NCBI RefSeq assembly: GCF_016901575.1
Contig: NZ_JACJKQ010000002.1
Location: 248,001-312,000, forward strand
From: Enorma phocaeensis
Lineage (GTDB): Bacteria > Actinomycetota > Coriobacteriia > Coriobacteriales > Coriobacteriaceae
DNA: 64,000 bases
Reading direction: 5' to 3'
Shown here: piece by piece, positions 1 to 64,000 of the stretch
How positions within the stretch are numbered: the stretch's first letter is position 1
Layout: each line of letters starts with the position of its first letter
Made by a program: the position numbers and the translations under genes
The notes under the pieces: generated by a model
Told to the model about the DNA's origin: nothing
Database searches by the model: none
What the model saw: the letters and a program-made list of their open reading frames with translations, nothing else

Positions 1-1280
1 GAGGCGTTGTGGAGCCGCTTTCGAATGCGCTCGAGTCCGCTGGCGCCGAGCCTGTGTTCAGCCAGATCGAGATGCCGCTCGTCTCCGTGCTCGCCGCGAT
101 GGAGCGCACCGGCATGCTCGTCGACCCCGAGCGTCTCGCCGCTATGTCCGAGAAGCTGTCTGGCGAGATCGACGAGCTCGCGTCTCGCATCCGCGGGCTT
201 GCGGGCGACGACTCCTTCAACATCGCGAGCCCGATGCAGCTCTCGCATATCCTCTTCGATGTCATGGGCTTGCCGACCAAGGGCCTGAAGAAGACCCAGC
301 GCGGCTACTACTCCACCAACGCCCGCGTGCTTGAGGAGCTTGCTCGCGATTACGAGATCGTGCGGCTCATTCTGGAGTATCGCGAGAAGACCAAGATCAA
401 GAGCACCTATCTGGACACCTTGGGCCCTCTTGCCCAGAGCTATGGCGACGGCCGCGTGCACACCACCTACAACCAGACCATCACCGCAACGGGGCGCCTC
501 TCGAGCTCTAATCCCAACCTGCAGAACATCCCCACGCGCTCCGAGCTCGGCCACACGGTCAAGACCGCCTTTTCGGCAGGGGAGGGCGCCGTCTTCGTGG
601 CGGTCGACTACTCGCAAATCGAGCTGAGGCTGCTTGCGCATCTGTCGGGCGACGAGCATCTCATCCGGGCCTTCAACGAAGGGGAGGACTTCCATGCCGA
701 GACCGCGGCGCGCGTGTTCGGCGTGCCGGTCGATCAGGTCACGCGCGAGCTTCGAAGCCGCGCCAAGGCGGTGAACTTCGGGATCGTGTACGGCCAGCAG
801 GCCTACGGCCTCTCGCAGTCGCTCGACATTCCCATGGCCGAGGCGCGCGAGATGATCGACCGCTACTTCGAGGCGTATCCCGGCGTGCGCACCTATCTCG
901 ACAACACGGTGGCGGAGGCCAAGCGCAACGGATACGCGGAGACGCTCTTTGGCAGGCGCCGCCCCATTCCCGAGCTCAAGATGCGCAACCCCGCCCAGCG
1001 CTCCTTTGGCGAGCGCACCGCCATGAACCATCCCATGCAGGGCACGGCGGCAGACATCATCAAGATCGCCATGGTGCGCGTTGCCAGGCGCCTGCGCGAC
1101 GAGGGCTTCCGCGCGCGCATGATCTTGCAGGTGCACGACGAGCTTGACTTCGAGTGCCCGGTGGACGAGGTCGACCGCCTGGTCGCCATGGTGCGTGAGA
1201 CCATGGAGGGCGTGGTCGAGCTCTCGGTGCCGCTCATCGCCGAGGCTTCTTGCGGCGAGACCTGGGCCGACGCGAAGTAG
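1..1280 (+). CDS. polA: DNA polymerase I, C-terminal part (5' end outside window)
   Basis: This is the 3' end of the gene for the repair and Okazaki-fragment-processing DNA polymerase I; about 425 codons are visible and the frame is open to the window edge. The family-A polymerase motifs appear in order: motif A DYSQIELR near base 606, motif B RSRAKAVNFGIVYG near 756-797, and motif C QVHDELDFE near 1129-1155. The N-terminal 5' nuclease domain and most of any 3'-5' exonuclease-like domain lie upstream and cannot be judged. A GTG at 9 could be read as a start, but the protein there is already inside the polymerase. A strong hairpin follows at 1323-1360. Confidence 0.97.
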   Translation, partial: GVVEPLSNALESAGAEPVFSQIEMPLVSVLAAMERTGMLVDPERLAAMSEKLSGEIDELASRIRGLAGDDSFNIASPMQLSHILFDVMGLPTKGLKKTQRGYYSTNARVLEELARDYEIVRLILEYREKTKIKSTYLDTLGPLAQSYGDGRVHTTYNQTITATGRLSSSNPNLQNIPTRSELGHTVKTAFSAGEGAVFVAVDYSQIELRLLAHLSGDEHLIRAFNEGEDFHAETAARVFGVPVDQVTRELRSRAKAVNFGIVYGQQAYGLSQSLDIPMAEAREMIDRYFEAYPGVRTYLDNTVAEAKRNGYAETLFGRRRPIPELKMRNPAQRSFGERTAMNHPMQGTAADIIKIAMVRVARRLRDEGFRARMILQVHDELDFECPVDEVDRLVAMVRETMEGVVELSVPLIAEASCGETWADAK

Positions 1281-1322
1281 CGACGTCCCTCGGGGCGATG
1301 TGGCGCACCTGCCCAAACGATA

Positions 1323-1360
1323 GGGGCGGGCGCGTCGTGAACTATCGACGCGCCCGCCCC
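1323..1360. terminator. Hairpin between convergent polA and HAD gene
   Basis: A 15-bp perfect stem (1323-1337 with 1346-1360, starting GGGGCGGGCGCG) closes an 8-base loop between two convergent genes. There is no clear T run on either side, so it is probably a bidirectional terminator or a 3'-end stabilising stem. Confidence 0.7.
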
Positions 1361-1391
1361 CTGCAATGCTTTGTCTTGCTTGCTGCCTGCC

Positions 1392-2225
1392 TTAGCGCTC
1401 CTTCGCCGCGAGGATGGCGCGGATGAGCGCGGCGACGCCGCGGTCGTTGTTGCTGGGAAGCAGGTATTGCGCATGGGCGCGCATGTGCTCCTCGGCGTTG
1501 GCGACCACGAAGCTGTGGCCCGCGGCCTCAAGCATCTCGATATCGTTGTAGGTGTCGCCGATGGCGGCGGTGTCGGCGATGTCGACGCCCAGCTGCTCGC
1601 ACAGGTGGTGTAGGCCGGAGCCCTTGTTGACGCCCTTGTTCATGAAGTCGAGCCACTCGACGCCGGCGCCCGCCACGCACAGCTTGTCTCCGAAGGCGGG
1701 GCCGAAGACCTCCTCGCTCGCCTGCTGGCTGTTGCGGTTCGGGAAATAGATGGTGTACTTGTTGGACTCGACGTCGATGTCGTCGAAGGAGTCAACGTAG
1801 TTGATCACCTTGTAGTACACGCTGAGCGCGTCGTGATAGGGGTGTCCGCTGGCGAGGACATAGGCCTCGTCGAAGGCGCACAGCACCGGGATGCCCGAGC
1901 CCTCCTCGATCGTGGCGCGGACAAGCTCGTGGTAGACGGCGGGGTCGATGAGGTCTTTGTAGACGTAGTCGCCGCGGTAGACGATCGATGCGCCGTTGTC
2001 GGCGCAAAACGCCATGTCATGCCGGTGCTCGGGAAACATCATCTGGAGGGTGGGCGCGGGCCTGCCGCTTGCCGGGCAGAAGATGACGTCGGCGGCGCGC
2101 AGCTCGTCGATGAGCTCGGCCATGCCTTCGGGCTGGGATTTGTCATCCGCCAGCAGCGTGTTGTCCATGTCGCACGCGATGAGCCTGATGGAGCCAAGGT
2201 TGGGATCCTGGGTGAAGTCCAGCAT
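1392..2225 (-). CDS. HAD-superfamily hydrolase, Cof/sugar-phosphatase type
   Basis: The 277-residue protein is a cytoplasmic phosphatase of the Cof (HAD class IIB) type. HAD motif I is DMDNT, with the nucleophile Asp19 and acid/base Asp21, and motif IV is GDTYNDIEM near residue 230. The length is normal for Cof proteins, whose cap lies between motifs II and III. The ATG at 2225 is chosen because it follows a GAAAGGGG ribosome site; the frame stays open further upstream but that part is low-complexity and has no such site. The substrate cannot be predicted. It is monocistronic and convergent with polA. Confidence 0.85.
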   Translation of the reverse strand: MLDFTQDPNLGSIRLIACDMDNTLLADDKSQPEGMAELIDELRAADVIFCPASGRPAPTLQMMFPEHRHDMAFCADNGASIVYRGDYVYKDLIDPAVYHELVRATIEEGSGIPVLCAFDEAYVLASGHPYHDALSVYYKVINYVDSFDDIDVESNKYTIYFPNRNSQQASEEVFGPAFGDKLCVAGAGVEWLDFMNKGVNKGSGLHHLCEQLGVDIADTAAIGDTYNDIEMLEAAGHSFVVANAEEHMRAHAQYLLPSNNDRGVAALIRAILAAKER

Positions 2226-2415
2226 GAAACCCCTTTCTCGTATTCGAAGATTCGGCGGTATTGTACGGAAAGCGCCGGGTCGTCTGCGGTCGTTTGCCGA
2301 ATTCAGCAAAGCCAACACAAGAAGCGCTGACACCCTGTATGGGGATGCTGCGCGCGGCGCAGCAAGGCGAGATGCTACAAAATACGTAACAGAGAAGAAA
2401 TATTGTGAATCTCGC

Positions 2416-2443
2416 TTGTTCTGCGCGCACTTTAGCGTATGAT
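2416..2443 (+). promoter_or_regulatory. Candidate promoter of argG leader
   Basis: TTGTTC at 2416-2421 and TATGAT at 2438-2443 are separated by 16 bp, giving a plausible housekeeping-sigma promoter. It would start transcription near 2450, about 415 bases before argG, so the transcript would carry the leader peptide and hairpins described below. Confidence 0.45.
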
Positions 2444-2524
2444 AGCGACCAACCTGAAACGGCTTCCGTTTATCGACGTTTGGATGCCGTTCGCAGGTTT
2501 GGTATTGCACGGACTGACGTTTGT

Positions 2525-2650
2525 ATGGAGAGCAACGTGGGCTTTGAGATGGCTACATACGAGGGCATGGCGACCGTCGCCATCCTTCCCAGCCAGAACG
2601 CCCTTGCGGCTGCCATCCGACGCCAGCGTGCTATTTCCCGACGACGATAG
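2525..2650 (+). CDS. Putative arginine-rich leader peptide (attenuator) upstream of argG
   Basis: This 41-codon reading frame ends in IRRQRAISRRR, with six arginine codons in the last eleven positions. Three consecutive CGA codons, usually rare, lie directly before the stop. It lies 216 bases upstream of argG on the same strand. Stems overlap or follow the Arg codons: GACGA with TCGTC around 2640-2660, and TGAGGGT with ACCCTCA at 2670-2686. This is the expected layout for ribosome-stalling attenuation sensing charged arginyl-tRNA. The ATG at 2525 has no strong ribosome site, so in-frame ATGs nearby are alternatives. No U-rich terminator is visible, so the downstream mechanism is unknown. Function is inferred. 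Confidence 0.45.
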   Translation: MESNVGFEMATYEGMATVAILPSQNALAAAIRRQRAISRRR

Positions 2651-2866
2651 CCTGTCGTCTCTGTTCGCGTGAGGGTTTGACCCTCAGCAGAGTTCGTCGA
2701 TAGGTGCGTCGGGTGTTCCTCCCTTGGGGGCCATGGTTTCACGTGCGTGGTCCGTTTTGGGAATTGTCATAAGGACAACTCGATATTCGCGTATGCGCAG
2801 CGCAAGCACTCTTTAGGCGAGCTCATCCGGTTCCATCTGTACGTTCATGATTCGAAGGGAACTCCC

Positions 2867-4099
2867 ATGAGCAAGGAAAAAGTCGTACTCGCGTATTCTG
2901 GCGGCCTGGACACCTCCGTCTGCATCAAGTGGCTCCAAGAGGAGAAGGGCCTCGACGTCATCTGCGTGCTGGGCAACGTCGGCCAGGAGATCCACGGCCT
3001 TGACTACAAGAAGCAAAAGGCGCTTGACCTCGGCGTCATCGATTGCCACGTGCTCGAGCTGAAAGACGAGTATGCCGACGAGTACCTCACCCGTGCCATC
3101 GCTGCAAACTCCATGTACGAGAACAAGTACCCGCTGCTTTCGGCTCTTTCGCGTCCTCTGCTTGCTGCCAAGCTCGTCGACGTGGCGCACCAGTATGGTG
3201 CCAAGTACGTGGCGCACGGCTGCACCGGCAAGGGCAACGACCAGGTGCGTTTCGAGGCTTCCATCTTGACGCTCGACCCCGAGCTCGAGGTCATCGCCCC
3301 GGTTCGCGAGTGGGACCTCAAGTGCCGTCCCGACGAGGTCGCCTATGCGCACGAGCACGGCGTTCCGGTTCCCGAGGGCGCAAACGACAACCCCTACTCC
3401 ATCGACGACAACCTGTGGGGCCGCGCCATCGAGTGCGGCGTGCTCGAGGATCCCTGGAACGAGCCCCCGCACGACGTGTGGGTCATGACCAAGGACCCCG
3501 AGGAGACCCCTGACGTGCCCACCTATGTCGACATCGACTTCGAGGGGGGCAAGCCGGTCGCGCTCGATGGCGAGAAGATGCCCCTGGCGGCCCTCGTCGA
3601 GAAGCTCAACCACATCGCCGGCGACAACGGCTACGGACGCCTCGACCTCATGGAGAACCGCATGGTGGGCCTGAAGTCCCGCGAGTGCTACGAGGTGCCT
3701 GCCGCCCTCACCCTCATCAACGCCCACAAGGCGCTCGAGGACCTCACGCTTGAGCGCGACGTGCTGCACCAGAAGCTCTATCTGGAGCAGACCTGGGCCA
3801 CCTGCGTCTACAACGGGCAGTGGTTCAGCCCGCTCAAGAAGGCGCTCGACGCCTTTATGGCCGAGACCCAGAAGTTCGTGACCGGTACGGTGCGCGTCAA
3901 GTTCTTCAAGGGACATTGCACCGTCATGGGCCGCAAGAGCCCCTGCTCGCTCTACGACTTCGGCCTGGCGACCTACGACCGCGACACCACCTTTGACGAG
4001 AAGGCCGCCGAGGGCTTCATCCAGATCGAGACCCTCTCTCTCAAGACGTGGGCCAAGATGCAGGGTCCCACGTCCGATGCCGCCAAGGGCCTGGCGTAG
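2867..4099 (+). CDS. argG: Argininosuccinate synthase
   Basis: The enzyme joins citrulline and aspartate with ATP to give argininosuccinate, the penultimate step of arginine synthesis. The 410-residue length is normal. The N-terminal ATP-pyrophosphatase loop AYSGGLDTSV (residues 9-18) and the conserved segment HGCTGKGNDQVRF mark the family. ATG 2867 follows GAAGGGA with good spacing; the frame stays open for 40 codons upstream, but that stretch is leader sequence. It begins an apparent argG-orf-argH cluster. Regulation through the upstream Arg-codon leader is likely but unproven. Confidence 0.97.
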   Translation: MSKEKVVLAYSGGLDTSVCIKWLQEEKGLDVICVLGNVGQEIHGLDYKKQKALDLGVIDCHVLELKDEYADEYLTRAIAANSMYENKYPLLSALSRPLLAAKLVDVAHQYGAKYVAHGCTGKGNDQVRFEASILTLDPELEVIAPVREWDLKCRPDEVAYAHEHGVPVPEGANDNPYSIDDNLWGRAIECGVLEDPWNEPPHDVWVMTKDPEETPDVPTYVDIDFEGGKPVALDGEKMPLAALVEKLNHIAGDNGYGRLDLMENRMVGLKSRECYEVPAALTLINAHKALEDLTLERDVLHQKLYLEQTWATCVYNGQWFSPLKKALDAFMAETQKFVTGTVRVKFFKGHCTVMGRKSPCSLYDFGLATYDRDTTFDEKAAEGFIQIETLSLKTWAKMQGPTSDAAKGLA

Positions 4100-4218
4100 G
4101 CACCTGCCCGCGCCTTGCGGCGCCCCTGCGTCCCTGTCGGCACCCGGCATGCCATCGCCCGCCACGCCGCCTTGTCGCCGCGGGCGGGCGCGCCGCCCAA
4201 GCCGTTCTGTGTGTTCTC

Positions 4219-4248
4219 GCGCCTCCGGAAGCGACTCGCCGGAGGCGC
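4219..4248. other. Hairpin between argG and the small ORF
   Basis: A 10-bp perfect stem GCGCCTCCGG/CCGGAGGCGC closes a 10-base loop. A short sequence, CCCAAGCCGTT followed shortly by GTTCTC, occurs on both sides of it (from about 4196 and about 4252), so the stem is bracketed by direct repeats. There is no T run; it may be a processing or partial termination site within the arg cluster. Confidence 0.4.
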
Positions 4249-4273
4249 CTCCCAAGCCGTTTGGAGTTCTCCC

Positions 4274-4519
4274 ATGTCCATCACCTCATGCCTGGCGTCC
4301 CTCGCGCCCGAATACGATATCGAGCTCATGTGCACGACCCCATCCACGCTCAAGGAGTGGTGCTCCTCGTGCGGCCCGCGGACGAATGTCGCGGCGTTCG
4401 TTGGCTGCGCCACGCGCGCGACGTACGACGCCGTGAGCCTCCAGGCGCTGCTGCACCGCGGCGGCGTGAAGACTTCGGTGAAGCGGTTCGCGGTCGGTCT
4501 CGCCGAGGGGGTCTGCTAA
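4274..4519 (+). CDS. Small uncharacterised protein between argG and argH
   Basis: This 81-residue frame begins MSITSCLASLAPEYD, has a ribosome site GGAG seven bases upstream of ATG 4274, and its TAA directly touches the argH ATG at 4520, so it is probably translationally coupled to argH. Composition is soluble, with several cysteines (including CSSC near residue 28) and a basic C-terminal third. I do not recognise a family. A frame open to 4115 exists, but the part before 4274 is arginine/proline-rich and spans the hairpin, so it is probably non-coding. It could be a small regulator, a partner of ArgH, or a chance frame. Confidence 0.5.
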   Translation: MSITSCLASLAPEYDIELMCTTPSTLKEWCSSCGPRTNVAAFVGCATRATYDAVSLQALLHRGGVKTSVKRFAVGLAEGVC

Positions 4520-5947
4520 ATGGCGCTCTGGGGAGGCAGGTTCGAGCAGGGCGTCGCCGAGGTGACGCAGGAGTTTGGCGCGTCGCTGCCCGTGGACAAG
4601 GCGCTCTATAGGCAAGACATTGCCGGTTCGAAGGCGCATGCCGCCATGCTTGCCGCCCAGGGCATCATCTCGCATGAGGACGAGCGCGCCATCCGCGAGG
4701 GCCTCGAGGGCATCGAGGCCGACATCGACGCCGGCACATTCGTCTTTGATATCAATGACGAGGACATCCACATGGCGGTGGAGAGCGAGCTCACGCGTCG
4801 CATCGGCGAGGCGGGCGGCCGCCTTCACACGGGCCGCTCGCGCAACGACCAGGTGGCGACCGATACACGGCTCGCTGCCAAGGCGCTCGCCCGCGACCTC
4901 ATGCAGGCGAATCTCGGCCTGCGCCGGGCGCTTCTGGTCGAGGCGGACAAGGCGGGCGCCACGGTGCTGCCGGGCATGACGCACCTGCAGCATGCCCAGC
5001 CGGTGCTGCTCTCGCACCACCTGCTCGCCTATGTCTGGATGTTCACGCGCGATTTCGGCAGGCTCCGCTCCGCGTTTGACGCGTCGGACGCGTCCCCGCT
5101 CGGCGCGGCTGCGCTGGCGGGCACCACCTATCCGCTCGATCGGCGCATGACGGCCGAGACGCTCGGCTTCTCGAGCGTGATCGATAACTCACTCGACGCC
5201 GTGTCTGATCGCGACTTCCTGCTCGACCTCGAGTATGCCTGCGCCGTCATGGCGGTGCACCTCTCGCGGCTCTCGGAGGAGATCGTGCTGTGGAGCTCGC
5301 AGGAGTTTGGCTTCATCACGCTTTCCGACTCCTATTCCACCGGATCGTCGATCATGCCGCAGAAGAAGAACCCCGACTTCGCCGAGCTGATCCGTGGAAA
5401 GACCGGCCGCGTGGTGGGCGACCTCACGCAGCTTCTCGTGACGCTCAAAGGCCTGCCGCTCGCCTACAACAAGGACATGCAGGAGGACAAGGAGGGCGCG
5501 CTCGACGCCGCCCATACGCTCATGCAGTGCCTGTCGGTGATGACGGGGATGGTGTCGACGTGGACGGTGCATGCCGACCGCATGCGCGCCGTCATGCACC
5601 GCGGGCATCTCGCCGCGACCGACGTGGCCGATTATCTGGCCAAGCGCGGCATGCCGTTCCGCGAGGCGCACGCTGTGGTGGGCCACCTGGTCCTTGAGGC
5701 CGAGAAGCGCGGCTGCGACATCTCCGAGCTGCCGTTCGAGGCGTTCCAAGAGGCAAGCGAGCTGTTCCGGCGCGATATCACCGGCGCCCTCGACATCGAT
5801 GCGATCGTGGCGGCGCGCACGACCGAGGGCGGCACCGCTCCGTCTGCCGTCGCCGACCAGCTCAAGCGGGCGCAGGCGCGCTATCTGGTGGACGAGTCCT
5901 CTATGGCGCTGCTGTCTCCGGTTGTCGAGATGGGGCACGGCGCCTAA
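4520..5947 (+). CDS. argH: Argininosuccinate lyase
   Basis: The 475-residue enzyme splits argininosuccinate into arginine and fumarate. The fumarase/aspartase superfamily signature GSSIMPQKKNPD lies near residue 280, and the N-terminal block LWGGRFEQGV and HTGRSRNDQV are typical of ArgH. The start ATG abuts the stop of the preceding small frame. With argG this supplies the last two steps of arginine synthesis; no other arginine genes are in the window. Confidence 0.97.
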   Translation: MALWGGRFEQGVAEVTQEFGASLPVDKALYRQDIAGSKAHAAMLAAQGIISHEDERAIREGLEGIEADIDAGTFVFDINDEDIHMAVESELTRRIGEAGGRLHTGRSRNDQVATDTRLAAKALARDLMQANLGLRRALLVEADKAGATVLPGMTHLQHAQPVLLSHHLLAYVWMFTRDFGRLRSAFDASDASPLGAAALAGTTYPLDRRMTAETLGFSSVIDNSLDAVSDRDFLLDLEYACAVMAVHLSRLSEEIVLWSSQEFGFITLSDSYSTGSSIMPQKKNPDFAELIRGKTGRVVGDLTQLLVTLKGLPLAYNKDMQEDKEGALDAAHTLMQCLSVMTGMVSTWTVHADRMRAVMHRGHLAATDVADYLAKRGMPFREAHAVVGHLVLEAEKRGCDISELPFEAFQEASELFRRDITGALDIDAIVAARTTEGGTAPSAVADQLKRAQARYLVDESSMALLSPVVEMGHGA

Positions 5948-6150
5948 GAGGTCCGGCACGCGTCCCGGGTCCACGCCGGGGCAGCCCGGCTGCGGGCGAG
6001 ATAGATGCACTGCGGCGCTCTGCCGGACGCCTTCTGGGGGCCGGCGGGGCGCCGCCGCATGTCGCGGCACATTTGTGCGCATCATGCACGCGTGGTATCC
6101 GAACATGGCGTTTGCGCCGGTTTCGAGTGCGGAGATGCACGAGTCTTTGG

Positions 6151-6180
6151 TTGCGCATACAATTGAGCGGTATCTATAAC
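6151..6180 (+). promoter_or_regulatory. Candidate promoter of UPF0597 gene
   Basis: TTGCGC (6151-6156) and TATAAC (6175-6180) are 18 bp apart, about 24 bases before the GTG start. The context is the only AT-rich patch in the 256-base gap after argH. Confidence 0.4.
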
Positions 6181-6203
6181 ACACCTATATAAAGGAGAAT
6201 TCC

Positions 6204-7520
6204 GTGAGTACCTCCGCTCCGCTCGACGCCGCCTCTCGCGACCGCCTGTACTGCGACATCCTTAATCGCGAGCTCGTGTGCGCCCTTGGCTGCACCGAAC
6301 CCATCGCCGTCGCGTATGCCGCGGCGCTTGCGCGCGAAACGCTCGGCGCGGAGCCGACTCACCTCAAGGTCGACTGTTCGGGGAACATCATCAAGAACGT
6401 CAAGAGCGTGACCGTTCCCAATTCGGGCGGCATGCACGGCATCGAGGCCGCAGCGCTGCTCGGCGCCGTGGGCGGCGACGCCTCGAGCGCCCTCGAGGTG
6501 CTCGAGTCGGTGGGGGAGCGCGACCTCGCCCGCACCCACGAGCTCCTTGCCGCCGACGCATGCGAGGTGTCGCTCGCCGAGGGCGTCCCCAACCTGTATA
6601 TTCGCGTCGTTGCCACGGCCGGCGGGCACGCCGCAGAGGTGGTCATCGCCGATCATCACACCAACGTCGTCCTGCGCGCCCTCGACGGCGTGGCGCAGGA
6701 GGGTTCCGTCGCGGCCGCCCAAGGCTGCATGGACGCCGCCGACGCGTCGCATGAGCAGGACGTGGCGTTGACCCTCGACGGCATCATGGAGTTTGCGCGC
6801 ACGGGGGACATCGACGCCGCGCGCGAGGCGCTCGAGCGCCAGATTCGTCTCAACAGCGCCATCTCTGAAGAGGGCCTGACCAATCCCTGGGGCGCCCAGG
6901 TGGGCAAGACCCTGCTCGCCAGCCGCTATGACGACGTCGCCTGCCGCGCGCGTGCCCGCGCCGCGGCCGGTTCGGATGCGCGCATGAACGGGTGCTCCAT
7001 GCCCGTCGTCATCGTCTGCGGCTCGGGAAACCAGGGCATCACGGCGTGCATGCCGGTGGTTGAATACGCCCACAAGTTCGGCGTGTCCCACGAGGGGCTG
7101 CTGCGCGCGCTCGCGCTCTCGAATCTTGTCGCGGTGCATGTGAAGAGCTACATCGGAGCGCTCTCGGCGTTCTGCGGCGTGGTGTGCGCCGCCTGCGGCG
7201 CCGGCGCGGCCATCACATGGATGGCGGGCGGCACGCCGGAGCAGGTGGGCGCCACCGTGGTGAACACGCTGGGCAACGTGGGCGGCATCGTGTGCGACGG
7301 CGCCAAGTCGAGCTGCGCCGCAAAGATCTCGGCTGCGGTGGATGCCGCCATTCTGGGGCACAACATGGCCATGGTGGGCAGGAGCTTCCGTGCGGGCGAG
7401 GGCCTTGTCCAGGAGACCGTGGAGGAGACCATCGCGAGCATGGGATACGTCGGCCGCGTTGGCATGCACCCCACCGATGTCGAGATCTTGAACGTGATGA
7501 TCGGCAAGACGCGGGTGTAG
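6204..7520 (+). CDS. L-cysteine desulfidase / L-serine dehydratase alpha-like protein (UPF0597)
   Basis: The 438-residue protein belongs to the UPF0597 (YhaM/CyuA) family, related to the iron-sulfur L-serine dehydratase alpha subunit. Members degrade L-cysteine to pyruvate, ammonia and sulfide or act on L-serine. Conserved cysteines are visible in CALGCTEPIA (near residue 25), DCSGNIIKN, and later CMPVVEY and CDGAKSSC, consistent with a 4Fe-4S cluster. GTG 6204 follows AAAGGAG at 6192-6198. It stands alone with its own probable promoter. Substrate (cysteine or serine) cannot be told from sequence. Confidence 0.85.
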   Translation: MSTSAPLDAASRDRLYCDILNRELVCALGCTEPIAVAYAAALARETLGAEPTHLKVDCSGNIIKNVKSVTVPNSGGMHGIEAAALLGAVGGDASSALEVLESVGERDLARTHELLAADACEVSLAEGVPNLYIRVVATAGGHAAEVVIADHHTNVVLRALDGVAQEGSVAAAQGCMDAADASHEQDVALTLDGIMEFARTGDIDAAREALERQIRLNSAISEEGLTNPWGAQVGKTLLASRYDDVACRARARAAAGSDARMNGCSMPVVIVCGSGNQGITACMPVVEYAHKFGVSHEGLLRALALSNLVAVHVKSYIGALSAFCGVVCAACGAGAAITWMAGGTPEQVGATVVNTLGNVGGIVCDGAKSSCAAKISAAVDAAILGHNMAMVGRSFRAGEGLVQETVEETIASMGYVGRVGMHPTDVEILNVMIGKTRV

Positions 7521-7573
7521 CTTCTCGGCGCCTTGCGCGGAGGGCTGTTGCGAGCTGCGGCAGGCGCCGCTCG

Positions 7574-7726
7574 TGGTCAATCTGGCCCCCTCTGGGTATG
7601 AACTTTGCGCCTGTGCGGCCTGGATGGTCGATATATGTCCCATCTGGGTATGCCCCGCGTGCCGAGGAGGCCTTCTGGTCAAAAGGGGCGTCCCCTGGGC
7701 GCCCCGCGCCGACGTATCGTGGGCGA
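7574..7726. repeat. Degenerate 51-bp tandem repeat, three units
   Basis: Three units begin TGGTC at 7574, 7625 and 7676, exactly 51 bp apart. Units 1 and 2 share TGGTC(A/G)AT and CTCTGGGTATG/ATCTGGGTATG at the same offset; unit 3 keeps TGGTCAA and CCCTGGG. It lies between the convergent ends of the UPF0597 gene and the HAD gene. Since 51 is a multiple of three, 17-residue repeats appear in both strands' open frames, but no start or ribosome site supports translation. Confidence 0.55.
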
Positions 7727-7771
7727 CGTGTCCTGATGATGCGTTGGACGCGTGTTGCGGCGCGCCCTCGG

Positions 7772-8557
7772 CTATCGATGCCCGGCGGTGTCTTGCACGA
7801 TATCGAGCAGGTCGCGCTCCTGGCGCTCGTAGAAACGCTCCTCGATTTCGTTGAAGCTCGCGGCAAAATCTGCCATGGAGCCTGACCAGGTCGCGCGGAC
7901 GGGGTTGCCGCGGCCGACAAAGGCGGTCTGGAGTCCGATGTCCGGCGAGCAGAAGTCGCGCTTGGGGTCGTTGCCCACCATGAGGGCCTCTTCGGGGGAG
8001 CATCCCAGCCTGTCGAGGTTTTCGCGATAATACCGCTCCGAAGGCTTGCAGCGGGTGCTGTTCTCCATGGTGGTCACCACGTCGAACGGCATGTCCAGCA
8101 GGTCTCCCCAGCCCATGCGGCACTCGATGCACGCGCGGCTGAAGCTCGGGTTGGTGAGCAGCGCCACGCGGATGCCGCGTGACACGAGCAGGTCGATCGC
8201 CTCGTGGGCGCCCGCGCGGGGGCGGGCGGCGATGATGGCGTCGTTGCGGCGGGGGAGGACCTCTCGCTCGTAGAACTCAAAGGCGTCGGCGACCACGGGG
8301 TCGTCGAGCGGCACGCCGCAGCGCGACTCGATGCTGCGCGCGAAGAATTCGCCGTTGGTGCGCAGGTCGTCATCGGGGCGCTCGTTGTTGTTGAGCTCGA
8401 GCATGGCGCCGGTCACGGTTGCGAGCATGGAGAGCGGGCTTTTCCGCGCGATGTCGGCAAGCAGGCGCGCCATGTCCATGGCGTAGACCGCGATGAACGC
8501 GCTCAGGTTGATGTCGAGCAGTGTGTCATCCATGTCGAATACGACAGCTTTCAGCAT
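7772..8557 (-). CDS. HAD-family hydrolase
   Basis: A 261-residue phosphatase-type protein with HAD motif I DMDDT (residues 8-12), motif II LLTNPS, motif III lysine in CKPSERYY, and motif IV GNDPKRD. This layout resembles HAD class IA phosphatases or haloacid dehalogenase-like proteins acting on small phosphorylated metabolites. ATG 8557 follows AAAGGAGGG on the minus strand; the longer open frame upstream is low-complexity. The substrate is unknown. It is convergent with the UPF0597 gene and divergent from rpsA. Confidence 0.8.
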   Translation of the reverse strand: MLKAVVFDMDDTLLDINLSAFIAVYAMDMARLLADIARKSPLSMLATVTGAMLELNNNERPDDDLRTNGEFFARSIESRCGVPLDDPVVADAFEFYEREVLPRRNDAIIAARPRAGAHEAIDLLVSRGIRVALLTNPSFSRACIECRMGWGDLLDMPFDVVTTMENSTRCKPSERYYRENLDRLGCSPEEALMVGNDPKRDFCSPDIGLQTAFVGRGNPVRATWSGSMADFAASFNEIEERFYERQERDLLDIVQDTAGHR

Positions 8558-9029
8558 GGCGTCCCTCCTTTCGGGGCGTGCGTCCGGATGCGAGGCGCGA
8601 AGGGTCGCCGCGGTGCCCGAGGCCGGCTCGTCGGAAGCCAGATGCCGGGGGCGGGCACCGCGACGGTCACAGGGCGGCACGGCTAATTGTTCATTCTTAC
8701 CCATTTTGCCGCGCTTGTTTCCAAGATGTTTCGTTCGGGATGGCTTCGCGCGGCGCCTTGAGCGACGCTCGTGCCGTTCGCCGGCGCAGGTACGCCGCCT
8801 ATCCCGCTCGTTGGGACCGCTTCGGGGGCATTGGTAAAAAAATCGGTCGACAACCTTGAAAACAGGCCGAATTCCTCGTACCCTATAAGACCGTGAATGC
8901 ATCTGCTTCACATACGTATCTGTCGGCCCCCGAGTTGTTCCAGGCGGCGCGCGCGGATGTCAATCTTGGCGCTCGCGTTCACTGCAGGTCCTTGCAATCG
9001 GGGCCCCGTAGTTCGAAAGGGGTCCACCT
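8558..9029. other. Divergent intergenic region before rpsA
   Basis: This 472-base gap contains the HAD ribosome site, an 11-bp perfect inverted repeat CGCGGTGCCCG/CGGGCACCGCG (8609-8619 with 8652-8662) around a 32-base loop, and the candidate rpsA promoter at 8856-8884. The remaining 140 bases before rpsA would be a transcribed leader, possibly used for S1 autoregulation. No other gene is seen. Confidence 0.5.
8856..8884 (+). promoter_or_regulatory. Candidate rpsA promoter
   Basis: TTGAAA (8856-8861) and TACCCT (8879-8884) are spaced by 17 bp. The predicted start near 8891 gives a 5' leader of about 140 bases before the TTG start of rpsA, consistent with a regulated ribosomal-protein leader. 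Confidence 0.5.
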
Positions 9030-10187
9030 TTGAGTGAGATTCAGAACTCGTCCATCTTCTCCCTCGACGACGTAAACGATGAGGAGATGAACAGCCTTAT
9101 CGACGGCACGATCACCGACTTCGATGAGGGCGATCTGGTCAACGGCACCGTTGTCAAGATCGAGAAGGACGAAGTCCTCGTTGACATCGGATTCAAGTCC
9201 GAGGGCGTCATCCCGGTTCGCGAGCTTTCCATCCGCAAGGACGCCAATCCTGCAGACATCGTTGCCCTGGGCGATCCCATCGAGGCCCTGGTCCTTCAGA
9301 AGGAGGACAAGGACGGTCGCCTGGTGCTCTCCAAGAAGCGTGCTGAGTACGAGCGTGCTTGGAACCGCATCGAGGAGAAGTTCAACTCCGGCGAGAACGT
9401 CGAGGGCGAGGTCATCGAGGTCGTCAAGGGCGGTCTCATCCTCGACATCGGCCTGCGCGGCTTCCTGCCTGCGTCCCTGGTCGACCTTCGTCGCGTCAAG
9501 GACCTCACCAGCTATCTGGGCACCCGCATCGAGGCCCGCGTCATCGAGATGGATCGCAACCGCAACAACGTCGTGCTCTCCCGCCGCGTGGTGCTCGAAG
9601 AGTCCCGCAAGGCCGAGCGCACCGAGATCCTCTCCAAGCTCAAGAGCGGCATGCGCCTCAAGGGCACCGTTTCCTCCATCGTGGACTTCGGCGCCTTCGT
9701 GGACCTGGGCGGCATCGACGGCCTCATCCACATCTCCGAGCTCTCTTGGAACCACGTCAACCACCCCTCCGAGGTCGTCAAGGTCGGCCAGGAGGTCGAG
9801 GTCGAGGTGCTCGACGTCGATCTGAACCGCGAGCGCATCTCGCTTGGCCTCAAGCAGACCACCGAGGATCCGTGGCGCACGCTCGTCAAGAAGTACCCCG
9901 TGGGCGCCATCGTCGAGGGCACCGTCACCAAGCTCGTGCCGTTCGGCGCGTTCGTCGACCTTGGTGAGGGCATCGAGGGCCTCGTGCACATCTCCGAGAT
10001 GGCTAACAAGCACGTTGACCAGCCCAGCCAGGTCACCCATGTGGGCGCCAAGGTGCAGGTCAAGGTCATGGAGATCGACCTCGACCGTCGTCGCATCTCC
10101 CTGTCCATGAAGTCCGCCGCCGAGACGCTGGGCGTCGAGGTGGAGGTTGCTCCGCTGGACAAGCCCGAGGAGAAGGACGCCGAGTAG
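9030..10187 (+). CDS. rpsA: 30S ribosomal protein S1
   Basis: The 385-residue protein carries four S1 RNA-binding repeats, roughly residues 30-100, 115-180, 200-270 and 285-355. Each has the OB-fold pattern around IVDFGAFVDLG or its variants, the last two being the best matched. S1 helps load mRNA on the 30S subunit. It is shorter than the six-repeat proteobacterial S1 but in the range of Gram-positive forms. The TTG start at 9030 is the only start near the AAAGGGG ribosome site (9016-9022), and the acidic N-terminus MSEIQNSS follows. A strong terminator follows at 10211. Confidence 0.95.
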   Translation: MSEIQNSSIFSLDDVNDEEMNSLIDGTITDFDEGDLVNGTVVKIEKDEVLVDIGFKSEGVIPVRELSIRKDANPADIVALGDPIEALVLQKEDKDGRLVLSKKRAEYERAWNRIEEKFNSGENVEGEVIEVVKGGLILDIGLRGFLPASLVDLRRVKDLTSYLGTRIEARVIEMDRNRNNVVLSRRVVLEESRKAERTEILSKLKSGMRLKGTVSSIVDFGAFVDLGGIDGLIHISELSWNHVNHPSEVVKVGQEVEVEVLDVDLNRERISLGLKQTTEDPWRTLVKKYPVGAIVEGTVTKLVPFGAFVDLGEGIEGLVHISEMANKHVDQPSQVTHVGAKVQVKVMEIDLDRRRISLSMKSAAETLGVEVEVAPLDKPEEKDAE

Positions 10188-10210
10188 CCTTGTAGCTTCT
10201 GGTGTTTTGT

Positions 10211-10246
10211 ACGGTCCGTCACCTAAGCGGTGGCGGACCGTTTTTT
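10211..10246 (+). terminator. Rho-independent terminator of rpsA
   Basis: A 13-bp stem, ACGGTCCG(T)CACC with GGTG(G)CGGACCGT and a short TAAGC loop, is followed by TTTTTTG. This is the clearest intrinsic terminator in the window. Confidence 0.92.
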
Positions 10247-10306
10247 GTTTTCCCTCACAGGACATGATGGCTCCTGTCGCGACATAGGTATGGAAAGGGT
10301 TCGAGC

Positions 10307-10990
10307 GTGGAGGACGAGGCGAACATGGCGGGCGCATCTCTTGCGGAGCGCCCGGTGGTGCTTTTCGATTTCGATGGGACCGTTGTCGACACGGGGCCGG
10401 CGGTGCTGCGCGTCGCTCGAGAGACCCTGTGGAGCGCGGGGTATACGGACGAGCAGATCCCCGACCTCACACCCATCATCGGCCCGCCGATCGAGATGGG
10501 CTTCATGATGACCATGGGCGTGTCGCGCGAGGAGGCGGACTGCCTCGTCGCCCGGTATCGTGAGATATTTGCCGAGACGGTGCACCCTGGCGACTATCCG
10601 CCGCCCGAGGGCATGGTCGAGCTGCTGCGCGACCTGACGTCTGCAGGCAGGCGTCTCGCGGTTGCGACCTCGCGCTTGGAGCGGAGCTGTCTTGAGATGC
10701 TGCGGGGCATCGACCTCGATGTGTTTGAGGTGGTATGCGGTCGCGTCTACGGCGTGCGCGAGACCAAGGCGGATTCGATTCGGGGCGCGCTCGCAGGCTT
10801 GCATGCCCGCCCTGAGGACGCCGTGATGGTGGGCGACCGCTTCAACGACGTCGAAGGCGCCCACGAAGTCGGCCTGCCGTGCGTGGGCATCTATTCGGGC
10901 GCTGCCGCGCCTGGGGAGCATGAACGTGCGGGCGCCGAGGCGATCTGCCACTCGGTCGAGGAGCTGCGAGCCATATTGCTGCCTCGCTGA
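10307..10990 (+). CDS. HAD-family phosphatase, phosphoglycolate-phosphatase-like
   Basis: A 227-residue HAD class IA protein: motif I LFDFDGTVVDT, a helical cap with GPPIEMGF, motif II VATSR, motif III lysine in RETKADSI, and motif IV MVGDRFNDVEGA. This resembles Gph/PpaX-type enzymes that hydrolyse phosphoglycolate or pyrophosphate. GTG 10307 has GAAAGGG seven bases upstream; ATG 10325 in the same frame, behind GGAGG, is an almost equally good start. The gene is monocistronic. Confidence 0.82.
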   Translation: MEDEANMAGASLAERPVVLFDFDGTVVDTGPAVLRVARETLWSAGYTDEQIPDLTPIIGPPIEMGFMMTMGVSREEADCLVARYREIFAETVHPGDYPPPEGMVELLRDLTSAGRRLAVATSRLERSCLEMLRGIDLDVFEVVCGRVYGVRETKADSIRGALAGLHARPEDAVMVGDRFNDVEGAHEVGLPCVGIYSGAAAPGEHERAGAEAICHSVEELRAILLPR

Positions 10991-11157
10991 CGGGCATAGC
11001 CCTGCCGGCGGCTGGTGGCCTCGGCTGATTCGGGTGCCTGGTGGGCACGCACGTCCGGGGCCGGCCTGTCTGACCCCCATTGCCCTGCATGGTCGCCTCT
11101 GGCAGAATCGAGTCGACAAGAGGGACGGAGACTCGACTCAAGGAAAGGCGATGCACC

Positions 11158-12600
11158 ATGGACGCAGCTATCGAGGCAAAGATTGATGCCTATATCGATG
11201 AGGTTTGGGAAGACGTCGTCGGCGACATCGAGCGGCTGGTGTCATACCCATCGGTAGCGGATGCCGGACGGGCAGAGCCCGGGTCCCCCTTCGGCAAGCC
11301 GGTCCGGGGCGCGCTCGACTGCGCGCTCGGCATTGCCCGACGTCTGGGCTATGAGACCTCCGACGATGACGGATACATGGGCATCGCGGACATTCCCGGC
11401 GAGCGGATGGAGCATGTTGCCACCATTGCGCACGTGGACGTCGTTCCCGCCGGCACGGGCTGGGCGACCGATCCGTTCGCCATGGCAAGGCGCGATGGAT
11501 GGCTTCTCGGCCGCGGCGTCATCGATGACAAGGGCCCTGCGGTGCTGTCGCTGTATGCGGGAGCCTTTCTGCTCCGCGAGGGCGTGCGTCCCCGCTATAC
11601 CTTCCGGGCCCTGCTCGGGTGCGACGAAGAGGTGGGCATGACCGACGTCCACCATTATCTCGCGTCACATGAGCAGCCCCTGTTCCTGTTCACCCCCGAT
11701 GCGGAGTTTCCTGTCTGCAACGCCGAGAAGGGCTGCTTCGGCGCCGTCTTCACGAGCGGAGAGATCTCGGGCGGCCGCATCCTCTCCTGGAGCGGAGCCG
11801 AGGTCACCAACGCCATCCCCGGCGAGTCGGTGCTGGAGATCGCCGTCGATGCGGCATCGCTGCCCGAGCCCGTCTCAGGTGCCGGCCGCATTCGTATCGA
11901 AGAGGTGCGTCCGGGCGTGGCGCGTATCGTCGCCACCGGTATCGGCGGCCACGCATCGCTGCCGGAAGGCACCATCAATGCCATCGGCCTTGTAGTCGAC
12001 TACCTGCGCGAGGCAAGCCGTGCGCGCGCCGCGCGGGGCGAAGGGGCGCTGCTCTCCGCAGAGGAAGAGCGGTTCTGCGAGCTGCTGGCGCGCGTACATG
12101 CCGACACGGCCGGAGAGGGTCTCGGCATCGCGAGCCGCAGCGAGGCGTTCGGTCCGCTCACGGTCAACGGGGGCACCATCGACGTCGCCGACGGCCACAT
12201 CAGGCAGACTATCGACGTGCGCTTTCCCGATAGCACCACGGTGGCGTCCATGCTCGGGGCTCTGCGCGAGCTTGCCGGGCAATTTGGCGCTACGATTGAA
12301 GAGACGCGCAGCAAGCCGCCGTTTTCGGTGGGGGCCGACCATCCGGCGGTGCAGACGCTGCTTGCGGTCTATAGCGAGGTGACAGGAAACGAGGCGAAGC
12401 CGTTCTCGATGGGCGGGGGAACGTACGCCCGAAACTTCGAGCGCGCCGTTTCCTTCGGACCGGAGGGAGACGAGGGCGAGGTTCCGTCGTGGGTGGGTCC
12501 GATGCATGGCGCCAACGAGGGTGCCAACGAGCAGCTGCTGCGCCGCGCGCTCAAGATCTACATCCTTGCCATCGTTCGCCTCATGCAGCTCGACTTCTAA
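11158..12600 (+). CDS. M20-family dipeptidase, PepV-like
   Basis: A 480-residue zinc metallopeptidase of family M20. Metal ligands are recognisable in IAHVDVVPAG (His/Asp), the bridging Asp in GVIDDKGP, the catalytic and ligand glutamates in DEEVGM, the Asp in TPDAEFP, and a late His in GPMHGANEGANE. The PepV/Xaa-His dipeptidase subfamily fits the size and the large lid insertion. It would release amino acids from imported dipeptides in the cytoplasm. ATG 11158 follows AGGAAAGG at 11141-11148. A perfect hairpin follows at 12621. Confidence 0.88.
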   Translation: MDAAIEAKIDAYIDEVWEDVVGDIERLVSYPSVADAGRAEPGSPFGKPVRGALDCALGIARRLGYETSDDDGYMGIADIPGERMEHVATIAHVDVVPAGTGWATDPFAMARRDGWLLGRGVIDDKGPAVLSLYAGAFLLREGVRPRYTFRALLGCDEEVGMTDVHHYLASHEQPLFLFTPDAEFPVCNAEKGCFGAVFTSGEISGGRILSWSGAEVTNAIPGESVLEIAVDAASLPEPVSGAGRIRIEEVRPGVARIVATGIGGHASLPEGTINAIGLVVDYLREASRARAARGEGALLSAEEERFCELLARVHADTAGEGLGIASRSEAFGPLTVNGGTIDVADGHIRQTIDVRFPDSTTVASMLGALRELAGQFGATIEETRSKPPFSVGADHPAVQTLLAVYSEVTGNEAKPFSMGGGTYARNFERAVSFGPEGDEGEVPSWVGPMHGANEGANEQLLRRALKIYILAIVRLMQLDF

Positions 12601-12620
12601 TACGAGCATGTAACCAAAGC

Positions 12621-12652
12621 CGTCCCTGGGGCGACTCGTCGCCCCAGGGACG
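12621..12652. terminator. 14-bp perfect hairpin after the dipeptidase gene
   Basis: CGTCCCTGGGGCGA (12621-12634) pairs perfectly with 12639-12652 around a CTCG loop. There is no T run. It separates the peptidase from the small gene at 12677 by only 24 bases, so it may act as an attenuating stem or as the 3' end of the peptidase mRNA. Confidence 0.6.
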
Positions 12653-12676
12653 TTCGACCGCCTCGAAGGAGCCATC

Positions 12677-12853
12677 ATGGAATCGCTCGATCCCATTGTC
12701 CAACAGTTCGTGTACCTGCTGATCATTGCGGTCGCAGGTCTCTTTGGCGCGTTGCTCTACCGTCGCCATGCGGCCAGGGGGCGCCGCGACGAGCGTCCGG
12801 CGGCTTCAGGGCGGCGCCAGCAACGTAAAGCAAGGCCGCGCAAAAAGCGCTAA
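12677..12853 (+). CDS. Small single-pass membrane protein with basic tail
   Basis: This 58-residue protein has a ribosome site GAAGGA (12665-12670) six bases before ATG 12677. Residues 10-28 (VQQFVYLLIIAVAGLFGALL region) form one hydrophobic segment, followed by a strongly basic tail rich in Arg and Lys ending RPRKKR, so the tail should face the cytoplasm. It follows the dipeptidase gene by 76 bases and precedes pstS. No family is recognised. The clean start signal and the topology make it likely to be real although very short. Confidence 0.6.
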   Translation: MESLDPIVQQFVYLLIIAVAGLFGALLYRRHAARGRRDERPAASGRRQQRKARPRKKR

Positions 12854-13077
12854 TTGTAAGCTGGCCGTAAGGCCTTCGTCGGGGAGCCGTAACGTTTCAT
12901 AAGCGACGGGTAATGACTGCCGGACGAGGGCATATGGGCTTCTTGGCGGGCGTTACAGTACCTTCCGGAACAACGGATGGAGTGCGTTTGGGGCAGGTGG
13001 ACATGCCCGACGCCGGTGCAGATGGCAAGCACCGATCCGTCCGCATCTCACGCAACGTGTTCTTTGGAAGGAGAACC

Positions 13078-14016
13078 ATGCTCGACTTCAATTGCTCTCG
13101 TCGTCAGTTCCTCGGCATCTTTGGTGGCGCTGCTGCCGTCGCCGGCCTCGGCCTCGCGGGATGCGGCGGCGAGACCGGTGGCACCGCTGCGGGCTCCGCT
13201 GGTGGCAGCTCGACTCTTACGGGCACCGTTACCTATGATGGCGCCTCTTCGTTCCAGGCTCTCGTCGAGGCTGCCGCCGAGCAGTTCATGGCTGAGAACC
13301 CCGATGTCTCCATCACCGGTTCCGGCAACGGCTCGGGTACCGGCCTGACCGCCGTGGCCGACGGCACCGTCACCATCGGCAACTCCGATGTCTTCGCCGA
13401 GACCAAGCTCGACGCAGACCAGGCTGCGACCCTCGTTGACCATGAGGTCGCCGTCGTGGGCATGGGCCCCGTCGTCTCCCTCAACGTGACCGTCGACGAC
13501 CTGTCTCTCGACCAGCTCAAGGGCATTTTCTCCGGCGAGATCACCAACTGGAGCGAGGTCGGCGGAGAGGACGCCGAGATCCATGTCCTCAACCGCAAGT
13601 CTGGCTCCGGCACCCGCGCCACCTTCGAGGCCGCGGTCTTCGGTGCCGGCGCTGAGGAGAGCACCTTCAAGGGCGATGCCGAGCTCGACAAGTCCGGCGA
13701 CGTTCAGACCCAGATGGGCTCCACCGACAACGCCATCTCCTACCTCGACTTCTCGCACTTCGACGAGACCAAGTTCAAGGCCATCAAGGTCAACGGCGTC
13801 GACCCGACCGACGAGAACGTCACCGACAACTCCTTCCCGATCTGGGCGACCGAGCACATGTATTGCCAGGAGGATGCCGACGAGGTGACCGTTGCGTTCC
13901 TCGAGTACATGCTCTCCGACGACGTCCAGGGTTCGCTCGTCGAGGAGCAGGGCTTCATCCCCGTCTCCAGCATGACCGTCGTCAAGGACGCAGAGGGCAA
14001 CGTCACCGAGAAGTAG
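13078..14016 (+). CDS. pstS: Phosphate ABC transporter substrate-binding lipoprotein
   Basis: A 312-residue periplasmic-type binding protein displayed on the outer face of the membrane. The N-terminus CSRRQFLGIFGG shows a twin-arginine motif, followed by a hydrophobic segment and a lipobox LAGC, so it looks like a Tat-exported lipoprotein. The Gly/Ser-rich linker and the phosphate-binding segments GSGNGSGTG, GNSDVF and RKSGSGTRATFE are typical of PstS. ATG 13078 follows GGAAGGAG. First gene of pstSCAB. No clear PHO box was seen in the 224 bases upstream, which contain only short GTAA repeats. Confidence 0.96.
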   Translation: MLDFNCSRRQFLGIFGGAAAVAGLGLAGCGGETGGTAAGSAGGSSTLTGTVTYDGASSFQALVEAAAEQFMAENPDVSITGSGNGSGTGLTAVADGTVTIGNSDVFAETKLDADQAATLVDHEVAVVGMGPVVSLNVTVDDLSLDQLKGIFSGEITNWSEVGGEDAEIHVLNRKSGSGTRATFEAAVFGAGAEESTFKGDAELDKSGDVQTQMGSTDNAISYLDFSHFDETKFKAIKVNGVDPTDENVTDNSFPIWATEHMYCQEDADEVTVAFLEYMLSDDVQGSLVEEQGFIPVSSMTVVKDAEGNVTEK

Positions 14017-14081
14017 GATCGGCCCTCGTTTCTACGCCCTGTGCGTACGCATAGTACGCGATACTGTTCGAAAGGTGCGCT

Positions 14082-14993
14082 ATGGCAAAGCAGATGCCAA
14101 AACGCAGCCTTGAGAAGGTCGGATTGAGTGTCACGGGCGCATGCGTTGCGCTCGTGACACTTGTCGTTGTGGCGCTTATCGTCATGGTTGCGCAGCGCGG
14201 CCTGTCCACCTTCATCAAGGACGGCGTTGATGTTCTCAACTTCTTCACGGGCACGGTGTGGAACCTGGCGGTGACCGATGAGGCCACCGGTCTGCCCTTC
14301 ACGGGCGCGCTTCCGCTCATCGTGACCTCCTTCGCGGTCACGATCATCTCGACCGTGATCGCGCTGCCGATCGCCATCGGGTCGGCCATCTACGTGGTGG
14401 AGATTCAGCCGAAGTTTGGCCAGAAGTACTTCCAGCCGCTCATCGAGCTTCTCGTGGGCATCCCTTCGGTCGTCTTCGGCCTCATTGGCTTCCATGTCAT
14501 CGTTAGTGCGGTGCGCGCGATCTTCAACGTCGAGATGGGCCTCGGCATCCTGCCCGGCTCCATCGTGCTGGCGCTCATGATCCTTCCCACCATCACCACG
14601 CTCTCCATCGACGCTCTTCGCGCCGTACCCGATAGCTATCGTCAGGGTTCGCTGGCGCTTGGCTATACCCGCTGGCAGACCATCTGGCACGTGGTGCTTA
14701 AAAGCGCCACGCCGTCGCTCATGACCGCGGTCATCCTGGGTATGACCCGCGCCTTCGGCGAGACGCTCGCCGTGCGCATGGTCATCGGCGGCGTCGAGGC
14801 CATGCCCACATCGCTCATCGACTCTGCGTCCACCATCACCACGACGCTCACCACCTCCATGGCGGTTTACGCCACCGGCTCGGTGCAAAACGACGCGCTC
14901 TGGACGCTTGGCCTTCTGCTCATGGGCATGTCGCTCTTCTTCATCCTGATCATCCACCTCATCGGCGCGAAGGGGGCGAAGTCCCGTGGCTAA
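14082..14993 (+). CDS. pstC: Phosphate ABC transporter permease PstC
   Basis: A 303-residue inner-membrane permease with six predicted membrane segments, the first near residues 15-35. The cytoplasmic coupling loop with the pattern ALGYTRWQTIWHVVL (near residue 205) contacts PstB. It has a ribosome site GAAAGG and lies 65 bases after pstS. It overlaps pstA by 8 bases, showing tight coupling. Confidence 0.95.
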   Translation: MAKQMPKRSLEKVGLSVTGACVALVTLVVVALIVMVAQRGLSTFIKDGVDVLNFFTGTVWNLAVTDEATGLPFTGALPLIVTSFAVTIISTVIALPIAIGSAIYVVEIQPKFGQKYFQPLIELLVGIPSVVFGLIGFHVIVSAVRAIFNVEMGLGILPGSIVLALMILPTITTLSIDALRAVPDSYRQGSLALGYTRWQTIWHVVLKSATPSLMTAVILGMTRAFGETLAVRMVIGGVEAMPTSLIDSASTITTTLTTSMAVYATGSVQNDALWTLGLLLMGMSLFFILIIHLIGAKGAKSRG

Positions 14994-15912
14994 TGCAACC
15001 GCTCCGGCGCAGGACGCGCGCATCAAGCGCTCCATGCGCAACGATAAGATCGCGACGGGCATCCTCACCGTGATCGTAGCCATCGTCATGGCCATTGTCG
15101 TGTCCATGGTCGTCTACATTCTCTTCCAGGGCGTGGGCCAGCTCTTCCAGCCGGGCTTCCTCACCGAGGCGAGCCGTTCCAACGGCACCGAGGGCGGTAT
15201 CGCCTACCAGCTCTTCGACTCGTTCTACCTGCTGGTGCTCACCCTCATCATCTCGGTGCCCATCTCGCTGTTCGCGGCGGTCTTTTTGGTCGAGTATGCC
15301 CCCGACGGGCCCGTCACCAAGATCGCTTCGACGGCCATCGAGACCCTGTCCTCGCTGCCGTCCATCGTGGTGGGCATGTTCGGCTTCCTCATGTTCTCGG
15401 TGAATTTTGGCTGGGGTTATTCGCTCATCTCAGGCGCCATCGCTCTCACGATGTTCAACATCCCCATCCTCACCCGCGTCATCACCCAGGCGCTCGAGGA
15501 CGTTCCCGCAAGCCAGCGCGACGCATGCCTGGCCATGGGCCTTACGCGTTGGGAGACCACGATTCACGTGTTGATTCCGGCGGCTATGCCCGCCATCGTG
15601 ACCGGCGTGGTGCTCTCTGCCGGCCGCGTGTTCGGCGAGGCGGCGGCTCTGCTGTTCACCTCCGGTATGTCGAGCCCCGCGCGCCTCAACTTCCTGTCCC
15701 TGAACTTCGCGAGCCCCACCTGCGCGTGGAACATCTTCCGTCCGGGCGAGTCGCTTGCCGTGCACATCTACAAGATCTACGGCGAAGGCAGCCCCGAGGC
15801 GCAGCACATCGTGTGGGGCACCGCCGCGATCCTTATGATCTGCGTGCTGCTGTTCAATGTGCTCTCCCGCATCGCAGGCAAGGCGCTCGCTAGGAGGATG
15901 ACTGCCGAATGA
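14986..15912 (+). CDS. pstA: Phosphate ABC transporter permease PstA
   Basis: A 308-residue permease pairing with PstC in the membrane. The EAA-type coupling loop reads ACLAMGLTRWETTIHVLIP near residue 185. The GTG start at 14986 lies within the end of pstC, and the stop TGA overlaps the pstB start in an ATGA arrangement, so the genes are translationally coupled. The first hydrophobic segment lies at about residues 25-48. Confidence 0.95.
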   Translation: MANATAPAQDARIKRSMRNDKIATGILTVIVAIVMAIVVSMVVYILFQGVGQLFQPGFLTEASRSNGTEGGIAYQLFDSFYLLVLTLIISVPISLFAAVFLVEYAPDGPVTKIASTAIETLSSLPSIVVGMFGFLMFSVNFGWGYSLISGAIALTMFNIPILTRVITQALEDVPASQRDACLAMGLTRWETTIHVLIPAAMPAIVTGVVLSAGRVFGEAAALLFTSGMSSPARLNFLSLNFASPTCAWNIFRPGESLAVHIYKIYGEGSPEAQHIVWGTAAILMICVLLFNVLSRIAGKALARRMTAE

Positions 15913-16745
15913 CGAACGAGACCGATCAGTTCCTGGCCGACGTCGATTCCAGCGAGAAGGGCGCCCGCATCTCGGGTGTGGCGGTTTCGGACGAGGTCAT
16001 GCTTGAGACCCATGATGTGAACGTCTACTACGGCGACCATCATGCCCTGCACGACACGAGCCTGAAGTTCCACAAGGGTGAGATCACTGCGCTCATCGGC
16101 CCGTCTGGCTGCGGCAAGTCGACCTATCTGCGCAGCCTGAACCTCATGAACCGTGAGATCAAAGGCTGCCGCGTCGAGGGCGAGATCATCTACCAGGACC
16201 GCAACATCAACACCAAGACCGAGAACCTCTACGAGCTCCGCAAGTCCATCGGCATGGTGTTCCAGCAGCCCAATCCCTTCCATAAGTCCATTCGCGAGAA
16301 CATCACGTTCGCGCCGAAGCGTCACGGCATCAAAGACAAGGACACGCTCGATCAGATGGTCGAGGAGAGCCTGCGCGGCGCCGCGCTGTGGGACGAGGTC
16401 AAGGACAAGCTTGACCAGAGCGCCTTCGCCCTTTCCGGCGGCCAGCAGCAGCGCCTGTGCATCGCGCGCACCCTTGCCATGCACCCCGACGTGATCCTGT
16501 TCGATGAGCCCTGCTCGGCGCTCGACCCCATCTCGACGCTCGCCATCGAGGACCTCATGGCATCCATCGTGAAGGATCGCGCCATCGTGATCGTGACCCA
16601 TAACATGGAGCAGGCCTCCCGTGTGTCCAACCGCACCGCCTTCTTCTATATGGGCGATATGGTCGAGTACGGTGAGACGAACCAGATCTTCCAGCGACCG
16701 AAAGACAAGCGTCTGAACGACTACCTGACCGGTATGTTCTCGTAA
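15909..16745 (+). CDS. pstB: Phosphate ABC transporter ATP-binding protein
   Basis: A 278-residue ATPase that powers phosphate import through PstCA. Walker A is GPSGCGKST near residue 63, the ABC signature is LSGGQQQRL, and Walker B is VILFDEPCSALDP. A roughly 30-residue N-terminal extension before the ABC core is slightly longer than in many PstB. It ends the operon; no phoU or phosphate-sensing two-component pair follows here. An intrinsic terminator lies at 16865-16898. Confidence 0.96.
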   Translation: MTNETDQFLADVDSSEKGARISGVAVSDEVMLETHDVNVYYGDHHALHDTSLKFHKGEITALIGPSGCGKSTYLRSLNLMNREIKGCRVEGEIIYQDRNINTKTENLYELRKSIGMVFQQPNPFHKSIRENITFAPKRHGIKDKDTLDQMVEESLRGAALWDEVKDKLDQSAFALSGGQQQRLCIARTLAMHPDVILFDEPCSALDPISTLAIEDLMASIVKDRAIVIVTHNMEQASRVSNRTAFFYMGDMVEYGETNQIFQRPKDKRLNDYLTGMFS

Positions 16746-16864
16746 GGACGCCTCGATGCCGGGCGCCGCCTTCGTGCCGGCGTCCCATCGTTATTGTTTT
16801 TCGCATCGGCCCGTCGCGCCTTCCTGCCATGCCATTCATGTGCGACGCGGCTCTTCCCCTATAT

Positions 16865-16898
16865 GCGGCGACCCATGTCCATCTGGGTCGCCGCTTTT
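16865..16898 (+). terminator. Terminator of pstSCAB
   Basis: An 11-bp perfect stem GCGGCGACCCA/TGGGTCGCCGC with an 8-base loop is followed by TTTTC, 120 bases after pstB. Confidence 0.85.
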
Positions 16899-16935
16899 CG
16901 CTATGAAGGGCAAGTGGGCGCGGGCCTTGATGGCG

Positions 16936-16986
16936 GGGCGCCCACGTCTCCGGCGATGCCGATGGCGTGGGCGCCCTCATCTCAAA
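16936..16986. terminator. Hairpin downstream of SLH fragment
   Basis: GGGCGCCCACG (16936-16946) pairs perfectly with 16976-16986 around a 29-base loop. It sits 16 bases after the stop of the minus-strand SLH remnant and probably was its terminator; no T run is present. Confidence 0.4.
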
Positions 16987-17002
16987 AGGTTGCTCAGCAG
17001 GG

Positions 17003-17290
17003 TTACTCAGCGGGCTCCGGAAAGGGGAATCCCGCGCGGTCGGCGCGCATGAGCACGGTTGCCGCCTGTGCGCGCTCAAGGCCTCCCTGCGGACGGAGCT
17101 CAGAGATGCCGCCGATGCCGCGCAGGTATCCTTCGCCGACCGCCCAGCTCACGCCGTCTGCGGCCCAGTCGGACACGGAGGCGCCGTCGACGAAGTGGGA
17201 GAGGTCGCCATCGGCGGATGCGGTTCCGGCCATGCGCCACGCTCGCCGCGACGACGTTCTGCCCGGAGAGCGCGGCCCGCCCGAAAGGGC
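17003..17290 (-). pseudogene. Remnant of an SLH-domain surface protein
   Basis: The minus-strand frame ending at 17003 encodes one recognisable S-layer homology repeat: FVDG...SDWAADGVSWAVGEG...LRPQ..LERAQAATVLMR. SLH repeats anchor surface proteins to wall polymers. The match extends upstream of ATG 17233 only by changing frame: LSGQNVVAAS followed by RMAGT would be the end of a preceding repeat. The homology then stops where the ABC-F gene ends, at 17293. There is no start signal or signal peptide. This looks like the C-terminal debris of a larger surface protein, broken by a frameshift and a 5' deletion. Confidence 0.6.
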
Positions 17291-17292
17291 CC

Positions 17293-19116
<1,824 letters not shown>

Positions 19117-19276
19117 AGGACCCCTTCGTCATCGTTTTTCATGGCGCCGCGGAGCGGGACGGGCCGCGTCCCTGGCCCGGGCGAATACAATCAATCCTAT
19201 CACGCGCTGCCTGGGCCTGTGAGGCACCGTGGTACACTGTGGGGACGAATGCGAGCGATGCGTCGGGGAGGCTTCT

Positions 19277-19570
19277 ATGGGCGGCTGTTTCTTCTTGTTT
19301 TTATTTCCCGTCCTCGTGGCCGTGGGCTTCGTGTGCGCGGTCGCGTTTTTTGCGCTGCCGATCTATGCCGCGTTTGCAGCGGTCATGGCCGTCATCACCG
19401 CGATCGCCTTTGCGGTGATGAAGCAAAAGGGCGTCTTCGAGCTCGCTGATTCTGAGGTGGCATGGCAGCGAGTCGCGGTCAGCGTGGGCAAATGGATGCT
19501 CATCCTCACCTTCGTCTTTTTCGTATTGAGCGGACTGGGCGCGTTTGCCATCTGGCGGTTCGTCATATAG
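19277..19570 (+). CDS. Small two- to three-pass membrane protein
   Basis: A 97-residue protein. Hydrophobic segments lie at about residues 3-22, 25-45 and 73-94, the last ending at the C-terminus WRFVI. A short polar stretch with KQKGVFELADSE separates the second and third. ATG 19277 follows GGGGAGG; a longer frame starting at 19229 lacks a ribosome site. No family is recognised. It lies 37 bases before the Cof-type HAD gene on the same strand and may be cotranscribed with it. Confidence 0.65.
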   Translation: MGGCFFLFLFPVLVAVGFVCAVAFFALPIYAAFAAVMAVITAIAFAVMKQKGVFELADSEVAWQRVAVSVGKWMLILTFVFFVLSGLGAFAIWRFVI

Positions 19571-19607
19571 CGCGCCGCCGCCGCATGTTATTGCAAGAGG
19601 TATATTC

Positions 19608-20378
19608 ATGATTAAAGCGGCCTTTTTTGATATCGACGGCACCTTGCTGAGCTTCAAGACCCATCAGATGCCGGAATCCACCCGTCGCGCGCTTGCCCGT
19701 CTGCGCGAGCAGGGCGTGAAGGTGGTGATCGCCTCGGGGCGATCGACCCTTGAGCTGAACGATTCGCTGCGCCAGGGGTTCGACGCCTACATCACGCTCA
19801 ACGGTCAGCTGTGCTATGACGACGAGGGCGCGTACCGCGACGTATCGATCGCCCCGGCCGATGCACGCCATATCGTGGACGCCGCATTCCTCGAGCACCG
19901 CTATGACATTTTGATTCAGCAGCGCGAGCGCAGCTTTGTGAGCAACCTGAGCGAGCGGGTGCTCGAGGTCGGCGCCAAAGTGGGCATCACCTACCATGCC
20001 GAGGACTACCGGCAGGCGCTCGCCGCCCCGATCTACCAGTTCTGCGTGTTCGTGGAGCCGGGCGAGGAGCGCGTTTTCTTGGACCACACGCATGAGGTCA
20101 AGGCGACGCGCTGGAACAATCTGTTCTGCGACGTGGTTCCGTGCGCGGGCGGCAAATCCTTCGGAGTCGCGGCGACGCTCGAGCGCTATGGCCTCGCGCC
20201 CGATGAGGCGATTGCGTTTGGCGACGGCGAGAACGACATCAGCCTGTTCGAGGCGGTGGGAACGAGCGTCGCCATGGGCAACGCGTCGGATGTCGTGAAG
20301 GAACGGGCGACCATGGTGACCGATGACGTGGACAGCGACGGCATCTGGAACGCCTGCGAGAAGCTCGGCCTGCTCTAG
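19608..20378 (+). CDS. HAD-superfamily hydrolase, Cof type
   Basis: A 256-residue HAD class IIB phosphatase: motif I FFDIDGTLLS at residues 6-15, motif II VIASGRS, the motif III lysine in GGKSFGVAA, and motif IV FGDGENDISLFEA. The length is normal for Cof/YidA-type sugar phosphatases. ATG 19608 follows AAGAGG. This is one of four HAD phosphatases in the window; the substrate is not predictable. Confidence 0.86.
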   Translation: MIKAAFFDIDGTLLSFKTHQMPESTRRALARLREQGVKVVIASGRSTLELNDSLRQGFDAYITLNGQLCYDDEGAYRDVSIAPADARHIVDAAFLEHRYDILIQQRERSFVSNLSERVLEVGAKVGITYHAEDYRQALAAPIYQFCVFVEPGEERVFLDHTHEVKATRWNNLFCDVVPCAGGKSFGVAATLERYGLAPDEAIAFGDGENDISLFEAVGTSVAMGNASDVVKERATMVTDDVDSDGIWNACEKLGLL

Positions 20379-20550
20379 GCAGCCAGGCAGCGAGTGCGAA
20401 GTAGCCGGGTGCGAAACGCCGTGGTCGGCGCAGGTAGGGCGGGCGCCTTCCCCGTCCGTCGGCCTGGCCGCGCGTCGGAAGGTTTGCTTCGCGGGCGTAA
20501 CATATGGGCTTCCTGTTGGAGACTGGATAACCGCAGGGGGTTCAGGTAGA

Positions 20551-20570
20551 GTAAGCTAACGCTAACTAAT
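20551..20570. promoter_or_regulatory. Candidate DtxR-family operator
   Basis: TAAGCTAACGCTAACTAA lies 48 bases before the DtxR-family gene. Its right half GCTAAC-TAA closely resembles the DtxR/IdeR half-site GCTAACCTAA, and GCTAAC occurs twice in tandem. The dyad is imperfect. Its position suggests autoregulation by the encoded protein. Confidence 0.4.
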
Positions 20571-20617
20571 AGGGGCGGGTACGGATGTGCCCCTCCCCGA
20601 GCTCCGAAAGGCCGACC

Positions 20618-20980
20618 ATGTCGATGCTCCATGAATCCGGCGAGGACTATCTTGAGGCCATCCTCATGCTTCAGATCAAGTGCGGCAGTGTCCGCTCCAT
20701 CGATATCGCGACGTTGCTGGGGGTCACCAAGGCGAGCGTGTCCAAGGCCATGGCAAATCTGGAGGCGCGCGGCTACGTCGAGATGGTCAAGCGCGACGTG
20801 CGGCTTACCGAGGCGGGGCGTGAAGTCGCCGAGCGCATGCTCGAGCGGCACGAGTTCTTTCGCGGTCTCTTGATCGCGGCCGGCGTCGACCCCGAGGTCG
20901 CGACGGAGGAAGGCTGCCACATGGAGCACTGCCTGTCGGACGATTCGTTCCATAAGCTCCAGGCGTATCTGTCGCGCTGA
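20618..20980 (+). CDS. DtxR-family metal-dependent transcriptional regulator
   Basis: A 120-residue repressor containing the winged helix (SIDIATLLGVTKASVSKAMANL, about residues 25-46 as recognition unit) and a dimerisation/metal-binding half, but no C-terminal SH3/FeoA domain. Ligand positions are visible in ESGEDYLEAI and GCHMEHCLS. The Cys in CHMEH matches the DtxR iron-site Cys rather than the MntR acidic residue, which suggests iron sensing. ATG 20618 follows CGAAAGG. No metal transporter lies next to it, so its targets other than itself are unknown. Confidence 0.85.
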   Translation: MSMLHESGEDYLEAILMLQIKCGSVRSIDIATLLGVTKASVSKAMANLEARGYVEMVKRDVRLTEAGREVAERMLERHEFFRGLLIAAGVDPEVATEEGCHMEHCLSDDSFHKLQAYLSR

Positions 20981-21008
20981 GGGTATTGCCGGGCACACGG
21001 CATGCAGA

Positions 21009-21044
21009 AGGGCGCCCGGACGATGCGTGTCGTCCGGGCGCCCT
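21009..21044. terminator. Hairpin after DtxR-family gene
   Basis: AGGGCGCCCGGACGA (21009-21023) pairs perfectly over 15 bp with 21030-21044 around TGCGTG. There is no T run. It sits between convergent genes and probably terminates both. Confidence 0.65.
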
Positions 21045-21081
21045 CATAAGGCGGACATCTGCGCGCCGCCGTCTTGAGCGA

Positions 21082-21146
21082 GTGGATGAAAGAAACACGT
21101 CCCCATCCATCCCAAGTGGATGAAGGGGGCACGTCCCCATCCATCC
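21082..21146. repeat. Tandem pair of 31-bp palindromic-type repeats
   Basis: Two copies (21082-21112 and 21116-21146) share GTGGATGAA and CACGTCCCCATCCATCC with five differing bases between. Each copy can fold, the second best: GTGGAT...GGGG with CCCC...ATCCAC. The copies lie nine bases before the end of the DedA gene on its 3' side. The shape resembles REP-type extragenic palindromes. Confidence 0.5.
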
Positions 21147-21154
21147 ACCTGCGG

Positions 21155-21823
21155 CTACTTCATGTGGGCAGGGGTGTGGCCGGTGCCGTTCGTGTCGTCG
21201 GCATGCCTGAGGTTGGGCACGATGCGCTTCACGATCCAAAAGATGGCTACCACCGCCACGATGGCGATGATGACGTACTTCACGACGTCGGAGACCCATT
21301 CTGCCTGCTCGGTCACGGTCTCCCACGCGCTTCCCGCGGCGGCGCCGAGTGAGCAGAGCACGGTGTTCCATATGGCAGAGCCGACCAGGGTGTAGATGGC
21401 AAACTTGACCATGTTCATGCGCGCTACGCCGGCGGGGATGGAAATGAGGCTGCGCACGATGGGCACGAAGCGGCAGATGAGCACCGAGATCTGGCCGCGA
21501 CGGTCAAACCAGTCGATCGCCTTGGCGATGTCGTCTCCCTTGAACCCGAGCAGCCGCATGGGGCGGGTCTCGAAGAAGCGCATGAGGCGGTCGCGGTTGA
21601 GCACGTACCCGATGCCGTAGAGGATGTAGGCGCCAAGCACCGAGCCTGCGGTTGCCGAGACGATGACCAGGGGCAAGACCATATCGGTCGTGGTGGTGAA
21701 GAAGCCCGAGAGGGGGAGGATGAGCTCGCTGGGGATGGGCGGGAAGATGTTCTCGATAAAGATGAGGGCTCCCACCGCAAAGTAGCCAAACTGATTGATG
21801 AAATTGAAGAACAGGTCTTCCAT
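21155..21823 (-). CDS. DedA-family membrane protein
   Basis: A 222-residue polytopic membrane protein of the DedA (SNARE-associated/VTT) family. Hallmarks are ENIFPPIPSELILPLSGF near residue 24, the GxxxG-rich segment GSVLGAYILYGIG, and the basic motif ICRFVPIVRSLISIPAGVARM near residue 118. DedA proteins are linked to undecaprenyl-phosphate or phospholipid flipping and to membrane homeostasis. Five hydrophobic segments are visible. The start at 21823 follows AGGAGAG on the minus strand. Confidence 0.9.
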   Translation of the reverse strand: MEDLFFNFINQFGYFAVGALIFIENIFPPIPSELILPLSGFFTTTTDMVLPLVIVSATAGSVLGAYILYGIGYVLNRDRLMRFFETRPMRLLGFKGDDIAKAIDWFDRRGQISVLICRFVPIVRSLISIPAGVARMNMVKFAIYTLVGSAIWNTVLCSLGAAAGSAWETVTEQAEWVSDVVKYVIIAIVAVVAIFWIVKRIVPNLRHADDTNGTGHTPAHMK

Positions 21824-21965
21824 GACTCTCCTTTAGTCGGATGCGCCGTTCGGCGTGTTTCCGTGCTGTGGGAAGTGTAGCCGAACTGAAAGGGGCGGCG
21901 CCGTTTTCCACCGTACCCTCGCAAGAGTCCGGCTGCAGGTGTGGCCAGCGGTAGAGGAAGCTCTG

Positions 21966-21995
21966 TTGCCTTAATTATTATAGTAGATATAATAA
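21966..21995 (+). promoter_or_regulatory. Promoter of ROK gene with overlapping palindrome
   Basis: TTGCCT (21966-21971) and TATAAT (21988-21993) are 16 bp apart. A perfect 8-bp inverted repeat TTATTATA-gtaga-TATAATAA (21975-21995) covers the spacer and the -10. The AT-rich dyad placed on the -10, directly before a ROK regulator, is the expected layout of an autoregulatory operator. Confidence 0.55.
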
Positions 21996-22024
21996 ATGGT
22001 GAAATAACTGATGGGAGGCGATAG

Positions 22025-23056
22025 ATGGCATCGACGGTATCCGAGGCGAGCAAGAACGCCATTCGGCGCCTGCTATGGGACGGGCGGGCCCGAAGCAAGC
22101 GCGAGCTCGCGCAGCTGACGGGCCTGTCGGTCGCGACGTGCAACGGGGCCCTCAACGAGATGGAGCGCATGGGCGAGGTCGCCGTTTCCGAACGCGTGCA
22201 GGGTCCCGCGGGCAGGAGCACCGCCTTGTATCGCGTACAGGAAGACATGGGCCAGCTGCTCGCGATGCGACTCGAGCTCTCGGGTGCCAAACGGGCGCTG
22301 GTATCGGAGGTCGTCTCTGTGACGGGTCGAGTGCTCGCGCGTCTTGAGGAGACGGCCGAGCGGGTCGACGGCGAGGCGCTCGTGCACGTGGCGGCTCGTG
22401 CGCTCGATCGGTTTCCGGGGGTCGTTCAGATAGCCCTGGGGATTCCCGGAATCGTGCAGGGCGGCGTGGTGCGCGACTGCGACGCCCGGGAGATGGACGG
22501 GATGCATGTCGTGTCGCTGCTGGAGGAGGGCACGGGCGCCTCGGTCGTTGCCGGAAACGATATGCATATGAAGGCGTACGGGCTGTATCGAGAGCTCGGC
22601 ATCGAAGACGAGATCGTGACGCTTGCCTATTTTCCCCACGGGGTTCGCCCCGGCACGGCGACCATCTATCGCGGCGAGGTGATCGAGGGCGCGAACAGTT
22701 TTGCCGGCATGGTCGGCTTTGTGCCCGTCGAGGGAGCCGAGGGGCTTCGCGCCCCTGAGCCCGCCTCGTTTGCGGCGCCCTGTCCCGATCTTGTGGCGCG
22801 CTGCCTTGCTTCGGTAATCGCCGTGATCAATCCCGACCTCATCCTGTGCGCGGGCGACCTGGTAGATGCGGATGCGCTTTCCGGGGTCGAGGCGTTGCTG
22901 GGGGAGTGGATCCCCCGCCGCTATCTCCCGCGGCTGGAGTATCGAGACGACATGGACGCGTGCTACGTGCGGGGGCTCGCCGCCCGCGCCCTCGACATGC
23001 GTCTGGATGGGACGCCCTCGCACGCCATGCCGCGAGCGGCGGCGTGCAGGGAGTAG
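22025..23056 (+). CDS. ROK-family transcriptional regulator
   Basis: A 343-residue protein with an N-terminal winged helix-turn-helix (residues 8-60: RSKRELAQLTGLSVATCNGAL) and a C-terminal ROK sugar-kinase-like domain, as in NagC/Mlc/XylR. The ROK part has the ALGIPGIV segment and GNDMHM near residue 178, but the zinc-site cysteines usual in ROK kinases and repressors are not obvious in the expected GHxxxxxxGxxCxCGxxGC region. That region reads NSFAGMVGFVPVEGAEG, so the zinc motif appears lost. ATG 22025 lies behind GGGAGG. Followed after 20 bases by a sugar acetyltransferase. Confidence 0.83.
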   Translation: MASTVSEASKNAIRRLLWDGRARSKRELAQLTGLSVATCNGALNEMERMGEVAVSERVQGPAGRSTALYRVQEDMGQLLAMRLELSGAKRALVSEVVSVTGRVLARLEETAERVDGEALVHVAARALDRFPGVVQIALGIPGIVQGGVVRDCDAREMDGMHVVSLLEEGTGASVVAGNDMHMKAYGLYRELGIEDEIVTLAYFPHGVRPGTATIYRGEVIEGANSFAGMVGFVPVEGAEGLRAPEPASFAAPCPDLVARCLASVIAVINPDLILCAGDLVDADALSGVEALLGEWIPRRYLPRLEYRDDMDACYVRGLAARALDMRLDGTPSHAMPRAAACRE

Positions 23057-23076
23057 ATGGTTGGAGGAAATATCTC

Positions 23077-23658
23077 ATGACGGAGAAAGAAAAGCGTGAC
23101 CAAGGGCTGTGGTACGACGCGAACTTCGACGAGGAGCTTCTCGCTGAGCGCATGGAGGCGGAGCGAAAGGTCTTCAGGCTCAACGCCCTCGCTCCCGACC
23201 AAAGCGAGGAGCGGGCCGCCGCGCTCGGGGACCTCCTGGGGCGTTACGGCAACGATGTCGAGGTGCTCGCGCCGCTGAACGTGGACTATGGCTACAACGT
23301 GAGCATCGGCGACGCGAGCTTCATCAACCATAACGCCTACCTCATGGATGGCGCGCCGATCGCCATCGGAAGCCATGTGTTTATCGGTCCCTACTGCGGC
23401 ATGTACACCGCACAGCACCCCCTTACGGCAGCCGAGCGAAACGCGGGGCTCGAGCGGGCGCTCCCCATCACGGTCGAGGACGACGTGTGGATCGGGGCCA
23501 ACGTGACCATTCTGCCCGGCGTGACCATCGGCGCGGGCAGCGTGGTCGGCGCGGGCAGCGTGGTCCTGCGCGACGTGCCCGCCGGCGTGGTCGCCGCGGG
23601 CAACCCGTGCCGCGTCGTGCGGGAGATAACCGATGCGGACCGGCCGCGCGACGCCTGA
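23077..23658 (+). CDS. Sugar O-acetyltransferase (maltose/galactoside acetyltransferase type)
   Basis: A 193-residue left-handed beta-helix acetyltransferase. The N-terminal helical part DANFDEELLAERMEAERKV is the Mac domain of maltose acetyltransferases, and hexapeptide repeats run from about residue 65 to 180 (INHNAYLMD, ITVEDDVWIGANVTILPG, GAGSVVGAGSVV). The catalytic His lies in AQHPL near residue 110. It transfers acetyl from acetyl-CoA to free sugars. ATG 23077 follows TGGAGGA. It is probably cotranscribed with the ROK regulator. Confidence 0.9.
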   Translation: MTEKEKRDQGLWYDANFDEELLAERMEAERKVFRLNALAPDQSEERAAALGDLLGRYGNDVEVLAPLNVDYGYNVSIGDASFINHNAYLMDGAPIAIGSHVFIGPYCGMYTAQHPLTAAERNAGLERALPITVEDDVWIGANVTILPGVTIGAGSVVGAGSVVLRDVPAGVVAAGNPCRVVREITDADRPRDA

Positions 23659-23760
23659 CGTCTCGCGCGGCATTTGTGGACGGATGCCCCGCGAGGCTGT
23701 ACGTCTCGCGGGGCCCGCGTGCCGCTGCGCTGCCTCGGTTTGGATGCGACGGCAGCCGCG

Positions 23761-25671
23761 TCAGCTCTTGTCTACACGCATGGCGCGCATGGCGTTGAGG
23801 ATCGCGATAAACGCTACGCCCACGTCGCCGAAGACGGCGAGCCACATGTTCGCGATGCCGAGCGCGGCAAGCAGCAGGATGATGATCTTCACGCCCAGGG
23901 CGAACACGATGTTTTGCCATACGATGCGCATGGTCTTGCGGGCTATGTGCATCGCATGCGCGATGTTCGAGGGCTTGTCGTCCATAAGCACGACGTCTGC
24001 CGCCTCGATGGCGGCGTCCGACCCCATCGCCCCCATGGCGATGCCCACGTCGGCGCGGGTGAGCACCGGCGCATCGTTGATGCCGTCGCCGACAAAGGCG
24101 AGCTTGCCGCCGTTGGCCTCGCCTGCGAGCAGGGTCTCCACGGCGTCGACCTTGTCTTCGGGGAGAAGCTGTGCGTGAAACTCGTCGAGACCGATCTCGG
24201 AAGCGACCGATGCCGCAACGTCGGCGCGGTCGCCGGTGAGCATCACGCAGCGCTTCACGCCGGCCGCATGCAGGTCGCGAATCGTCTGCGCCGCGTCGTC
24301 TTTCACCACGTCGGCGATGACGATATGTCCCAGGTAGCGTCCGTCGACGGCGACATGCAGCACGGTTCCGACCATGTCGCAATCGCGGTATGCGACGCCG
24401 TGCTCTGCCATGAGCTTGTCGTTGCCCACCAGCACCTGCCGGCCGTCGACGCGCGCGGCGACGCCGTGGCCGGATTCCTCATGGGCGTCTGCGACGCGCG
24501 TCTCGTCGACTGCCCCCGCGAACGCCTGCTTGACCGAGAGCGCGATGGGGTGGTCGGAAAACGCCTCGGCGTGCGCCGCCTGCTCGAGCAACGTGCTCTC
24601 GTCGATGCCATCGGCGGGACGGATGGCGACCACGTCGAAGGTGCCGTTGGTGAGGGTTCCCGTCTTGTCGAAGACCACCGTGTCGACCTTCGCGAGCAGC
24701 TCGAGATAGTTCGAGCCCTTCACGAGGATGCCGAGCCGCGACGCCCCGCCTATGCCGCCGAAGAAGCTGAGCGGCACCGAGATGACGAGTGCGCAGGGGC
24801 AGGAGACCACCAGGAAGGTAAGGCCGCGCAAGATCCAGTCGCTCCAGGCGCCCAGCCCCAGGAGCGGCGGCAGCACCGCAAGGGCGAGGGCGGCAAACAC
24901 CACGGCCGGCGTATAGATGCGGGCGAAGCGCGTGATGAAGTTCTCGGTGCGCGCCTTCTTCTCACTGGCGTTCTCGACAAGCTCCAGGATGCGCGAGACG
25001 GTGGACTCTCCGAAGGGCTTGGTGGTGCGGACGTGCAGCATGCCCGTCATATTGATGCAGCCCGAAATGACCTCTGAGCCGCCCTCGACATGGCGCGGCA
25101 CGGACTCGCCGGTGAGGGCCGCGGTGTCGAGCTGGGAGACGCCGTCTACAACGACGCCGTCGATGGGCACGCGCTCGCCGGGCTTCACCACGATGACGTC
25201 GCCAACCTGGACCTCGTCGGGATCGACCTCTACGAGCTTGCCGTCGCGCTCGATGTTGGCATAATCGGGCGCGATGTCCATGAGCTCGCTGATGGATTTG
25301 CGGCTCTGCCCCACGGCGTAGCTCTGGAAGAGCTCTCCGACTTGGTAGAAGAGCATGACGGCGGCGCCTTCCGCCATGTGCGGGTCGGTGTCGGGAAAGA
25401 TGACCATGGCGAAAGCGCCGATGGTCGCGACCGTCATGAGAAACGCCTCGTCGAAGGCGTCTCCGCGGCGGATGTTGCGCGCCGCCTTGATGAGCACGTC
25501 GTATCCGGCGATGAGGTAGGGGATGAGAAAGAGCACAAACGACGCATAGACGTCGCCCGGCTTGCCAAAGGCTGCGCCCAGCACCCCGGTCTCGTCGATG
25601 ACCATCACCACCGCGAAGATTGCCAGCGCGATCAGGATGCGGTTGCGCCACTTCCGCTGCTTCTTATTCAT
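23761..25671 (-). CDS. Heavy-metal P1B-type ATPase (Zn/Cd/Pb exporter type)
   Basis: A 636-residue membrane ATPase. Motifs in order: membrane CPC site in VSCPCALVISVP near residue 293, phosphorylation site DKTGT near 335, TGES actuator motif near 190, HP locus in SDHPIAL, and GDGINDAP near 545. CPC with ArsR-type control fits Zn2+/Cd2+/Pb2+ export. It lacks the usual N-terminal HMA domain; this is supplied by the separate 72-residue protein upstream. The ATG at 25671 lies behind a TAGAGGAG-like site, and its own operator sits at 25701-25714. Confidence 0.9.
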   Translation of the reverse strand: MNKKQRKWRNRILIALAIFAVVMVIDETGVLGAAFGKPGDVYASFVLFLIPYLIAGYDVLIKAARNIRRGDAFDEAFLMTVATIGAFAMVIFPDTDPHMAEGAAVMLFYQVGELFQSYAVGQSRKSISELMDIAPDYANIERDGKLVEVDPDEVQVGDVIVVKPGERVPIDGVVVDGVSQLDTAALTGESVPRHVEGGSEVISGCINMTGMLHVRTTKPFGESTVSRILELVENASEKKARTENFITRFARIYTPAVVFAALALAVLPPLLGLGAWSDWILRGLTFLVVSCPCALVISVPLSFFGGIGGASRLGILVKGSNYLELLAKVDTVVFDKTGTLTNGTFDVVAIRPADGIDESTLLEQAAHAEAFSDHPIALSVKQAFAGAVDETRVADAHEESGHGVAARVDGRQVLVGNDKLMAEHGVAYRDCDMVGTVLHVAVDGRYLGHIVIADVVKDDAAQTIRDLHAAGVKRCVMLTGDRADVAASVASEIGLDEFHAQLLPEDKVDAVETLLAGEANGGKLAFVGDGINDAPVLTRADVGIAMGAMGSDAAIEAADVVLMDDKPSNIAHAMHIARKTMRIVWQNIVFALGVKIIILLLAALGIANMWLAVFGDVGVAFIAILNAMRAMRVDKS

Positions 25672-25693
25672 CGGTAACTCCTCTTGTCAGACC

Positions 25694-25721
25694 ATATATG
25701 TGAACATACGTTCATATATAT
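25694..25721. promoter_or_regulatory. ArsR-type operator before the P-type ATPase gene
   Basis: TGAACATACGTTCA (25701-25714) is a perfect dyad apart from its centre, flanked by ATATATG and TATATAT. It matches the two operators before the ArsR gene. It also resembles a LexA box (GAAC-N4-GTTC), but the cluster-wide repetition favours ArsR. Confidence 0.7.
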
Positions 25722-25782
25722 CAGCCGAGTAAAGGGCTGCCTTGCCAGGCGGCCCTTGAACGAGCGGGATTTATCCCGAAGG

Positions 25783-26001
25783 CTAGCGAATGATCTCGCA
25801 GTCGGGCTCTACCTGCCGGGTGAGCTCGACCACGCGAGCGAGCACCTCGTCGAAGGCGTCGTCTGCCGCGGTGAGGGTGAGCTTCTGAAGCAGGAAGTTG
25901 ACGCGTGCCTGCTCGACGCCGTCGAGCTTGTTGATGGCGTCCTCGAGCTTCTGGGCGCAGTTGGCGCAATCGATCTCATCGAGCTTGAATGACTTGCGCA
26001 T
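25783..26001 (-). CDS. HMA-domain metal chaperone (cation-transporting ATPase N-domain as a separate protein)
   Basis: A 72-residue ferredoxin-like HMA domain. The metal-binding loop reads DCANCAQK near residue 12 (CxxC), preceded by an acidic rather than the usual GMxC context, which is typical of Zn/Cd-type domains. It lies between the ArsR gene and the ATPase, on the same strand, and very probably hands metal to the ATPase that lacks this domain. ATG 26001 follows AAAGGAC on the minus strand. Confidence 0.85.
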   Translation of the reverse strand: MRKSFKLDEIDCANCAQKLEDAINKLDGVEQARVNFLLQKLTLTAADDAFDEVLARVVELTRQVEPDCEIIR

Positions 26002-26115
26002 GGTGGGGAGTCCTTTCTGTGAGGGGTCGCAAGGTCTTGGATTGCAGGTCGCCTTGTCAGGCGCCTTGGCTGCTGGCTGCGCGGCGTGCCGCCTTGGTGC
26101 CGCCGGGGCCGGCCG

Positions 26116-26451
26116 TTATTCGCAGATATGGTTCATGCCCTGAGCGAGCATGGTGTGGACGTGGTCGTCGGCAAGCGAGTAGATGAGGCTTCGCCCGTCG
26201 CGGTCGAAGCGCACGAGGCGAGCCTGCTTCAGGATGCGCAGCTGATGCGAGACGGCGCTCTGCGTGGCGCCGATCGCCTCGGCGATGCTTCCGACCGAGC
26301 GCGGTTCGTCGTAGAGGGAGTAGAGGATCTTGATGCGGGTGGTGTCGCTGAAGATCTTGAACAGGTCGGCAAGGTCGTAGAGCAGCTCCTCGTCGGGCAT
26401 GCAAGGCTCGGCGTCGGGTGCGCGACCGTTCGTCGCAAGGGGTTCTTCCAT
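26116..26451 (-). CDS. ArsR/SmtB-family metal-sensing repressor
   Basis: A 111-residue winged-helix repressor. The alpha-3 region carries LADLFKIFSDTTRIKIL (near residues 30-48) and the recognition helix is ATQSAVSHQLRILKQA. Metal ligands may be the DLAD/Asp-rich part and the C-terminal DDHVHTMLAQGMNHICE, whose Asp/His spacing matches the alpha-5 site of CzrA/SmtB zinc sensors. ATG 26451 follows AAGGAGAG; an upstream ATG in frame lies inside the operator. Two operators immediately upstream imply autoregulation, and a third controls the ATPase. Confidence 0.88.
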   Translation of the reverse strand: MEEPLATNGRAPDAEPCMPDEELLYDLADLFKIFSDTTRIKILYSLYDEPRSVGSIAEAIGATQSAVSHQLRILKQARLVRFDRDGRSLIYSLADDHVHTMLAQGMNHICE

Positions 26452-26468
26452 GGCTCTCCTTCCATATA

Positions 26469-26516
26469 TGAACATATGCTCATATATCTAGTTCCGATTA
26501 TATGAACGTATGCTCA
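26469..26516. promoter_or_regulatory. Two ArsR-type operators before the ArsR gene
   Basis: TGAACATATGCTCA (26469-26482) and TGAACGTATGCTCA (26503-26516) are near-perfect dyads whose centres are 34 bp apart. With the copy at 25701 they give the consensus TGAACRTAYGYTCA. The AT-rich flanks (ATATAT) probably hold the arsR promoter. Confidence 0.75.
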
Positions 26517-27175
26517 TAAGTCAAGGATAAACTTCGGGTTTTGGGGGAATGGCGCAATGCGGCGGTGAGCGGCGGGGCGGTCCCCTTTGCACAGCCATCA
26601 GGTCTGGGGCCTTTGTGCAGCCGTCGGGGCGTTGCCGCCCCGCTTCGAGGGGCGTCCCGTGCGGCGCGGAGGGGTGGTTGTCGTCGATATACAATTAAAA
26701 TGCTAAAACGCATCGAAATATGCAGCGATAATGAGGCGTGAAACAAGGGCTGTTTCAATTCTGGTCAAAAAATACGTCGATATAGCATTCTCGACGGGGG
26801 ACGCGACTCTCGAGGGACGTCTGGCGGCGGACGAGGGCCCGCCTGGGGCGCGATTCCGGTCGAAAGGACGGTCCGGTTGGCGGATTACGTGCTTTGGGCC
26901 GCCAGCCTGCTGGCCACGTGTCCGCCTGCAGATCCTGTATAGCCATCTGAAATGCTATATCGACAGATGTTTTGACCATACTCGCTCGAAGTTATGTGAG
27001 CGGATGCCCGTATGGGGTATCTTCATGCTTGAACCATGTCGACCGCCGCCGTCCTGCGCGCGGGGCTGGCGGCTGGAGGGTGCGCCTGGACACAGACGGG
27101 GCCGACCGGCCTCGTCGCATGCCGGGGCGCAGATAGAACTGCACCTGAAACGTCTACGAATGGAGCAAAGACCAC
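26517..27175. other. Intergenic region with an inverted-repeat element
   Basis: No gene is supported in these 659 bases. The first part (26540-26680) is GC-rich, with CTTTGCACAGCC and CTTTGTGCAGCC about 30 bases apart and a GGGGCG...CGCCCC stem. An AT-rich patch follows at 26685-26760. The element with 28-bp inverted ends occupies 26762-26978. Open frames on both strands cross it but lack start signals and are explained by high GC. Confidence 0.5.
26762..26978. mobile_element. MITE-like element with 28-bp imperfect terminal inverted repeats
   Basis: The left end 26762-26789 begins TGGTCAAAA and ends TCGATATAGCATT. The right end 26951-26978 is its inverse complement with 4-5 mismatches confined to the middle. 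The 161-base interior is GC-rich and has no coding signal. AT-rich ends with conserved outer and inner blocks and a small non-coding interior suggest a non-autonomous transposable element, though no target-site duplication is apparent and no related transposase lies in the window. Confidence 0.55.
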
Positions 27176-28081
27176 ATGATTATCGAGCAGCACGCCCTCT
27201 GGGGCGACGAGGCGACCGCCGACCGTCCTGCAACCTATACGGCATATCTCGCCGACCCGCTTCCTGCAAAGCCAGATGCGCGCAGGCCTGCCGCGATCAT
27301 CTGCGGCGGAGGGGCGTTCACCCGCATCGCCGAGCATGAGCAGGAGCCGGTCGCGCTCGCCTTTCTCAATGCGGGCTATCAGGCATTTGTCTTGGACTAT
27401 GTGACGAGCTCCACCGGCGAGGTCGCCTATCCCAATCCCGAGGTCGACCTGGGCCGCATGCTCTCGACGGTGCGCGCAAACGCCGACGCCTGGCGCGTCG
27501 ATCCGGCGAAGGTGTGCGCGGTGGGATTCTCGGCGGGCGGCTTTGTGTGCGCCTCGGTCGCGACCTCATGGAAGGACCGCGACTTTGCCGCCTTGGTGGG
27601 GGACCGTCCCGAGCGCATCCGGCCCGACGCGGTGGTGCTGGGCTATCCCCTGCTCGACCTTCGCGTTACCCGCGACGAGCAGACGCGCGACCCCCGCATC
27701 GACCTGCGCGTGCCCAAGACAGGCGGGAAGACGGGGCGCGACCTGCTCAACGACTACCTCTCGATGGTCGTGGGCGGCGAGGCGACCGAGGAGCGCCTTG
27801 CCGAGGTCTGTCCCACCACGCACGTGACGCGCGACGTGCCGCCCACCTTTATGTGGGGCACCTCCGACGATAAGACGTGCCCGATCGCTCAGGTGCATGC
27901 CTTTGCATCTGCGCTCGCCCGCGAAGGCGTGGCACACGAGGTGCATGTGTTCGACCAGGGCGGACACGGGCTCTCGGTGGCAAACGACAACACCAGCTTT
28001 GACAACGAGGACCGCCAGCAGGCGGTGCGTCCGTGGTTCGACCTCGCATGCGCCTTTCTGGCGCGTCGGGGCGTGGCGTAA
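27176..28081 (+). CDS. Alpha/beta hydrolase (esterase/lipase, BD-FAE-like)
   Basis: A 301-residue cytoplasmic hydrolase (no signal peptide). The oxyanion segment ICGGGAFTRIAEHE replaces the classic HGGG near residue 43; the nucleophile elbow is GFSAGG near residue 121, the acid is the Asp of GTSDDKTCP near residue 226, and the base is His in GGHGLS near residue 263. This fits the acetyl-xylan/feruloyl-type or general carboxylesterase group. ATG 27176 has only a weak ribosome site (GGAGCAAAG). It precedes a GH13 enzyme on the same strand, hinting at a carbohydrate-ester substrate. Confidence 0.82.
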   Translation: MIIEQHALWGDEATADRPATYTAYLADPLPAKPDARRPAAIICGGGAFTRIAEHEQEPVALAFLNAGYQAFVLDYVTSSTGEVAYPNPEVDLGRMLSTVRANADAWRVDPAKVCAVGFSAGGFVCASVATSWKDRDFAALVGDRPERIRPDAVVLGYPLLDLRVTRDEQTRDPRIDLRVPKTGGKTGRDLLNDYLSMVVGGEATEERLAEVCPTTHVTRDVPPTFMWGTSDDKTCPIAQVHAFASALAREGVAHEVHVFDQGGHGLSVANDNTSFDNEDRQQAVRPWFDLACAFLARRGVA

Positions 28082-28230
28082 TCGCGCGGGTGCCTCGATC
28101 GCGCGACGGATCGGGACTCGGCGCGGCCGGTCGGCGAACGGCAGGATTCGGGCGGAGAGCGGTTCTGGTCCGTGGCGGGCGTTCCTACGCTACACTGGCA
28201 CATGGACAAACCGTCAACAGGGAGGTAGTC

Positions 28231-29604
28231 ATGTGGGCATATGAGAGTGCGTTCTACCAAATCTACCCCATTGGGTTTTGCGACGCGCCGCACACAAACG
28301 ACGGCGTGACCGTCTCGCGCATCCGCAAGGTCGCCGACTGGGCGGACTATTTGGAGGAGCTGGGCGTGGGCGCGGTGCTGCTCAACCCGGTCTTTGATTC
28401 CAGCACCCACGGGTACGACACGCGCGACCTGCATCACGTCGACTGTCGCCTGGGAACCGACGAAGACCTTGCCTTTGTCGTCAAGACCCTCCACGAGCAC
28501 GGCATCCGCGTGGTGCTCGATGCCGTCTTCAACCATGTGGGACGTGAGTTCTGGGCATTCCAGGATGTTCGCGAGAAGCGCTGGGACTCGCGCTACCGCG
28601 ACTGGTTCTTTACCAACTTCGACGGCAACTCGGCGTTCAACGACGGATTCTGGTACGAGGGCTGGGAGGGCTGCTTCGACCTCGTGAAGCTCAACCTGCG
28701 CAACAACGAGGTGGTCGAGTACCTGCTGGACTGTGTGCGCAAGTGGCGCTCCATGTTCATGATCGACGGGTTGCGGCTCGACGTCGCCTATTCGCTCGAC
28801 CACGACTTCATCCGTCGGCTTCGCGGCGTCGCCGGCGAGCTCACGGCGGCGTCTGGACCCGAGCACGAGTTCGTGCTCATCGGCGAGACGCTGCATGGCG
28901 ACTACAGCCAGCTCGTCAATCCGGAGATGCTTCATTCCTGCACGAACTATGAGTGCTACAAAGGCCTGTATTCGAGCTTCAACAGCACGAACATGTTCGA
29001 GATCGCCCATTCGCTGCACAGGCAGTTCGGCGGCGACCCGTGGTGCATCTACCGCGGACTGCACCTTCTGTCGTTTGCGGACAACCATGACGTCACGCGC
29101 CTGGCGAGCATCCTTACGGATCCGGCATGCATTCGCCCCGCCTACGGCCTGCTGTTCGGCATGCCGGGCATCCCCTGCCTGTACTATGGCAGCGAGTGGG
29201 GCCAGGAGGGCCATAAGGGGGCCCATGACGACTGGGATCTGCGCCCGTCGTTCGACGAGCCCATGTCCAACGAGCTCACCGCGTATATCAAGGGTCTCAT
29301 CGCCGCGCGCACGGGCGGGGGAGCCGGATCGAGGGCGCTGTGCTACGGGACCTACCGCAACGTGGTGATCACGAACAAGCAGCTCCTTTTTGAGCGCGTG
29401 GCCGAGGCGTCGGACGGCGCGCCCGCCGAGCGCGTGCTGGTTGCGGTGAACGCCGTGGGCGAGCCTTTCAGCTTGCAGGCGGCAGAGCTCGCGGGCGATT
29501 TCGTCGACATGCTCGCGGCCGCCGACGATGCGCCGCTCCATCTGGACGGCACCCTTGCGCTCGAGCCCTACGAGGTGCGCTATCTTCTGAGCGGCAGGGC
29601 ATAG
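28231..29604 (+). CDS. GH13 alpha-amylase-family glycosidase (maltodextrin-degrading type)
   Basis: A 457-residue intracellular glycoside hydrolase. The TIM barrel motifs are visible: region I DAVFNHVG near residue 105, region II GLRLDVAYS with the nucleophile Asp near 184, region III IGETLHGD with the acid Glu, and region IV FADNHDVTR. No signal peptide is present, so it should act on imported maltodextrins or cyclodextrins. ATG 28231 follows GGGAGG; a longer frame upstream is not supported. Subfamily members include neopullulanase and cyclomaltodextrinase; exact specificity is open. Confidence 0.88.
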   Translation: MWAYESAFYQIYPIGFCDAPHTNDGVTVSRIRKVADWADYLEELGVGAVLLNPVFDSSTHGYDTRDLHHVDCRLGTDEDLAFVVKTLHEHGIRVVLDAVFNHVGREFWAFQDVREKRWDSRYRDWFFTNFDGNSAFNDGFWYEGWEGCFDLVKLNLRNNEVVEYLLDCVRKWRSMFMIDGLRLDVAYSLDHDFIRRLRGVAGELTAASGPEHEFVLIGETLHGDYSQLVNPEMLHSCTNYECYKGLYSSFNSTNMFEIAHSLHRQFGGDPWCIYRGLHLLSFADNHDVTRLASILTDPACIRPAYGLLFGMPGIPCLYYGSEWGQEGHKGAHDDWDLRPSFDEPMSNELTAYIKGLIAARTGGGAGSRALCYGTYRNVVITNKQLLFERVAEASDGAPAERVLVAVNAVGEPFSLQAAELAGDFVDMLAAADDAPLHLDGTLALEPYEVRYLLSGRA

Positions 29605-30293
29605 GGGCGCGCAGGAGCGGTCAGGTCCGCCGGCTCAAGCATAGGCAGCAGCCGCGCGCCCACCAGCTGCGCATCGGGGTGCATGACGGGCTCGAGGCAC
29701 AGATGCTGTCGTCCTCGCTGCGGCGCATGAACGAGGAGCACGAGGGCTTCGACCCCGTCGTGCGGATGGCGCCTTTCGGCGCCCTGCGCTCCATGCTGGA
29801 AAACGGTTTGGTCGACGTGCTGCTGGAGAGCCGGGATCCCCATGGCGAGCCGGACGGGGCGTCGGTCTTTCGACGCATGCTGGATTGTCCGTCCGTGTGC
29901 GTGTGCTCGCCGGAAAACCCGCTCGCCGGCCGCGACAGGGTGGGGCTTGACGAACTGGCGGATGGAGGGCGCCTGGCGGTGGGGGACCCGCACCACTGCG
30001 CCGCGGCCACCGTCGAGATTCAGCGCGCGGCGGCGTCGCACATGCCTCCCGAGCGCGTCATGATGGCCTACAACATAGAGGTCGCGCTCGCGCTTGCGAG
30101 CGCGGGCGTCGCCTTTACCGTGCAGGCGGGCATCCCCGCCATGGAGGTGCCGCTGCTGCGCTATATCCCCATCGAGGGGCTTCCCGTGGTGACGCTCGGG
30201 GTGCGCGTGCGGCGTGGCAGGCGTACGGCTGTCCTCGACCATTTTCTTGAAGTGCTTGCCGAGCAGCTGCGGCGGACGCCGGAGCTTCGCTAG
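29605..30293 (+). pseudogene. LysR-family regulator remnant (effector domain only)
   Basis: The frame ending at 30293 encodes a LysR substrate-binding domain: QLRIGVHDGLEAQML opens it, followed by the ligand-pocket segment CVCSPENPLAGRD and the C-terminal VPLLRYIPIEGLPVVTLGV strand. The winged-helix DNA-binding domain (about 90 residues) is missing: the match fades directly after the GH13 stop. The only candidate start, GTG 29679, falls inside the first beta strand and has no ribosome site. So the gene has probably lost its 5' half, perhaps by a deletion that brought it next to the amylase gene. Confidence 0.7.
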
Positions 30294-30320
30294 GCCTACT
30301 CCGCGGCGAGCGTGTAGGCC
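30293..30320 (+). terminator. Hairpin after LysR remnant
   Basis: GGCCTAC (30293-30299) pairs with GTAGGCC (30314-30320), overlapping the stop codon of the remnant. No T run follows. Confidence 0.35.
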
Positions 30321-30445
30321 GCCGCCCTTCGGCCGCACGTCCTGCCGCCGGGGCAACCTTTCAAAACTGTCACCGACTACCTTGCCGTCGCGGGCTTCTT
30401 TTTGCAGGCGATGCCCCACAATGGAGGAGATGGACGGAGGTGGAG

Positions 30446-31126
30446 ATGGGACTGTTGGCGAAGGTGCTCAAACGAGTTCTGCTCGCGGCGCTCGTGCTCG
30501 TGCTCGCCGTGTGCGCCGTCACCGCCTGGCGCGGCTACGGGCTCTATCGCGACGCCTTGTCACGTCATGGCATCGAGGAGGCGGTCGCCGAGCTTAAGGA
30601 GGAGCCCGGGTACACCTCTATCGACGAGCTGCCGCAGGTATACCTGGACGCGGTGGTCGCCGTCGAGGACCACCGGTTTTACGAGCATGGCGGCATCGAC
30701 GCGATCGCCATCTGCCGCGCCGCGGTGAACGACCTGCGCACGCTCTCCCTGCGCGAGGGAGGCAGCACCATCACGCAGCAGCTCGCCAAGAACCTCTTCT
30801 TCACGCAGGAAAAGCGTTTCTCACGCAAGGTCGCCGAGGTTTTCATGGCGTTCGATCTCGAGGCGCTCTACAGCAAGCGGGAGATACTCGAGCTCTATGT
30901 GAACTCGGCCTATTTCGGTGACGGCTTTACCGGCATCGGGCAGGCGGCGCCGGGCCTTTTGGGCAAGAAGCCGCAGGACATGACCGACTACGAGAGCACC
31001 CTGATGGCGGGCCTCCCGAACGCCCCCAACGTGCTGTCCGCCGACCAGGACGCCGCCGCTGCCAGGCAGCGCCTCGTGGTGCGGCAGATGGAGAAATACG
31101 GCTTTGATCCCGGGGCGGCGGGATAG
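30446..31126 (+). CDS. mtgA: Monofunctional peptidoglycan glycosyltransferase
   Basis: A 226-residue membrane-anchored enzyme that polymerises lipid II into glycan strands. An N-terminal hydrophobic anchor (residues 8-26) precedes the GT51 domain with the catalytic Glu in AVEDHRFYEHGG, motif II EGGSTITQQLAKNLF, and the later motifs RKVAEVFMAFDLE and LYVNSAYFGDGFTGIG. There is no transpeptidase domain. ATG 30446 follows GGAGG at good spacing; GTG 30440 touches that site and is less likely. Confidence 0.9.
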   Translation: MGLLAKVLKRVLLAALVLVLAVCAVTAWRGYGLYRDALSRHGIEEAVAELKEEPGYTSIDELPQVYLDAVVAVEDHRFYEHGGIDAIAICRAAVNDLRTLSLREGGSTITQQLAKNLFFTQEKRFSRKVAEVFMAFDLEALYSKREILELYVNSAYFGDGFTGIGQAAPGLLGKKPQDMTDYESTLMAGLPNAPNVLSADQDAAAARQRLVVRQMEKYGFDPGAAG

Positions 31127-31188
31127 GATATCGGGATAGGATGCCTCGGGGGCGGCATCTGGGGGCGTCGGCCCGAGGCGGCGTCGGG

Positions 31189-32367
31189 CTACTGCTGCGA
31201 GCTCACGTAGCTCTCGTCGATGGTGATCTTGCAAACGGTGCGCGGATAGTGCTTCGACACGATGGCCGCGACGCTCCGGCGCAGCTCGTCCTCGCCGAGC
31301 GGCAGATCGGACGGGCGCACGCAGTCAAAGATCACGTTGGTGTGGGTGGGGCCCGGCACGCAGCGAAGATCGTGGATGGTGATGCGTGGGTCGATGTCCT
31401 TCACGGCGCGGTCTATCCAGTTGCGCATGTCGTGCACGGCGGGGTCGTTCGTGACGATGGGGTCGTAGTGCAAGGTCACGATGAGGCTGTCTTCGGTCTT
31501 GAAGTCCTGCTCGATGTTGTCGATGAGGTCGTGGCTTTCCCTGGGGTCCTCTTCCGCCGCCATCTCGACGTGGGCGCTGGCGAACTGGCGGCCCGGGCCG
31601 TAGTCATGCACCATGAGGTCATGCGTTCCGAGCACGCCGGGGTAGCTCATGATCTTGTTGCGGATATGCGCCACCAGCTCGGGCGAGGGGGCCTGGCCGA
31701 GCAGCGGATTGATGGTGTCTCGCACCAGTCCGACGCCGCTCCACAAGATGAAGACGCCGACGGCGAGCCCCGCCCATCCGTCAAGGTCGATGCCGGTGAG
31801 ATGCGAGATGACGGCGCAGGCGAGCACGGCGGCGGTGGAGATGACGTCGTTGCGGGAGTCGATGGCGGTGGCGGCGAGCGTCTCCGAAGAGATGCGCCGG
31901 CCGAGGTTGCGGTTGAACGCGGCCATCCAGAACTTGACCGCGATCGATGCCGCGAGCACGCCCACGAGAGCGGCGGAGAACTCCGTGGCGGCGGGGTTCA
32001 CGATCTTGTCGATCGACGAGCGCACGAGTTCGAATCCGATAGCCATCACAAGCGCCGCGACGACGAGGCCGGAGAGATATTCATAGCGGCCGTGGCCATA
32101 GGGGTGTTCGGGGTCGGCGGGGCGGCTGGCGAGCTTGAAGCCAAGCAGGCTCACGATGTTGCTCGACGCGTCGGAAAGGTTGTTCACGGCGTCCGCCACG
32201 ATCGAGACCGACCCCGAGAGCACGCCGACGGTGCCTTTTGCCAGGCACAGGGCGACGTTGCACAGGATGCCGACGATGCCGGCGAGCTGTCCTGTTGCGC
32301 TGCGAACCGCAGGGCTTGTGGTGTTGTCTGCGTCGGGCACGAAGTGCCTGATGAGCCATTCGGTCAT
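31189..32367 (-). CDS. Cation diffusion facilitator transporter
   Basis: A 392-residue CDF antiporter exporting divalent metal (Zn, Fe or Mn) in exchange for protons. About six membrane segments lie in residues 25-215. The TM2 metal site reads DAVNNLSD and the TM5 site SRNDVISTAAV; the HPYGHGRYEY loop between TM2 and TM3 is typical of the family. The C-terminal cytoplasmic domain (about 220-390) is longer than in minimal CDF proteins and is His/Asp-rich. DxxxD rather than HxxxD in the metal site suggests Fe/Mn specificity. ATG 32367 follows GGAGG. Confidence 0.9.
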   Translation of the reverse strand: MTEWLIRHFVPDADNTTSPAVRSATGQLAGIVGILCNVALCLAKGTVGVLSGSVSIVADAVNNLSDASSNIVSLLGFKLASRPADPEHPYGHGRYEYLSGLVVAALVMAIGFELVRSSIDKIVNPAATEFSAALVGVLAASIAVKFWMAAFNRNLGRRISSETLAATAIDSRNDVISTAAVLACAVISHLTGIDLDGWAGLAVGVFILWSGVGLVRDTINPLLGQAPSPELVAHIRNKIMSYPGVLGTHDLMVHDYGPGRQFASAHVEMAAEEDPRESHDLIDNIEQDFKTEDSLIVTLHYDPIVTNDPAVHDMRNWIDRAVKDIDPRITIHDLRCVPGPTHTNVIFDCVRPSDLPLGEDELRRSVAAIVSKHYPRTVCKITIDESYVSSQQ

Positions 32368-32628
32368 GGATACCTCCATGGAAATGAATCGGGTGCAAGC
32401 ACGGGGCGCGTCGCGTCGCGCTTTGTGGCGCGGGGCTCCCGGGAATCGTTCGCAAAGACTCTAGCACGTCGCCCGGCGCCGTGCCGCGCGAATCTGGGCG
32501 CGGGGAGCATGCCTTTGAGGCGCCCGATCGGCAAGGCGGTACAATCTGGAGGTCGTAACGTGTTCGCAACCCGGCAGCTGTAGGCTACGCCAGCAGCCGG
32601 GCCGATGGAGCGTTGTGGGGGAAGTGCC

Positions 32629-33567
32629 GTGGAGTTCGAGTTTGTCGCCTTGCAGATGCTGATGGTGTCGCTGCCTATCCTGTTGGGCTGGGCCATTCAT
32701 AAGCTGGGCTTTCTTGACGACGAGCTCGATTCGGGCATCTCGCGCCTCGTGATGAACATCGCCTTGCCCTGCACGATCCTCTCGTCGCTGGGCACCTCGC
32801 CCGAGCTTCCCGAGACCGGCGTCATGCTCGCCATCATCGCGGCGACCTTTGCCGCCTACATCGTCGCCATCGCCATTGCCATTGTGGCGACGGCGGCCAT
32901 GCGCGTCCCCGCCGATGCGCGCGGCGTATACCAGTTTGCCATGGCCTTCGGAAACTGCGGCTTCATCGGACTGCCGGTCATCTCGGCGATCTTCGGCGAA
33001 GAGGCGCTTCTCTATGCGGCGATCTCGCTCATTCCGGCCAACGTGGTGCTGTTCAGCGCAGGGGCGATCATGTTCGACGCCGATTCCGAAACGGGCCTGC
33101 GGCGCAGGCTTCGCCGCGCCGTCTCGTCGCTCAAGAGCCCCACGCTCATCATGAGCGTCGTGGTGCTCGTGCTGGCGATGGCCGGGGTGAACGACCTGGG
33201 GCTTGTGGGCGATTCGGTCGCGATCGTGGGGCAGATGACCACGCCGCTCGCCCTGCTGGTCACGGGGTCTTCGCTTGCCAACTACAAGCCGCTCGCCATG
33301 TTGGGCAACTGGCGCGCCTATGTCGCCTGCGCCGTGCGTCTGGTGGCGATTCCGCTGGCGAGCCTGGCGGTCGCGAGGCTCTTTCCACTCGATGTTTACC
33401 AGCTGGGCATCGTGGTGGTCGACTGCTCCATGCCCGTTGCCACCGCAGGCATTCTGTTCTGCCTGCAGCATGGGCGGGATGCCATGCCCATGCTGCAGAC
33501 GACGTTTCTCTCCATCATCGCTTCGATTGCGAGCATTCCGCTTGTAACGGTGCTCGTTGGAGCGTAG
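32629..33567 (+). CDS. AEC-family transporter (auxin-efflux-carrier-like)
   Basis: A 312-residue permease with ten predicted hydrophobic segments. The family features LGWAIHKLGFLDDEL at the N-terminus and FGNCGFIGLPV near residue 105 are visible. Bacterial AEC proteins are often malate, lactate or other carboxylate transporters. GTG 32629 follows GGGGGAAG. It stands alone, divergent from the CDF gene and convergent with gldA, so the substrate is open. Confidence 0.86.
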   Translation: MEFEFVALQMLMVSLPILLGWAIHKLGFLDDELDSGISRLVMNIALPCTILSSLGTSPELPETGVMLAIIAATFAAYIVAIAIAIVATAAMRVPADARGVYQFAMAFGNCGFIGLPVISAIFGEEALLYAAISLIPANVVLFSAGAIMFDADSETGLRRRLRRAVSSLKSPTLIMSVVVLVLAMAGVNDLGLVGDSVAIVGQMTTPLALLVTGSSLANYKPLAMLGNWRAYVACAVRLVAIPLASLAVARLFPLDVYQLGIVVVDCSMPVATAGILFCLQHGRDAMPMLQTTFLSIIASIASIPLVTVLVGA

Positions 33568-33640
33568 ATTTCGGTCCTGCCTGCACGTCTCGGGCGCTGC
33601 TCGGGCATCCTTTGCGAGCGCTGCATGAGAGACGGATCCG

Positions 33641-34741
33641 TTAACACTCCAGATGGTAGTAGTGGCCCAGCGCGTCGGCCGCCAGGATCGCGTCGCATAC
33701 CATGTCGGGCGTGACGGAGAAGGGCATGTTACCCATGGTGTCCGTGGGCGCGCATGCGGCTTCGGCGACGGCCATGATGCGCTCGCGCGCCACGTCTTCC
33801 ACGCCCAGCGCCTCGAGCGTCATGGGCAGGCCGACCTCCATGCAGAAGCCCAGCACCTGCTCGATGGTCTCGGTGGGGGCGTTCTCAAGCACGAGCTGCA
33901 CGAGGGTGCCGAAGGCGACTTTCTCGCCATGCAGCATCGCATGGGTCTCGGGAAGCTGCGTCATGCCGTTGTGCACCGCATGCGCCGCGGCCAGCCCGCA
34001 GCTTTCAAAGCCGATGCCCGACAGCAGCGTGTTGGCCTCGATGACGTGCTCGACCGCCGGGGTGAGGCAGCCCGCCTCCACGGCGAGCTTGGCTTTGACG
34101 CCGTCGGCCATAAGGGTGTCAAAACACAGGCGGGCAAGCGCGAGCGCGGCGCTCGTGGCCTTTTCTCCCGCGCAGGTGTCGCTGTCTGAATCCACCGATG
34201 CCTTGGCCTCGAAGTAGGTGGCGAGCGCGTCGCCCATGCCGGAGACGATCAGGCGCGCCGGCGCGGCTGCGATCACCGAGGAGTCCATGAGCACGATGTC
34301 GGGATTGGCGTTGAGGAACAGGTAGCGGTCGAAGACGCCGTCTTCAGAGTAGATGACGGAGAGCGCGCTGCACGGGGCGTCGCTCGATGCGGCCGTGGGG
34401 CACACGGCCACCGGGGCGTCCAGATAGTAGGCCACGGCCTTGGCGGTGTCGAGCATCTTGCCGCCGCCGATGCCCGCCACCACGTCGCAGCCGGCTTCGC
34501 GCGCGAGCGCGCATAGGCGCTCGATCTCGGTGTCGCAGCATTCTCCGTTAAACGCCTCGAACATCACGTCCGCCTTCGAGGCTTCAAAGCCGCCGCGCAC
34601 CTTGTCGCCTACGCGCTCGATGCCTGAGGGCGTGGCGAGCGCAAGGACCTTGGTGCCCAGGGGCTCGACGTAGCGGGCCAGCTCTGCGAGGGCGTCGGGG
34701 CCCTGGATGTACTTGCCGGGGCTGTTGAAAATGCGTGCCAT
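33641..34741 (-). CDS. gldA: Glycerol dehydrogenase
   Basis: A 366-residue NAD-dependent, Zn-containing dehydrogenase oxidising glycerol to dihydroxyacetone (or other polyols). The nucleotide-binding glycine-rich GIGGGKMLDTAKAVAYY near residue 92, and metal ligands in SGMGDALATYFEA (Asp near 175), AHAVHNG (His near 256) and LHGEKVAFG (His near 273), follow the GldA pattern. Length matches the family. No dihydroxyacetone kinase lies nearby. Confidence 0.93.
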   Translation of the reverse strand: MARIFNSPGKYIQGPDALAELARYVEPLGTKVLALATPSGIERVGDKVRGGFEASKADVMFEAFNGECCDTEIERLCALAREAGCDVVAGIGGGKMLDTAKAVAYYLDAPVAVCPTAASSDAPCSALSVIYSEDGVFDRYLFLNANPDIVLMDSSVIAAAPARLIVSGMGDALATYFEAKASVDSDSDTCAGEKATSAALALARLCFDTLMADGVKAKLAVEAGCLTPAVEHVIEANTLLSGIGFESCGLAAAHAVHNGMTQLPETHAMLHGEKVAFGTLVQLVLENAPTETIEQVLGFCMEVGLPMTLEALGVEDVARERIMAVAEAACAPTDTMGNMPFSVTPDMVCDAILAADALGHYYHLEC

Positions 34742-34865
34742 GAGGCTCCCTTCGTTGTAGGTGGCGGACTCGCGCGGGGCGAGCCCGCCCTTTCTTGTAC
34801 CCGCGACGGGCGCAGGCGGTCACCTTGCTGCGCAAGGAGAATGAAAGGCTCGGTGGGCGGCAGGG

Positions 34866-35132
34866 CTAGGGCAGCGGCTCGTCGGTATCGATGACCTTCT
34901 CCTCCACATACCAGAACTTGCCCGTGCGCCACAGGTAGGTGGTGACGCCTCCGAAGCGCAAGGTGTAGCGCACCCCCTCGTCGCCACCGATGCTGCCTTT
35001 CGTGTGGCGCATGTCGACGACCTCGTCGACGGGGTAGGAGATCTTGTCGCTCCAGTCGACAGCGACCGGCCGCGCCACGCCGGCGGTGTCCACCTTGAGC
35101 GTCACGCCCACGTAGCGCTTCCTTCTGTGCAT
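34866..35132 (-). CDS. Small protein, possibly DUF6504-like, with LexA-type box upstream
   Basis: An 88-residue protein beginning [15 protein letters not shown]. The central part [21 protein letters not shown] and the C-terminal [23 protein letters not shown] form alternating strands with Trp/Tyr at positions recalling DUF6504, a small actinobacterial domain often found near translesion polymerase genes; this resemblance is from memory and not checked. ATG 35132 follows GGAGG. A perfect GAACATGTGTTC palindrome lies 32 bases upstream, so it is probably an SOS gene. Confidence 0.7.
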
Positions 35133-35164
35133 GGCGCCGCCTCCTGCCCAACGACTCATCGGTA

Positions 35165-35176
35165 GAACATGTGTTC
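35165..35176. promoter_or_regulatory. LexA-type (SOS) box
   Basis: GAACATGTGTTC is a perfect palindrome of the Gram-positive/actinobacterial LexA form GAAC-N4-GTTC. It lies 32 bases before the start of the 88-residue minus-strand gene. A related box stands before the Y-family polymerase at 57725. Confidence 0.65.
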
Positions 35177-35187
35177 TTATCCTATGA

Positions 35188-35382
35188 TGCATCTCGCGCG
35201 GACACGGGTCAATCGAACACGATGTGGAGTTCGAGTTGCGGCCGGGCGATGTCGCCACCATCGTGGGGCGGTCGGGCGCCGCTTGCGCGCGGATGGAGGA
35301 TGTCGCTGCGGATGCGGGCACCATCGCGAACGAGCTCGTCTCCCGCCTTGGTCCGCGCCTGCCCCGAATCTACCGTTCGTGA
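35188..35382 (+). pseudogene. Unrecognised coding-like fragment without a start
   Basis: This stretch reads through about 64 codons with strong third-position GC and a protein-like sequence ([17 protein letters not shown] near the middle, ending [12 protein letters not shown]). The only in-frame start is GTG 35224, without a ribosome site; a stop lies just upstream at 35185. It is divergent from the 88-residue gene. It may be the tail of a lost gene or a 52-residue protein. No family is recognised. Confidence 0.25.
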
Positions 35383-35475
35383 CGTCGCACGCGTGGGCGC
35401 TCACCTTAAGAATTCGTTTAACATTAGCCGCGCGCCGCGCGCTACGCTTGTGCCAGGCGAGACGTAAGGAGGAGC

Positions 35476-36213
35476 ATGGCGGGCGAGAGGGTCCTCGTCG
35501 CGGATGACGAGCGAGAGATCTGCGACCTGGTGCAGGTCTATCTGGAAAATGAAGGGTTTGCAGTCGAGGCGTTTCCTGACGGCGACAGCGCGCTCGCGCG
35601 CGTCGAGGACGCGTCTGCCGCGCCCATCGACCTGGCGGTGCTCGACGTCATGATGCCGGGCACCGACGGCTTCGAGCTCTGTCGCAAGATCCGCGAGCAC
35701 CATACCTACCCCGTGATCATGCTGACGGCAAAGGGGGAGGAGATCGACAAGATTCGCGGCCTCACCCTGGGCGCAGACGATTACGTGACCAAGCCGTTCT
35801 TGCCGCTCGAGCTGGTCGCTCGCGTGAAGGCGCAGCTCAGGCGCTACAAGCGCTATGGAGTCGACGCCGATGCCCCGGAGGGCGACGCCCATGCCGCGCG
35901 TCGGCCCGGCGAGGTGATCGCCTATGCCGGCCTGGTCATGGACGTCCCTGGCCATGCCTGCACCCTGAACGAGCGCCCGCTGTCGCTCACGCCGACCGAG
36001 TTCTCGATCTTGCGCATCTTGCTCGAGGCGAACGGATCGGTCGTCTCGGCGCGCGACCTGTATTTCAAGACGTTTGGCGATACCTATTACGACAAGGGGT
36101 CGGGCTCCATCGCCGTGCACATACGCCACCTGCGCGAAAAGATGGGAGACTCCTTCGAAGACCCGAAGTACATAAAGACCGTATGGGGATGTGGTTACAA
36201 AATTGAGCGATAA
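35476..36213 (+). CDS. OmpR/VanR-type response regulator
   Basis: A 245-residue two-component regulator. The receiver domain holds the acidic pair ADDER near residue 10, the phospho-acceptor Asp in LAVLDVMMPG near residue 57, Thr in MLTAKG and Lys in TKPFLPLE. The C-terminal winged helix (about 145-245) ends in RHLREKMGD and TVWGCGYKIER, as in VanR and PhoB. ATG 35476 follows AAGGAGG. The histidine kinase gene overlaps its end by 23 bases. No vanH/A/X genes are present, so it is not evidence for glycopeptide resistance. Confidence 0.93.
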   Translation: MAGERVLVADDEREICDLVQVYLENEGFAVEAFPDGDSALARVEDASAAPIDLAVLDVMMPGTDGFELCRKIREHHTYPVIMLTAKGEEIDKIRGLTLGADDYVTKPFLPLELVARVKAQLRRYKRYGVDADAPEGDAHAARRPGEVIAYAGLVMDVPGHACTLNERPLSLTPTEFSILRILLEANGSVVSARDLYFKTFGDTYYDKGSGSIAVHIRHLREKMGDSFEDPKYIKTVWGCGYKIER

Positions 36214-37615
36214 ACGCCGGATGGCTCCAACGGGTGCCGACCCCTCCAATCGGGCGCCTGCAGGGGCGTCGCATACGCCTGTCGCCCCCGCGGGCGCCGC
36301 GTCCGACACGGGCTTTGTCCGCGATGCGGCGAGCGCGCCCGTCGGCGGCCCGTGCGACCGCTCTGGCCGCGAGCGCCTGAGGGTCGTCGCGGTCGTGATC
36401 GCGGGCATCGCCGTGGGAATCATGCTGTATGTGCTGCTGTTCCGCTTTGTCGACGACGGCCTCAACGGCGCCTTCGTCAACTGGTTCTTCAGCACCTTTG
36501 TGAGCACCTGGGAGGTGGACTACCAGACCGGCGTCACCTACAACCTGGTCTTCAACCCCACCGGCGCCAAGGAGTTCTTTTTGCGTCTGGGCCTCGTGTT
36601 CGTGGTCGTGCTCGTCGTGGTGTCGGCCGCCGTCGCATGGTGGTATGCGCGCCGCCGCTCGCGCGAGACAATCGACGAGGCGGCCTCCCTGCTGTCGTTC
36701 TACATGCGTCACGACGCCGAGGCGAGCGAGGTGTTCCCCGAGGGATACGACGCCTTTGCGCTGCAGGCGACCCAGGTGAAAAACCAGATGCTCGAGCACG
36801 AGCGCGCGCTGCGCGACGAGGCGGCTCGCAAAAACGACCTCATCACCTACCTCGCGCACGACCTCAAGACGCCCCTCACCTCGGTGATCGGATACCTGTC
36901 GCTTCTGGACGAGATTCCCGAGATGCCGCTCGAGCAGCGCGCCCGCTATGTTGGCATCACGCTCGACAAGGCGCGCCGCCTGGAGCGCCTCATCAACGAG
37001 TTCTTCGACATCACGCGCTACAACCTGACGCATATCGAGCTCGAGGTGGAGCCGGTCGACCTGTCGTTTCTGCTCGTGCAGATGACCGACGAGTTCTACC
37101 CGCTGCTCGGCGCCCACGGCAATTCGATCAGGCTCGAGGTCTCGGGACATCTCGCCACCACCGATGATCCCGGCGAGCCGCTCATGGTCATGGGTGACGC
37201 CGCGAGGCTGGCACGTGTGTTCAACAACGTGCTGAAAAACGCCATCGCCTACAGCCATGAAGGGACGCAGATCGTCGTGACGGCAAATCTTGCGGCCTGC
37301 GAGGAGGCGGCCGACGGCGCAGGGCTCGCCGCCCGGGGCGCAGGTGCCCAAGGCTCCGGTTCGGCCGGAGACGCCGGCGCAGGAGACCTGGTGCGCGTGA
37401 CGGTGACCGACGAAGGCGTCACCATCCCTCCGCACAAGCTCGAGGCGATCTTTGACAAGTTCTTCCGGCTGGACGAGGCGCGGGCGTCCTCGACGGGCGG
37501 GGCGGGCCTGGGCCTTGCCATCGCGCGCGAAATCGTGGAGCTTCATGGTGGGCGCATCTTTGCCGAGAGCGCCTCTGGCCGCACCACCTTCACCGTCGAG
37601 CTGCCGGTGGGGTAG
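36191..37615 (+). CDS. VanS-like sensor histidine kinase
   Basis: A 474-residue membrane kinase. An unusual Ala/Pro/Gly-rich cytoplasmic N-terminus (residues 1-60) precedes TM1 (about 63-84), a short external loop of about 50 residues and TM2 (about 133-155). The H-box is AHDLKTPLTSVIGY near residue 222, the N-box NNVLKNAIAY, the G1 box VTDEGVTIPP, and the G2 box GGAGLGLAIA. An Ala/Gly-rich insert of about 30 residues lies between the N and G1 boxes. GTG 36191 overlaps the regulator gene by 23 bases, so the two are translationally coupled. The signal is unknown; cell-wall stress fits the VanS likeness. Confidence 0.9.
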   Translation: MVTKLSDKRRMAPTGADPSNRAPAGASHTPVAPAGAASDTGFVRDAASAPVGGPCDRSGRERLRVVAVVIAGIAVGIMLYVLLFRFVDDGLNGAFVNWFFSTFVSTWEVDYQTGVTYNLVFNPTGAKEFFLRLGLVFVVVLVVVSAAVAWWYARRRSRETIDEAASLLSFYMRHDAEASEVFPEGYDAFALQATQVKNQMLEHERALRDEAARKNDLITYLAHDLKTPLTSVIGYLSLLDEIPEMPLEQRARYVGITLDKARRLERLINEFFDITRYNLTHIELEVEPVDLSFLLVQMTDEFYPLLGAHGNSIRLEVSGHLATTDDPGEPLMVMGDAARLARVFNNVLKNAIAYSHEGTQIVVTANLAACEEAADGAGLAARGAGAQGSGSAGDAGAGDLVRVTVTDEGVTIPPHKLEAIFDKFFRLDEARASSTGGAGLGLAIAREIVELHGGRIFAESASGRTTFTVELPVG

Positions 37616-37857
37616 GCCCGGCACCGCCCGCCGCGGTCCTGTGCGGCGGGCCCCAAGATATAGATAGCTGGGTCCGTGACGCCTGCCGGGCCTGGGGCCT
37701 GCGCGCCGCGCTTGGGCGCCCGCCGGGCTGGGGCTTGCGCACAACGTCCGGGACGCCCGCCGAGGCTGAGACGTGCGCCGCTTACGAGCGCCTGTCGGTC
37801 CAGGCGATGCGTCGCGTTGAGCATCGTCGTCAGATTCTGGGCTGTCCGCTCCCTTAG

Positions 37858-37908
37858 CATGCAATTCTTTACGTTTTTGTCGCCAAAACGTAAAGAATTG
37901 CATGTTTT
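37858..37908. terminator. 20-bp perfect hairpin, probable bidirectional terminator
   Basis: CATGCAATTCTTTACGTTTT (37858-37877) pairs without mismatch with 37885-37904 around a TGTCGCC loop and is followed by TTTTCT. The stem is AT-rich, unlike the surrounding DNA. It may end the two-component operon, or be a dispersed palindrome. Confidence 0.65.
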
Positions 37909-37934
37909 CTATGGGGGAATAGGGGTCGAGGCTT

Positions 37935-38102
37935 CCAGGGCCCCCGGCGAGCCGCTCTATGCGGCGGACGCTGCCCCAGGGCCCCAGCGAGCTGTTTTAT
38001 GTAACAGGCGCCCCCCCGGCCTCGGCGGGGCTGCGTAAAGTGGTGGGTACTGCTCTTCCAGAGTCCCAGCGGGCTGCCTCCTGAAGCGAAGGCGGAGCCC
38101 CC
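37935..38102. repeat. 41-bp tandem repeat, about four units, with conserved stems
   Basis: Units start at 37935, 37976, about 38017 and 38058 (CCAGGG, CCAGGG, a degenerate copy, CCAGAG), 41 bp apart, and share a (A/G)GCG(A/G)G(C)(T/C)G core. In unit 1 the core forms GCCGC-TCTAT-GCGGC; in unit 2 the same place forms CTGTT-TTATGT-AACAG. The stems differ in sequence but pair in both, i.e. the changes are compensatory. Confidence 0.55.
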
Positions 38103-38380
38103 ACGACACGGAGGGCGGCTTTGCGGTGCACGGCGTCCCCGGCTTATGCAATCCGGTGGAGACGCGCCCGACCGCGCTCGGCACTACATCTTGGTCAAGG
38201 GGGAATCTCTGCCACTCGCCGACGCCGGTTTGTGGAAGGCTCTTGAGGATGCGCGCGTTTCCTCCAATAGCCGATTTCGAGCATCCGCAGGTAGTGGCTT
38301 CGCGCCTTTGAGCGCGCTTCAAGACTTGGCGGGGGCACAGAATGTGCTCATCAAAAAATCAATCAGCCTGACCTGCTAAA

Positions 38381-38395
38381 ACACAACATGTAGTG
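38381..38395 (+). promoter_or_regulatory. NrdR box 1
   Basis: ACACAACATGTAGTG matches the NrdR-box pattern ACACWATATATWGTG closely. It lies 128 bases upstream of nrdD and 31 bp from box 2, the usual three-turn spacing for NrdR. Confidence 0.8.
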
Positions 38396-38411
38396 AATCC
38401 GTCTACAAAGT

Positions 38412-38426
38412 TCACAGAATATGGTG
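38412..38426 (+). promoter_or_regulatory. NrdR box 2
   Basis: TCACAGAATATGGTG is a second, slightly weaker NrdR box starting exactly 31 bp after box 1. The pair implies repression of nrdDG by NrdR when dATP is plentiful. nrdR itself is not in the window. Confidence 0.75.
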
Positions 38427-38508
38427 CGAAAAGTGCAGGTATAGTTGATATCCGAGTCACGCGAAGGAACGCAAAGCACCCAGCAATTGGGTGCGAAAGG
38501 TAGCGAGC

Positions 38509-40731
38509 ATGAAGATTATCAAGCGAAGCGGCGTCGAGGTCGCCTTCGACATCACCAAGATCGAGAACGCTATCCGCGCGGCGAATCTCGACGTTCCCGA
38601 GGCCTATCGCCTTACCGAGCGTCAGATCATCTACGCCTCGCAGAACGTCGCCGAGGCGTGCGAGAACGCCGGGCACACCGTTTCGGTCGAGGAGATCCAG
38701 GACCTCGTCGAGGACGAGATCATGGCGCTTGATAAGTTCGAGGTCGCGCGCAAATACATCATCTATCGCTATGTCCAGAGCCTGAAGCGCACCAAGAACA
38801 CCACCGACGACAAGATCTTGTCGCTTATCGAGTGCAACAACGAAGAGGTCAAGCAGGAGAACTCCAACAAGAACCCCACCGTCAACTCGGTGCAGCGCGA
38901 CTACATGGCGGGCGAGGTCTCCAAGGACCTCACCCAGCGCGTGCTGCTGCCCTCCGATGTGGTGGAGGCGCACAACGAGGGCCTCATCCACTTCCATGAC
39001 TCGGACTACTTCGCTCAGCACATGCACAACTGCGACCTCGTGAACCTCGAGGACATGCTGCAGAACGGCACCGTCATCTCCGGCACGCTCATCGAGCGTC
39101 CCCACAGCTTCTCGACGGCGTGCAACATCGCCACGCAGATCATCGCGCAGGTGGCCTCCTGCCAGTATGGCGGCCAGTCCATCTCGCTCACGCATCTGGC
39201 GCCCTTCGTCGAGGTGAGCCGCCAGAAGATCCGTCGCCAGGTGAAGGCCGAGCTCGAGGAGCTCGGCGTCGACGCTCCCGACGACAAGGTGTCCGAGGTC
39301 GTCGAGGGCCGTCTTCGCGATGAGATCCGCCGCGGCGTGCAGACCATCCAGTATCAGGTCGTGACCCTCATGACCACCAACGGCCAGGCGCCGTTCGTGA
39401 CCGTGTTCATGTATCTCGGCGAGGCCCGCACCGAGGCCGAGAAGCACGACCTCGCCATGATCATCGAGGAGACGCTCCGCCAGCGCTACGAGGGCGTGAA
39501 GAACGAGGCGGGCGTGTGGATCACGCCTGCGTTCCCCAAGCTCATCTACGTGCTTGAGGAGGAGAACATCCACGAGGACTCTCCCTACTTCTACCTGACG
39601 CAGCTCGCGGCCAAGTGCACCGCCAAGCGCATGGTGCCCGACTACATCTCCGAGAAGAAGATGCGCGAGCTCAAGCTGAGCCTGGGCGAGAAGCCGGGCG
39701 AGGGCGATTGCTACACCTGCATGGGCTGCCGCAGCTTCCTCACGCCCGACCGTTCGGGCAACGGCTTTGACAACGTGGCCCGCGCCAAGAACTACGAGCC
39801 TGGGAAGCCCAAGTACTACGGCCGCTTCAACCAGGGCGTGGTGACCATCAATCTGCCCGACGTGGCGCTGTCCTCCGCGGGCAACGAGGAGAAGTTCTGG
39901 GAGATCTTCGACGAGCGCCTGGAGCTGTGCCACAAGGCGCTGCGCTGCCGCCACGACCGTCTGAAGGGCACGCTCTCCGACGCCGCGCCGATTCTGTGGC
40001 AGTATGGCGCGCTTGCCCGCCTTGACAAGGGCGAGACCATCGACAAGCTGCTCTACGGCGGATACTCCACCATCTCGCTGGGCTATGCAGGCCTCTACGA
40101 GTGCGTGAAGTACATGACGGGCGCCAGCCATACCGACGAGCACGGCAAGGGCTTCGCGCTCGCGGTCATGCAGCATATGAACGACAAGTGCGCCGAGTGG
40201 AAGGCCGCCGAGAACATCGACTACTCGCTCTACGGCACGCCGCTCGAGTCCACCACCTACAAGTTCGCCAAGTGCCTGCAGCGTCGTTTCGGCATCATTC
40301 CCGGCGTCACGGACAAGGGCTACATCACCAACAGCTATCACGTGCATGTTTCCGAGGAGATCGACGCCTTCGACAAGCTCAAGTTTGAGAGCGAGTTCCA
40401 GGCCCTGTCGCCGGGCGGCGCCATCTCCTATGTCGAGGTGCCCAACATGCAGGACAACCTCAAGGCTGTAATCCGCGTCATGCAGTACATCTACGACAAC
40501 ATCATGTACGCGGAGCTCAACACCAAGAGCGATTACTGCCAGGTGTGCGGCTACGACGGCGAGATCAAGATCGTTGAGGACGACGGCAAGCTGGTCTGGG
40601 AGTGCCCCAACTGCGGCAACCGCGACCAGGAGAAGCTGAACGTGGCGCGCCGTACCTGCGGCTACATCGGCACCCAGTTCTGGAACCAGGGGCGCACCGA
40701 GGAGATTCGCGACCGCGTGCTGCATCTGTAG
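38509..40731 (+). CDS. nrdD: Anaerobic ribonucleoside-triphosphate reductase
   Basis: A 740-residue class III ribonucleotide reductase, making dNTPs without oxygen. An N-terminal ATP-cone (residues 1-95, IIKRSGVEVAFDITKIENAI) gives allosteric control. The active-site region follows, and the C-terminus carries a zinc site of four cysteines (CQVCGYDG and CPNCGN) and the glycyl-radical loop RRTCGYIG near residue 717. ATG 38509 follows GAAAGG with 8-base spacing. It is followed by a long hairpin and then nrdG, and is preceded by two NrdR boxes. Confidence 0.97.
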   Translation: MKIIKRSGVEVAFDITKIENAIRAANLDVPEAYRLTERQIIYASQNVAEACENAGHTVSVEEIQDLVEDEIMALDKFEVARKYIIYRYVQSLKRTKNTTDDKILSLIECNNEEVKQENSNKNPTVNSVQRDYMAGEVSKDLTQRVLLPSDVVEAHNEGLIHFHDSDYFAQHMHNCDLVNLEDMLQNGTVISGTLIERPHSFSTACNIATQIIAQVASCQYGGQSISLTHLAPFVEVSRQKIRRQVKAELEELGVDAPDDKVSEVVEGRLRDEIRRGVQTIQYQVVTLMTTNGQAPFVTVFMYLGEARTEAEKHDLAMIIEETLRQRYEGVKNEAGVWITPAFPKLIYVLEEENIHEDSPYFYLTQLAAKCTAKRMVPDYISEKKMRELKLSLGEKPGEGDCYTCMGCRSFLTPDRSGNGFDNVARAKNYEPGKPKYYGRFNQGVVTINLPDVALSSAGNEEKFWEIFDERLELCHKALRCRHDRLKGTLSDAAPILWQYGALARLDKGETIDKLLYGGYSTISLGYAGLYECVKYMTGASHTDEHGKGFALAVMQHMNDKCAEWKAAENIDYSLYGTPLESTTYKFAKCLQRRFGIIPGVTDKGYITNSYHVHVSEEIDAFDKLKFESEFQALSPGGAISYVEVPNMQDNLKAVIRVMQYIYDNIMYAELNTKSDYCQVCGYDGEIKIVEDDGKLVWECPNCGNRDQEKLNVARRTCGYIGTQFWNQGRTEEIRDRVLHL

Positions 40732-40738
40732 CGGTTTC

Positions 40739-40829
40739 AGGGCGGAGCCCCCGACATGCCATCTCGTGCTCAAGCAGCGCTGCGCGAACTGCGCGCGAGA
40801 CGACATGGTCGGGGGCTCCGCCATATCGT
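40739..40829. repeat. Long imperfect hairpin between nrdD and nrdG
   Basis: GGCGGAGCCCCCGAC near 40741 pairs perfectly with GTCGGGGGCTCCGCC ending near 40825, and the inner arms (CATGCCATCTCG against CGAGACGACATG) pair partly, giving a stem of nearly 30 bp. GGCGGAGCCCCC also occurs at 38091, upstream of nrdD, so it is a dispersed repeat. It could attenuate nrdG relative to nrdD. Confidence 0.55.
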
Positions 40830-40920
40830 TGCCAGGGCAGTGCGAGCTGCTATCTGCATCATTGTCGGTTTTCCTGTCTCTCCAGGCGCATCGCGCCTGC
40901 GCGGGGAATGAAGGCATGTT

Positions 40921-41520
40921 ATGAATTACGCCGAGATTAAATACTTCGACATCGCAAACGGCGAGGGGGTCCGGACCACGCTGTTCGTGAGCGGCTGCCG
41001 GCGTGGCTGCCCAGGCTGCTTTAACGAGGCGGCGTGGAACTTTTCTGCAGGCAGGCCCTTCACGGCAGAGGTCGAAGACAAGATCATCGAGAGCCTGGAC
41101 CATGAGTTCTGCGACGGCCTCACCCTTTTGGGCGGCGAGCCCATGGAGCCCGAGAACCAGCGGGGGCTCGTAGAGTTCGTCGAGCGGGTGCGAGAGCGTT
41201 TCCCGCGCGGCGTGGGGGCGAGCGGCGGGCCCGCGAAGACCATCTGGTGCTTCACGGGCGACCGGCTCGAGGAACTCATGGAGGGCGGGCGCCATCACAC
41301 GGAGGTCACCGAGCGCCTGCTGGGCTGCATCGACGTCCTCGTCGACGGCCCCTTCGTGCAGGACCTCTACGACATCACGCTGCGTTTCCACGGGTCTTCG
41401 AACCAGCGGCTCATCGACCTCAACGCCACGCGCGCCGCGGCAGCCGAGAATGGCTGCTCGCTCGCCGAATCCGTGCGCCTGTGGCAAGATGAGCCCGTAT
41501 ACACCACGCATAGCATGTAG
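40921..41520 (+). CDS. nrdG: Anaerobic ribonucleotide reductase activating protein
   Basis: A 199-residue radical-SAM activase that puts the glycyl radical on NrdD. The 4Fe-4S cysteines are C26, C30 and C33 (CRRGCPGC), and the SAM-binding LLGGEPM lies near residue 76. ATG 40921 has a modest GGGGAATG site. It lies 189 bases after nrdD, unusually far for this pair, because of the intervening hairpin repeat. The ~20-residue stretch RVRERFPRGVGASGGPAKT is a slightly extended loop. Confidence 0.95.
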   Translation: MNYAEIKYFDIANGEGVRTTLFVSGCRRGCPGCFNEAAWNFSAGRPFTAEVEDKIIESLDHEFCDGLTLLGGEPMEPENQRGLVEFVERVRERFPRGVGASGGPAKTIWCFTGDRLEELMEGGRHHTEVTERLLGCIDVLVDGPFVQDLYDITLRFHGSSNQRLIDLNATRAAAAENGCSLAESVRLWQDEPVYTTHSM

Positions 41521-41582
41521 GTTGCAGGCGAGGGTCCGTCACGTCTCAAGACGATGCGGGTCCGTGTAAGGCGGGAGGCACG

Positions 41583-42119
41583 GTGGAGCAGGTCGCGCGT
41601 CACAAGATGGGTCTCGAGGAGCTGCCGCGGGTGCAGGCGATATGGGAGCATCCCGTCTTCCAGCATGAGTATCGTCGCCTGGAGCGACTCGAGCGCGACC
41701 GGGTGTTCTGCCGGCATGGAATGCGACATCTTTTGGACACGGCGCGCATCATGTGGGCGCGAAACCTCGAGTTGGGGTGTGGCATCGACCGCGAGGTGGT
41801 CTATGCTGCCGCGTTGCTGCACGATGTTGGCAAGGCGGGTCAGTACGAGGGGGGAGAGCCCCACGAGGTGGGCGGGGCCCGCATCGCCGCGCGGGTCCTG
41901 GACAGCCTGCCCGACGACCTTGCCTTTGCGCCGGCCGACCGCGAGGCGATCCTTGCCGCCATCCGCGGGCATCGCCGTCTGCGCGAGGGGGCGGGCATGC
42001 TCGAGCGACTGCTCTTTCAAGCCGACAAGGCGTCGCGCGCCTGCTTCGCCTGTCCCGCAGTGGTGCGGGACGCGTGCAGCTGGCCTGACGAGAAAAAGAA
42101 CCTCGACATACGGGTATAG
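41583..42119 (+). CDS. HD-domain phosphohydrolase family protein
   Basis: A 178-residue protein with the HD metal site: His in CRHGMRHLLD near residue 45, HD pair in ALLHDVGKAGQYEG near residue 80 and a later His in HEVGG. A C-terminal cysteine group (CFACPAVVRDACSW) resembles a zinc or Fe-S site and is unusual for small HD proteins. The GTG start at 41583 follows GGGAGG. It lies in the same direction as folB, so nucleotide or pterin-precursor hydrolysis is possible; this is inference. Confidence 0.78.
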   Translation: MEQVARHKMGLEELPRVQAIWEHPVFQHEYRRLERLERDRVFCRHGMRHLLDTARIMWARNLELGCGIDREVVYAAALLHDVGKAGQYEGGEPHEVGGARIAARVLDSLPDDLAFAPADREAILAAIRGHRRLREGAGMLERLLFQADKASRACFACPAVVRDACSWPDEKKNLDIRV

Positions 42120-42311
42120 ACGCGGGGCCCCGGAGCCGGCCTGCCCTCGCGCCAGGCATCGCCCGTGCCTTCCCAGGGGGCTCGCTGCCACGCTTCTCAC
42201 GCCGCGCCGGCGCGTGTTCCGGCATTGCGAGCCGTGCCTTTGGGTATAGAACATCACTGGAACTGCGAAGGCGCCGGCGGCATCGTGGCCGTCGGCGCGG
42301 AGGATGGAGTG

Positions 42312-42806
42312 ATGTTCATGTGTGACAAGAAGCTGCCCGAAGACACGTCTGCAGGCGAGGAGCGCCGCCTCGCCCATCGCGACAAGGCGGGCGTGCCCAT
42401 GGCCCGTCGCGAGCTTGCCGCCGTCGACCCGGCGATGCTCGAGCATGCCGACAAGATCGTGATTTCCGGGCTTGAGGTATGGGCGAACCACGGCGTGTAT
42501 CCCGCGGAGACCGAGCTGGGGCAGAAGTTCGTGGTCTCGGCGACCCTCTATGCGAATCTGCGCCCGGCGGGCGAATCCGATGACCTCGACGCGTCCATCG
42601 ACTACGGCGCCGTGTCCCATGACATCGACGCCTTCATGCGCGACCATACGTTCAAGCTGATCGAGGCCGCCGCCGAGGCGCTGGCCAAGCACCTGTTGGA
42701 AAGCTATCGACAGCTGCTGGGCGTGCGCATCAGGTTGGAGAAGCCGTGGGCGCCGATCGGGCTGCCTCTGACGAGCGTGGCGGTCGAGATCGAGCGCACG
42801 CGCTAG
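42312..42806 (+). CDS. folB: Dihydroneopterin aldolase
   Basis: A 164-residue protein; residues 45-164 form the FolB domain (DKIVISGLEVWANHGVYPAE at its start, DYGAVSHDI in the middle, a Lys in RLEKPWAPIG near the end). The enzyme cleaves dihydroneopterin in folate synthesis. The ~44 residues before the domain are an Asp/Glu/Arg-rich extension; starting at ATG 42312 (behind GGAG) keeps it, while later in-frame ATGs at 42399 and 42438 would remove most of it. No folP or folK is adjacent. Confidence 0.9.
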   Translation: MFMCDKKLPEDTSAGEERRLAHRDKAGVPMARRELAAVDPAMLEHADKIVISGLEVWANHGVYPAETELGQKFVVSATLYANLRPAGESDDLDASIDYGAVSHDIDAFMRDHTFKLIEAAAEALAKHLLESYRQLLGVRIRLEKPWAPIGLPLTSVAVEIERTR

Positions 42807-42923
42807 AAGATATGAGAGGTGGCTGGAGCCTCTCTCCATGAAGCTGGCCCACCTTCGGGGCGTCGCGGGTTAGGATGCAGCCATGGACGGCGTCCGCACC
42901 GCATTCATGAGGAGGTCCCAGCC

Positions 42924-43151
42924 ATGATCTATCGTACCAGCATCGGCCTCGACGTACACGCCCGCTCGATCGCCGCGGAGGCCAACCGCAGGCTCCACGT
43001 GAAGTCCGAGCGCCTCAGGAGCCGCGGGATGCGCCCCGCGAAGGCCAACGCTGAAGCCTGCAGGCTCTCCGCCGCGCCGCCGCCCCGGACCGGATATAGG
43101 AAGACCGCCCCCGCCCATGGAAACATGGGCTTGGGCGGTCTTGGCACTTGA
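42924..43151 (+). pseudogene. IS110-family transposase remnant, internally deleted
   Basis: MIYRTSIGLDVHARSIAAEA is the typical IS110-family N-terminus with the first catalytic Asp (GLDVH). The frame then jumps without a stop to an Arg-rich stretch (RRLHVKSERLRSRGMRPAKA) resembling the C-terminal end of these transposases, and ends at 43151 in unrelated sequence. About 300 residues of the DEDD and serine domains are missing, so the protein is dead. GGAGG at 42911 is retained, and 42807-42923 should correspond to the non-coding left end. Confidence 0.65.
43101..43142. terminator. Terminator-type hairpin between IS110 remnant and GH32 gene
   Basis: AAGACCGCCCCCGCCCATG pairs with 43124-43142 around GAAA, with a two-base internal mismatch. 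It lies 26 bases past the stop of the minus-strand sucrose hydrolase and probably terminates that gene. Confidence 0.65.
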
Positions 43152-43167
43152 CAGGAGGATCTACATA

Positions 43168-44496
43168 TCAGCCGAGGGCGTGGAGCTCCGGCGTCGCGGC
43201 GGCATGCACGTCGATGCGGTCCTCGAGCCCAAAGACCGCGTGGCTCAGCACGTACTCGCCGTCGTTCACGTAGGTCTCGACCATGTTCGCGTCGACGAAG
43301 ATGTCGAGACGATCGCCCTCGCGGACCTCGGGCGTCTCGGAGGTGAGGCGGCACTTGCCGTTGTGCGGGCACACAGCGCTGCGGTCGGCGACGATGCGAC
43401 CGCCCGTGCGCGCGATGCGGTATCCGCCGAGGTCGAGCGACTCGCCCTCGTGCAGCTCGATGGCTAGGTGGTAGCCGGTGCGCGCCGAGGCCTGCTCGGG
43501 GGACACCGGCAGGCGGTAGGCAGCGCGCACGTTGGGGTGGATGCGGAAGTAGATGTGGCCGCCTGCCACCTCAACCACGCGCGGCAGGCTCATCATCCCG
43601 CGCCAGGTGCCCTCGGCAGCCTCCACCGCGGCGGGCATGCGCAGCCAGGCGATGATGGTGCGGCGCCCCTCGGCGTCGAGCGCGCTCTGCGGCGCGTAGA
43701 GATCGAGGCCGTAGTCGAAGAACTGATAGCTGTCGGCAAGCGTCATGCGGCAGGTGTCCTCGTCGAAGTCCGCGAGCATGCAGATGGTCATGTCGGTGGG
43801 CGCCGCGCCGTCGTCGAGCAGGCCCATGGGGGAGACCATGAGGACGCCGGTACCGTCGACCTCGAACCAGTCGGGGCACTCCCACATCCAGCCGAGACCG
43901 TCGCGCTCGACCGTGCCGGCGAGCTCCCAGGTACCAAGGTCGTCGCTGCGGTAGATGAGAAGGCGCCCGTCGCGGTGGACCGTCGTGCCGAGCACGAGGT
44001 GGTAGCCGTCGCGCCCGCGCCAGACCTTCGGGTCGCGCGTATGGGTGGCGTCGCCCAGCTCCGGATCGGTGATCGCCGGGATGATGACGCGCTTGGCGTC
44101 CAGGTTGTCGAAGTGCCGCCCGTCGGCGGAGACGAGCTCCATCTGGCAGGATTCGAACCGGTTGTTCAGGTGTTTGTGGATGTTCTCCGGGTCGGTCTCG
44201 AGGTAGCGGACGCCGGTGTAGAAGAGGTGCAGGCGCCCCGCGCGCTCTATGGCGCTGCCGGAGAAGCAGCCGTTTCGGTCGGCGAGCTTCGTGGGGAAGA
44301 GGGCGATTCCCTCGTGCTCCCAGTGGATGAGGTCGGGCGACACCGCGTGCCCCCAGTGCATGGTTCCCCAGCTCGGGGCATAGGGGAAGTACTGATAGAA
44401 CAGGTGGTACTGCCCGCGGTAGTAGATGAACCCATTGGGGTCGTTGATCCAGTTGAGCGGCGCCTTGAGGTGGCCCGTCTGCTCGATGCCGCGCAC
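43168..44496 (-). CDS. Sucrose-6-phosphate hydrolase / invertase (GH32)
   Basis: A 442-residue intracellular GH32 enzyme. The nucleophile Asp19 lies in NWINDPNG, the transition-state stabiliser in HTRDPKVW, and the acid/base Glu in MWECPDWF; a C-terminal beta-sandwich starts near residue 315 and ends with LDIFVDANMVETYVNDGE. The start is GTG 44496, six bases after AAAGGAG; a longer frame to 44616 passes through that site. It lies next to remnants of a sucrose PTS permease, which supports sucrose-6-phosphate as the original substrate. Confidence 0.9.
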   Translation of the reverse strand: MRGIEQTGHLKAPLNWINDPNGFIYYRGQYHLFYQYFPYAPSWGTMHWGHAVSPDLIHWEHEGIALFPTKLADRNGCFSGSAIERAGRLHLFYTGVRYLETDPENIHKHLNNRFESCQMELVSADGRHFDNLDAKRVIIPAITDPELGDATHTRDPKVWRGRDGYHLVLGTTVHRDGRLLIYRSDDLGTWELAGTVERDGLGWMWECPDWFEVDGTGVLMVSPMGLLDDGAAPTDMTICMLADFDEDTCRMTLADSYQFFDYGLDLYAPQSALDAEGRRTIIAWLRMPAAVEAAEGTWRGMMSLPRVVEVAGGHIYFRIHPNVRAAYRLPVSPEQASARTGYHLAIELHEGESLDLGGYRIARTGGRIVADRSAVCPHNGKCRLTSETPEVREGDRLDIFVDANMVETYVNDGEYVLSHAVFGLEDRIDVHAAATPELHALG

Positions 44497-44640
44497 GTCG
44501 TGCTCCTTTAATCCGATGGTTGGCGGGGTCAGTCCGATATGGAGGTCGCTCCGTCTCGCTGATGTGCCGAGAGGCGACGGCACATCGGTCTTCGCCTTTC
44601 GGCTGCAGGGGTGCAACCTGCCAGGCGGCAGGGTTGCAGG

Positions 44641-44784
44641 CTACAGGGTTGCCAGCTGCTTGCGCCCGATGGTCTTGGCGAACGCGAGGGTGATGACGAA
44701 CGTGCACACGATCGCGATGACCACCGAGACGAGGAACTGCAGCATGCAGTCGGGCCTGATGCAGATGACGCCGATGATACCGCA
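44641..44784 (-). pseudogene. 3' remnant of a PTS sucrose-type EIIBC permease
   Basis: The last ~47 codons of a PTS membrane component survive: GIIGVICIRPDCMLQFLVSV starts the recognisable part and the final transmembrane helix ends in KTIGRKQLATL. It has the same orientation as, and lies directly upstream of, the sucrose hydrolase, as in scrA-scrB type operons. Homology stops at about 44784, where an oppositely oriented GH32 fragment begins. Confidence 0.6.
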
Positions 44785-44961
44785 CGGGACCTGCGCGTGC
44801 TCGTGGACGCCTCGGCGGTCGAGGTGTATGCAAACGGCGGCCGCGACGTGCTGTCCACGCGCTGGTTCCCGGTCGCAGAAGAGCTCTCGGTCGCCCTTCA
44901 TGGCTCATGTGCCGCAGGCCATGTCTGGGCGATGGGCGATGGCATGGCCGGCACGTACTAG
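44776..44961 (+). pseudogene. 3' remnant of a second GH32 sucrose hydrolase
   Basis: The plus-strand frame DTARDLRVLVDASAVEVYANGG is the characteristic C-terminal beta-sandwich strand of GH32 enzymes, followed by WFPVAEEL and a normal ending (TAG 44959-44961). It is not a copy of the intact gene next door, whose equivalent reads LDIFVDANMVETYVNDGE. It joins the PTS remnant at about 44780 in opposite orientation, so the two ends were brought together by a rearrangement. Confidence 0.65.
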
Positions 44962-44991
44962 CTCGCCGCCCGGCAATCCATGGGAAGACGC

Positions 44992-45759
44992 TCAGGCGGG
45001 TTGCCGAAGGCGGGCGGCGATGGCGCGGTTGTGCGGGCAGTAGATGTCGAGCAGCATGTGAAACCGTGCGTTGTGGGTGGGCTCCATGAGGTGGACGAGC
45101 TCATGGGTCACGACGAACTCGAGGCAGATGGGCGGGTATGCCGCGAGGAGCGAGCTGATGCGGATACTCCTGCTTTCCGGGGTGCATGACCCCCATCGGC
45201 TCGTCATGTGGCGCACCTGCCATCGGTCGGCGTGAACGCCGAGGCGGGCTTCGACCCGTTCGGTGACGAGGGGCAGCGCGCACTCGAGCTCGTAGCGGTA
45301 GAGGGCCTTGGAGAGCTCCGCGTGCACAAGGGGGTCGAGCGTCTTGCGGGATGCCGCCTCGGTATCGAGCTCGCTTTCGTCCTCGGGCGTGGACAGCGAA
45401 AGTGCGGCTGCCAGGCCGGTTTCTCTGAGGGCGCCGATGAGCGATACGCGCTCGCCCCAAAGGGCAACGGTTCCGTCGCAAAGCGGCTCCTCTTCAAGGC
45501 GGGCGAGATGCTCGCGCCGTTTGGCGACGCGCTCCGCGATCCAGGTGCGTCGACGTGCCAAGAAGTCTTCGGCGTCAGCCCGCGTGCCGCGGAGGGGCAT
45601 GCTCAGATGAACCGAGCCGTCGGGCCGTACGCGCAGGTTGAGGTTCTTGACCCGCCTGCGCTCGACTTCGACGGAGATGGGTCCTTCGGTTGTGTCCAGC
45701 ACGACTTCAAACGACCGTCCGTCGCGACCGCCTGACAGGGGGTCGCCCTGATATCCCAT
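44992..45759 (-). CDS. SprT/YgjP-like zinc metallopeptidase (DUF45)
   Basis: A 255-residue soluble protein. The zinc-binding motif HELVHLMEPTHNARFH (HExxH plus a third His) lies near residue 217. The family-specific YgjP block TSRWGSCTPESRSIRIS precedes it, and the N-terminal part forms strands (VEVERRRVKNLNLRVRPDG). ATG 45759 follows AGAAGGG. Members are assumed metalloproteases, but substrates are unknown. It is divergent from the FKBP gene. Confidence 0.85.
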   Translation of the reverse strand: MGYQGDPLSGGRDGRSFEVVLDTTEGPISVEVERRRVKNLNLRVRPDGSVHLSMPLRGTRADAEDFLARRRTWIAERVAKRREHLARLEEEPLCDGTVALWGERVSLIGALRETGLAAALSLSTPEDESELDTEAASRKTLDPLVHAELSKALYRYELECALPLVTERVEARLGVHADRWQVRHMTSRWGSCTPESRSIRISSLLAAYPPICLEFVVTHELVHLMEPTHNARFHMLLDIYCPHNRAIAARLRQPA

Positions 45760-45984
45760 GAGCCCTTCTTTCTGCGTCGTTGCGTGCGGCTGTACCTCGG
45801 AGTATAGCAAAGCGGGGACATGTCCCAGGCTTGCCGGGGCCTGTCTCCTGCCGACATTTCTCGTGGATTGCCGGCTTGCCATGCCCTGAGGTCGCAAGTC
45901 GGGTATAGTGGGCGCACGTGTTCGGGCAGGGGCCTGCCGGAGCTTCTGCCTCGATCGGTGCCCCTCGGTTCCAAGGAGGGACGC

Positions 45985-46416
45985 ATGTCCAATCAAGGCA
46001 AGAAGGTCAAGGCACACTACCGGGGAACGCTGGATGACGGCACCCAGTTTGACTGCTCCTATGATCGCGGCGAGCCCATCGAGTTCACCTGCGGCGCCCA
46101 TCAGATGATCGCCGGATTCGACGCAGCGGTCGTAGACATGGTGGTGGGAGAGAAGAAGTCGGTGCACATTCCTGCCGCCGACGCCTATGGCGAGCGTCGC
46201 GACGACCTGATCCTGCAGTTCCCGGCGGCCCAGGTCCCCAACATCGAGCAGATCGCGAAGGGCGACAAGCTCTTCCTGTCCGGCCCTGGCGGCATGCCGG
46301 TGCCCGTCGTGGTGCTCGACGTGAACGCCGAGGGCGTGCTGCTCGATGCGAACCACGAGCTCGCCGGCAAGGATCTCAACTTTGATATCGAGCTCGTCGA
46401 GGTCGAGGACGACTAG
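45985..46416 (+). CDS. FKBP-type peptidyl-prolyl isomerase (SlyD-like)
   Basis: A 143-residue cytoplasmic isomerase/chaperone. FKBP strands YRGTLDDGTQFDCSYDRGEP open it, and an inserted IF-type domain follows (PAADAYGERRDDLILQ to about residue 120), as in SlyD. There is no His-rich metal tail. ATG 45985 follows AAGGAGGG. It ends 33 bases before a strong hairpin. A -10-like GTATAGT lies at about 45903. Confidence 0.92.
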   Translation: MSNQGKKVKAHYRGTLDDGTQFDCSYDRGEPIEFTCGAHQMIAGFDAAVVDMVVGEKKSVHIPAADAYGERRDDLILQFPAAQVPNIEQIAKGDKLFLSGPGGMPVPVVVLDVNAEGVLLDANHELAGKDLNFDIELVEVEDD

Positions 46417-46449
46417 GCTTGCGGCGACCGCACATCCTGCACATGATCG

Positions 46450-46486
46450 GGCGGGGCGCCTCGGATGATTTCCGGGGCGCCCCGCC
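46450..46486. terminator. Hairpin between FKBP gene and Fur-family gene
   Basis: GGCGGGGCGCC (46450-46460) pairs perfectly with 46476-46486 between two convergent genes. No T run; probable bidirectional terminator. Confidence 0.6.
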
Positions 46487-46522
46487 TGCTCGTTGTCGCC
46501 GCTTCTAATTCCGGGCCCTATC

Positions 46523-46948
46523 CTAAGCCGTTGCGCCCTGCGCCTTTCGAGGGTCCTCCGCGGGGCGTTCCCGTTTGAGGCAGGCGGGGCAAAGGCCTTC
46601 GAAGAAGGTGTAATGCGAGGCCACCGCATACCCGGTCGCCGACGAGGCCCGGGCGTCGAGGGCGTGGTCGTAGGCGAGCGGCATGTCCGCGACGGTGCCA
46701 CACGAGGTGCACAGCACGTGGGAGTGCTCGTCGCAACGCCAGTCGAAGCGGCTGCCGCCCGGAGTCTTGAGCATGCGGATCTCGCCGTCGTCGACGAGAA
46801 GGTTGAGGTTGCGATACACGGTGCCGCGACCGATGTGCGGGTCACGCTCGCGGGCGACGAGGAAGATCTCGTCTGCGGTGGGATGGTTGTCCATCGTGCG
46901 GACGATGTCCAGAATGAGCTTGCGCTGCCGTGTGTTCCTGCGTCGCAA
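46523..46948 (-). CDS. Fur-family metalloregulator
   Basis: A 141-residue repressor. The winged helix ends in GRGTVYRNLNLLVDDGEI, and the structural zinc site has two CxxC pairs (CTSCG near residue 79 and CPACL near residue 121). The TTG start at 46948 is chosen because AAGGAGGG lies five bases before it; an upstream ATG at 47008 lacks such a site. Whether it is Fur, Zur or PerR cannot be decided: the regulatory His/Asp residues HSHVLC are compatible with all three. Confidence 0.85.
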   Translation of the reverse strand: MRRRNTRQRKLILDIVRTMDNHPTADEIFLVARERDPHIGRGTVYRNLNLLVDDGEIRMLKTPGGSRFDWRCDEHSHVLCTSCGTVADMPLAYDHALDARASSATGYAVASHYTFFEGLCPACLKRERPAEDPRKAQGATA

Positions 46949-47104
46949 GTTGCCCTCCTTCCGCGTCGCGTTGATCGATGCCGCGTGCGTGCCGAATGTC
47001 GCGAGCAAGGGGTCGCTTTCGCTTTCAGAATAATGTTATCCCATGCATAGCCTTTTCACACGCGTTCTTGAGACGCCCCACACAACAGGCAAAAGCGTTC
47101 TGCG

Positions 47105-47509
47105 CTAGAAGCGGACGTCGAAGCCGTCCTCGCCTTCGACGAGGGGGAGCTCGCGCTCTTGCTCGAGGAGGATCTCGTAGCCGGCGTGGTTGTAGTAGCC
47201 GTGCACGCCGTCGAGATGTTTGATGATCGCCGCCGGCGTGCCCTGCACCTCAAGCTCCACGCGTCCGCTGCTCAGGTTTTTCACCCAGCCCGTCAAACCC
47301 TGCTTGTTTGCGACCCCTTGGTTGGTCCAGCGGAAGCCCACGCCCTGGACCGTGCCTTTGAACAGCAGGCTGAGGCGCAGCGGGGCGTTGCCCTCGTTCA
47401 GGCGTTCCTGGAGGCGGCGTATGAGGTCTCGTTCGCAGGGGCTGCGCAGCGTGGGGTCGATGGGGCCGCCCGAGTTGCCCGAGGTGCGAAAGCGGTCAAA
47501 AAAGCCCAT
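47105..47509 (-). CDS. Acylphosphatase-domain protein
   Basis: A 134-residue protein. The acylphosphatase fold starts near residue 46 (LSLLFKGTVQGVGFRWTNQG, with the catalytic Arg in GFRW) and includes GWVKNLSSGRVELEVQG. The ~40 residues before it (MGFFDRFRTSGNSGG) and the acidic tail are additions to the usual 90-residue enzyme. It hydrolyses carboxyl-phosphate bonds of small molecules. The frame ends 4 bases after the oxidoreductase gene upstream on this strand, so the two are coupled. Confidence 0.85.
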   Translation of the reverse strand: MGFFDRFRTSGNSGGPIDPTLRSPCERDLIRRLQERLNEGNAPLRLSLLFKGTVQGVGFRWTNQGVANKQGLTGWVKNLSSGRVELEVQGTPAAIIKHLDGVHGYYNHAGYEILLEQERELPLVEGEDGFDVRF

Positions 47510-47513
47510 GGGA

Positions 47514-48686
47514 TCACCGGCCTTCCCCTGCGCCGTCCCCGGCGCTCTCCTGGCATGCGGCGCATGCCTCTTCGCGTGCGGCCTCCTGCTTGGCTGCAGG
47601 CTCGTCTGCGGGGAAGACGATGCCTGCTTGCCGGCGCGCCTCGTCCATGACGGAGAGGGTTGCGAGCGTCAGGCCGCGGAACGTTCCCACGGTGCCATAC
47701 TCGCCCGCGGGGGCATCGCCGGCGGGGCATCCGGAGCGCACCGCCTCGACGGCGGCGATGAAGTCTTCGAGCTCGTAGGTCATGGTGTTGGGGCAGGTGG
47801 GGAGGTTGAACTCCTCGGTGCGGCCGCCTTCCTGGGAGCGCATGACCTTCGCGGAGCCACGTTCGACCTTGCCGCGATAGGAGATGCTCGCGTGCGAGGG
47901 GACCGAGATGGAATCCAGGGTCATGGTCGCCGTCTCGCTCTCAAACTGAACGGGCAGGTCGTCGTTGGTGATCTTCGAGAAGGCGATTTCGACCACGCGG
48001 CCCGGATAGCGGGCAAGGATCGTTCCCGCCCCGTCGATGGCGCCGTTGGTGATGTCGCGGGTCGACTCATCGAGGAGAACCGGGGCGAAGCAGATCGATT
48101 CCGGCTCTCCCATGAGCGCGACCGTCGCCTCGACAGGGTATACGCCGATGTCCATGAGGGAGCCCGACGCCATGGCGCAGTCGAAGATATTGGTGCGCTC
48201 GCCAGCGAGGATGTTGTCATAGCGAGAGGAATACTTGCCGAAGCGGATGCTCGCGCGACGCAGCTGCCCCAGGCGTGAGAGCAGTTCGCGAACGGTGGCA
48301 AACGCCGGGTCGTGTACGGGGCGCATGGCCTCGAGCGCCACCACGCCCGCGCGCTCTGCCGCGGCAAAGACCTTGGCAGCCTCGGCGCGGTTTGAGGCGA
48401 AGGGCTTCTCCACAAACACATGCTTGCCCTGAGCGATGCAGGCGAGCGCCTGCGGGGCATGGAGCGCGTTGGGGGAGCCGATGTAGACGGCGTCGACCTC
48501 GTCGGACGCCGCGAGCTCCTCGAGGCTTGTGAAGGGACGGGAGCCGCCGTGCTCTTTGGTGAAGGACGCGGCGCGCTCGGCGTCGCGCGAGAGCGTGCCA
48601 ACAAAGACCGCGTGATCGCTTTGGTTGAGCGCCTCGATGAGGTTGTCGGTGATCATGCTGGTTCCGATGGTGGCGATTCGAAGCAT
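47514..48686 (-). CDS. Gfo/Idh/MocA-family oxidoreductase
   Basis: A 390-residue NAD(P)-dependent enzyme. The Rossmann region RIATIGTSMITDNLIEAL starts the protein (with GTSM replacing the more usual GxGxxG), and the catalytic-site motif EKPFASN lies near residue 94. The C-terminal alpha/beta domain follows, with an extra alanine/glutamate-rich tail of about 35 residues. Likely substrates are sugars or inositol derivatives. It lies just upstream of the acylphosphatase gene (4-base gap). ATG 48686 follows AAGGAGGC. Confidence 0.88.
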   Translation of the reverse strand: MLRIATIGTSMITDNLIEALNQSDHAVFVGTLSRDAERAASFTKEHGGSRPFTSLEELAASDEVDAVYIGSPNALHAPQALACIAQGKHVFVEKPFASNRAEAAKVFAAAERAGVVALEAMRPVHDPAFATVRELLSRLGQLRRASIRFGKYSSRYDNILAGERTNIFDCAMASGSLMDIGVYPVEATVALMGEPESICFAPVLLDESTRDITNGAIDGAGTILARYPGRVVEIAFSKITNDDLPVQFESETATMTLDSISVPSHASISYRGKVERGSAKVMRSQEGGRTEEFNLPTCPNTMTYELEDFIAAVEAVRSGCPAGDAPAGEYGTVGTFRGLTLATLSVMDEARRQAGIVFPADEPAAKQEAAREEACAACQESAGDGAGEGR

Positions 48687-48761
48687 GTGGGCCTCCTTGA
48701 TGACGAGGCAGGCAGGCGTCGCGGGGCTCGCGGGCGGGTCGTGGCCTGTATGGGGCGCCCC

Positions 48762-49250
48762 CTAGTCGGCGTCTGCCGCGGTGAAACCGGTGTCGATGCT
48801 CAGTCTACCCGAATCTGCCGCCGTGGTTGCAAGCTCGTCGCAGCGTTCGTTGAGCTCGTGGCCTGCATGGCCCTTCACCCAGATGAATTCGACCTGATGC
48901 GGCTCCTTCGCCGTAAGCAGCCGTTTCCAGAGGTCGACGTTTTTGACGGGCTTTTTGGCCGCCGTCTTCCAGCCGCGCTTGATCCACCCGTCGATCCAAT
49001 GCTTGTTGAAGGCGTTCACCACATACTGGGAATCCGAGTGCAGCTCGATCTGGCACGGGCGGTTGAGGGCCTCGAGGGCGGCAATGACCCCCATGAGCTC
49101 CATGCGGTTGTTGGTGGTCCGTTCGTATCCGCCCGAGAGCTCGCGGACGAACGTCTCGCCGCGGGGGTTGGTGTATGAAAGCACGGCGCCATATCCTCCG
49201 TTGCCGGGATTGCCTCGCGCCGATCCGTCGGTGTAGATGGTTACCTTCAC
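48762..49250 (-). CDS. rnhA: Ribonuclease HI
   Basis: A 162-residue enzyme removing RNA from RNA/DNA hybrids. Catalytic acids are Asp8 ([14 protein letters not shown]), Glu in NNRMELMGV, Asp in HSDSQYVV and the last Asp in NERCDELA, with the basic handle [14 protein letters not shown] present. GTG 49250 is the start, following AAAGGA; the frame extends upstream but without coding character. Confidence 0.95.
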
Positions 49251-49572
49251 AGGGTTCCTTTCTGGTTGGGCGTCAGTGCACCGGGCATACATTGTCGCGC
49301 GCCGTCCCCGCCGCGCAAGATGCTTCGGGAAAAAAGCGAGGACGCCGTCGTCGAGCGGCGCATTTCGCCCACAGGGCGTCTCGTCCGTGGTCGCCGCGGC
49401 GCCTCGATGGGACGGTGTCTGCCGTCCGTCCTGCCCGCTGCTCATGCCGGCGGGCCCCGGGCGCTCTTTGCCAAGCGCTTACAAAGACTTTGCCGGTCTC
49501 TGTCGGGTGGGGCGTAAGGTTGGAGAGGCCACAGTCCGGCGACATGCTCGCCGGGGCCAGATAGGGGGTACT
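49251..49572. other. Intergenic region, nothing recognisable
   Basis: This 322-base gap between the divergent rnhA and the 44-residue gene holds open frames on both strands but no start signals, repeats or terminators that I can support. A weak AT-richer patch near 49470-49500 could hold a promoter. Confidence 0.4.
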
Positions 49573-49707
49573 ATGTCAGAAGTCTTTTGGGGCGTCGCGC
49601 TTATGGTGGGCGCGGCCGTCGCCTTCATGGCATCCGAGGTGGTGCGCGAGCTCGAGCGCCGCCACGACGAGGCTGCGCTGCAAGAGACGGCGGATCAGCT
49701 GCTCTAG
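49573..49707 (+). CDS. Small membrane-anchored protein
   Basis: A 44-residue frame: hydrophobic residues 3-20 (VFWGVALMVGAAVAFMA) followed by an amphipathic, charged helix (EVVRELERRHDEAALQETA). ATG 49573 follows GGGGG at 49564. It precedes the aldo/keto reductase gene by 51 bases on the same strand. No family is recognised; the clean start and helix pattern make it plausible. Confidence 0.5.
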   Translation: MSEVFWGVALMVGAAVAFMASEVVRELERRHDEAALQETADQLL

Positions 49708-49758
49708 AGTGGCGCTGCCCTCCTGCGGCGGCGCGGCGGCCAGACGCGAGGAGGTAGC

Positions 49759-50943
49759 ATGCAATATCGAGTCACCCCTACCGACGGCACGAAGATCTCT
49801 GCCCTCGGCCTTGGCTGCATGAGGTTTCCCGGCTTTGCGCTGGGGCGGCCGGACCAAAAGGCGGCAGAGGCCATCATCAGGCGTGCGTGCGAGCAGGGCA
49901 TCAACTATCTCGACACCGCCTATCTCTACCCGGGAAACGAGCAGTGCGTCGGCCTGGCGCTCGAGAGGCTTGGGCTTCGTGACAAGGTGCTGCTCGCCAC
50001 CAAGCTGCCCCATGGTTCATGCAAGCGCTCCGAAGACTTCGATCGGCTCTTTGACGAGCAGCTTCGTCGCCTGCGCCGCGACCATATCGACTACTACCTC
50101 ATTCACAACATCACGAGCCCCTTGCAGTGGGAGCGCCTGCAATCGCTTGGAATCGAGGCTTGGATCGCCCGGCAAAAGGCCTCGGGCCGCATCCGCAACA
50201 TCGGGTTTTCCTATCACGGCAGCGCGGGCGACTTCCCGGTGATGCTCGATGCGTTTTCCTGGGACTTCTGCCAGATCCAATACAACTATCTCAACGAGCA
50301 CTATCAGGCGGGGACTGCGGGGCTTCGCGCCGCCGCGTCGCGCGGCCTGGCGGTCTTCGTCATGGAGCCGTTGCTCGGAGGCAGGCTTGCCCAGCACCTG
50401 CCCCCGGAGGCCGAGCGCATCCTCGAGCGAGCGGCGACGCCCGAGCTTTCGACGCCCGCCGCCTGGGGGCTTTCATGGGTGTGGAACCATCCCGAGGTGA
50501 CCATGCTGCTCTCGGGCATGGCGTCTCCCGAGCAGGTTGACGAGAACGCCGCCGTCGCGGCGTCGGCGCTTCCCCATTCGATGGGGGCGCGGCAGCTGGA
50601 GGCAATCGAGCAGGTGGTCGAGGTCTTTCAGCGGCTGGAGCGCGTGCCGTGCACGGGATGCAACTATTGCATGCCCTGCCCCCAGGGCATCAACATCCCG
50701 GGGTGCTTTTCGGCCTATAACGCATCGTATGCCCACAGCTGGTTCACCGGCGTGTCGCAGTACTTTACCGCCTCCGCCATCCGCAGCGGCCGTCCAAAGC
50801 TTGCGACCAACTGCGTGAGGTGCGGTGCATGCAAGCGCCATTGTCCCCAGCATATCGATATCCCCGAGCGCCTGGATGATGTCCGACGCAGGTTGACCCC
50901 GGGCCCGGTGGGGGCTGCGCTCAAACTGCTTGGGAAGCGCTGA
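49759..50943 (+). CDS. Aldo/keto reductase with C-terminal 4Fe-4S ferredoxin domain
   Basis: A 394-residue protein. An AKR barrel (residues 1-270: LGLGCMRFPG, NYLDTAYLYPGNE, and Lys in ATKLPHG as tetrad residues) is fused to a ferredoxin-like tail with CTGCNYCMPCP near residue 297 and CVRCGACKRHCP near 353, so two clusters are likely. This group occurs in anaerobes and is assumed to be a redox enzyme using ferredoxin-type electron transfer. ATG 49759 follows GAGGAGG. Substrate unknown. Confidence 0.9.
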   Translation: MQYRVTPTDGTKISALGLGCMRFPGFALGRPDQKAAEAIIRRACEQGINYLDTAYLYPGNEQCVGLALERLGLRDKVLLATKLPHGSCKRSEDFDRLFDEQLRRLRRDHIDYYLIHNITSPLQWERLQSLGIEAWIARQKASGRIRNIGFSYHGSAGDFPVMLDAFSWDFCQIQYNYLNEHYQAGTAGLRAAASRGLAVFVMEPLLGGRLAQHLPPEAERILERAATPELSTPAAWGLSWVWNHPEVTMLLSGMASPEQVDENAAVAASALPHSMGARQLEAIEQVVEVFQRLERVPCTGCNYCMPCPQGINIPGCFSAYNASYAHSWFTGVSQYFTASAIRSGRPKLATNCVRCGACKRHCPQHIDIPERLDDVRRRLTPGPVGAALKLLGKR

Positions 50944-51014
50944 TTTGCAGGCCTTTACAATCTGCTATGGTATCTGGTGCCTGTTGGGTGTAAGTTTCGA
51001 GGAAGGCGGGCGCG

Positions 51015-51899
51015 GTGCTCACCATTGGATGCCATCTCTCTATAGCCAAAGGGTTTGCCGCGATGGGCGAGGATGCGCTCGCCCTCGGCGCGAACACCTT
51101 TGCGTTCTTTACGCGAAACCCCCGCGGCGGCGCGATGCGCGCGCTTGACATGGACGATGTCGAGCGTCTGCGCGCCATGCTTGCCGAGCACGATTTTGGC
51201 CCGCTGGTGGCTCACGCCCCCTATACCTACAACCCCTGCTCGGCAAAGGAGCATGCCCGGGCATTTGCGCTCGAGGCGATGCGCGAGGACCTTGAGCGGC
51301 TCGAGGTGCTGCCGGGAAACCTGTACAACTTCCATCCGGGCGCGCATGTTGGGCAGGGCGTCGAGTGCGGCATCGAGCTGATCGTGGATGCGCTGTGCTC
51401 GGTGATGGAGCCGCATCAACGCACACAGGTGCTGCTCGAGACCATGGCGGGCAAAGGCACCGAGGTCGGCAGCAGCTTCGAAGAGCTCGCCCGCATCATC
51501 GAGGGCGTTGAGGACCGGCGGCCGGAGCTTGCCGGCAAGCTGGGCGTCTGCCTGGATACCTGCCATGTGAGCGATGCCGGCTACGATATCGTCCACGACC
51601 TCGACGGCGTGCTCGCCGACTTTGACCGGGTGATTGGGCTCGAGCGCTTCAAGGCCGTGCATGTCAACGACTCGAAGAACCCCTGCGGCGCGCACAAGGA
51701 CCGTCATGCCTGCATCGGAGAGGGCTATCTGGGCTCCGATGGACTGGGAGGTGGCGAGCAGGTCTTTGCCCGGATCGTTTCCCATCGAGCGCTGCGCAAC
51801 CTGCCCTTCATCCTCGAGACGCCCAATGACGCTGCGGGCTATGCGCGAGAGATCTCGTTGCTGCGGTCCTTGGCGGATCGCTCGGGGGAGAGCGCATGA
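51015..51899 (+). CDS. nfo: Endonuclease IV (AP endonuclease)
   Basis: A 294-residue TIM-barrel enzyme that cuts DNA at abasic sites. Zinc ligands are recognisable in NFHPGAH (near residue 106), VLLETMAG, CLDTCHVSDAGYD and AVHVNDSKNPCGAHKDRHACIGEG. The start GTG 51015 follows GAGGAAGG. The stop overlaps the ferrochelatase start in ATGA, so the two are cotranscribed and coupled. Confidence 0.94.
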   Translation: MLTIGCHLSIAKGFAAMGEDALALGANTFAFFTRNPRGGAMRALDMDDVERLRAMLAEHDFGPLVAHAPYTYNPCSAKEHARAFALEAMREDLERLEVLPGNLYNFHPGAHVGQGVECGIELIVDALCSVMEPHQRTQVLLETMAGKGTEVGSSFEELARIIEGVEDRRPELAGKLGVCLDTCHVSDAGYDIVHDLDGVLADFDRVIGLERFKAVHVNDSKNPCGAHKDRHACIGEGYLGSDGLGGGEQVFARIVSHRALRNLPFILETPNDAAGYAREISLLRSLADRSGESA

Positions 51900-52912
51900 T
51901 GGATTCCAGTGCGCGCGTCGACCGGGTGGGCGTGCTGCTGATAAACACGGGCTCGCCCGACGCGCCCGAGCCCTCCGCGGTCCGGCGCTATCTCGCGGAA
52001 TTCCTCATGGACCCCTGCGTGCGCCCCTTGCCCGGGCCCCTCTGGTGGATTGTGCTGCACCTGTTCGTGCTCCCGCGTCGACAGGAGGCATCGGCGGAGA
52101 AGTATCGCCGCATCTGGCGCGAGGACGGCTCTCCGCTCGTCTCCATCGCGGGTCGTTTGGCTCGGAGCGTGCAGGCAGAGGTTGCCCGGCGCCGGCCCGA
52201 GGCCGATTTCGTGGTCCGCCCCGCCATGTGCTATGGGCAGCCCTCGGTGGCACGGGCGCTTTCCGAGCTGAGGGATGCCGGCTGCTCGAGCGTTGTCGCG
52301 GTGCCGCTCTACCCGCAAAGCGCATCATCGACTACGGCGTCCGCCTTGACGCACCTGCGCGGCGCCCTCGCGGCTCTGGACTGGAATCCCCCGCTCATCG
52401 AGGTGGAGGAGTACGCGTCGCGCCCTGCATATCTCGATGCCGTGGCGGCGCGAATCGAGCGGGACGGCTTCGATGCCGCACACGACATGCTTTTGTTCTC
52501 GTTCCATTCCATTCCGTGCGCCCATGTGGAAGAGGGCGACACCTATGTTCACCAGGTCGAGGCGACATGCCGCCAGGTGGCGCAGCGCCTCGGGGTCCCA
52601 AAGGCATCGTGGCGCCTCTCCTACCAGTCTCCCTTCGAAGACAACCGCACATGGCAGGGCCCGTTTACATCGCATGCGCTTGCCGACCTCGCCCGCGTGC
52701 CGCGGAGGACCTTCATGGTGTGTCCGGGGTTTTCAATCGATTGCTTGGAGACCCTCTACGATGTGGAGTACGAGCTTCGCGGCTGCTTCGATGCCGCGGC
52801 GGTCCCCGGGGCCGAGCTTCGCTACGTGCCCTGCCTCAACGACGGCGCGGAGCAGGCGCGCCTCATCGCCTCGGTCGTCGAGGACTGCCTCGACGAGCTC
52901 CGCGGGGCCTGA
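51896..52912 (+). CDS. hemH: Ferrochelatase (protoheme or coproporphyrin type)
   Basis: A 338-residue chelatase inserting Fe2+ into a porphyrin. The catalytic His lies in LLFSFHSIP near residue 202, and the Glu-rich second site in CPGFSIDCLETLYDVEYE near residue 290 is conserved. Cys residues are scattered without an obvious Fe-S motif. The start ATG overlaps the nfo stop by four bases (a second ATG three bases later is possible). No other heme genes are in the window, which is unexpected for an anaerobe. Confidence 0.9.
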   Translation: MMDSSARVDRVGVLLINTGSPDAPEPSAVRRYLAEFLMDPCVRPLPGPLWWIVLHLFVLPRRQEASAEKYRRIWREDGSPLVSIAGRLARSVQAEVARRRPEADFVVRPAMCYGQPSVARALSELRDAGCSSVVAVPLYPQSASSTTASALTHLRGALAALDWNPPLIEVEEYASRPAYLDAVAARIERDGFDAAHDMLLFSFHSIPCAHVEEGDTYVHQVEATCRQVAQRLGVPKASWRLSYQSPFEDNRTWQGPFTSHALADLARVPRRTFMVCPGFSIDCLETLYDVEYELRGCFDAAAVPGAELRYVPCLNDGAEQARLIASVVEDCLDELRGA

Positions 52913-53024
52913 TTGCTTTGGTGATGCCTCGCCGGGTGCGGTCATGCCCAGGGCCGGTCGCCACGGACCTTGCGCCAACCCATCGCGCGCCCCTTCGGCG
53001 GCATGTCGCCTTGCGAGGGGCGGG

Positions 53025-54302
53025 CTATACGATGCCGGCTTCTTGCTTGGCGGCAAGGACGCGCAGCACCCGCTCATCGATGTCGTCTTCAGAAAGCGTC
53101 CCGGCGTATACGGCATCGAGCACGCCCTGGTAGGCCTCTTCGAGGTTTTCGGGAAGTAGCAGCATGTCCCCGCCCGCGAGAAAAAACCTCACGGCGGCGT
53201 CCGCCGCGCTGAAGCGCTGCGTTATCGCTCCCATTGAGAACGAGTCCGAGACGATGACGCCGGTAAAGCCGAGCTCGCCGCGGAGCACCCCGGTAATCAT
53301 GGTGGGCGACAGGGACGCGGGGAGGCCGTCCGCCGCGAAGGCGGGCGTCTCGATGTGGCCGACCATGACGAGCGGGCAGCCGGCGGAGATGGCGGCGCGG
53401 AAGGGCTCAAGCTCGCACGAGGTGATCTGATCGCGCGTGCGCGAGGATACCGCCGCTCCCGTATGGGAGTCGCCGGGCGTGTCGCCGTGGCCGGGGAAAT
53501 GCTTGACGCAGGGGAGCGTGCCCGCATCGAGCATCGCCTCGACCTCTGCGGATACCATGTCGGCGACGAGCTCGGGGTCGCTGCCAAACGCGCGCGGACC
53601 GATGACGGTGTTCTCGGGGTTGGTGAGCACGTCTGCCGATGGGGCGAAGTTTAGGTTGAAGCCGATGTCTTGCAGGTACCCGCCAATCGTCGCGCCCACC
53701 TCTGCCGCGCGTGCCGCATCGCGCGTGGCTCCGATTTCCGCCATGTTGGGGAAGGCGGGAACGTCGAAGAGGCCGGAGTTTGCAACGCGCGCGACGAGCG
53801 GTCCGCCCTCTTCGTCTACAGAGAGAAACGGGGCGATGCGTGCCCCGGTCGATGTGGCAAGCTCGCGCGTGCCGGCAAGGAGCTCGCGCACCTGCTGGGC
53901 GCTCTCGAGGTTTTGGCCAAAGTAGCAGATGCCCCCTACGGGAATGCGTTTCAGCCCCTTCTTGGTGAGCTCGCCGGCAACGGTCGCGCGGCTTGCGCCG
54001 GTAAGCGCCTCGGGCGTCACGATAAACAGCTGGGCGACCTTCTGCTTGAGCGTCATGGATGCCAGGAGCTGCTCGAGGGGGTCGTTGCCGGCAGGTGAAT
54101 CGTTGCCCTGCGGCCCGTCCGCGCCGGCTTCCTGCGATGAGGGGCGAAGGGGGAGGGAGTCGGAGCCTGGGCCCTGCGCGGGCGCGTCCCCGGTCGCTCC
54201 GGGGCGGGCGCAGCCTTCGAGGCTTGCTGCTGCGGCGGCAAGAACGCCTGCCGCGATAAAGCCCCGGCGGCTGAACGGGGTCCTCTTCGCTGCGGTTTCC
54301 AT
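53025..54302 (-). CDS. GH3 beta-N-acetylhexosaminidase-like lipoprotein (NagZ type)
   Basis: A 425-residue exported enzyme. The N-terminus RTPFSRRGFIAAG is a twin-arginine motif, followed by an Ala-rich hydrophobic stretch and a lipobox SLEGC (near residue 31), so it is a Tat-dependent lipoprotein. A Pro/Gly/Asp-rich linker (residues 35-78) leads to the GH3 barrel with KHFPGHGDTPGDSHTG, the NagZ signature carrying the catalytic His/Asp loop, and the nucleophile in VIVSDSFSMGAI. It should trim peptidoglycan or chitin-like N-acetylglucosaminides outside the membrane. Confidence 0.9.
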   Translation of the reverse strand: METAAKRTPFSRRGFIAAGVLAAAAASLEGCARPGATGDAPAQGPGSDSLPLRPSSQEAGADGPQGNDSPAGNDPLEQLLASMTLKQKVAQLFIVTPEALTGASRATVAGELTKKGLKRIPVGGICYFGQNLESAQQVRELLAGTRELATSTGARIAPFLSVDEEGGPLVARVANSGLFDVPAFPNMAEIGATRDAARAAEVGATIGGYLQDIGFNLNFAPSADVLTNPENTVIGPRAFGSDPELVADMVSAEVEAMLDAGTLPCVKHFPGHGDTPGDSHTGAAVSSRTRDQITSCELEPFRAAISAGCPLVMVGHIETPAFAADGLPASLSPTMITGVLRGELGFTGVIVSDSFSMGAITQRFSAADAAVRFFLAGGDMLLLPENLEEAYQGVLDAVYAGTLSEDDIDERVLRVLAAKQEAGIV

Positions 54303-54490
54303 ATTCCCTCCCCTGTGCGTTTCCTACATCCTGCTCGCGGCGCATGATGCCGCCTCGTCGCCGGCAATCACGCCGCCGCCCGATGCTCCCGGGCCCCGAC
54401 CGCGAGGCGCCGCCGCCCCTGCTCGTCCGAGTTTTCGAGGCGCTGCTCTCGAGGCGGCTGCGCCTTGGCCGTGCTCGGTGCTCCTGCAGG

Positions 54491-55732
54491 CTAGAGCGCG
54501 CTCAGATAGATGGCGCGCGCGTCATCGAGCGTGAGCTCCATACATGAGCCGAAGCGCTCGCCGCGGTTGATTCTAAGGCCGGGCATGAGCTTGTCGACAT
54601 CCTCTTCCGTAACACCGAGGTCGCCCAGGGTGCGCGGCATGCCGAGCGAGCAGAAGAAGTCTTGGAGCTCGTCGATGGTGGCCTCGACGGCATCGTGGAC
54701 GGCGCGTTCCGGGGTGATCTCCTCGTCGATGCCGGAGAGGTCGTCGACCTTTGGATCGACCGGTTCGATGCCAAAGACCTGACGGCCGAATTCCAGGAAG
54801 CGCTCGGGGTGCGCTCGCCAGACGAAGCGCATCCAGGCGGGGAAGATCACCGCCAGGCCCGCTCCGTGGGTGATCGTCGGATCAAGCGCGGAGAGCTCAT
54901 GCTCAAGGCCGTGGCAGGTCCAATCGCCGTCGCGCTTTCCGGGAATCCCCAGGCCGCAGCCGGCAAGACCGTTGTGCGCGAGCGTGCCTATCCACATGAG
55001 GTTTGCGCGCGCCTCATAATCGCTGGGGTCGTCGGCGACCGTCTGAGCCGCTTCGATGGCGGCGCGGATCAGCCCGCAGGCGATGTTGTCGGTTACGGGG
55101 ACCGCCGGCTCTCCCGAGAAGAAGCGCTCCATGATGTGGGCGATCATGTCTGTCACGCCCGCTGCCGTCTGATAGGCGGGCAGGGTGAAGGTGAGCTCGG
55201 GGTCCATGATGGCAAGCACCGGCCGGTTGAGGTCGGTGTTGATGCCGCACTTGAGCTGCTCGGCATCGTTGCTGATCACGCAGGAGTTGGATCCCTCCGA
55301 GCCGGATGCGGGAATGGTGAGCACCACGGCTACCGGCAGGCGGCGCTCCGGCTTCGCGCGCTTCATGAAGAAGTCCCATACGTCTCCGTCGTAGCAGGCG
55401 CCGAGTGCGATCGCCTTCGCGCAGTCGATGGCCGACCCGCCGCCCACGGGCACCACGACGTCCACCTGCTCGCGGCGGGCGCATTCGATTCCCTCGCGAA
55501 CGAGCCCGATCTCCGGGTTGGGGCGTACGCCTCCGAGTTCGACATGCGTGACGCCTGCCGCGTCGAGCGATGCCTTCACGCGGTCGAGCGTGCCGGCGCG
55601 CACCACCGAGCCCCCGCCATACACGATGAGCGCGCGGCGATACCCGGCCGCGGCAACCTCCTCGCCGGTCCTGTCGCAGGCGCGGCGTCCGAAGACGAAG
55701 CGTGTGGGGGAGTAAAACGTAAAGTCGTTCAT
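54491..55732 (-). CDS. Iron-dependent alcohol dehydrogenase (butanol dehydrogenase type)
   Basis: A 413-residue group III dehydrogenase. The NADPH-binding motif PVGGGSAIDCAKAIA lies near residue 95; metal ligands are in VTDMIAHIMERF (Asp/His near 195) and in the later His residues of TCHGLEHELSALDPTITHG (near 265-285). The length fits YqhD/BdhA enzymes that reduce aldehydes. ATG 55732 follows a GGAGC site; the frame upstream of it is not supported. Divergently placed before the YolD/Y-polymerase pair. Confidence 0.93.
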   Translation of the reverse strand: MNDFTFYSPTRFVFGRRACDRTGEEVAAAGYRRALIVYGGGSVVRAGTLDRVKASLDAAGVTHVELGGVRPNPEIGLVREGIECARREQVDVVVPVGGGSAIDCAKAIALGACYDGDVWDFFMKRAKPERRLPVAVVLTIPASGSEGSNSCVISNDAEQLKCGINTDLNRPVLAIMDPELTFTLPAYQTAAGVTDMIAHIMERFFSGEPAVPVTDNIACGLIRAAIEAAQTVADDPSDYEARANLMWIGTLAHNGLAGCGLGIPGKRDGDWTCHGLEHELSALDPTITHGAGLAVIFPAWMRFVWRAHPERFLEFGRQVFGIEPVDPKVDDLSGIDEEITPERAVHDAVEATIDELQDFFCSLGMPRTLGDLGVTEEDVDKLMPGLRINRGERFGSCMELTLDDARAIYLSAL

Positions 55733-55864
55733 GTTCGCTCCAATCGTTGAGCCGTCGTGCTCATGGGTCGTTTCAGAGAGACATTCGATGCTGCATAGAA
55801 GATACCGCAATGGGCGCGCCTCGGTCGCGGCGCGGGGCATCGGCGCGTCCGGTCCGTCGCTCGC

Positions 55865-56239
55865 TTATCGAACGATGGAGAGCTCGCGTATGTCGTCGAG
55901 GCGAATGGGGGTCTTAACCACCATGAGCTCGCGCGACACAAGGTCTATGCGTGCGACGCATCCCGTGAGCGTCTCGTAGGCGTCGCGGTTGTAGTGCACC
56001 ACGCGCACCACCTGCCCGCGGCGCAGCTGGGAAACCGTGCGCGAGAGCGCCTCCGCCTCTTCGTCGGTCAGCTCGTGGCGCGGCTCGCGCACGCGCTGCT
56101 GCTGCCGCACGAGCTCGTAGTAGCCTCGAAGCGCTGCGAACGGCATGAACTGGGCGGCGCGGTCTGCGCGCGCCCGCCCGCTGGCGCAGGTGCGCGGGGG
56201 CTCTCCTCGACCGCGTTGCCGGGGCGCTTCGTCACGCAT
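55865..56239 (-). CDS. YolD-like protein
   Basis: A 124-residue protein: basic N-terminal part, then the YolD-type core with RAAQFMPFAALRGYYELVR near residue 28 and the strand-rich VVRVVHYNRDAYETLTGCVARID. YolD-like genes typically sit with UmuC-type Y polymerases in Firmicutes and Actinobacteria, possibly as a cofactor or inhibitor. Its ATG (56239) overlaps the polymerase stop by eight bases and follows GGGAGG. It is presumed SOS-induced with the polymerase. Confidence 0.82.
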   Translation of the reverse strand: MRDEAPRQRGRGEPPRTCASGRARADRAAQFMPFAALRGYYELVRQQQRVREPRHELTDEEAEALSRTVSQLRRGQVVRVVHYNRDAYETLTGCVARIDLVSRELMVVKTPIRLDDIRELSIVR

Positions 56240-57704
56240 GGTGTCCTCCCACCTGTTCGTTGCGCTCGCGTCCGGTGGCCTTGTCTCGGAGGCTCACCCC
56301 GCGTATGAGCGCGTTTTTGCCAAACTTATCCTTTACCGCGAGGACCGTTCGCATGAGGTCGCGCTCGCGTCCTTCCGCCTCGACGTCGCTAAACAGGTCA
56401 AAGGTGGCGAAGTCTTCGGGCAGCAGATTGCCGAGCCCCACGTTGATGCGGCGGATGGGCCGCCGCGGGTCTACGGTCTCGCGCCAGAGCGCCTCGAACT
56501 CATCCATGAGCTTGCGCAGCGAGTTGGTGCGCAAGGCGAGCTTGCGGGAGCCTCCGGCGTGTGCCCCGCCTCTCCCGCCGACCCGACGCTTCCCATGTTC
56601 GCCCACGACGTACGAGGGCAGGTCGCTTCCTGCAAGCCGGCCGTCCTGCACGGCGCCTATTGGGTCCTGCATGCCTGCCTGCACGTGGCGTTTGCCCGGG
56701 GCGCCCAGGTTCCTCTGGCCGCCTTGGCCCGGGCCGTCCCAATCCGCCCCGCTATAGGCATAGCCCACGTAGAGCGAGATGTGGTCGCAGACCTGCTGGC
56801 GCGACACCAGCTCGAGGACCGAGGTGTCCACCATCTCCTTGAACACGATGTGCGCCTCATCATAGGTGTAGTTCTGCGGCAACACCTGGCCGTTCACGTA
56901 GGAGGTCTCGGCTGGCCGGTAGGCCTGGATCTCGGCGATGGTCACCGGCTCGCGGCCGAAGGCATGGTCGATGAGGTACTCCGCGTTCACGCCCAGCTCG
57001 TCATAGAGGACGTCCTCGTTGAGCGCCGCGACGCCCATAAGGTCATAGACGCCGTGCGAGGCGAGCCGGGCGGCAATCCCGGGTCCGATGCCCCAGATGT
57101 CGGTGATGGGGCGATGCGGCCAGATCTCGCGCCGGAAGCTCTCCTCGTCGAGCTCGCCGATGTTGTCTGCCACATGTTTGGCGGTGATATCGAGCGCCAC
57201 CTTGGCGAGAAACAGGTTGGTGCCGATGCCTGCCGTGGCGCAGATGCCCGTCTGGGTTCGCACCGCCGCCATGAGGCGCTTCGCGAAGTCGCGCGCGCCG
57301 AGCTCATAGAGCTTAAGGTAGGGCGTGGCGTCGATGAAGCATTCGTCGATAGAGTAGGGATGAATGTCCTGCGGGCTCACATATTCGAGGTATATGCCGT
57401 ATATCTTGGCGGAGACCTCCATATAGTGGCGCATGCGCGGCTTCGCCATGATATAGGGGATGTCCTTGGGTATGTCGAACACGCGGCAGCGGTTGCGTAT
57501 GCCGAGCGCCTTCATGGCGGGGGTGATCGCCAGGCAGATGGTGGACTCTCCGCGTTCGGGATCGGCTACCACGAGGTTAGTCTTGAAGGGGTCGAGTCCG
57601 CGGTCGGCGCATTCGACCGACGCGTAGAAGGTCTTCAGGTCGATGCAGACATAGGTGCGTTTTTCGGCGCTATCGTCGAATTGCGTGTCTTGGTTTTGCT
57701 TCAT
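56232..57704 (-). CDS. Y-family DNA polymerase (UmuC/DinB-like)
   Basis: A 490-residue translesion polymerase. Catalytic acids lie in CIDLKTFYASVEC (near residue 21) and in SIDECFIDATPYL (near residue 118). The fingers/palm region, the GIGTNLFLAKVALD helix and IWGIGPGIAARL (HhH) follow, and the little-finger domain contains a Gly/Arg-rich insertion near residues 335-385 (GPGQGGQRNLG and later GGRGGAHAGG). It is longer than DinB (about 350) and closer to the UmuC-like group paired with YolD. ATG 57704 lies 21 bases after a LexA-type box. Confidence 0.9.
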   Translation of the reverse strand: MKQNQDTQFDDSAEKRTYVCIDLKTFYASVECADRGLDPFKTNLVVADPERGESTICLAITPAMKALGIRNRCRVFDIPKDIPYIMAKPRMRHYMEVSAKIYGIYLEYVSPQDIHPYSIDECFIDATPYLKLYELGARDFAKRLMAAVRTQTGICATAGIGTNLFLAKVALDITAKHVADNIGELDEESFRREIWPHRPITDIWGIGPGIAARLASHGVYDLMGVAALNEDVLYDELGVNAEYLIDHAFGREPVTIAEIQAYRPAETSYVNGQVLPQNYTYDEAHIVFKEMVDTSVLELVSRQQVCDHISLYVGYAYSGADWDGPGQGGQRNLGAPGKRHVQAGMQDPIGAVQDGRLAGSDLPSYVVGEHGKRRVGGRGGAHAGGSRKLALRTNSLRKLMDEFEALWRETVDPRRPIRRINVGLGNLLPEDFATFDLFSDVEAEGRERDLMRTVLAVKDKFGKNALIRGVSLRDKATGRERNEQVGGHHA

Positions 57705-57724
57705 CGTCCCCTCACCACATCATA

Positions 57725-57736
57725 GAACATATGTTT
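57725..57736. promoter_or_regulatory. LexA-type (SOS) box before the Y-family polymerase gene
   Basis: GAACATATGTTT matches the GAAC-N4-GTTC SOS box in 11 of 12 positions and lies 21 bases upstream of the polymerase start. It supports SOS induction of the polymerase-YolD pair. Confidence 0.7.
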
Positions 57737-57934
57737 CATTCTAAAGCATCGTAGCGTCGCATGCGGACACACATGGACCATCCACATGGGAGCGCCGGTA
57801 GCAAGAATCTTGCTTGTCGGCGGCCGACGCGTTTCCGGAGGTCCTCTTGTATCGGGCGCTGCGCTAAAATGGAGCACAGTCATCTTCGAGACCAGCGACG
57901 GAGCGCCTCGAAGCAAGCGCACAAGGAGGAAGCC

Positions 57935-59629
57935 ATGCCAACTGTTTCCGCACCGATCGATGCGACCAAGACTTCTGCCTGGAAGGCCCTGGCAGCGCAT
58001 CATGACAAGCTCGTCGAGGAGGGCATCGACCTCAAGGGCTGGTTCGCCGCCGATGCGAAGCGCGTCGAGAAGCTCAGCTTCGAAGCGGGCGACCTGCACT
58101 TCGACCTCTCCAAGAACCTCATCACCGACGAGACCGTGAAGCTGCTCGCCGACCTCGGCCGCGCGGTGAACCTCGAGCAGCGCCGTGACGACATGTACGC
58201 CGGCGTGCACATCAACACCACCGAGGATCGCGCCGTGCTGCATACCGCGCTTCGTCGTCCGAAGGACGAGATCGGCACCGTCATGGTCGACGGCCAGGAT
58301 GCCGTCGCCGACGTGCACGAGGTCCTCGATCGCATGTATGCCTTTGCCGAGAAGGTTCGCTCCGGCGAGTGGAAGGGCGTCTCGGGCAAGCGCATCGAGC
58401 ATTTGGTGTCCATCGGCATCGGCGGCTCCGACCTGGGTCCGGTCATGGTGTACGAGGCGCTCAAGCCGTATGCCGACGCCGGCATCGACTGCCGCTACAT
58501 CTCCAACATCGACCCCAACGACCAGGCAGAGAAGCTCCGTGGCCTCGACCCGGAGACCACGCTCGTGATCATCGTCTCCAAGACCTTCACCACGCTCGAG
58601 ACTCTCACCAACGCGCGCGAGGTCAAGGCTTGGATGCTCGACGCCCTCAAGGCCGCCGGCGCCGTCGACGGCACGCCCGAGCAGAACGCCGAGGCTATCA
58701 AGAAGCACTTCGTCGCCGTTTCCACCGCGCTTGACCTCGTCGCTGAGTTCGGCATCGATCCCGAGAACGCGTTCGGCTTCTGGAACTGGGTGGGCGGCCG
58801 CTACTCCGTCGACTCCGCCGTGGGCCTCTCGCTCATCGTGGTGTATGGACCCGAGCGCTTCCAGCAGTTCCTTGCGGGCTTCCATGCCATCGACGAGTAC
58901 TTCCAGAAGACCCCGCTCGAGGAGAACGTCGTCGCGCTCATGGGCCTCATGAACGTGTGGTACGTGAACTTCTTCGGCATGAAGAGCCATGCCGTGCTGC
59001 CTTACACCCAGTATCTGCATCGTTTCCCGGCATATCTGCAGCAGCTCACCATGGAGTCCAACGGCAAGAGCGTGCGCTGGGACGGCACCCCGGTCACTTC
59101 CGGCACCGGCGAGGTGTTCTGGGGCGAGCCCGGCACCAACGGCCAGCATGCGTTCTATCAGCTCATCCATCAGGGCACCGAGGTCATCCCTGCGGACTTC
59201 ATCGCCTTCGTGAACACCGCCAACCCCGCCAAGGACGGCGACCAGGACGTGCACGAGCTGTTTCTCGGCAACTTCCTCGCGCAGACCAAGGCGCTCGCGT
59301 TCGGCAAGACGGCCGACGAGGTGCGTGCAGAGGGTACGCCCGAGCAGATCGTTCCGGCGCGCGTGTTCACGGGCAACCGTCCGACCACCTCGATCTTCGG
59401 CGACGAGCTCACGCCGTTCGCGGTGGGCGAGCTCATCGCCCTGTACGAGCACATCACCTTCACCGAGGGCACCGTCTGGGGCATCGACTCCTACGACCAG
59501 TGGGGCGTCGAGCTCGGCAAGCAGCTCGCCAAGCAGATCACCCCGGCGTTCCATGACGACGAGGCCCTCGCGGCGCAGGACGCCTCCACGAAGGCGCTCA
59601 TCGAGTTCTATCGCACACACCGCAAGTAA
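57935..59629 (+). CDS. pgi: Glucose-6-phosphate isomerase
   Basis: A 564-residue glycolytic enzyme interconverting glucose-6-P and fructose-6-P. Motifs: [12 protein letters not shown] near residue 155, [10 protein letters not shown] near 205, the signature [17 protein letters not shown] near 275, and the active-site His and Lys in [13 protein letters not shown] and [13 protein letters not shown] 57935 follows AAGGAGGA. It is the long form (about 550 residues), with a strong terminator at 59685. Monocistronic. Confidence 0.96.
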
Positions 59630-59684
59630 GGTGCGCGATGCCTCCTGCGACGTCGAGATGTCGTAATGGACGTATGACGCCGAA

Positions 59685-59735
59685 TGATGGCGGACGGTTG
59701 TGGCTTACGGTCACACCGCCCGCCATTCTTTTTTG
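59685..59735 (+). terminator. Terminator of pgi
   Basis: AATGATGGCGG(A)CGG...GTG and CAC...CCG(CC)CGCCATT form an imperfect stem of about 16 bp followed by CTTTTTTG, 56 bases after pgi. Confidence 0.8.
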
Positions 59736-59832
59736 TTCGTTCACAAAATATGACTGATGCCTCGAGGCCTGTCCTTCTATCAGATGAGACGCCGCCCATC
59801 GTCAGCCATGCCCATACGGCTCGCTGCTTGGG

Positions 59833-59838
59833 TATAAT
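59833..59838 (+). promoter_or_regulatory. -10 element before the GntR gene
   Basis: A perfect TATAAT lies 46 bases before the GntR start, without a good -35 at 16-18 bp upstream. The promoter may need an activator or be weak. Confidence 0.4.
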
Positions 59839-59883
59839 GGTCTAGCCCGTCTTATTGTCAATCGTTGAAAGGGGCGACCGCCG

Positions 59884-60618
59884 ATGGCGACCAAACTCGA
59901 TGAGACGTCATCCACGCCGCTGTATGCCCAGCTCATGGCCGCGATCGTGTCTGCTATCGACGATGGCACCTATCAAATCGGCGATCGCATTCCCTCGGAA
60001 GAAAAGCTCATAGAGACCTATGCGGTGAGCCGCATCACGGTGCGTCGTGCCATCCGTGAGCTGGTTGAGGACGGGCGCCTTGTCAAGCGCCCCGGTAAGG
60101 GCACTTATGTTAACGAGCGTCAGGTCAAAGCGAAGTTTACGCAGGATAACGACGTAAACAGCTTCACGAATTCTTGCGCACAGAACGGCATGATCGCAGG
60201 GGCGCATCTCATTTCGCTCGATGTGGTTCCCGGCATGGATCAGGAAAGTGACTTCTTCGGGTATGGTGCAAAGGGCAGGCTTCTGCGCATCGAGCGTGTT
60301 CGCACCGCCGACGGCGTGCCCATCATGGTGGAAGAGAACTACTTCCCCTATGAGCGGTATGCGTTTCTTGAGCAAGAAGGCCACGAGAACACATCGCTTT
60401 TTGCGGTCATCTTCGCCCATCTGCATATGAAGCCCAGCCTGAAAGAGCCATGCACGCTCGATATCGAGAAGGCACCGACCACTTTGGCGGCGCATTTAGA
60501 GGTACCTTGTGGCGAGCCGCTCTTCCTGTATGTAGGCCGCTATTTTGACGATAACGGCGAGGCCATGTATCTAGGCAAGCAGCATATCGTGGGGTCACGC
60601 TTCACGTTCCGTATCTAG
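59884..60618 (+). CDS. GntR/HutC-family (UTRA) transcriptional regulator
   Basis: A 244-residue regulator. The N-terminal winged helix (residues 10-75: PSEEKLIETYAVSRITVRRAI, then KRPGKGTYV) is GntR type; the C-terminal ~165 residues are a UTRA ligand-binding domain of the HutC/FrlR group. ATG 59884 follows AAAGGGGCG. It directly precedes the PTS operon, in the same direction, so it probably senses a phosphorylated sugar or Amadori product and controls that operon. Confidence 0.9.
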   Translation: MATKLDETSSTPLYAQLMAAIVSAIDDGTYQIGDRIPSEEKLIETYAVSRITVRRAIRELVEDGRLVKRPGKGTYVNERQVKAKFTQDNDVNSFTNSCAQNGMIAGAHLISLDVVPGMDQESDFFGYGAKGRLLRIERVRTADGVPIMVEENYFPYERYAFLEQEGHENTSLFAVIFAHLHMKPSLKEPCTLDIEKAPTTLAAHLEVPCGEPLFLYVGRYFDDNGEAMYLGKQHIVGSRFTFRI

Positions 60619-60917
60619 CAGGTGCCCGCCGCTTGCGTCAGGTGTTTGTCTGTTCCTTCATCCCGTATTATCCCGTACTACCGCTTACCACGATAATACT
60701 ACCGTTTGCGGATTCCGATTCCCTGCTCCCAGTATGCAACCTCTGTTAGAGCCCTATGTAAATATGGCCTATTACCTGCATAAATAATAGATACAGCTGC
60801 TTGCATTGGGAGAATCTGCCGCAGTGGTTTCCACAAATGCCCTCTGGCGGTTCTGTGCCTTGAATGATATAACGGGTTATGACAGGTTATACCGACTCGC
60901 AAGGAGAGGGCGGAAAC
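60619..60917. promoter_or_regulatory. Regulatory region before the PTS operon
   Basis: In this 299-base gap, CCCGTA occurs at 60662 and 60672 (10 bp apart), GTATTATC at 60665 is the inverse of GATAATAC at 60692, ATAAC-GG-GTTAT forms a 12-bp dyad at 60869-60880, and GGTTATACC follows at 60885. These AT-rich repeats in otherwise GC-rich DNA are candidate GntR operators; which are real cannot be decided here. Confidence 0.45.
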
Positions 60918-61340
60918 ATGGCGCACATCATCATCGCCTCGCATGGCGGACTCGCCGAAGGTATGGTCGATTCTATCGGCATGGTTGCGGGAGGTGCCGC
61001 AGACCGCATCGAAACCTACAGCCTCCATCCGGGCGAGAACCCCAACGACTTTTATGAGGCGATGCGCGAGCGCGTTGCTCATGACAGCGAGCAGTACATC
61101 ATCATGTGCGATATCAAGGGCGGCAGCGTTCACAATGCCCTTTTCCGTCTTACCGAGTTCCCCAACGTTGTTGTATTCGCAGGCGTGACGCTTGCTATGG
61201 CGCTCGAAGTTGTTCTGACGGTTCAGGATCGTCTTGAGCCCGATGCAGCAGAGCGCGTTCTCGATGCCGCGCGTGCGGGCGTCACCGTTTCGTTTGGTGG
61301 CGCGCTTCCGACTGACGAAGCGGAAGACGAGGAATTTTAG
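60918..61340 (+). CDS. PTS mannose-family EIIA component
   Basis: A 140-residue cytoplasmic phosphocarrier that takes phosphate from HPr. His9 in IIIASHGGLAEG is the predicted phosphorylation site. The remainder is the EIIA-Man fold (CDIKGGSVHNALF near residue 69 and GVTLAMALE). It is a free EIIA rather than the EIIAB fusion of E. coli ManX. ATG 60918 follows AAGGAGAGG. It begins a five-gene PTS-enzyme operon. Confidence 0.9.
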   Translation: MAHIIIASHGGLAEGMVDSIGMVAGGAADRIETYSLHPGENPNDFYEAMRERVAHDSEQYIIMCDIKGGSVHNALFRLTEFPNVVVFAGVTLAMALEVVLTVQDRLEPDAAERVLDAARAGVTVSFGGALPTDEAEDEEF

Positions 61341-61386
61341 CTTCAAGCCGCGCGAGGGGCGCGGTTGCAAGGGAAAGGGGAGGCTC

Positions 61387-61854
61387 ATGATTAAGCTTCT
61401 GCGTGTCGACCATCGTTTGCTCCACGGACAGGTTGCTGTGTCCTGGAAGAGTGCGCTCGACATCGACTGCATCCTGGTGGCAAACGACAAGGTTCCGGGC
61501 GACGCATTCCGTAAGTCTGCCATCAAGATGGCTAAGCCGGCAGACACGAAGCTTGTTATCAAGACCATCGATGATTCCATCGCGGCAATCACAAGCGGCG
61601 TCACCGACAAGTACAAGCTGCTTGTTGTGGTGGAGTCCATTGCCGACGCTGCTCGCCTGTGCCGCGCCTGCGGCATCAAGCAGCTCAACCTCGGCGGAAC
61701 CAAGGCAACCCCCGAGACGCGCAGCCTTTCCAAGGCTGTGAATGTCACCGAGGATGAGACGGCGCTTCTGCGCGAGCTTATCGCCGAGGGCGTGGATGTC
61801 GAGATTCAGATGGTTCCCGACGATAGCCCGGTCAAGGCGGAGCGCGTTCTCTAA
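61387..61854 (+). CDS. PTS mannose/fructose/sorbose-family EIIB component
   Basis: A 155-residue EIIB that passes phosphate from EIIA to the sugar. The active-site His13 lies in RVDHRLLHGQV, and VVESIADAARL, LNLGGTKATPET and the C-terminal DVEIQMVPDD fit EIIB-Man. ATG 61387 follows GGGGAGG, 46 bases after EIIA. A 215-base gap separates it from EIIC, unusual within such an operon. Confidence 0.92.
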   Translation: MIKLLRVDHRLLHGQVAVSWKSALDIDCILVANDKVPGDAFRKSAIKMAKPADTKLVIKTIDDSIAAITSGVTDKYKLLVVVESIADAARLCRACGIKQLNLGGTKATPETRSLSKAVNVTEDETALLRELIAEGVDVEIQMVPDDSPVKAERVL

Positions 61855-62069
61855 AGCAGCCTCGCAGGCGAATCTAGCACACAAATCCATAGATGCGTAA
61901 GCCCCGCATGCCGGGCTCGATACACCCGTTCAGTTTTTCGCTCAGCGGGAAGGGACTTTTGTGCGCAAATTCGCCCATACATCGGTCACCGCGACGCTGG
62001 TCAAGCCATGCGTTCGGGAAGATACGGCGGTCTAGCTACAGGTGCTAGGCCAAGAAGGAAGGAGTGGAG
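61855..62069. other. 215-base gap within the PTS operon
   Basis: No gene is supported here. A small stem AGCCC/GGGCT lies near 61901-61918, and the rest is mixed sequence; a stretch of pyrimidines (TTTTTCGC) at 61934 follows about 16 bases after the stem. It could be an attenuator or mRNA processing site. Confidence 0.35.
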
Positions 62070-62852
62070 ATGTTAGTCCAAGCGATTTTGCTCGGCCTCG
62101 TCGCCATGCTCGGCAACGCTGAGTACCTGTTGGGTACCAGCTGCCTCTCCCGTCCCCTGGTTATGGGTGCTCTTACGGGCATCATCATGGGGGATATTCC
62201 CACCGGCGTGACGCTGGGTGCCACGTTGGAGCTCGCCTTTATGGGTTCGTTCTCCATCGGTGCGAGCATTCCTCCCGAGATGATCTCGGGCACGGTGCTG
62301 GGTACGGCCTTCACCATCTCGACGGGTTCGGGGCTGGAGACGGCGCTCACTATCGGCATTCCTGTGGCATCGCTCGTCCTTATCGTAAAGAATGTCGGCA
62401 TGGTCTTCATTCTGCCGCCGTTTGTGCACAAAGCCGATGACTATGCGGCCAAGGGTGACATGAAGGGCGTCGCTCGCATGCATTTCCTGGGCGGCTTCTT
62501 TGGCGTGAACCTCATCATCGGCCTGTGCGTGGCAATCGGCTTCTACGCAGGCGGCCCTGCCGTCCAGGCACTGCTCGACATCATTCCTGAGTGGGTTTCC
62601 AACGGTCTGCAGATCACCATGGGCCTGCTGCCCGCCATCGGCTTCGCGCTGCTGCTCAACATGATTATGAACAAGAAGGTTGCCTGCTTCTTCGTGCTTG
62701 GCTTTGCACTCTCTGTATACCTCGGTATCCCCACTACTGGCGTTGCCATCTTTGGCGCGGTCGCCGCGATTGTGCTCAGCCAGCTCCAGCATGCTGGCTC
62801 CACGCAGGTAGCTCTCGAGGGAGGTATGGACGATGACGACGAAGACTTCTAA
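62070..62852 (+). CDS. PTS mannose-family EIIC membrane component
   Basis: A 260-residue sugar channel subunit with about eight hydrophobic segments (first VQAILLGLVAMLGNAEYL). The EIIC-Man features GIIMGDIPTGVTLGATLELAFMG near residue 37 are present, and the C-terminus is acidic (GGMDDDDEDF). ATG 62070 follows AAGGAAGGAG with 6-base spacing; GTG 62064 touches the ribosome site. It overlaps the EIID gene by 20 bases. Confidence 0.92.
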   Translation: MLVQAILLGLVAMLGNAEYLLGTSCLSRPLVMGALTGIIMGDIPTGVTLGATLELAFMGSFSIGASIPPEMISGTVLGTAFTISTGSGLETALTIGIPVASLVLIVKNVGMVFILPPFVHKADDYAAKGDMKGVARMHFLGGFFGVNLIIGLCVAIGFYAGGPAVQALLDIIPEWVSNGLQITMGLLPAIGFALLLNMIMNKKVACFFVLGFALSVYLGIPTTGVAIFGAVAAIVLSQLQHAGSTQVALEGGMDDDDEDF

Positions 62853-63687
62853 TGCGGTTGAGTCCGCGGCTTCGGGCGAGAAGAAACTCACCAAAAAAGA
62901 TCTCAACAAGGTTGTCCTGCGCTCGCTGGGCATGGAGTGGGACTGGAACTACGAGCGGCAGATGAACATGGCATTTTGCTACAGCATGCTGCCGGTGATC
63001 AAGAAGCTCTATGACAAGCCCGAGGATCGTATCGACGCCATGAAGCGCCACCTCGAGTTTTTCAACACCACCCCTCAACTCTCCACGCTCATCCTCGGCA
63101 TCACTGCCGCAATGGAGGAGACTGCTGCCAACGACCCTTCGTTCGACAAGGAGAGCATCTCCAACGTCAAGGTCTCGCTCATGGGTCCTTTGGCGGGCAT
63201 CGGCGACTCCTTCATCTGGGGAACACTGCGCATCATTGCTACCGGCGTTGGTGTGTCGCTGGCGAGCCAAGGCAACATTTTGGGTCCGTTGCTCTTCCTC
63301 CTCATCTTCAATGTCCCTGCACAAGGTCTGCGTTACTACCTCATGCATATGGGCTACAAGCTGGGTAGCGGCTTTCTGCAGAAGATTCAGGAGAACGGTC
63401 TCATGGAGACCCTCACCTATGGCGCATCGGTGCTCGGCCTCATGGTGATCGGTTCCATGACCGCGGGCAACGTCGCGGTGAATGTGCCGCTCGTCATTGG
63501 CGAGGGAGATGCCGCGACCACGTTTGGCGATATCTGCAACACCATCATGCCTGGTCTGCTGCCCCTCGCTTTCACACTGTTCATCTACTACCTGGTGAGC
63601 AAGAAGAACGTCAAGACCACCACCTTGCTGCTGCTGTTGGTTGCCGTGGGTCTGGTCGGCTCGTTCTTTGGCATCCTGGGCGTCTAG
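62833..63687 (+). CDS. PTS mannose-family EIID membrane component
   Basis: A 284-residue subunit paired with EIIC. A soluble N-terminal part (residues 1-120) has the EIID-Man blocks MEWDWNYERQMNMAFCYSMLP and FFNTTPQLSTLILGITAAMEE, followed by SLMGPLAGIGDSFIWGTLRII and several membrane helices to the C-terminus. ATG 62833 lies 20 bases inside the EIIC gene, so translation is coupled. Confidence 0.93.
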   Translation: MTTKTSNAVESAASGEKKLTKKDLNKVVLRSLGMEWDWNYERQMNMAFCYSMLPVIKKLYDKPEDRIDAMKRHLEFFNTTPQLSTLILGITAAMEETAANDPSFDKESISNVKVSLMGPLAGIGDSFIWGTLRIIATGVGVSLASQGNILGPLLFLLIFNVPAQGLRYYLMHMGYKLGSGFLQKIQENGLMETLTYGASVLGLMVIGSMTAGNVAVNVPLVIGEGDAATTFGDICNTIMPGLLPLAFTLFIYYLVSKKNVKTTTLLLLLVAVGLVGSFFGILGV

Positions 63688-63706
63688 GCGTCTGACCCAT
63701 TCTGGC

Positions 63707-63741
63707 GGCGCGGGAGCACCGGAAGGTTCCCGTCCCGCGCC
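63707..63741 (+). other. Hairpin between EIID and SIS gene
   Basis: GGCGCGGGA (63707-63715) pairs with TCCCGCGCC (63733-63741) and is followed by GTTTCG. The stem is moderately strong with only three Ts after it, so partial termination or processing is likelier than a full stop of transcription. Confidence 0.4.
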
Positions 63742-63831
63742 GTTTCGCGGCGCCGCAACGCATTTTTGTCCTGCACGCCGCATTCGAATTCACATCTTGA
63801 GAGACTTTTTTGATTCGTAAGGAGCTTAACT

Positions 63832-64000
63832 GTGTCTGATATGGTCAATTTCAATATGCAGAAGAAGGTCGACAGCGTGAACGGCGCCCTTGCCTTGCGC
63901 CCCCAGATCGAGCAGATCGTTGACGGCATCTGCGAGAAGGGCTACCGCAATATTTGCTGGATGGGCATCGGCGGCACCTGGGCGAGCGCCATGCAGGCGA
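63832..64000 (+). CDS. SIS-domain sugar-phosphate enzyme, N-terminus (probable Amadori deglycase), runs off window
   Basis: Only 56 codons are visible. After LRPQIEQIVDGICEKGY the segment ICWMGIGGTWASAMQ is the phosphosugar-binding loop of SIS-domain proteins. Placed after a mannose-family PTS behind a GntR/UTRA regulator, it matches FrlB/GfrF-type deglycases that split fructoselysine- or glucoselysine-6-phosphate; other SIS isomerases/deaminases remain possible. GTG 63832 follows AAGGAG at 63820-63825. The 3' part is outside the window. Confidence 0.8.
   Translation, partial: MSDMVNFNMQKKVDSVNGALALRPQIEQIVDGICEKGYRNICWMGIGGTWASAMQA

Follow-up and report, generated by a model that had tools for sequence, protein, structure and literature searches.

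A gfr-type PTS-deglycase operon predicted to degrade glycated lysine in Enorma phocaeensis

The analysed stretch of DNA (the window) covered 64,000 nucleotides, positions 248001-312000 of a contig in the 2.36-Mb assembly of Enorma phocaeensis. The contig extends 8 kb past the window, and coordinates above 64000 were extrapolated along it. Between 59884 and 64000, all six genes named in the original prediction (GntR/UTRA regulator, EIIA, EIIB, EIIC, EIID and an SIS gene) were found, collinear, on the plus strand and in the order given there; their Pfam E-values exclude chance as an explanation of the assignments. The last gene had been thought to run past the window and indeed ends at 64836; it was completed from the contig (SIS1, 334 aa). 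As a second SIS gene (SIS2) was found right downstream, the layout is GntR, EIIA, EIIB, EIIC, EIID, SIS1, SIS2, with the following features:

59884-60618, plus strand: GntR/UTRA (HutC-type) transcriptional regulator (Pfam GntR E=8e-18, UTRA E=1e-18)
60866-60891, strand not applicable: candidate operator region, a palindrome just upstream of EIIA
60918-61340, plus strand: PTS EIIA, mannose family, in GfrA-like position (Pfam EIIA-man 5e-15)
61387-61854, plus strand: PTS EIIB, sorbose/mannose family, GfrB-like (Pfam PTSIIB_sorb 1e-45)
about 62070-62852, plus strand: PTS EIIC, GfrC-like (Pfam EII-Sor 4e-70)
62833-63687, plus strand: PTS EIID, GfrD-like (Pfam EIID-AGA 1e-108)
63832-64836 (window ends at 64000), plus strand: SIS1, predicted fructoselysine-6-phosphate deglycase of GfrF/FrlB type (family and tree)
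64905-65993 (past the window), directly after SIS1: SIS2, GfrE-like predicted deglycase
66071-66733 (past the window), after SIS2: resident HAD-family phosphatase gene

An alternative GTG start at 62064 is possible for EIIC. No fructoselysine kinase followed the SIS genes, no sugar kinase was present anywhere in the cluster, and no gene in the whole genome reached the FrlD model cut-off. RNA elements were not detected in 8 kb at Rfam gathering thresholds. Scans for promoters and terminators did not exceed the level reached in shuffles.

The gene content (PTS, GfrF-type and GfrE-like genes) is that of gfr systems, which were defined in E. faecium and Salmonella by PTS A-D, FrlB-like and GlmS-like genes (PMC12735817, PMC12675984). 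The roles of GfrE and GfrF are taken from a review and the 2025 Salmonella paper, whose text gives GL-6-P as the GfrE substrate and FL-6-P as that of GfrF; one figure legend says the reverse. All four components of a mannose-family PTS (four Pfam matches) were encoded in one operon. EIIA retained its phospho-acceptor histidine (SHG motif) and EIIB its HGQV phospho-acceptor motif. EIIC and EIID together formed one clade with the Klebsiella/Salmonella-type Gfr PTS and the E. faecium sigma-54 gfr-like operon (support 98/96), apart from ManYZ and AgaCD. This placement and the second deglycase gene just past the window support the gfr-like operon that had been proposed from the window alone.

The Salmonella gfrABCDEF locus, represented here by its Klebsiella orthologue (L104), likewise displays a mannose-family PTS in the order A-B-C-D followed by FrlB-like and GlmS-like SIS deglycases, and no kinase; its EIIB, EIIC and EIID were 50-59 % identical to those found here (EIIB, 59 % to Klebsiella GfrB). 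In contrast, it carries a sigma-54 activator instead of a GntR/UTRA regulator, its deglycase genes stand in the reverse order (F precedes E here), its EIIA (GfrA) was only 26 % identical, its GfrF belongs to another lineage than SIS1, and SIS2 falls in a clade divergent from its GfrE.

The completed SIS1 protein was compared with GfrF and FrlB. It grouped with GfrF from Salmonella/Klebsiella and FrlB from B. subtilis and E. coli, separated with full support (100/100) from AgaS and the isomerase domain of GlmS, and matched no AgaS-family model; clustering with AgaS, the competing outcome named beforehand, was thus not observed. Trees and family models ruled out an AgaS, GlmS or NagB-II identity for both SIS1 and SIS2. 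The best PDB matches of SIS1 were 2a3n/8glr and B. subtilis FrlB (3eua, E=3e-31); no papers citing PDB 8GLR/9OTJ were found. SIS1 scored 73 bits, below the NCBI FrlB cut-off of 430, as did Klebsiella GfrF (86). With only 32 % identity to Salmonella GfrF, it represents a separate lineage and not an orthologue, while its counterpart in Collinsella sp. An2, the closest named genome, was 99 % identical.

Members of the SIS1 clade mostly have a kinase as partner. A PfkB kinase adjoins the SIS1-type gene in 44 of 80 named relatives; the three kinases tested scored 296-370 bits against the NCBI fructoselysine-6-kinase (FrlD) cut-off of 247, and the one epimerase tested scored 368 against the fructoselysine-3-epimerase (FrlC) cut-off of 305. 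The clade also includes an Intestinimonas locus with ABC transporter genes, deglycase, FrlC and FrlD, whose layout matches AF_00949-00955, a locus induced in a fructoselysine-converting Intestinimonas strain (PMC4697335). Residues E223 and H239 of SIS1, the FraB-type catalytic Glu/His pair, are 16 residues apart, as is the catalytic pair of GlmS, and were invariant in 92 sequences; E214 of FraB is catalytic (PMC10100877). Given the FrlD/FrlC-linked clade, the induced Intestinimonas locus and the invariant Glu/His pair, the prediction of SIS1 as a fructoselysine-6-phosphate deglycase is well supported. Within this clade the partner is either an FrlD kinase or a Gfr-type PTS, and the tree shows two or more switches between them.

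Judging from relatives and context, the locus is most likely a gfr-type PTS-coupled operon for the catabolism of glycated lysine derived from heated food. EIIA/B/C/D would import fructoselysine, probably glucoselysine too, with phosphorylation at C6 during transport, so that a kinase would be unneeded. Two different enzymes, SIS1 and SIS2, would then split the phosphorylated glycated lysine into a usable sugar phosphate and lysine, SIS2 acting on glucoselysine-6-phosphate or a close relative to give fructose-6-phosphate and lysine. No measured substrate was found in the accessible literature for members of the exact SIS1/SIS2 clade pair.

SIS2 was GlmS/GfrE-like and retained the GlmS-type catalytic Lys/Glu/His set. 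It formed a separate clade with full support (100/99), sister to GfrE at only 91/81, and departed from GfrE at several otherwise fixed positions next to catalytic residues. The clade-specific residues there are A/L in place of the E/T that GfrE has at positions -2 and -1 relative to the catalytic Lys, T98 in place of E, and S70 in place of T. Its likeliest substrate would be glucoselysine-6-phosphate, the glucoselysine half of the reading being drawn from a divergent GfrE-like protein. There is a smaller but appreciable chance that import and SIS1 chemistry are as proposed while SIS2 acts on another glycation product, such as a 2-amino-2-deoxy-hexose-type adduct with another amino acid or sugar. 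The separate clade and its residues by the active site point in this direction, as does an identity to GfrE (about 30 %) far below that between the PTS and Gfr PTSs (50-59 %); the retained Lys/Glu/His set, the GfrE position, the Gfr-type PTS and the place of SIS2 as nearest relative to GfrE in the tree argue for glucoselysine-6-phosphate. More speculatively, SIS2 and its clade (Collinsella, Erysipelotrichaceae and one E. faecium plasmid) might be deglycases for a glycation product new to gfr systems, in which case this PTS operon would handle two distinct food-derived adducts.

The HAD phosphatase gene following SIS2 was at first a convincing eighth member of the operon, judging from E. faecium and Holdemanella. 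In E. faecium pC10-7-1 and two Holdemanella, HAD genes overlap SIS2 or lie right behind it. Among Coriobacteriaceae, 27 genomes had a second neighbouring pair of an FrlB-like SIS gene and a HAD gene, and 20 of 53 genomes carried a deglycase-like gene no more than 10 kb away from the resident HAD gene. An eight-gene unit with the phosphatase as an integral detoxifying step nevertheless appears doubtful and was dropped as a definition: the HAD gene was present in 67 of 67 Coriobacteriaceae genomes, stays in an ABC-F/TatD neighbourhood, lies outside the operon in genome G033, and encodes a protein only 38 % identical to that of E. faecium. It is a resident gene and not operon-specific. Functional coupling to the upstream pgi was also rejected. 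In each of the three genomes of the genus, this gene adjoins a deglycase locus; it was taken as mere neighbourhood because it is absent beside the locus in G033 and because the loci next to it differ.

Alpha-glycated amino acids (fructose-asparagine/aspartate, FraB-like, or substrates as for B. subtilis FrlB) seem improbable as substrates in place of epsilon-fructoselysine. The deglycase fold is common to these enzymes and B. subtilis FrlB (3eua) was among the best matches of SIS1, but long branches part SIS1 from B. subtilis and E. coli FrlB, it groups with deglycases whose neighbouring kinases and epimerases score above the cut-offs of the fructoselysine-named FrlD and FrlC models, and the PTS falls with Gfr PTSs. 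An amino-sugar operon (aga or NagB-II like), in which the PTS would import galactosamine, N-acetylgalactosamine or glucosamine and the SIS proteins would be deaminase/isomerases, is most improbable and already contradicted: EII-Man and SIS genes occur together in aga operons too and AgaW was the best curated model match of EIIC, albeit below cut-off, but EIIC and EIID are distinct from AgaCD, SIS1 and SIS2 stand apart from AgaS, the operon has no deacetylase, aldolase or tagatose-6-P kinase, and the SIS1 clade is linked to FrlD kinases instead of amino-sugar genes.

The glycated-lysine operon was found in only three of 67 Coriobacteriaceae genomes and nests within operons from Erysipelotrichaceae/Firmicutes; it was apparently acquired horizontally. 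Loci from Holdemanella, Longicatena and E. faecium plasmid pC10-7-1 (L012, L022, L025, L026) share the order A-B-C-D-SIS1-SIS2, with identities of 67-83 % for EIIC/EIID, 72-76 % for SIS1 and 47-51 % for SIS2; for Holdemanella and pC10-7-1, which is conjugative, EIIC, EIID and SIS1 ranged from 72 to 83 %. The sigma-54 gfr-like operon of E. faecium/raffinosus (L014, L017) displays the same gene set, EIIB/C/D that are 51-60 % identical, and an SIS1 that is 54-55 % identical and belongs to the same 89-member clade; its regulator and the order of its deglycases are different, and its SIS2 (28 % identical) falls in another clade. We infer from the regulator and the arrangement of the genes that the operon used for biochemistry in E. 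faecium is of the L014 type.

The frl systems of E. coli and B. subtilis had also been invoked, and here the likeness held for the deglycase only, neither kinase nor epimerase being present. Systems with an FrlD kinase (E. coli frlABCD; Intestinimonas ABC-FrlB-FrlC-FrlD, with deglycases 65-66 % identical to SIS1) share the deglycase chemistry, but take up their substrate through a permease or an ABC transporter and rely on a kinase for its phosphorylation, whereas the PTS would serve for both here. A locus of C. aerofaciens TSDC17.2 (L105) also clusters GntR regulators, PTS A-D and SIS deglycases; its deglycases are of other lineages and precede the PTS, it includes an extra MFS gene, a third SIS gene and an epimerase, and its EIIC/D were 41-44 % identical. 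C. intestinalis is stated to degrade dietary glycation products (PMC10255453). The kind of pathway is already known, the form found here is rarer, and known biochemistry is unchanged. The predicted operon would give a gut Actinomycete a further, kinase-free and PTS-based way of using glycation products from food. Its lineage is unlike that of C. aerofaciens-type loci, and its deglycase clade occurs in nature paired with either an FrlD kinase or a Gfr-type PTS. It also provides concrete genes for asking which gut bacteria remove fructoselysine and if they take away a second adduct too.

The sigma-54-dependent activator of enterobacterial and enterococcal gfr operons was absent. The position of the sigma-54-type activator in the Holdemanella, Longicatena and Klebsiella loci is occupied here by the GntR/UTRA gene, and a GntR gene stands there in G033 and Collinsella An2 too; versions from Listeria and lactobacilli likewise have a GntR regulator. 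This replacement was treated as a regulatory variant. The GntR/UTRA protein is probably the repressor of the operon and would be freed by the phosphorylated substrate. Its candidate operator at 60866-60891, also denoted the ATAACGGGTTAT region, comprises the palindrome ATAAC-GG-GTTAT followed by AGGTTATACC. The exact palindrome occurs in the window as a single site (the two strands of one site) and was equalled by nine of 100 shuffles. Compared with Collinsella An2, the gntR-EIIA spacer has diverged, except for two parts that are identical, the candidate operator and the leader that runs from there to the start of EIIA.

The original prediction of a PTS-deglycase operon was upheld and strengthened by the analysis. 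All six genes named in it (GntR/UTRA regulator, EIIA, EIIB, EIIC, EIID and SIS enzyme) were present in the given order and strand, with family E-values of 5e-15 to 1e-108. The window corresponds to C2:248001-312000; the assembly comprised 2.36 Mb in 108 contigs, and contig C2 extended 8 kb past the window. Reading beyond 64000, as had been proposed, completed the SIS gene and revealed a second SIS gene and a HAD gene (for genes past the window end, window coordinate = coordinate in extended locus L008 + 59499):

63832-64836, SIS1 (FrlB/GfrF-like), complete with contig sequence past the window end, 334 aa
64905-65993, SIS2 (GfrE-like), past the window end, about 363 aa
66071-66733, HAD-family phosphatase gene, past the window end

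The locus was read as a complete two-deglycase, PTS-type glycated-lysine operon. Judged from sequence, fructoselysine is probably a substrate and, with less assurance, glucoselysine is more likely than not one too. The operon is of a known kind, distinguished by a regulator swap and a divergent second deglycase. Its EIIB-EIIC (61855-62063, about 209 bases) and EIID-SIS1 (63688-63831, 144 bases) gaps were unusually long, compared with about 10-30 bases in most homologous operons. The latter contained a perfect 10-bp inverted repeat (63706-63715/63733-63742); there was no Rfam match.

Phospho-acceptor histidine motifs were present in EIIA (SHG) and EIIB (HGQV). The Klebsiella reference locus encodes a sigma-54 activator, EIIA and two SIS proteins alongside EIIB/C/D, in the order of Salmonella gfr; identities to it were 59 % (EIIB), 50 % (EIIC) and 52 % (EIID). 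Its second SIS protein shared ~83 % identity with the Salmonella protein solved as PDB 2a3n, which we take to be GfrF (STM4540). In a maximum likelihood tree of concatenated EIIC and EIID, one clade of 32 members (98/96) united the query with Klebsiella Gfr, sigma-54 operons of Enterococcus, and Listeria and lactobacilli; E. coli ManYZ and AgaCD fell outside. Within this clade, the three Coriobacteriaceae operons grouped with Erysipelotrichaceae and one E. faecium plasmid (100/99).

In contrast to Klebsiella gfr, a GntR/UTRA gene replaced the sigma-54 activator; GntR genes also occurred at Listeria and lactobacilli loci. Compared with Collinsella sp. An2, the gntR-EIIA spacer had diverged apart from short islands and a final stretch before EIIA including ATAACGGGTTATGACAGGTTATACC, a candidate operator. 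The palindrome upstream of EIIA was by itself not statistically striking.

The nearest solved structures to SIS1 were 2a3n and 8glr, then B. subtilis FrlB (3eua). Its best NCBI model was FrlB, at 73 bits (cut-off 430); Klebsiella GfrF scored 86 bits. A genome scan yielded 80 named relatives (58-99 % identity), the best-matching named genome being Collinsella sp. An2. Their neighbourhoods held an FrlD-like kinase without PTS (44 cases), PTS plus a SIS2-type gene (23), PTS only (four), or neither or an incomplete set (nine). Three such kinases scored 296-370 bits against the NCBI fructoselysine-6-kinase cut-off of 247, and the Intestinimonas epimerase exceeded the fructoselysine-3-epimerase cut-off. 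Intestinimonas AF211 converts fructoselysine to butyrate, and its locus showed an induction of as much as 25-fold on lysine (PMC4697335). The layout of the Intestinimonas loci (ABC transporter genes, deglycase, FrlC, FrlD) agreed with the published assignments of AF_00949 (kinase), AF_00951 (deglycase) and AF_00952-00955 (ABC transporter) (PMC4697335).

SIS1 fell in an 89-member clade (100/100) mixing PTS and kinase contexts, a label requiring at least two changes on the tree. Enterobacterial GfrF occupied a separate branch, so that operons with homologous PTS appear to use fructoselysine-6-P deglycases of different lineages. Residues G47, S94, G97, T99, E101, E223, H239 and a C-terminal RRY motif were invariant in 92 sequences; E223 and H239 are 16 residues apart, like the Glu/His pair of GlmS. 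FraB E214A is catalytically inactive (PMC10100877). A further partner swap was seen in C. cadaveris and some lactobacilli (loci L024, L073, L083 and L086), where a SIS1-clade deglycase accompanied a different Gfr-related PTS branch and an FrlC-like epimerase, without SIS2.

SIS2 was considered GfrE-like on several grounds. Its best curated models were GlmS/GFAT (64 bits), as for Klebsiella GfrE (115-123 bits), consistent with PMC12735817, where GfrE is described as the GlmS homologue. Equivalents of GlmS K485, E488 and H504 were retained. SIS2 formed a separate 12-member clade (100/99), whose placement as sister to GfrE (91/81) is suggestive, not settled; several positions were fixed within each clade and different between them. 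The likeliest substrate would be glucoselysine-6-phosphate.

SIS1 at 60 % identity or more was restricted to three of the 67 family genomes (G000, this genome; G001, An2; and G033), most others holding relatives at 25-40 %. Nesting of the operon inside Firmicutes operons in both the SIS1 and EIIC/EIID trees indicates horizontal acquisition. A tract of 10.2 kb, running from the EIIA leader as far as the ABC-F gene, was 98.5 % identical to An2:

L008:1365-11559 (window 60864 to 71058), near-identical to the An2 locus L109

Outside it, gntR and pgi were only 84 % and 89 % identical, suggesting recent exchange of the operon and its downstream neighbours between these two species of the genus. An A-B-C-D-SIS1-SIS2-HAD set was also found on pC10-7-1 (L012), an E. 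faecium conjugative plasmid from chicken, adjoining genes for a bile salt hydrolase and a conjugated bile salt transporter; such a plasmid is a plausible gut transfer vehicle.

The HAD gene followed SIS2 in pC10-7-1 and Holdemanella, which first suggested a co-inherited operon unit. For Collinsella this was refuted by a family-wide search: the gene occurred in 67 of 67 Coriobacteriaceae, had the downstream ABC-F ATPase gene no more than 12 kb away in 43 of 59, and was located outside the operon in G033. A functional link may still be conceivable, since deglycase-like genes lay within 10 kb of it in 20 of 53 genomes. A recurring SIS-HAD pair was seen in 27 Coriobacteriaceae genomes (e.g. G032:C1:1022862-1024584): an FrlB-like SIS gene only distantly related to SIS1 (about 25 %) and, no more than 2 kb away, a HAD phosphatase gene at 36-38 % to the one here. 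Holdemanella biformis carried a second cluster just downstream of its gfr-like operon (L026:11424-16996), ordered GntR, EIIC, EIID, EIIB, SIS2-type, HAD, SIS2-type.

Glucose-6-phosphate isomerase, encoded by pgi, interconverts the two deglycase products. Each of the three genomes of the genus had a deglycase locus beside this gene, though not the same one:

window 57761-59629, pgi beside the window-type locus
G001:C44:39563-41238, pgi of An2, with two clusters
G002:C33:11851-13528, pgi of the third genome of the genus, beside a C. aerofaciens-type locus

In An2, a second mannose-family PTS cluster lay directly upstream of the operon (L109, reverse strand, between pgi and operon). This cluster included a further SIS gene of the FrlB/GfrF type, at 41 % to a protein from an E. 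faecium megaplasmid.
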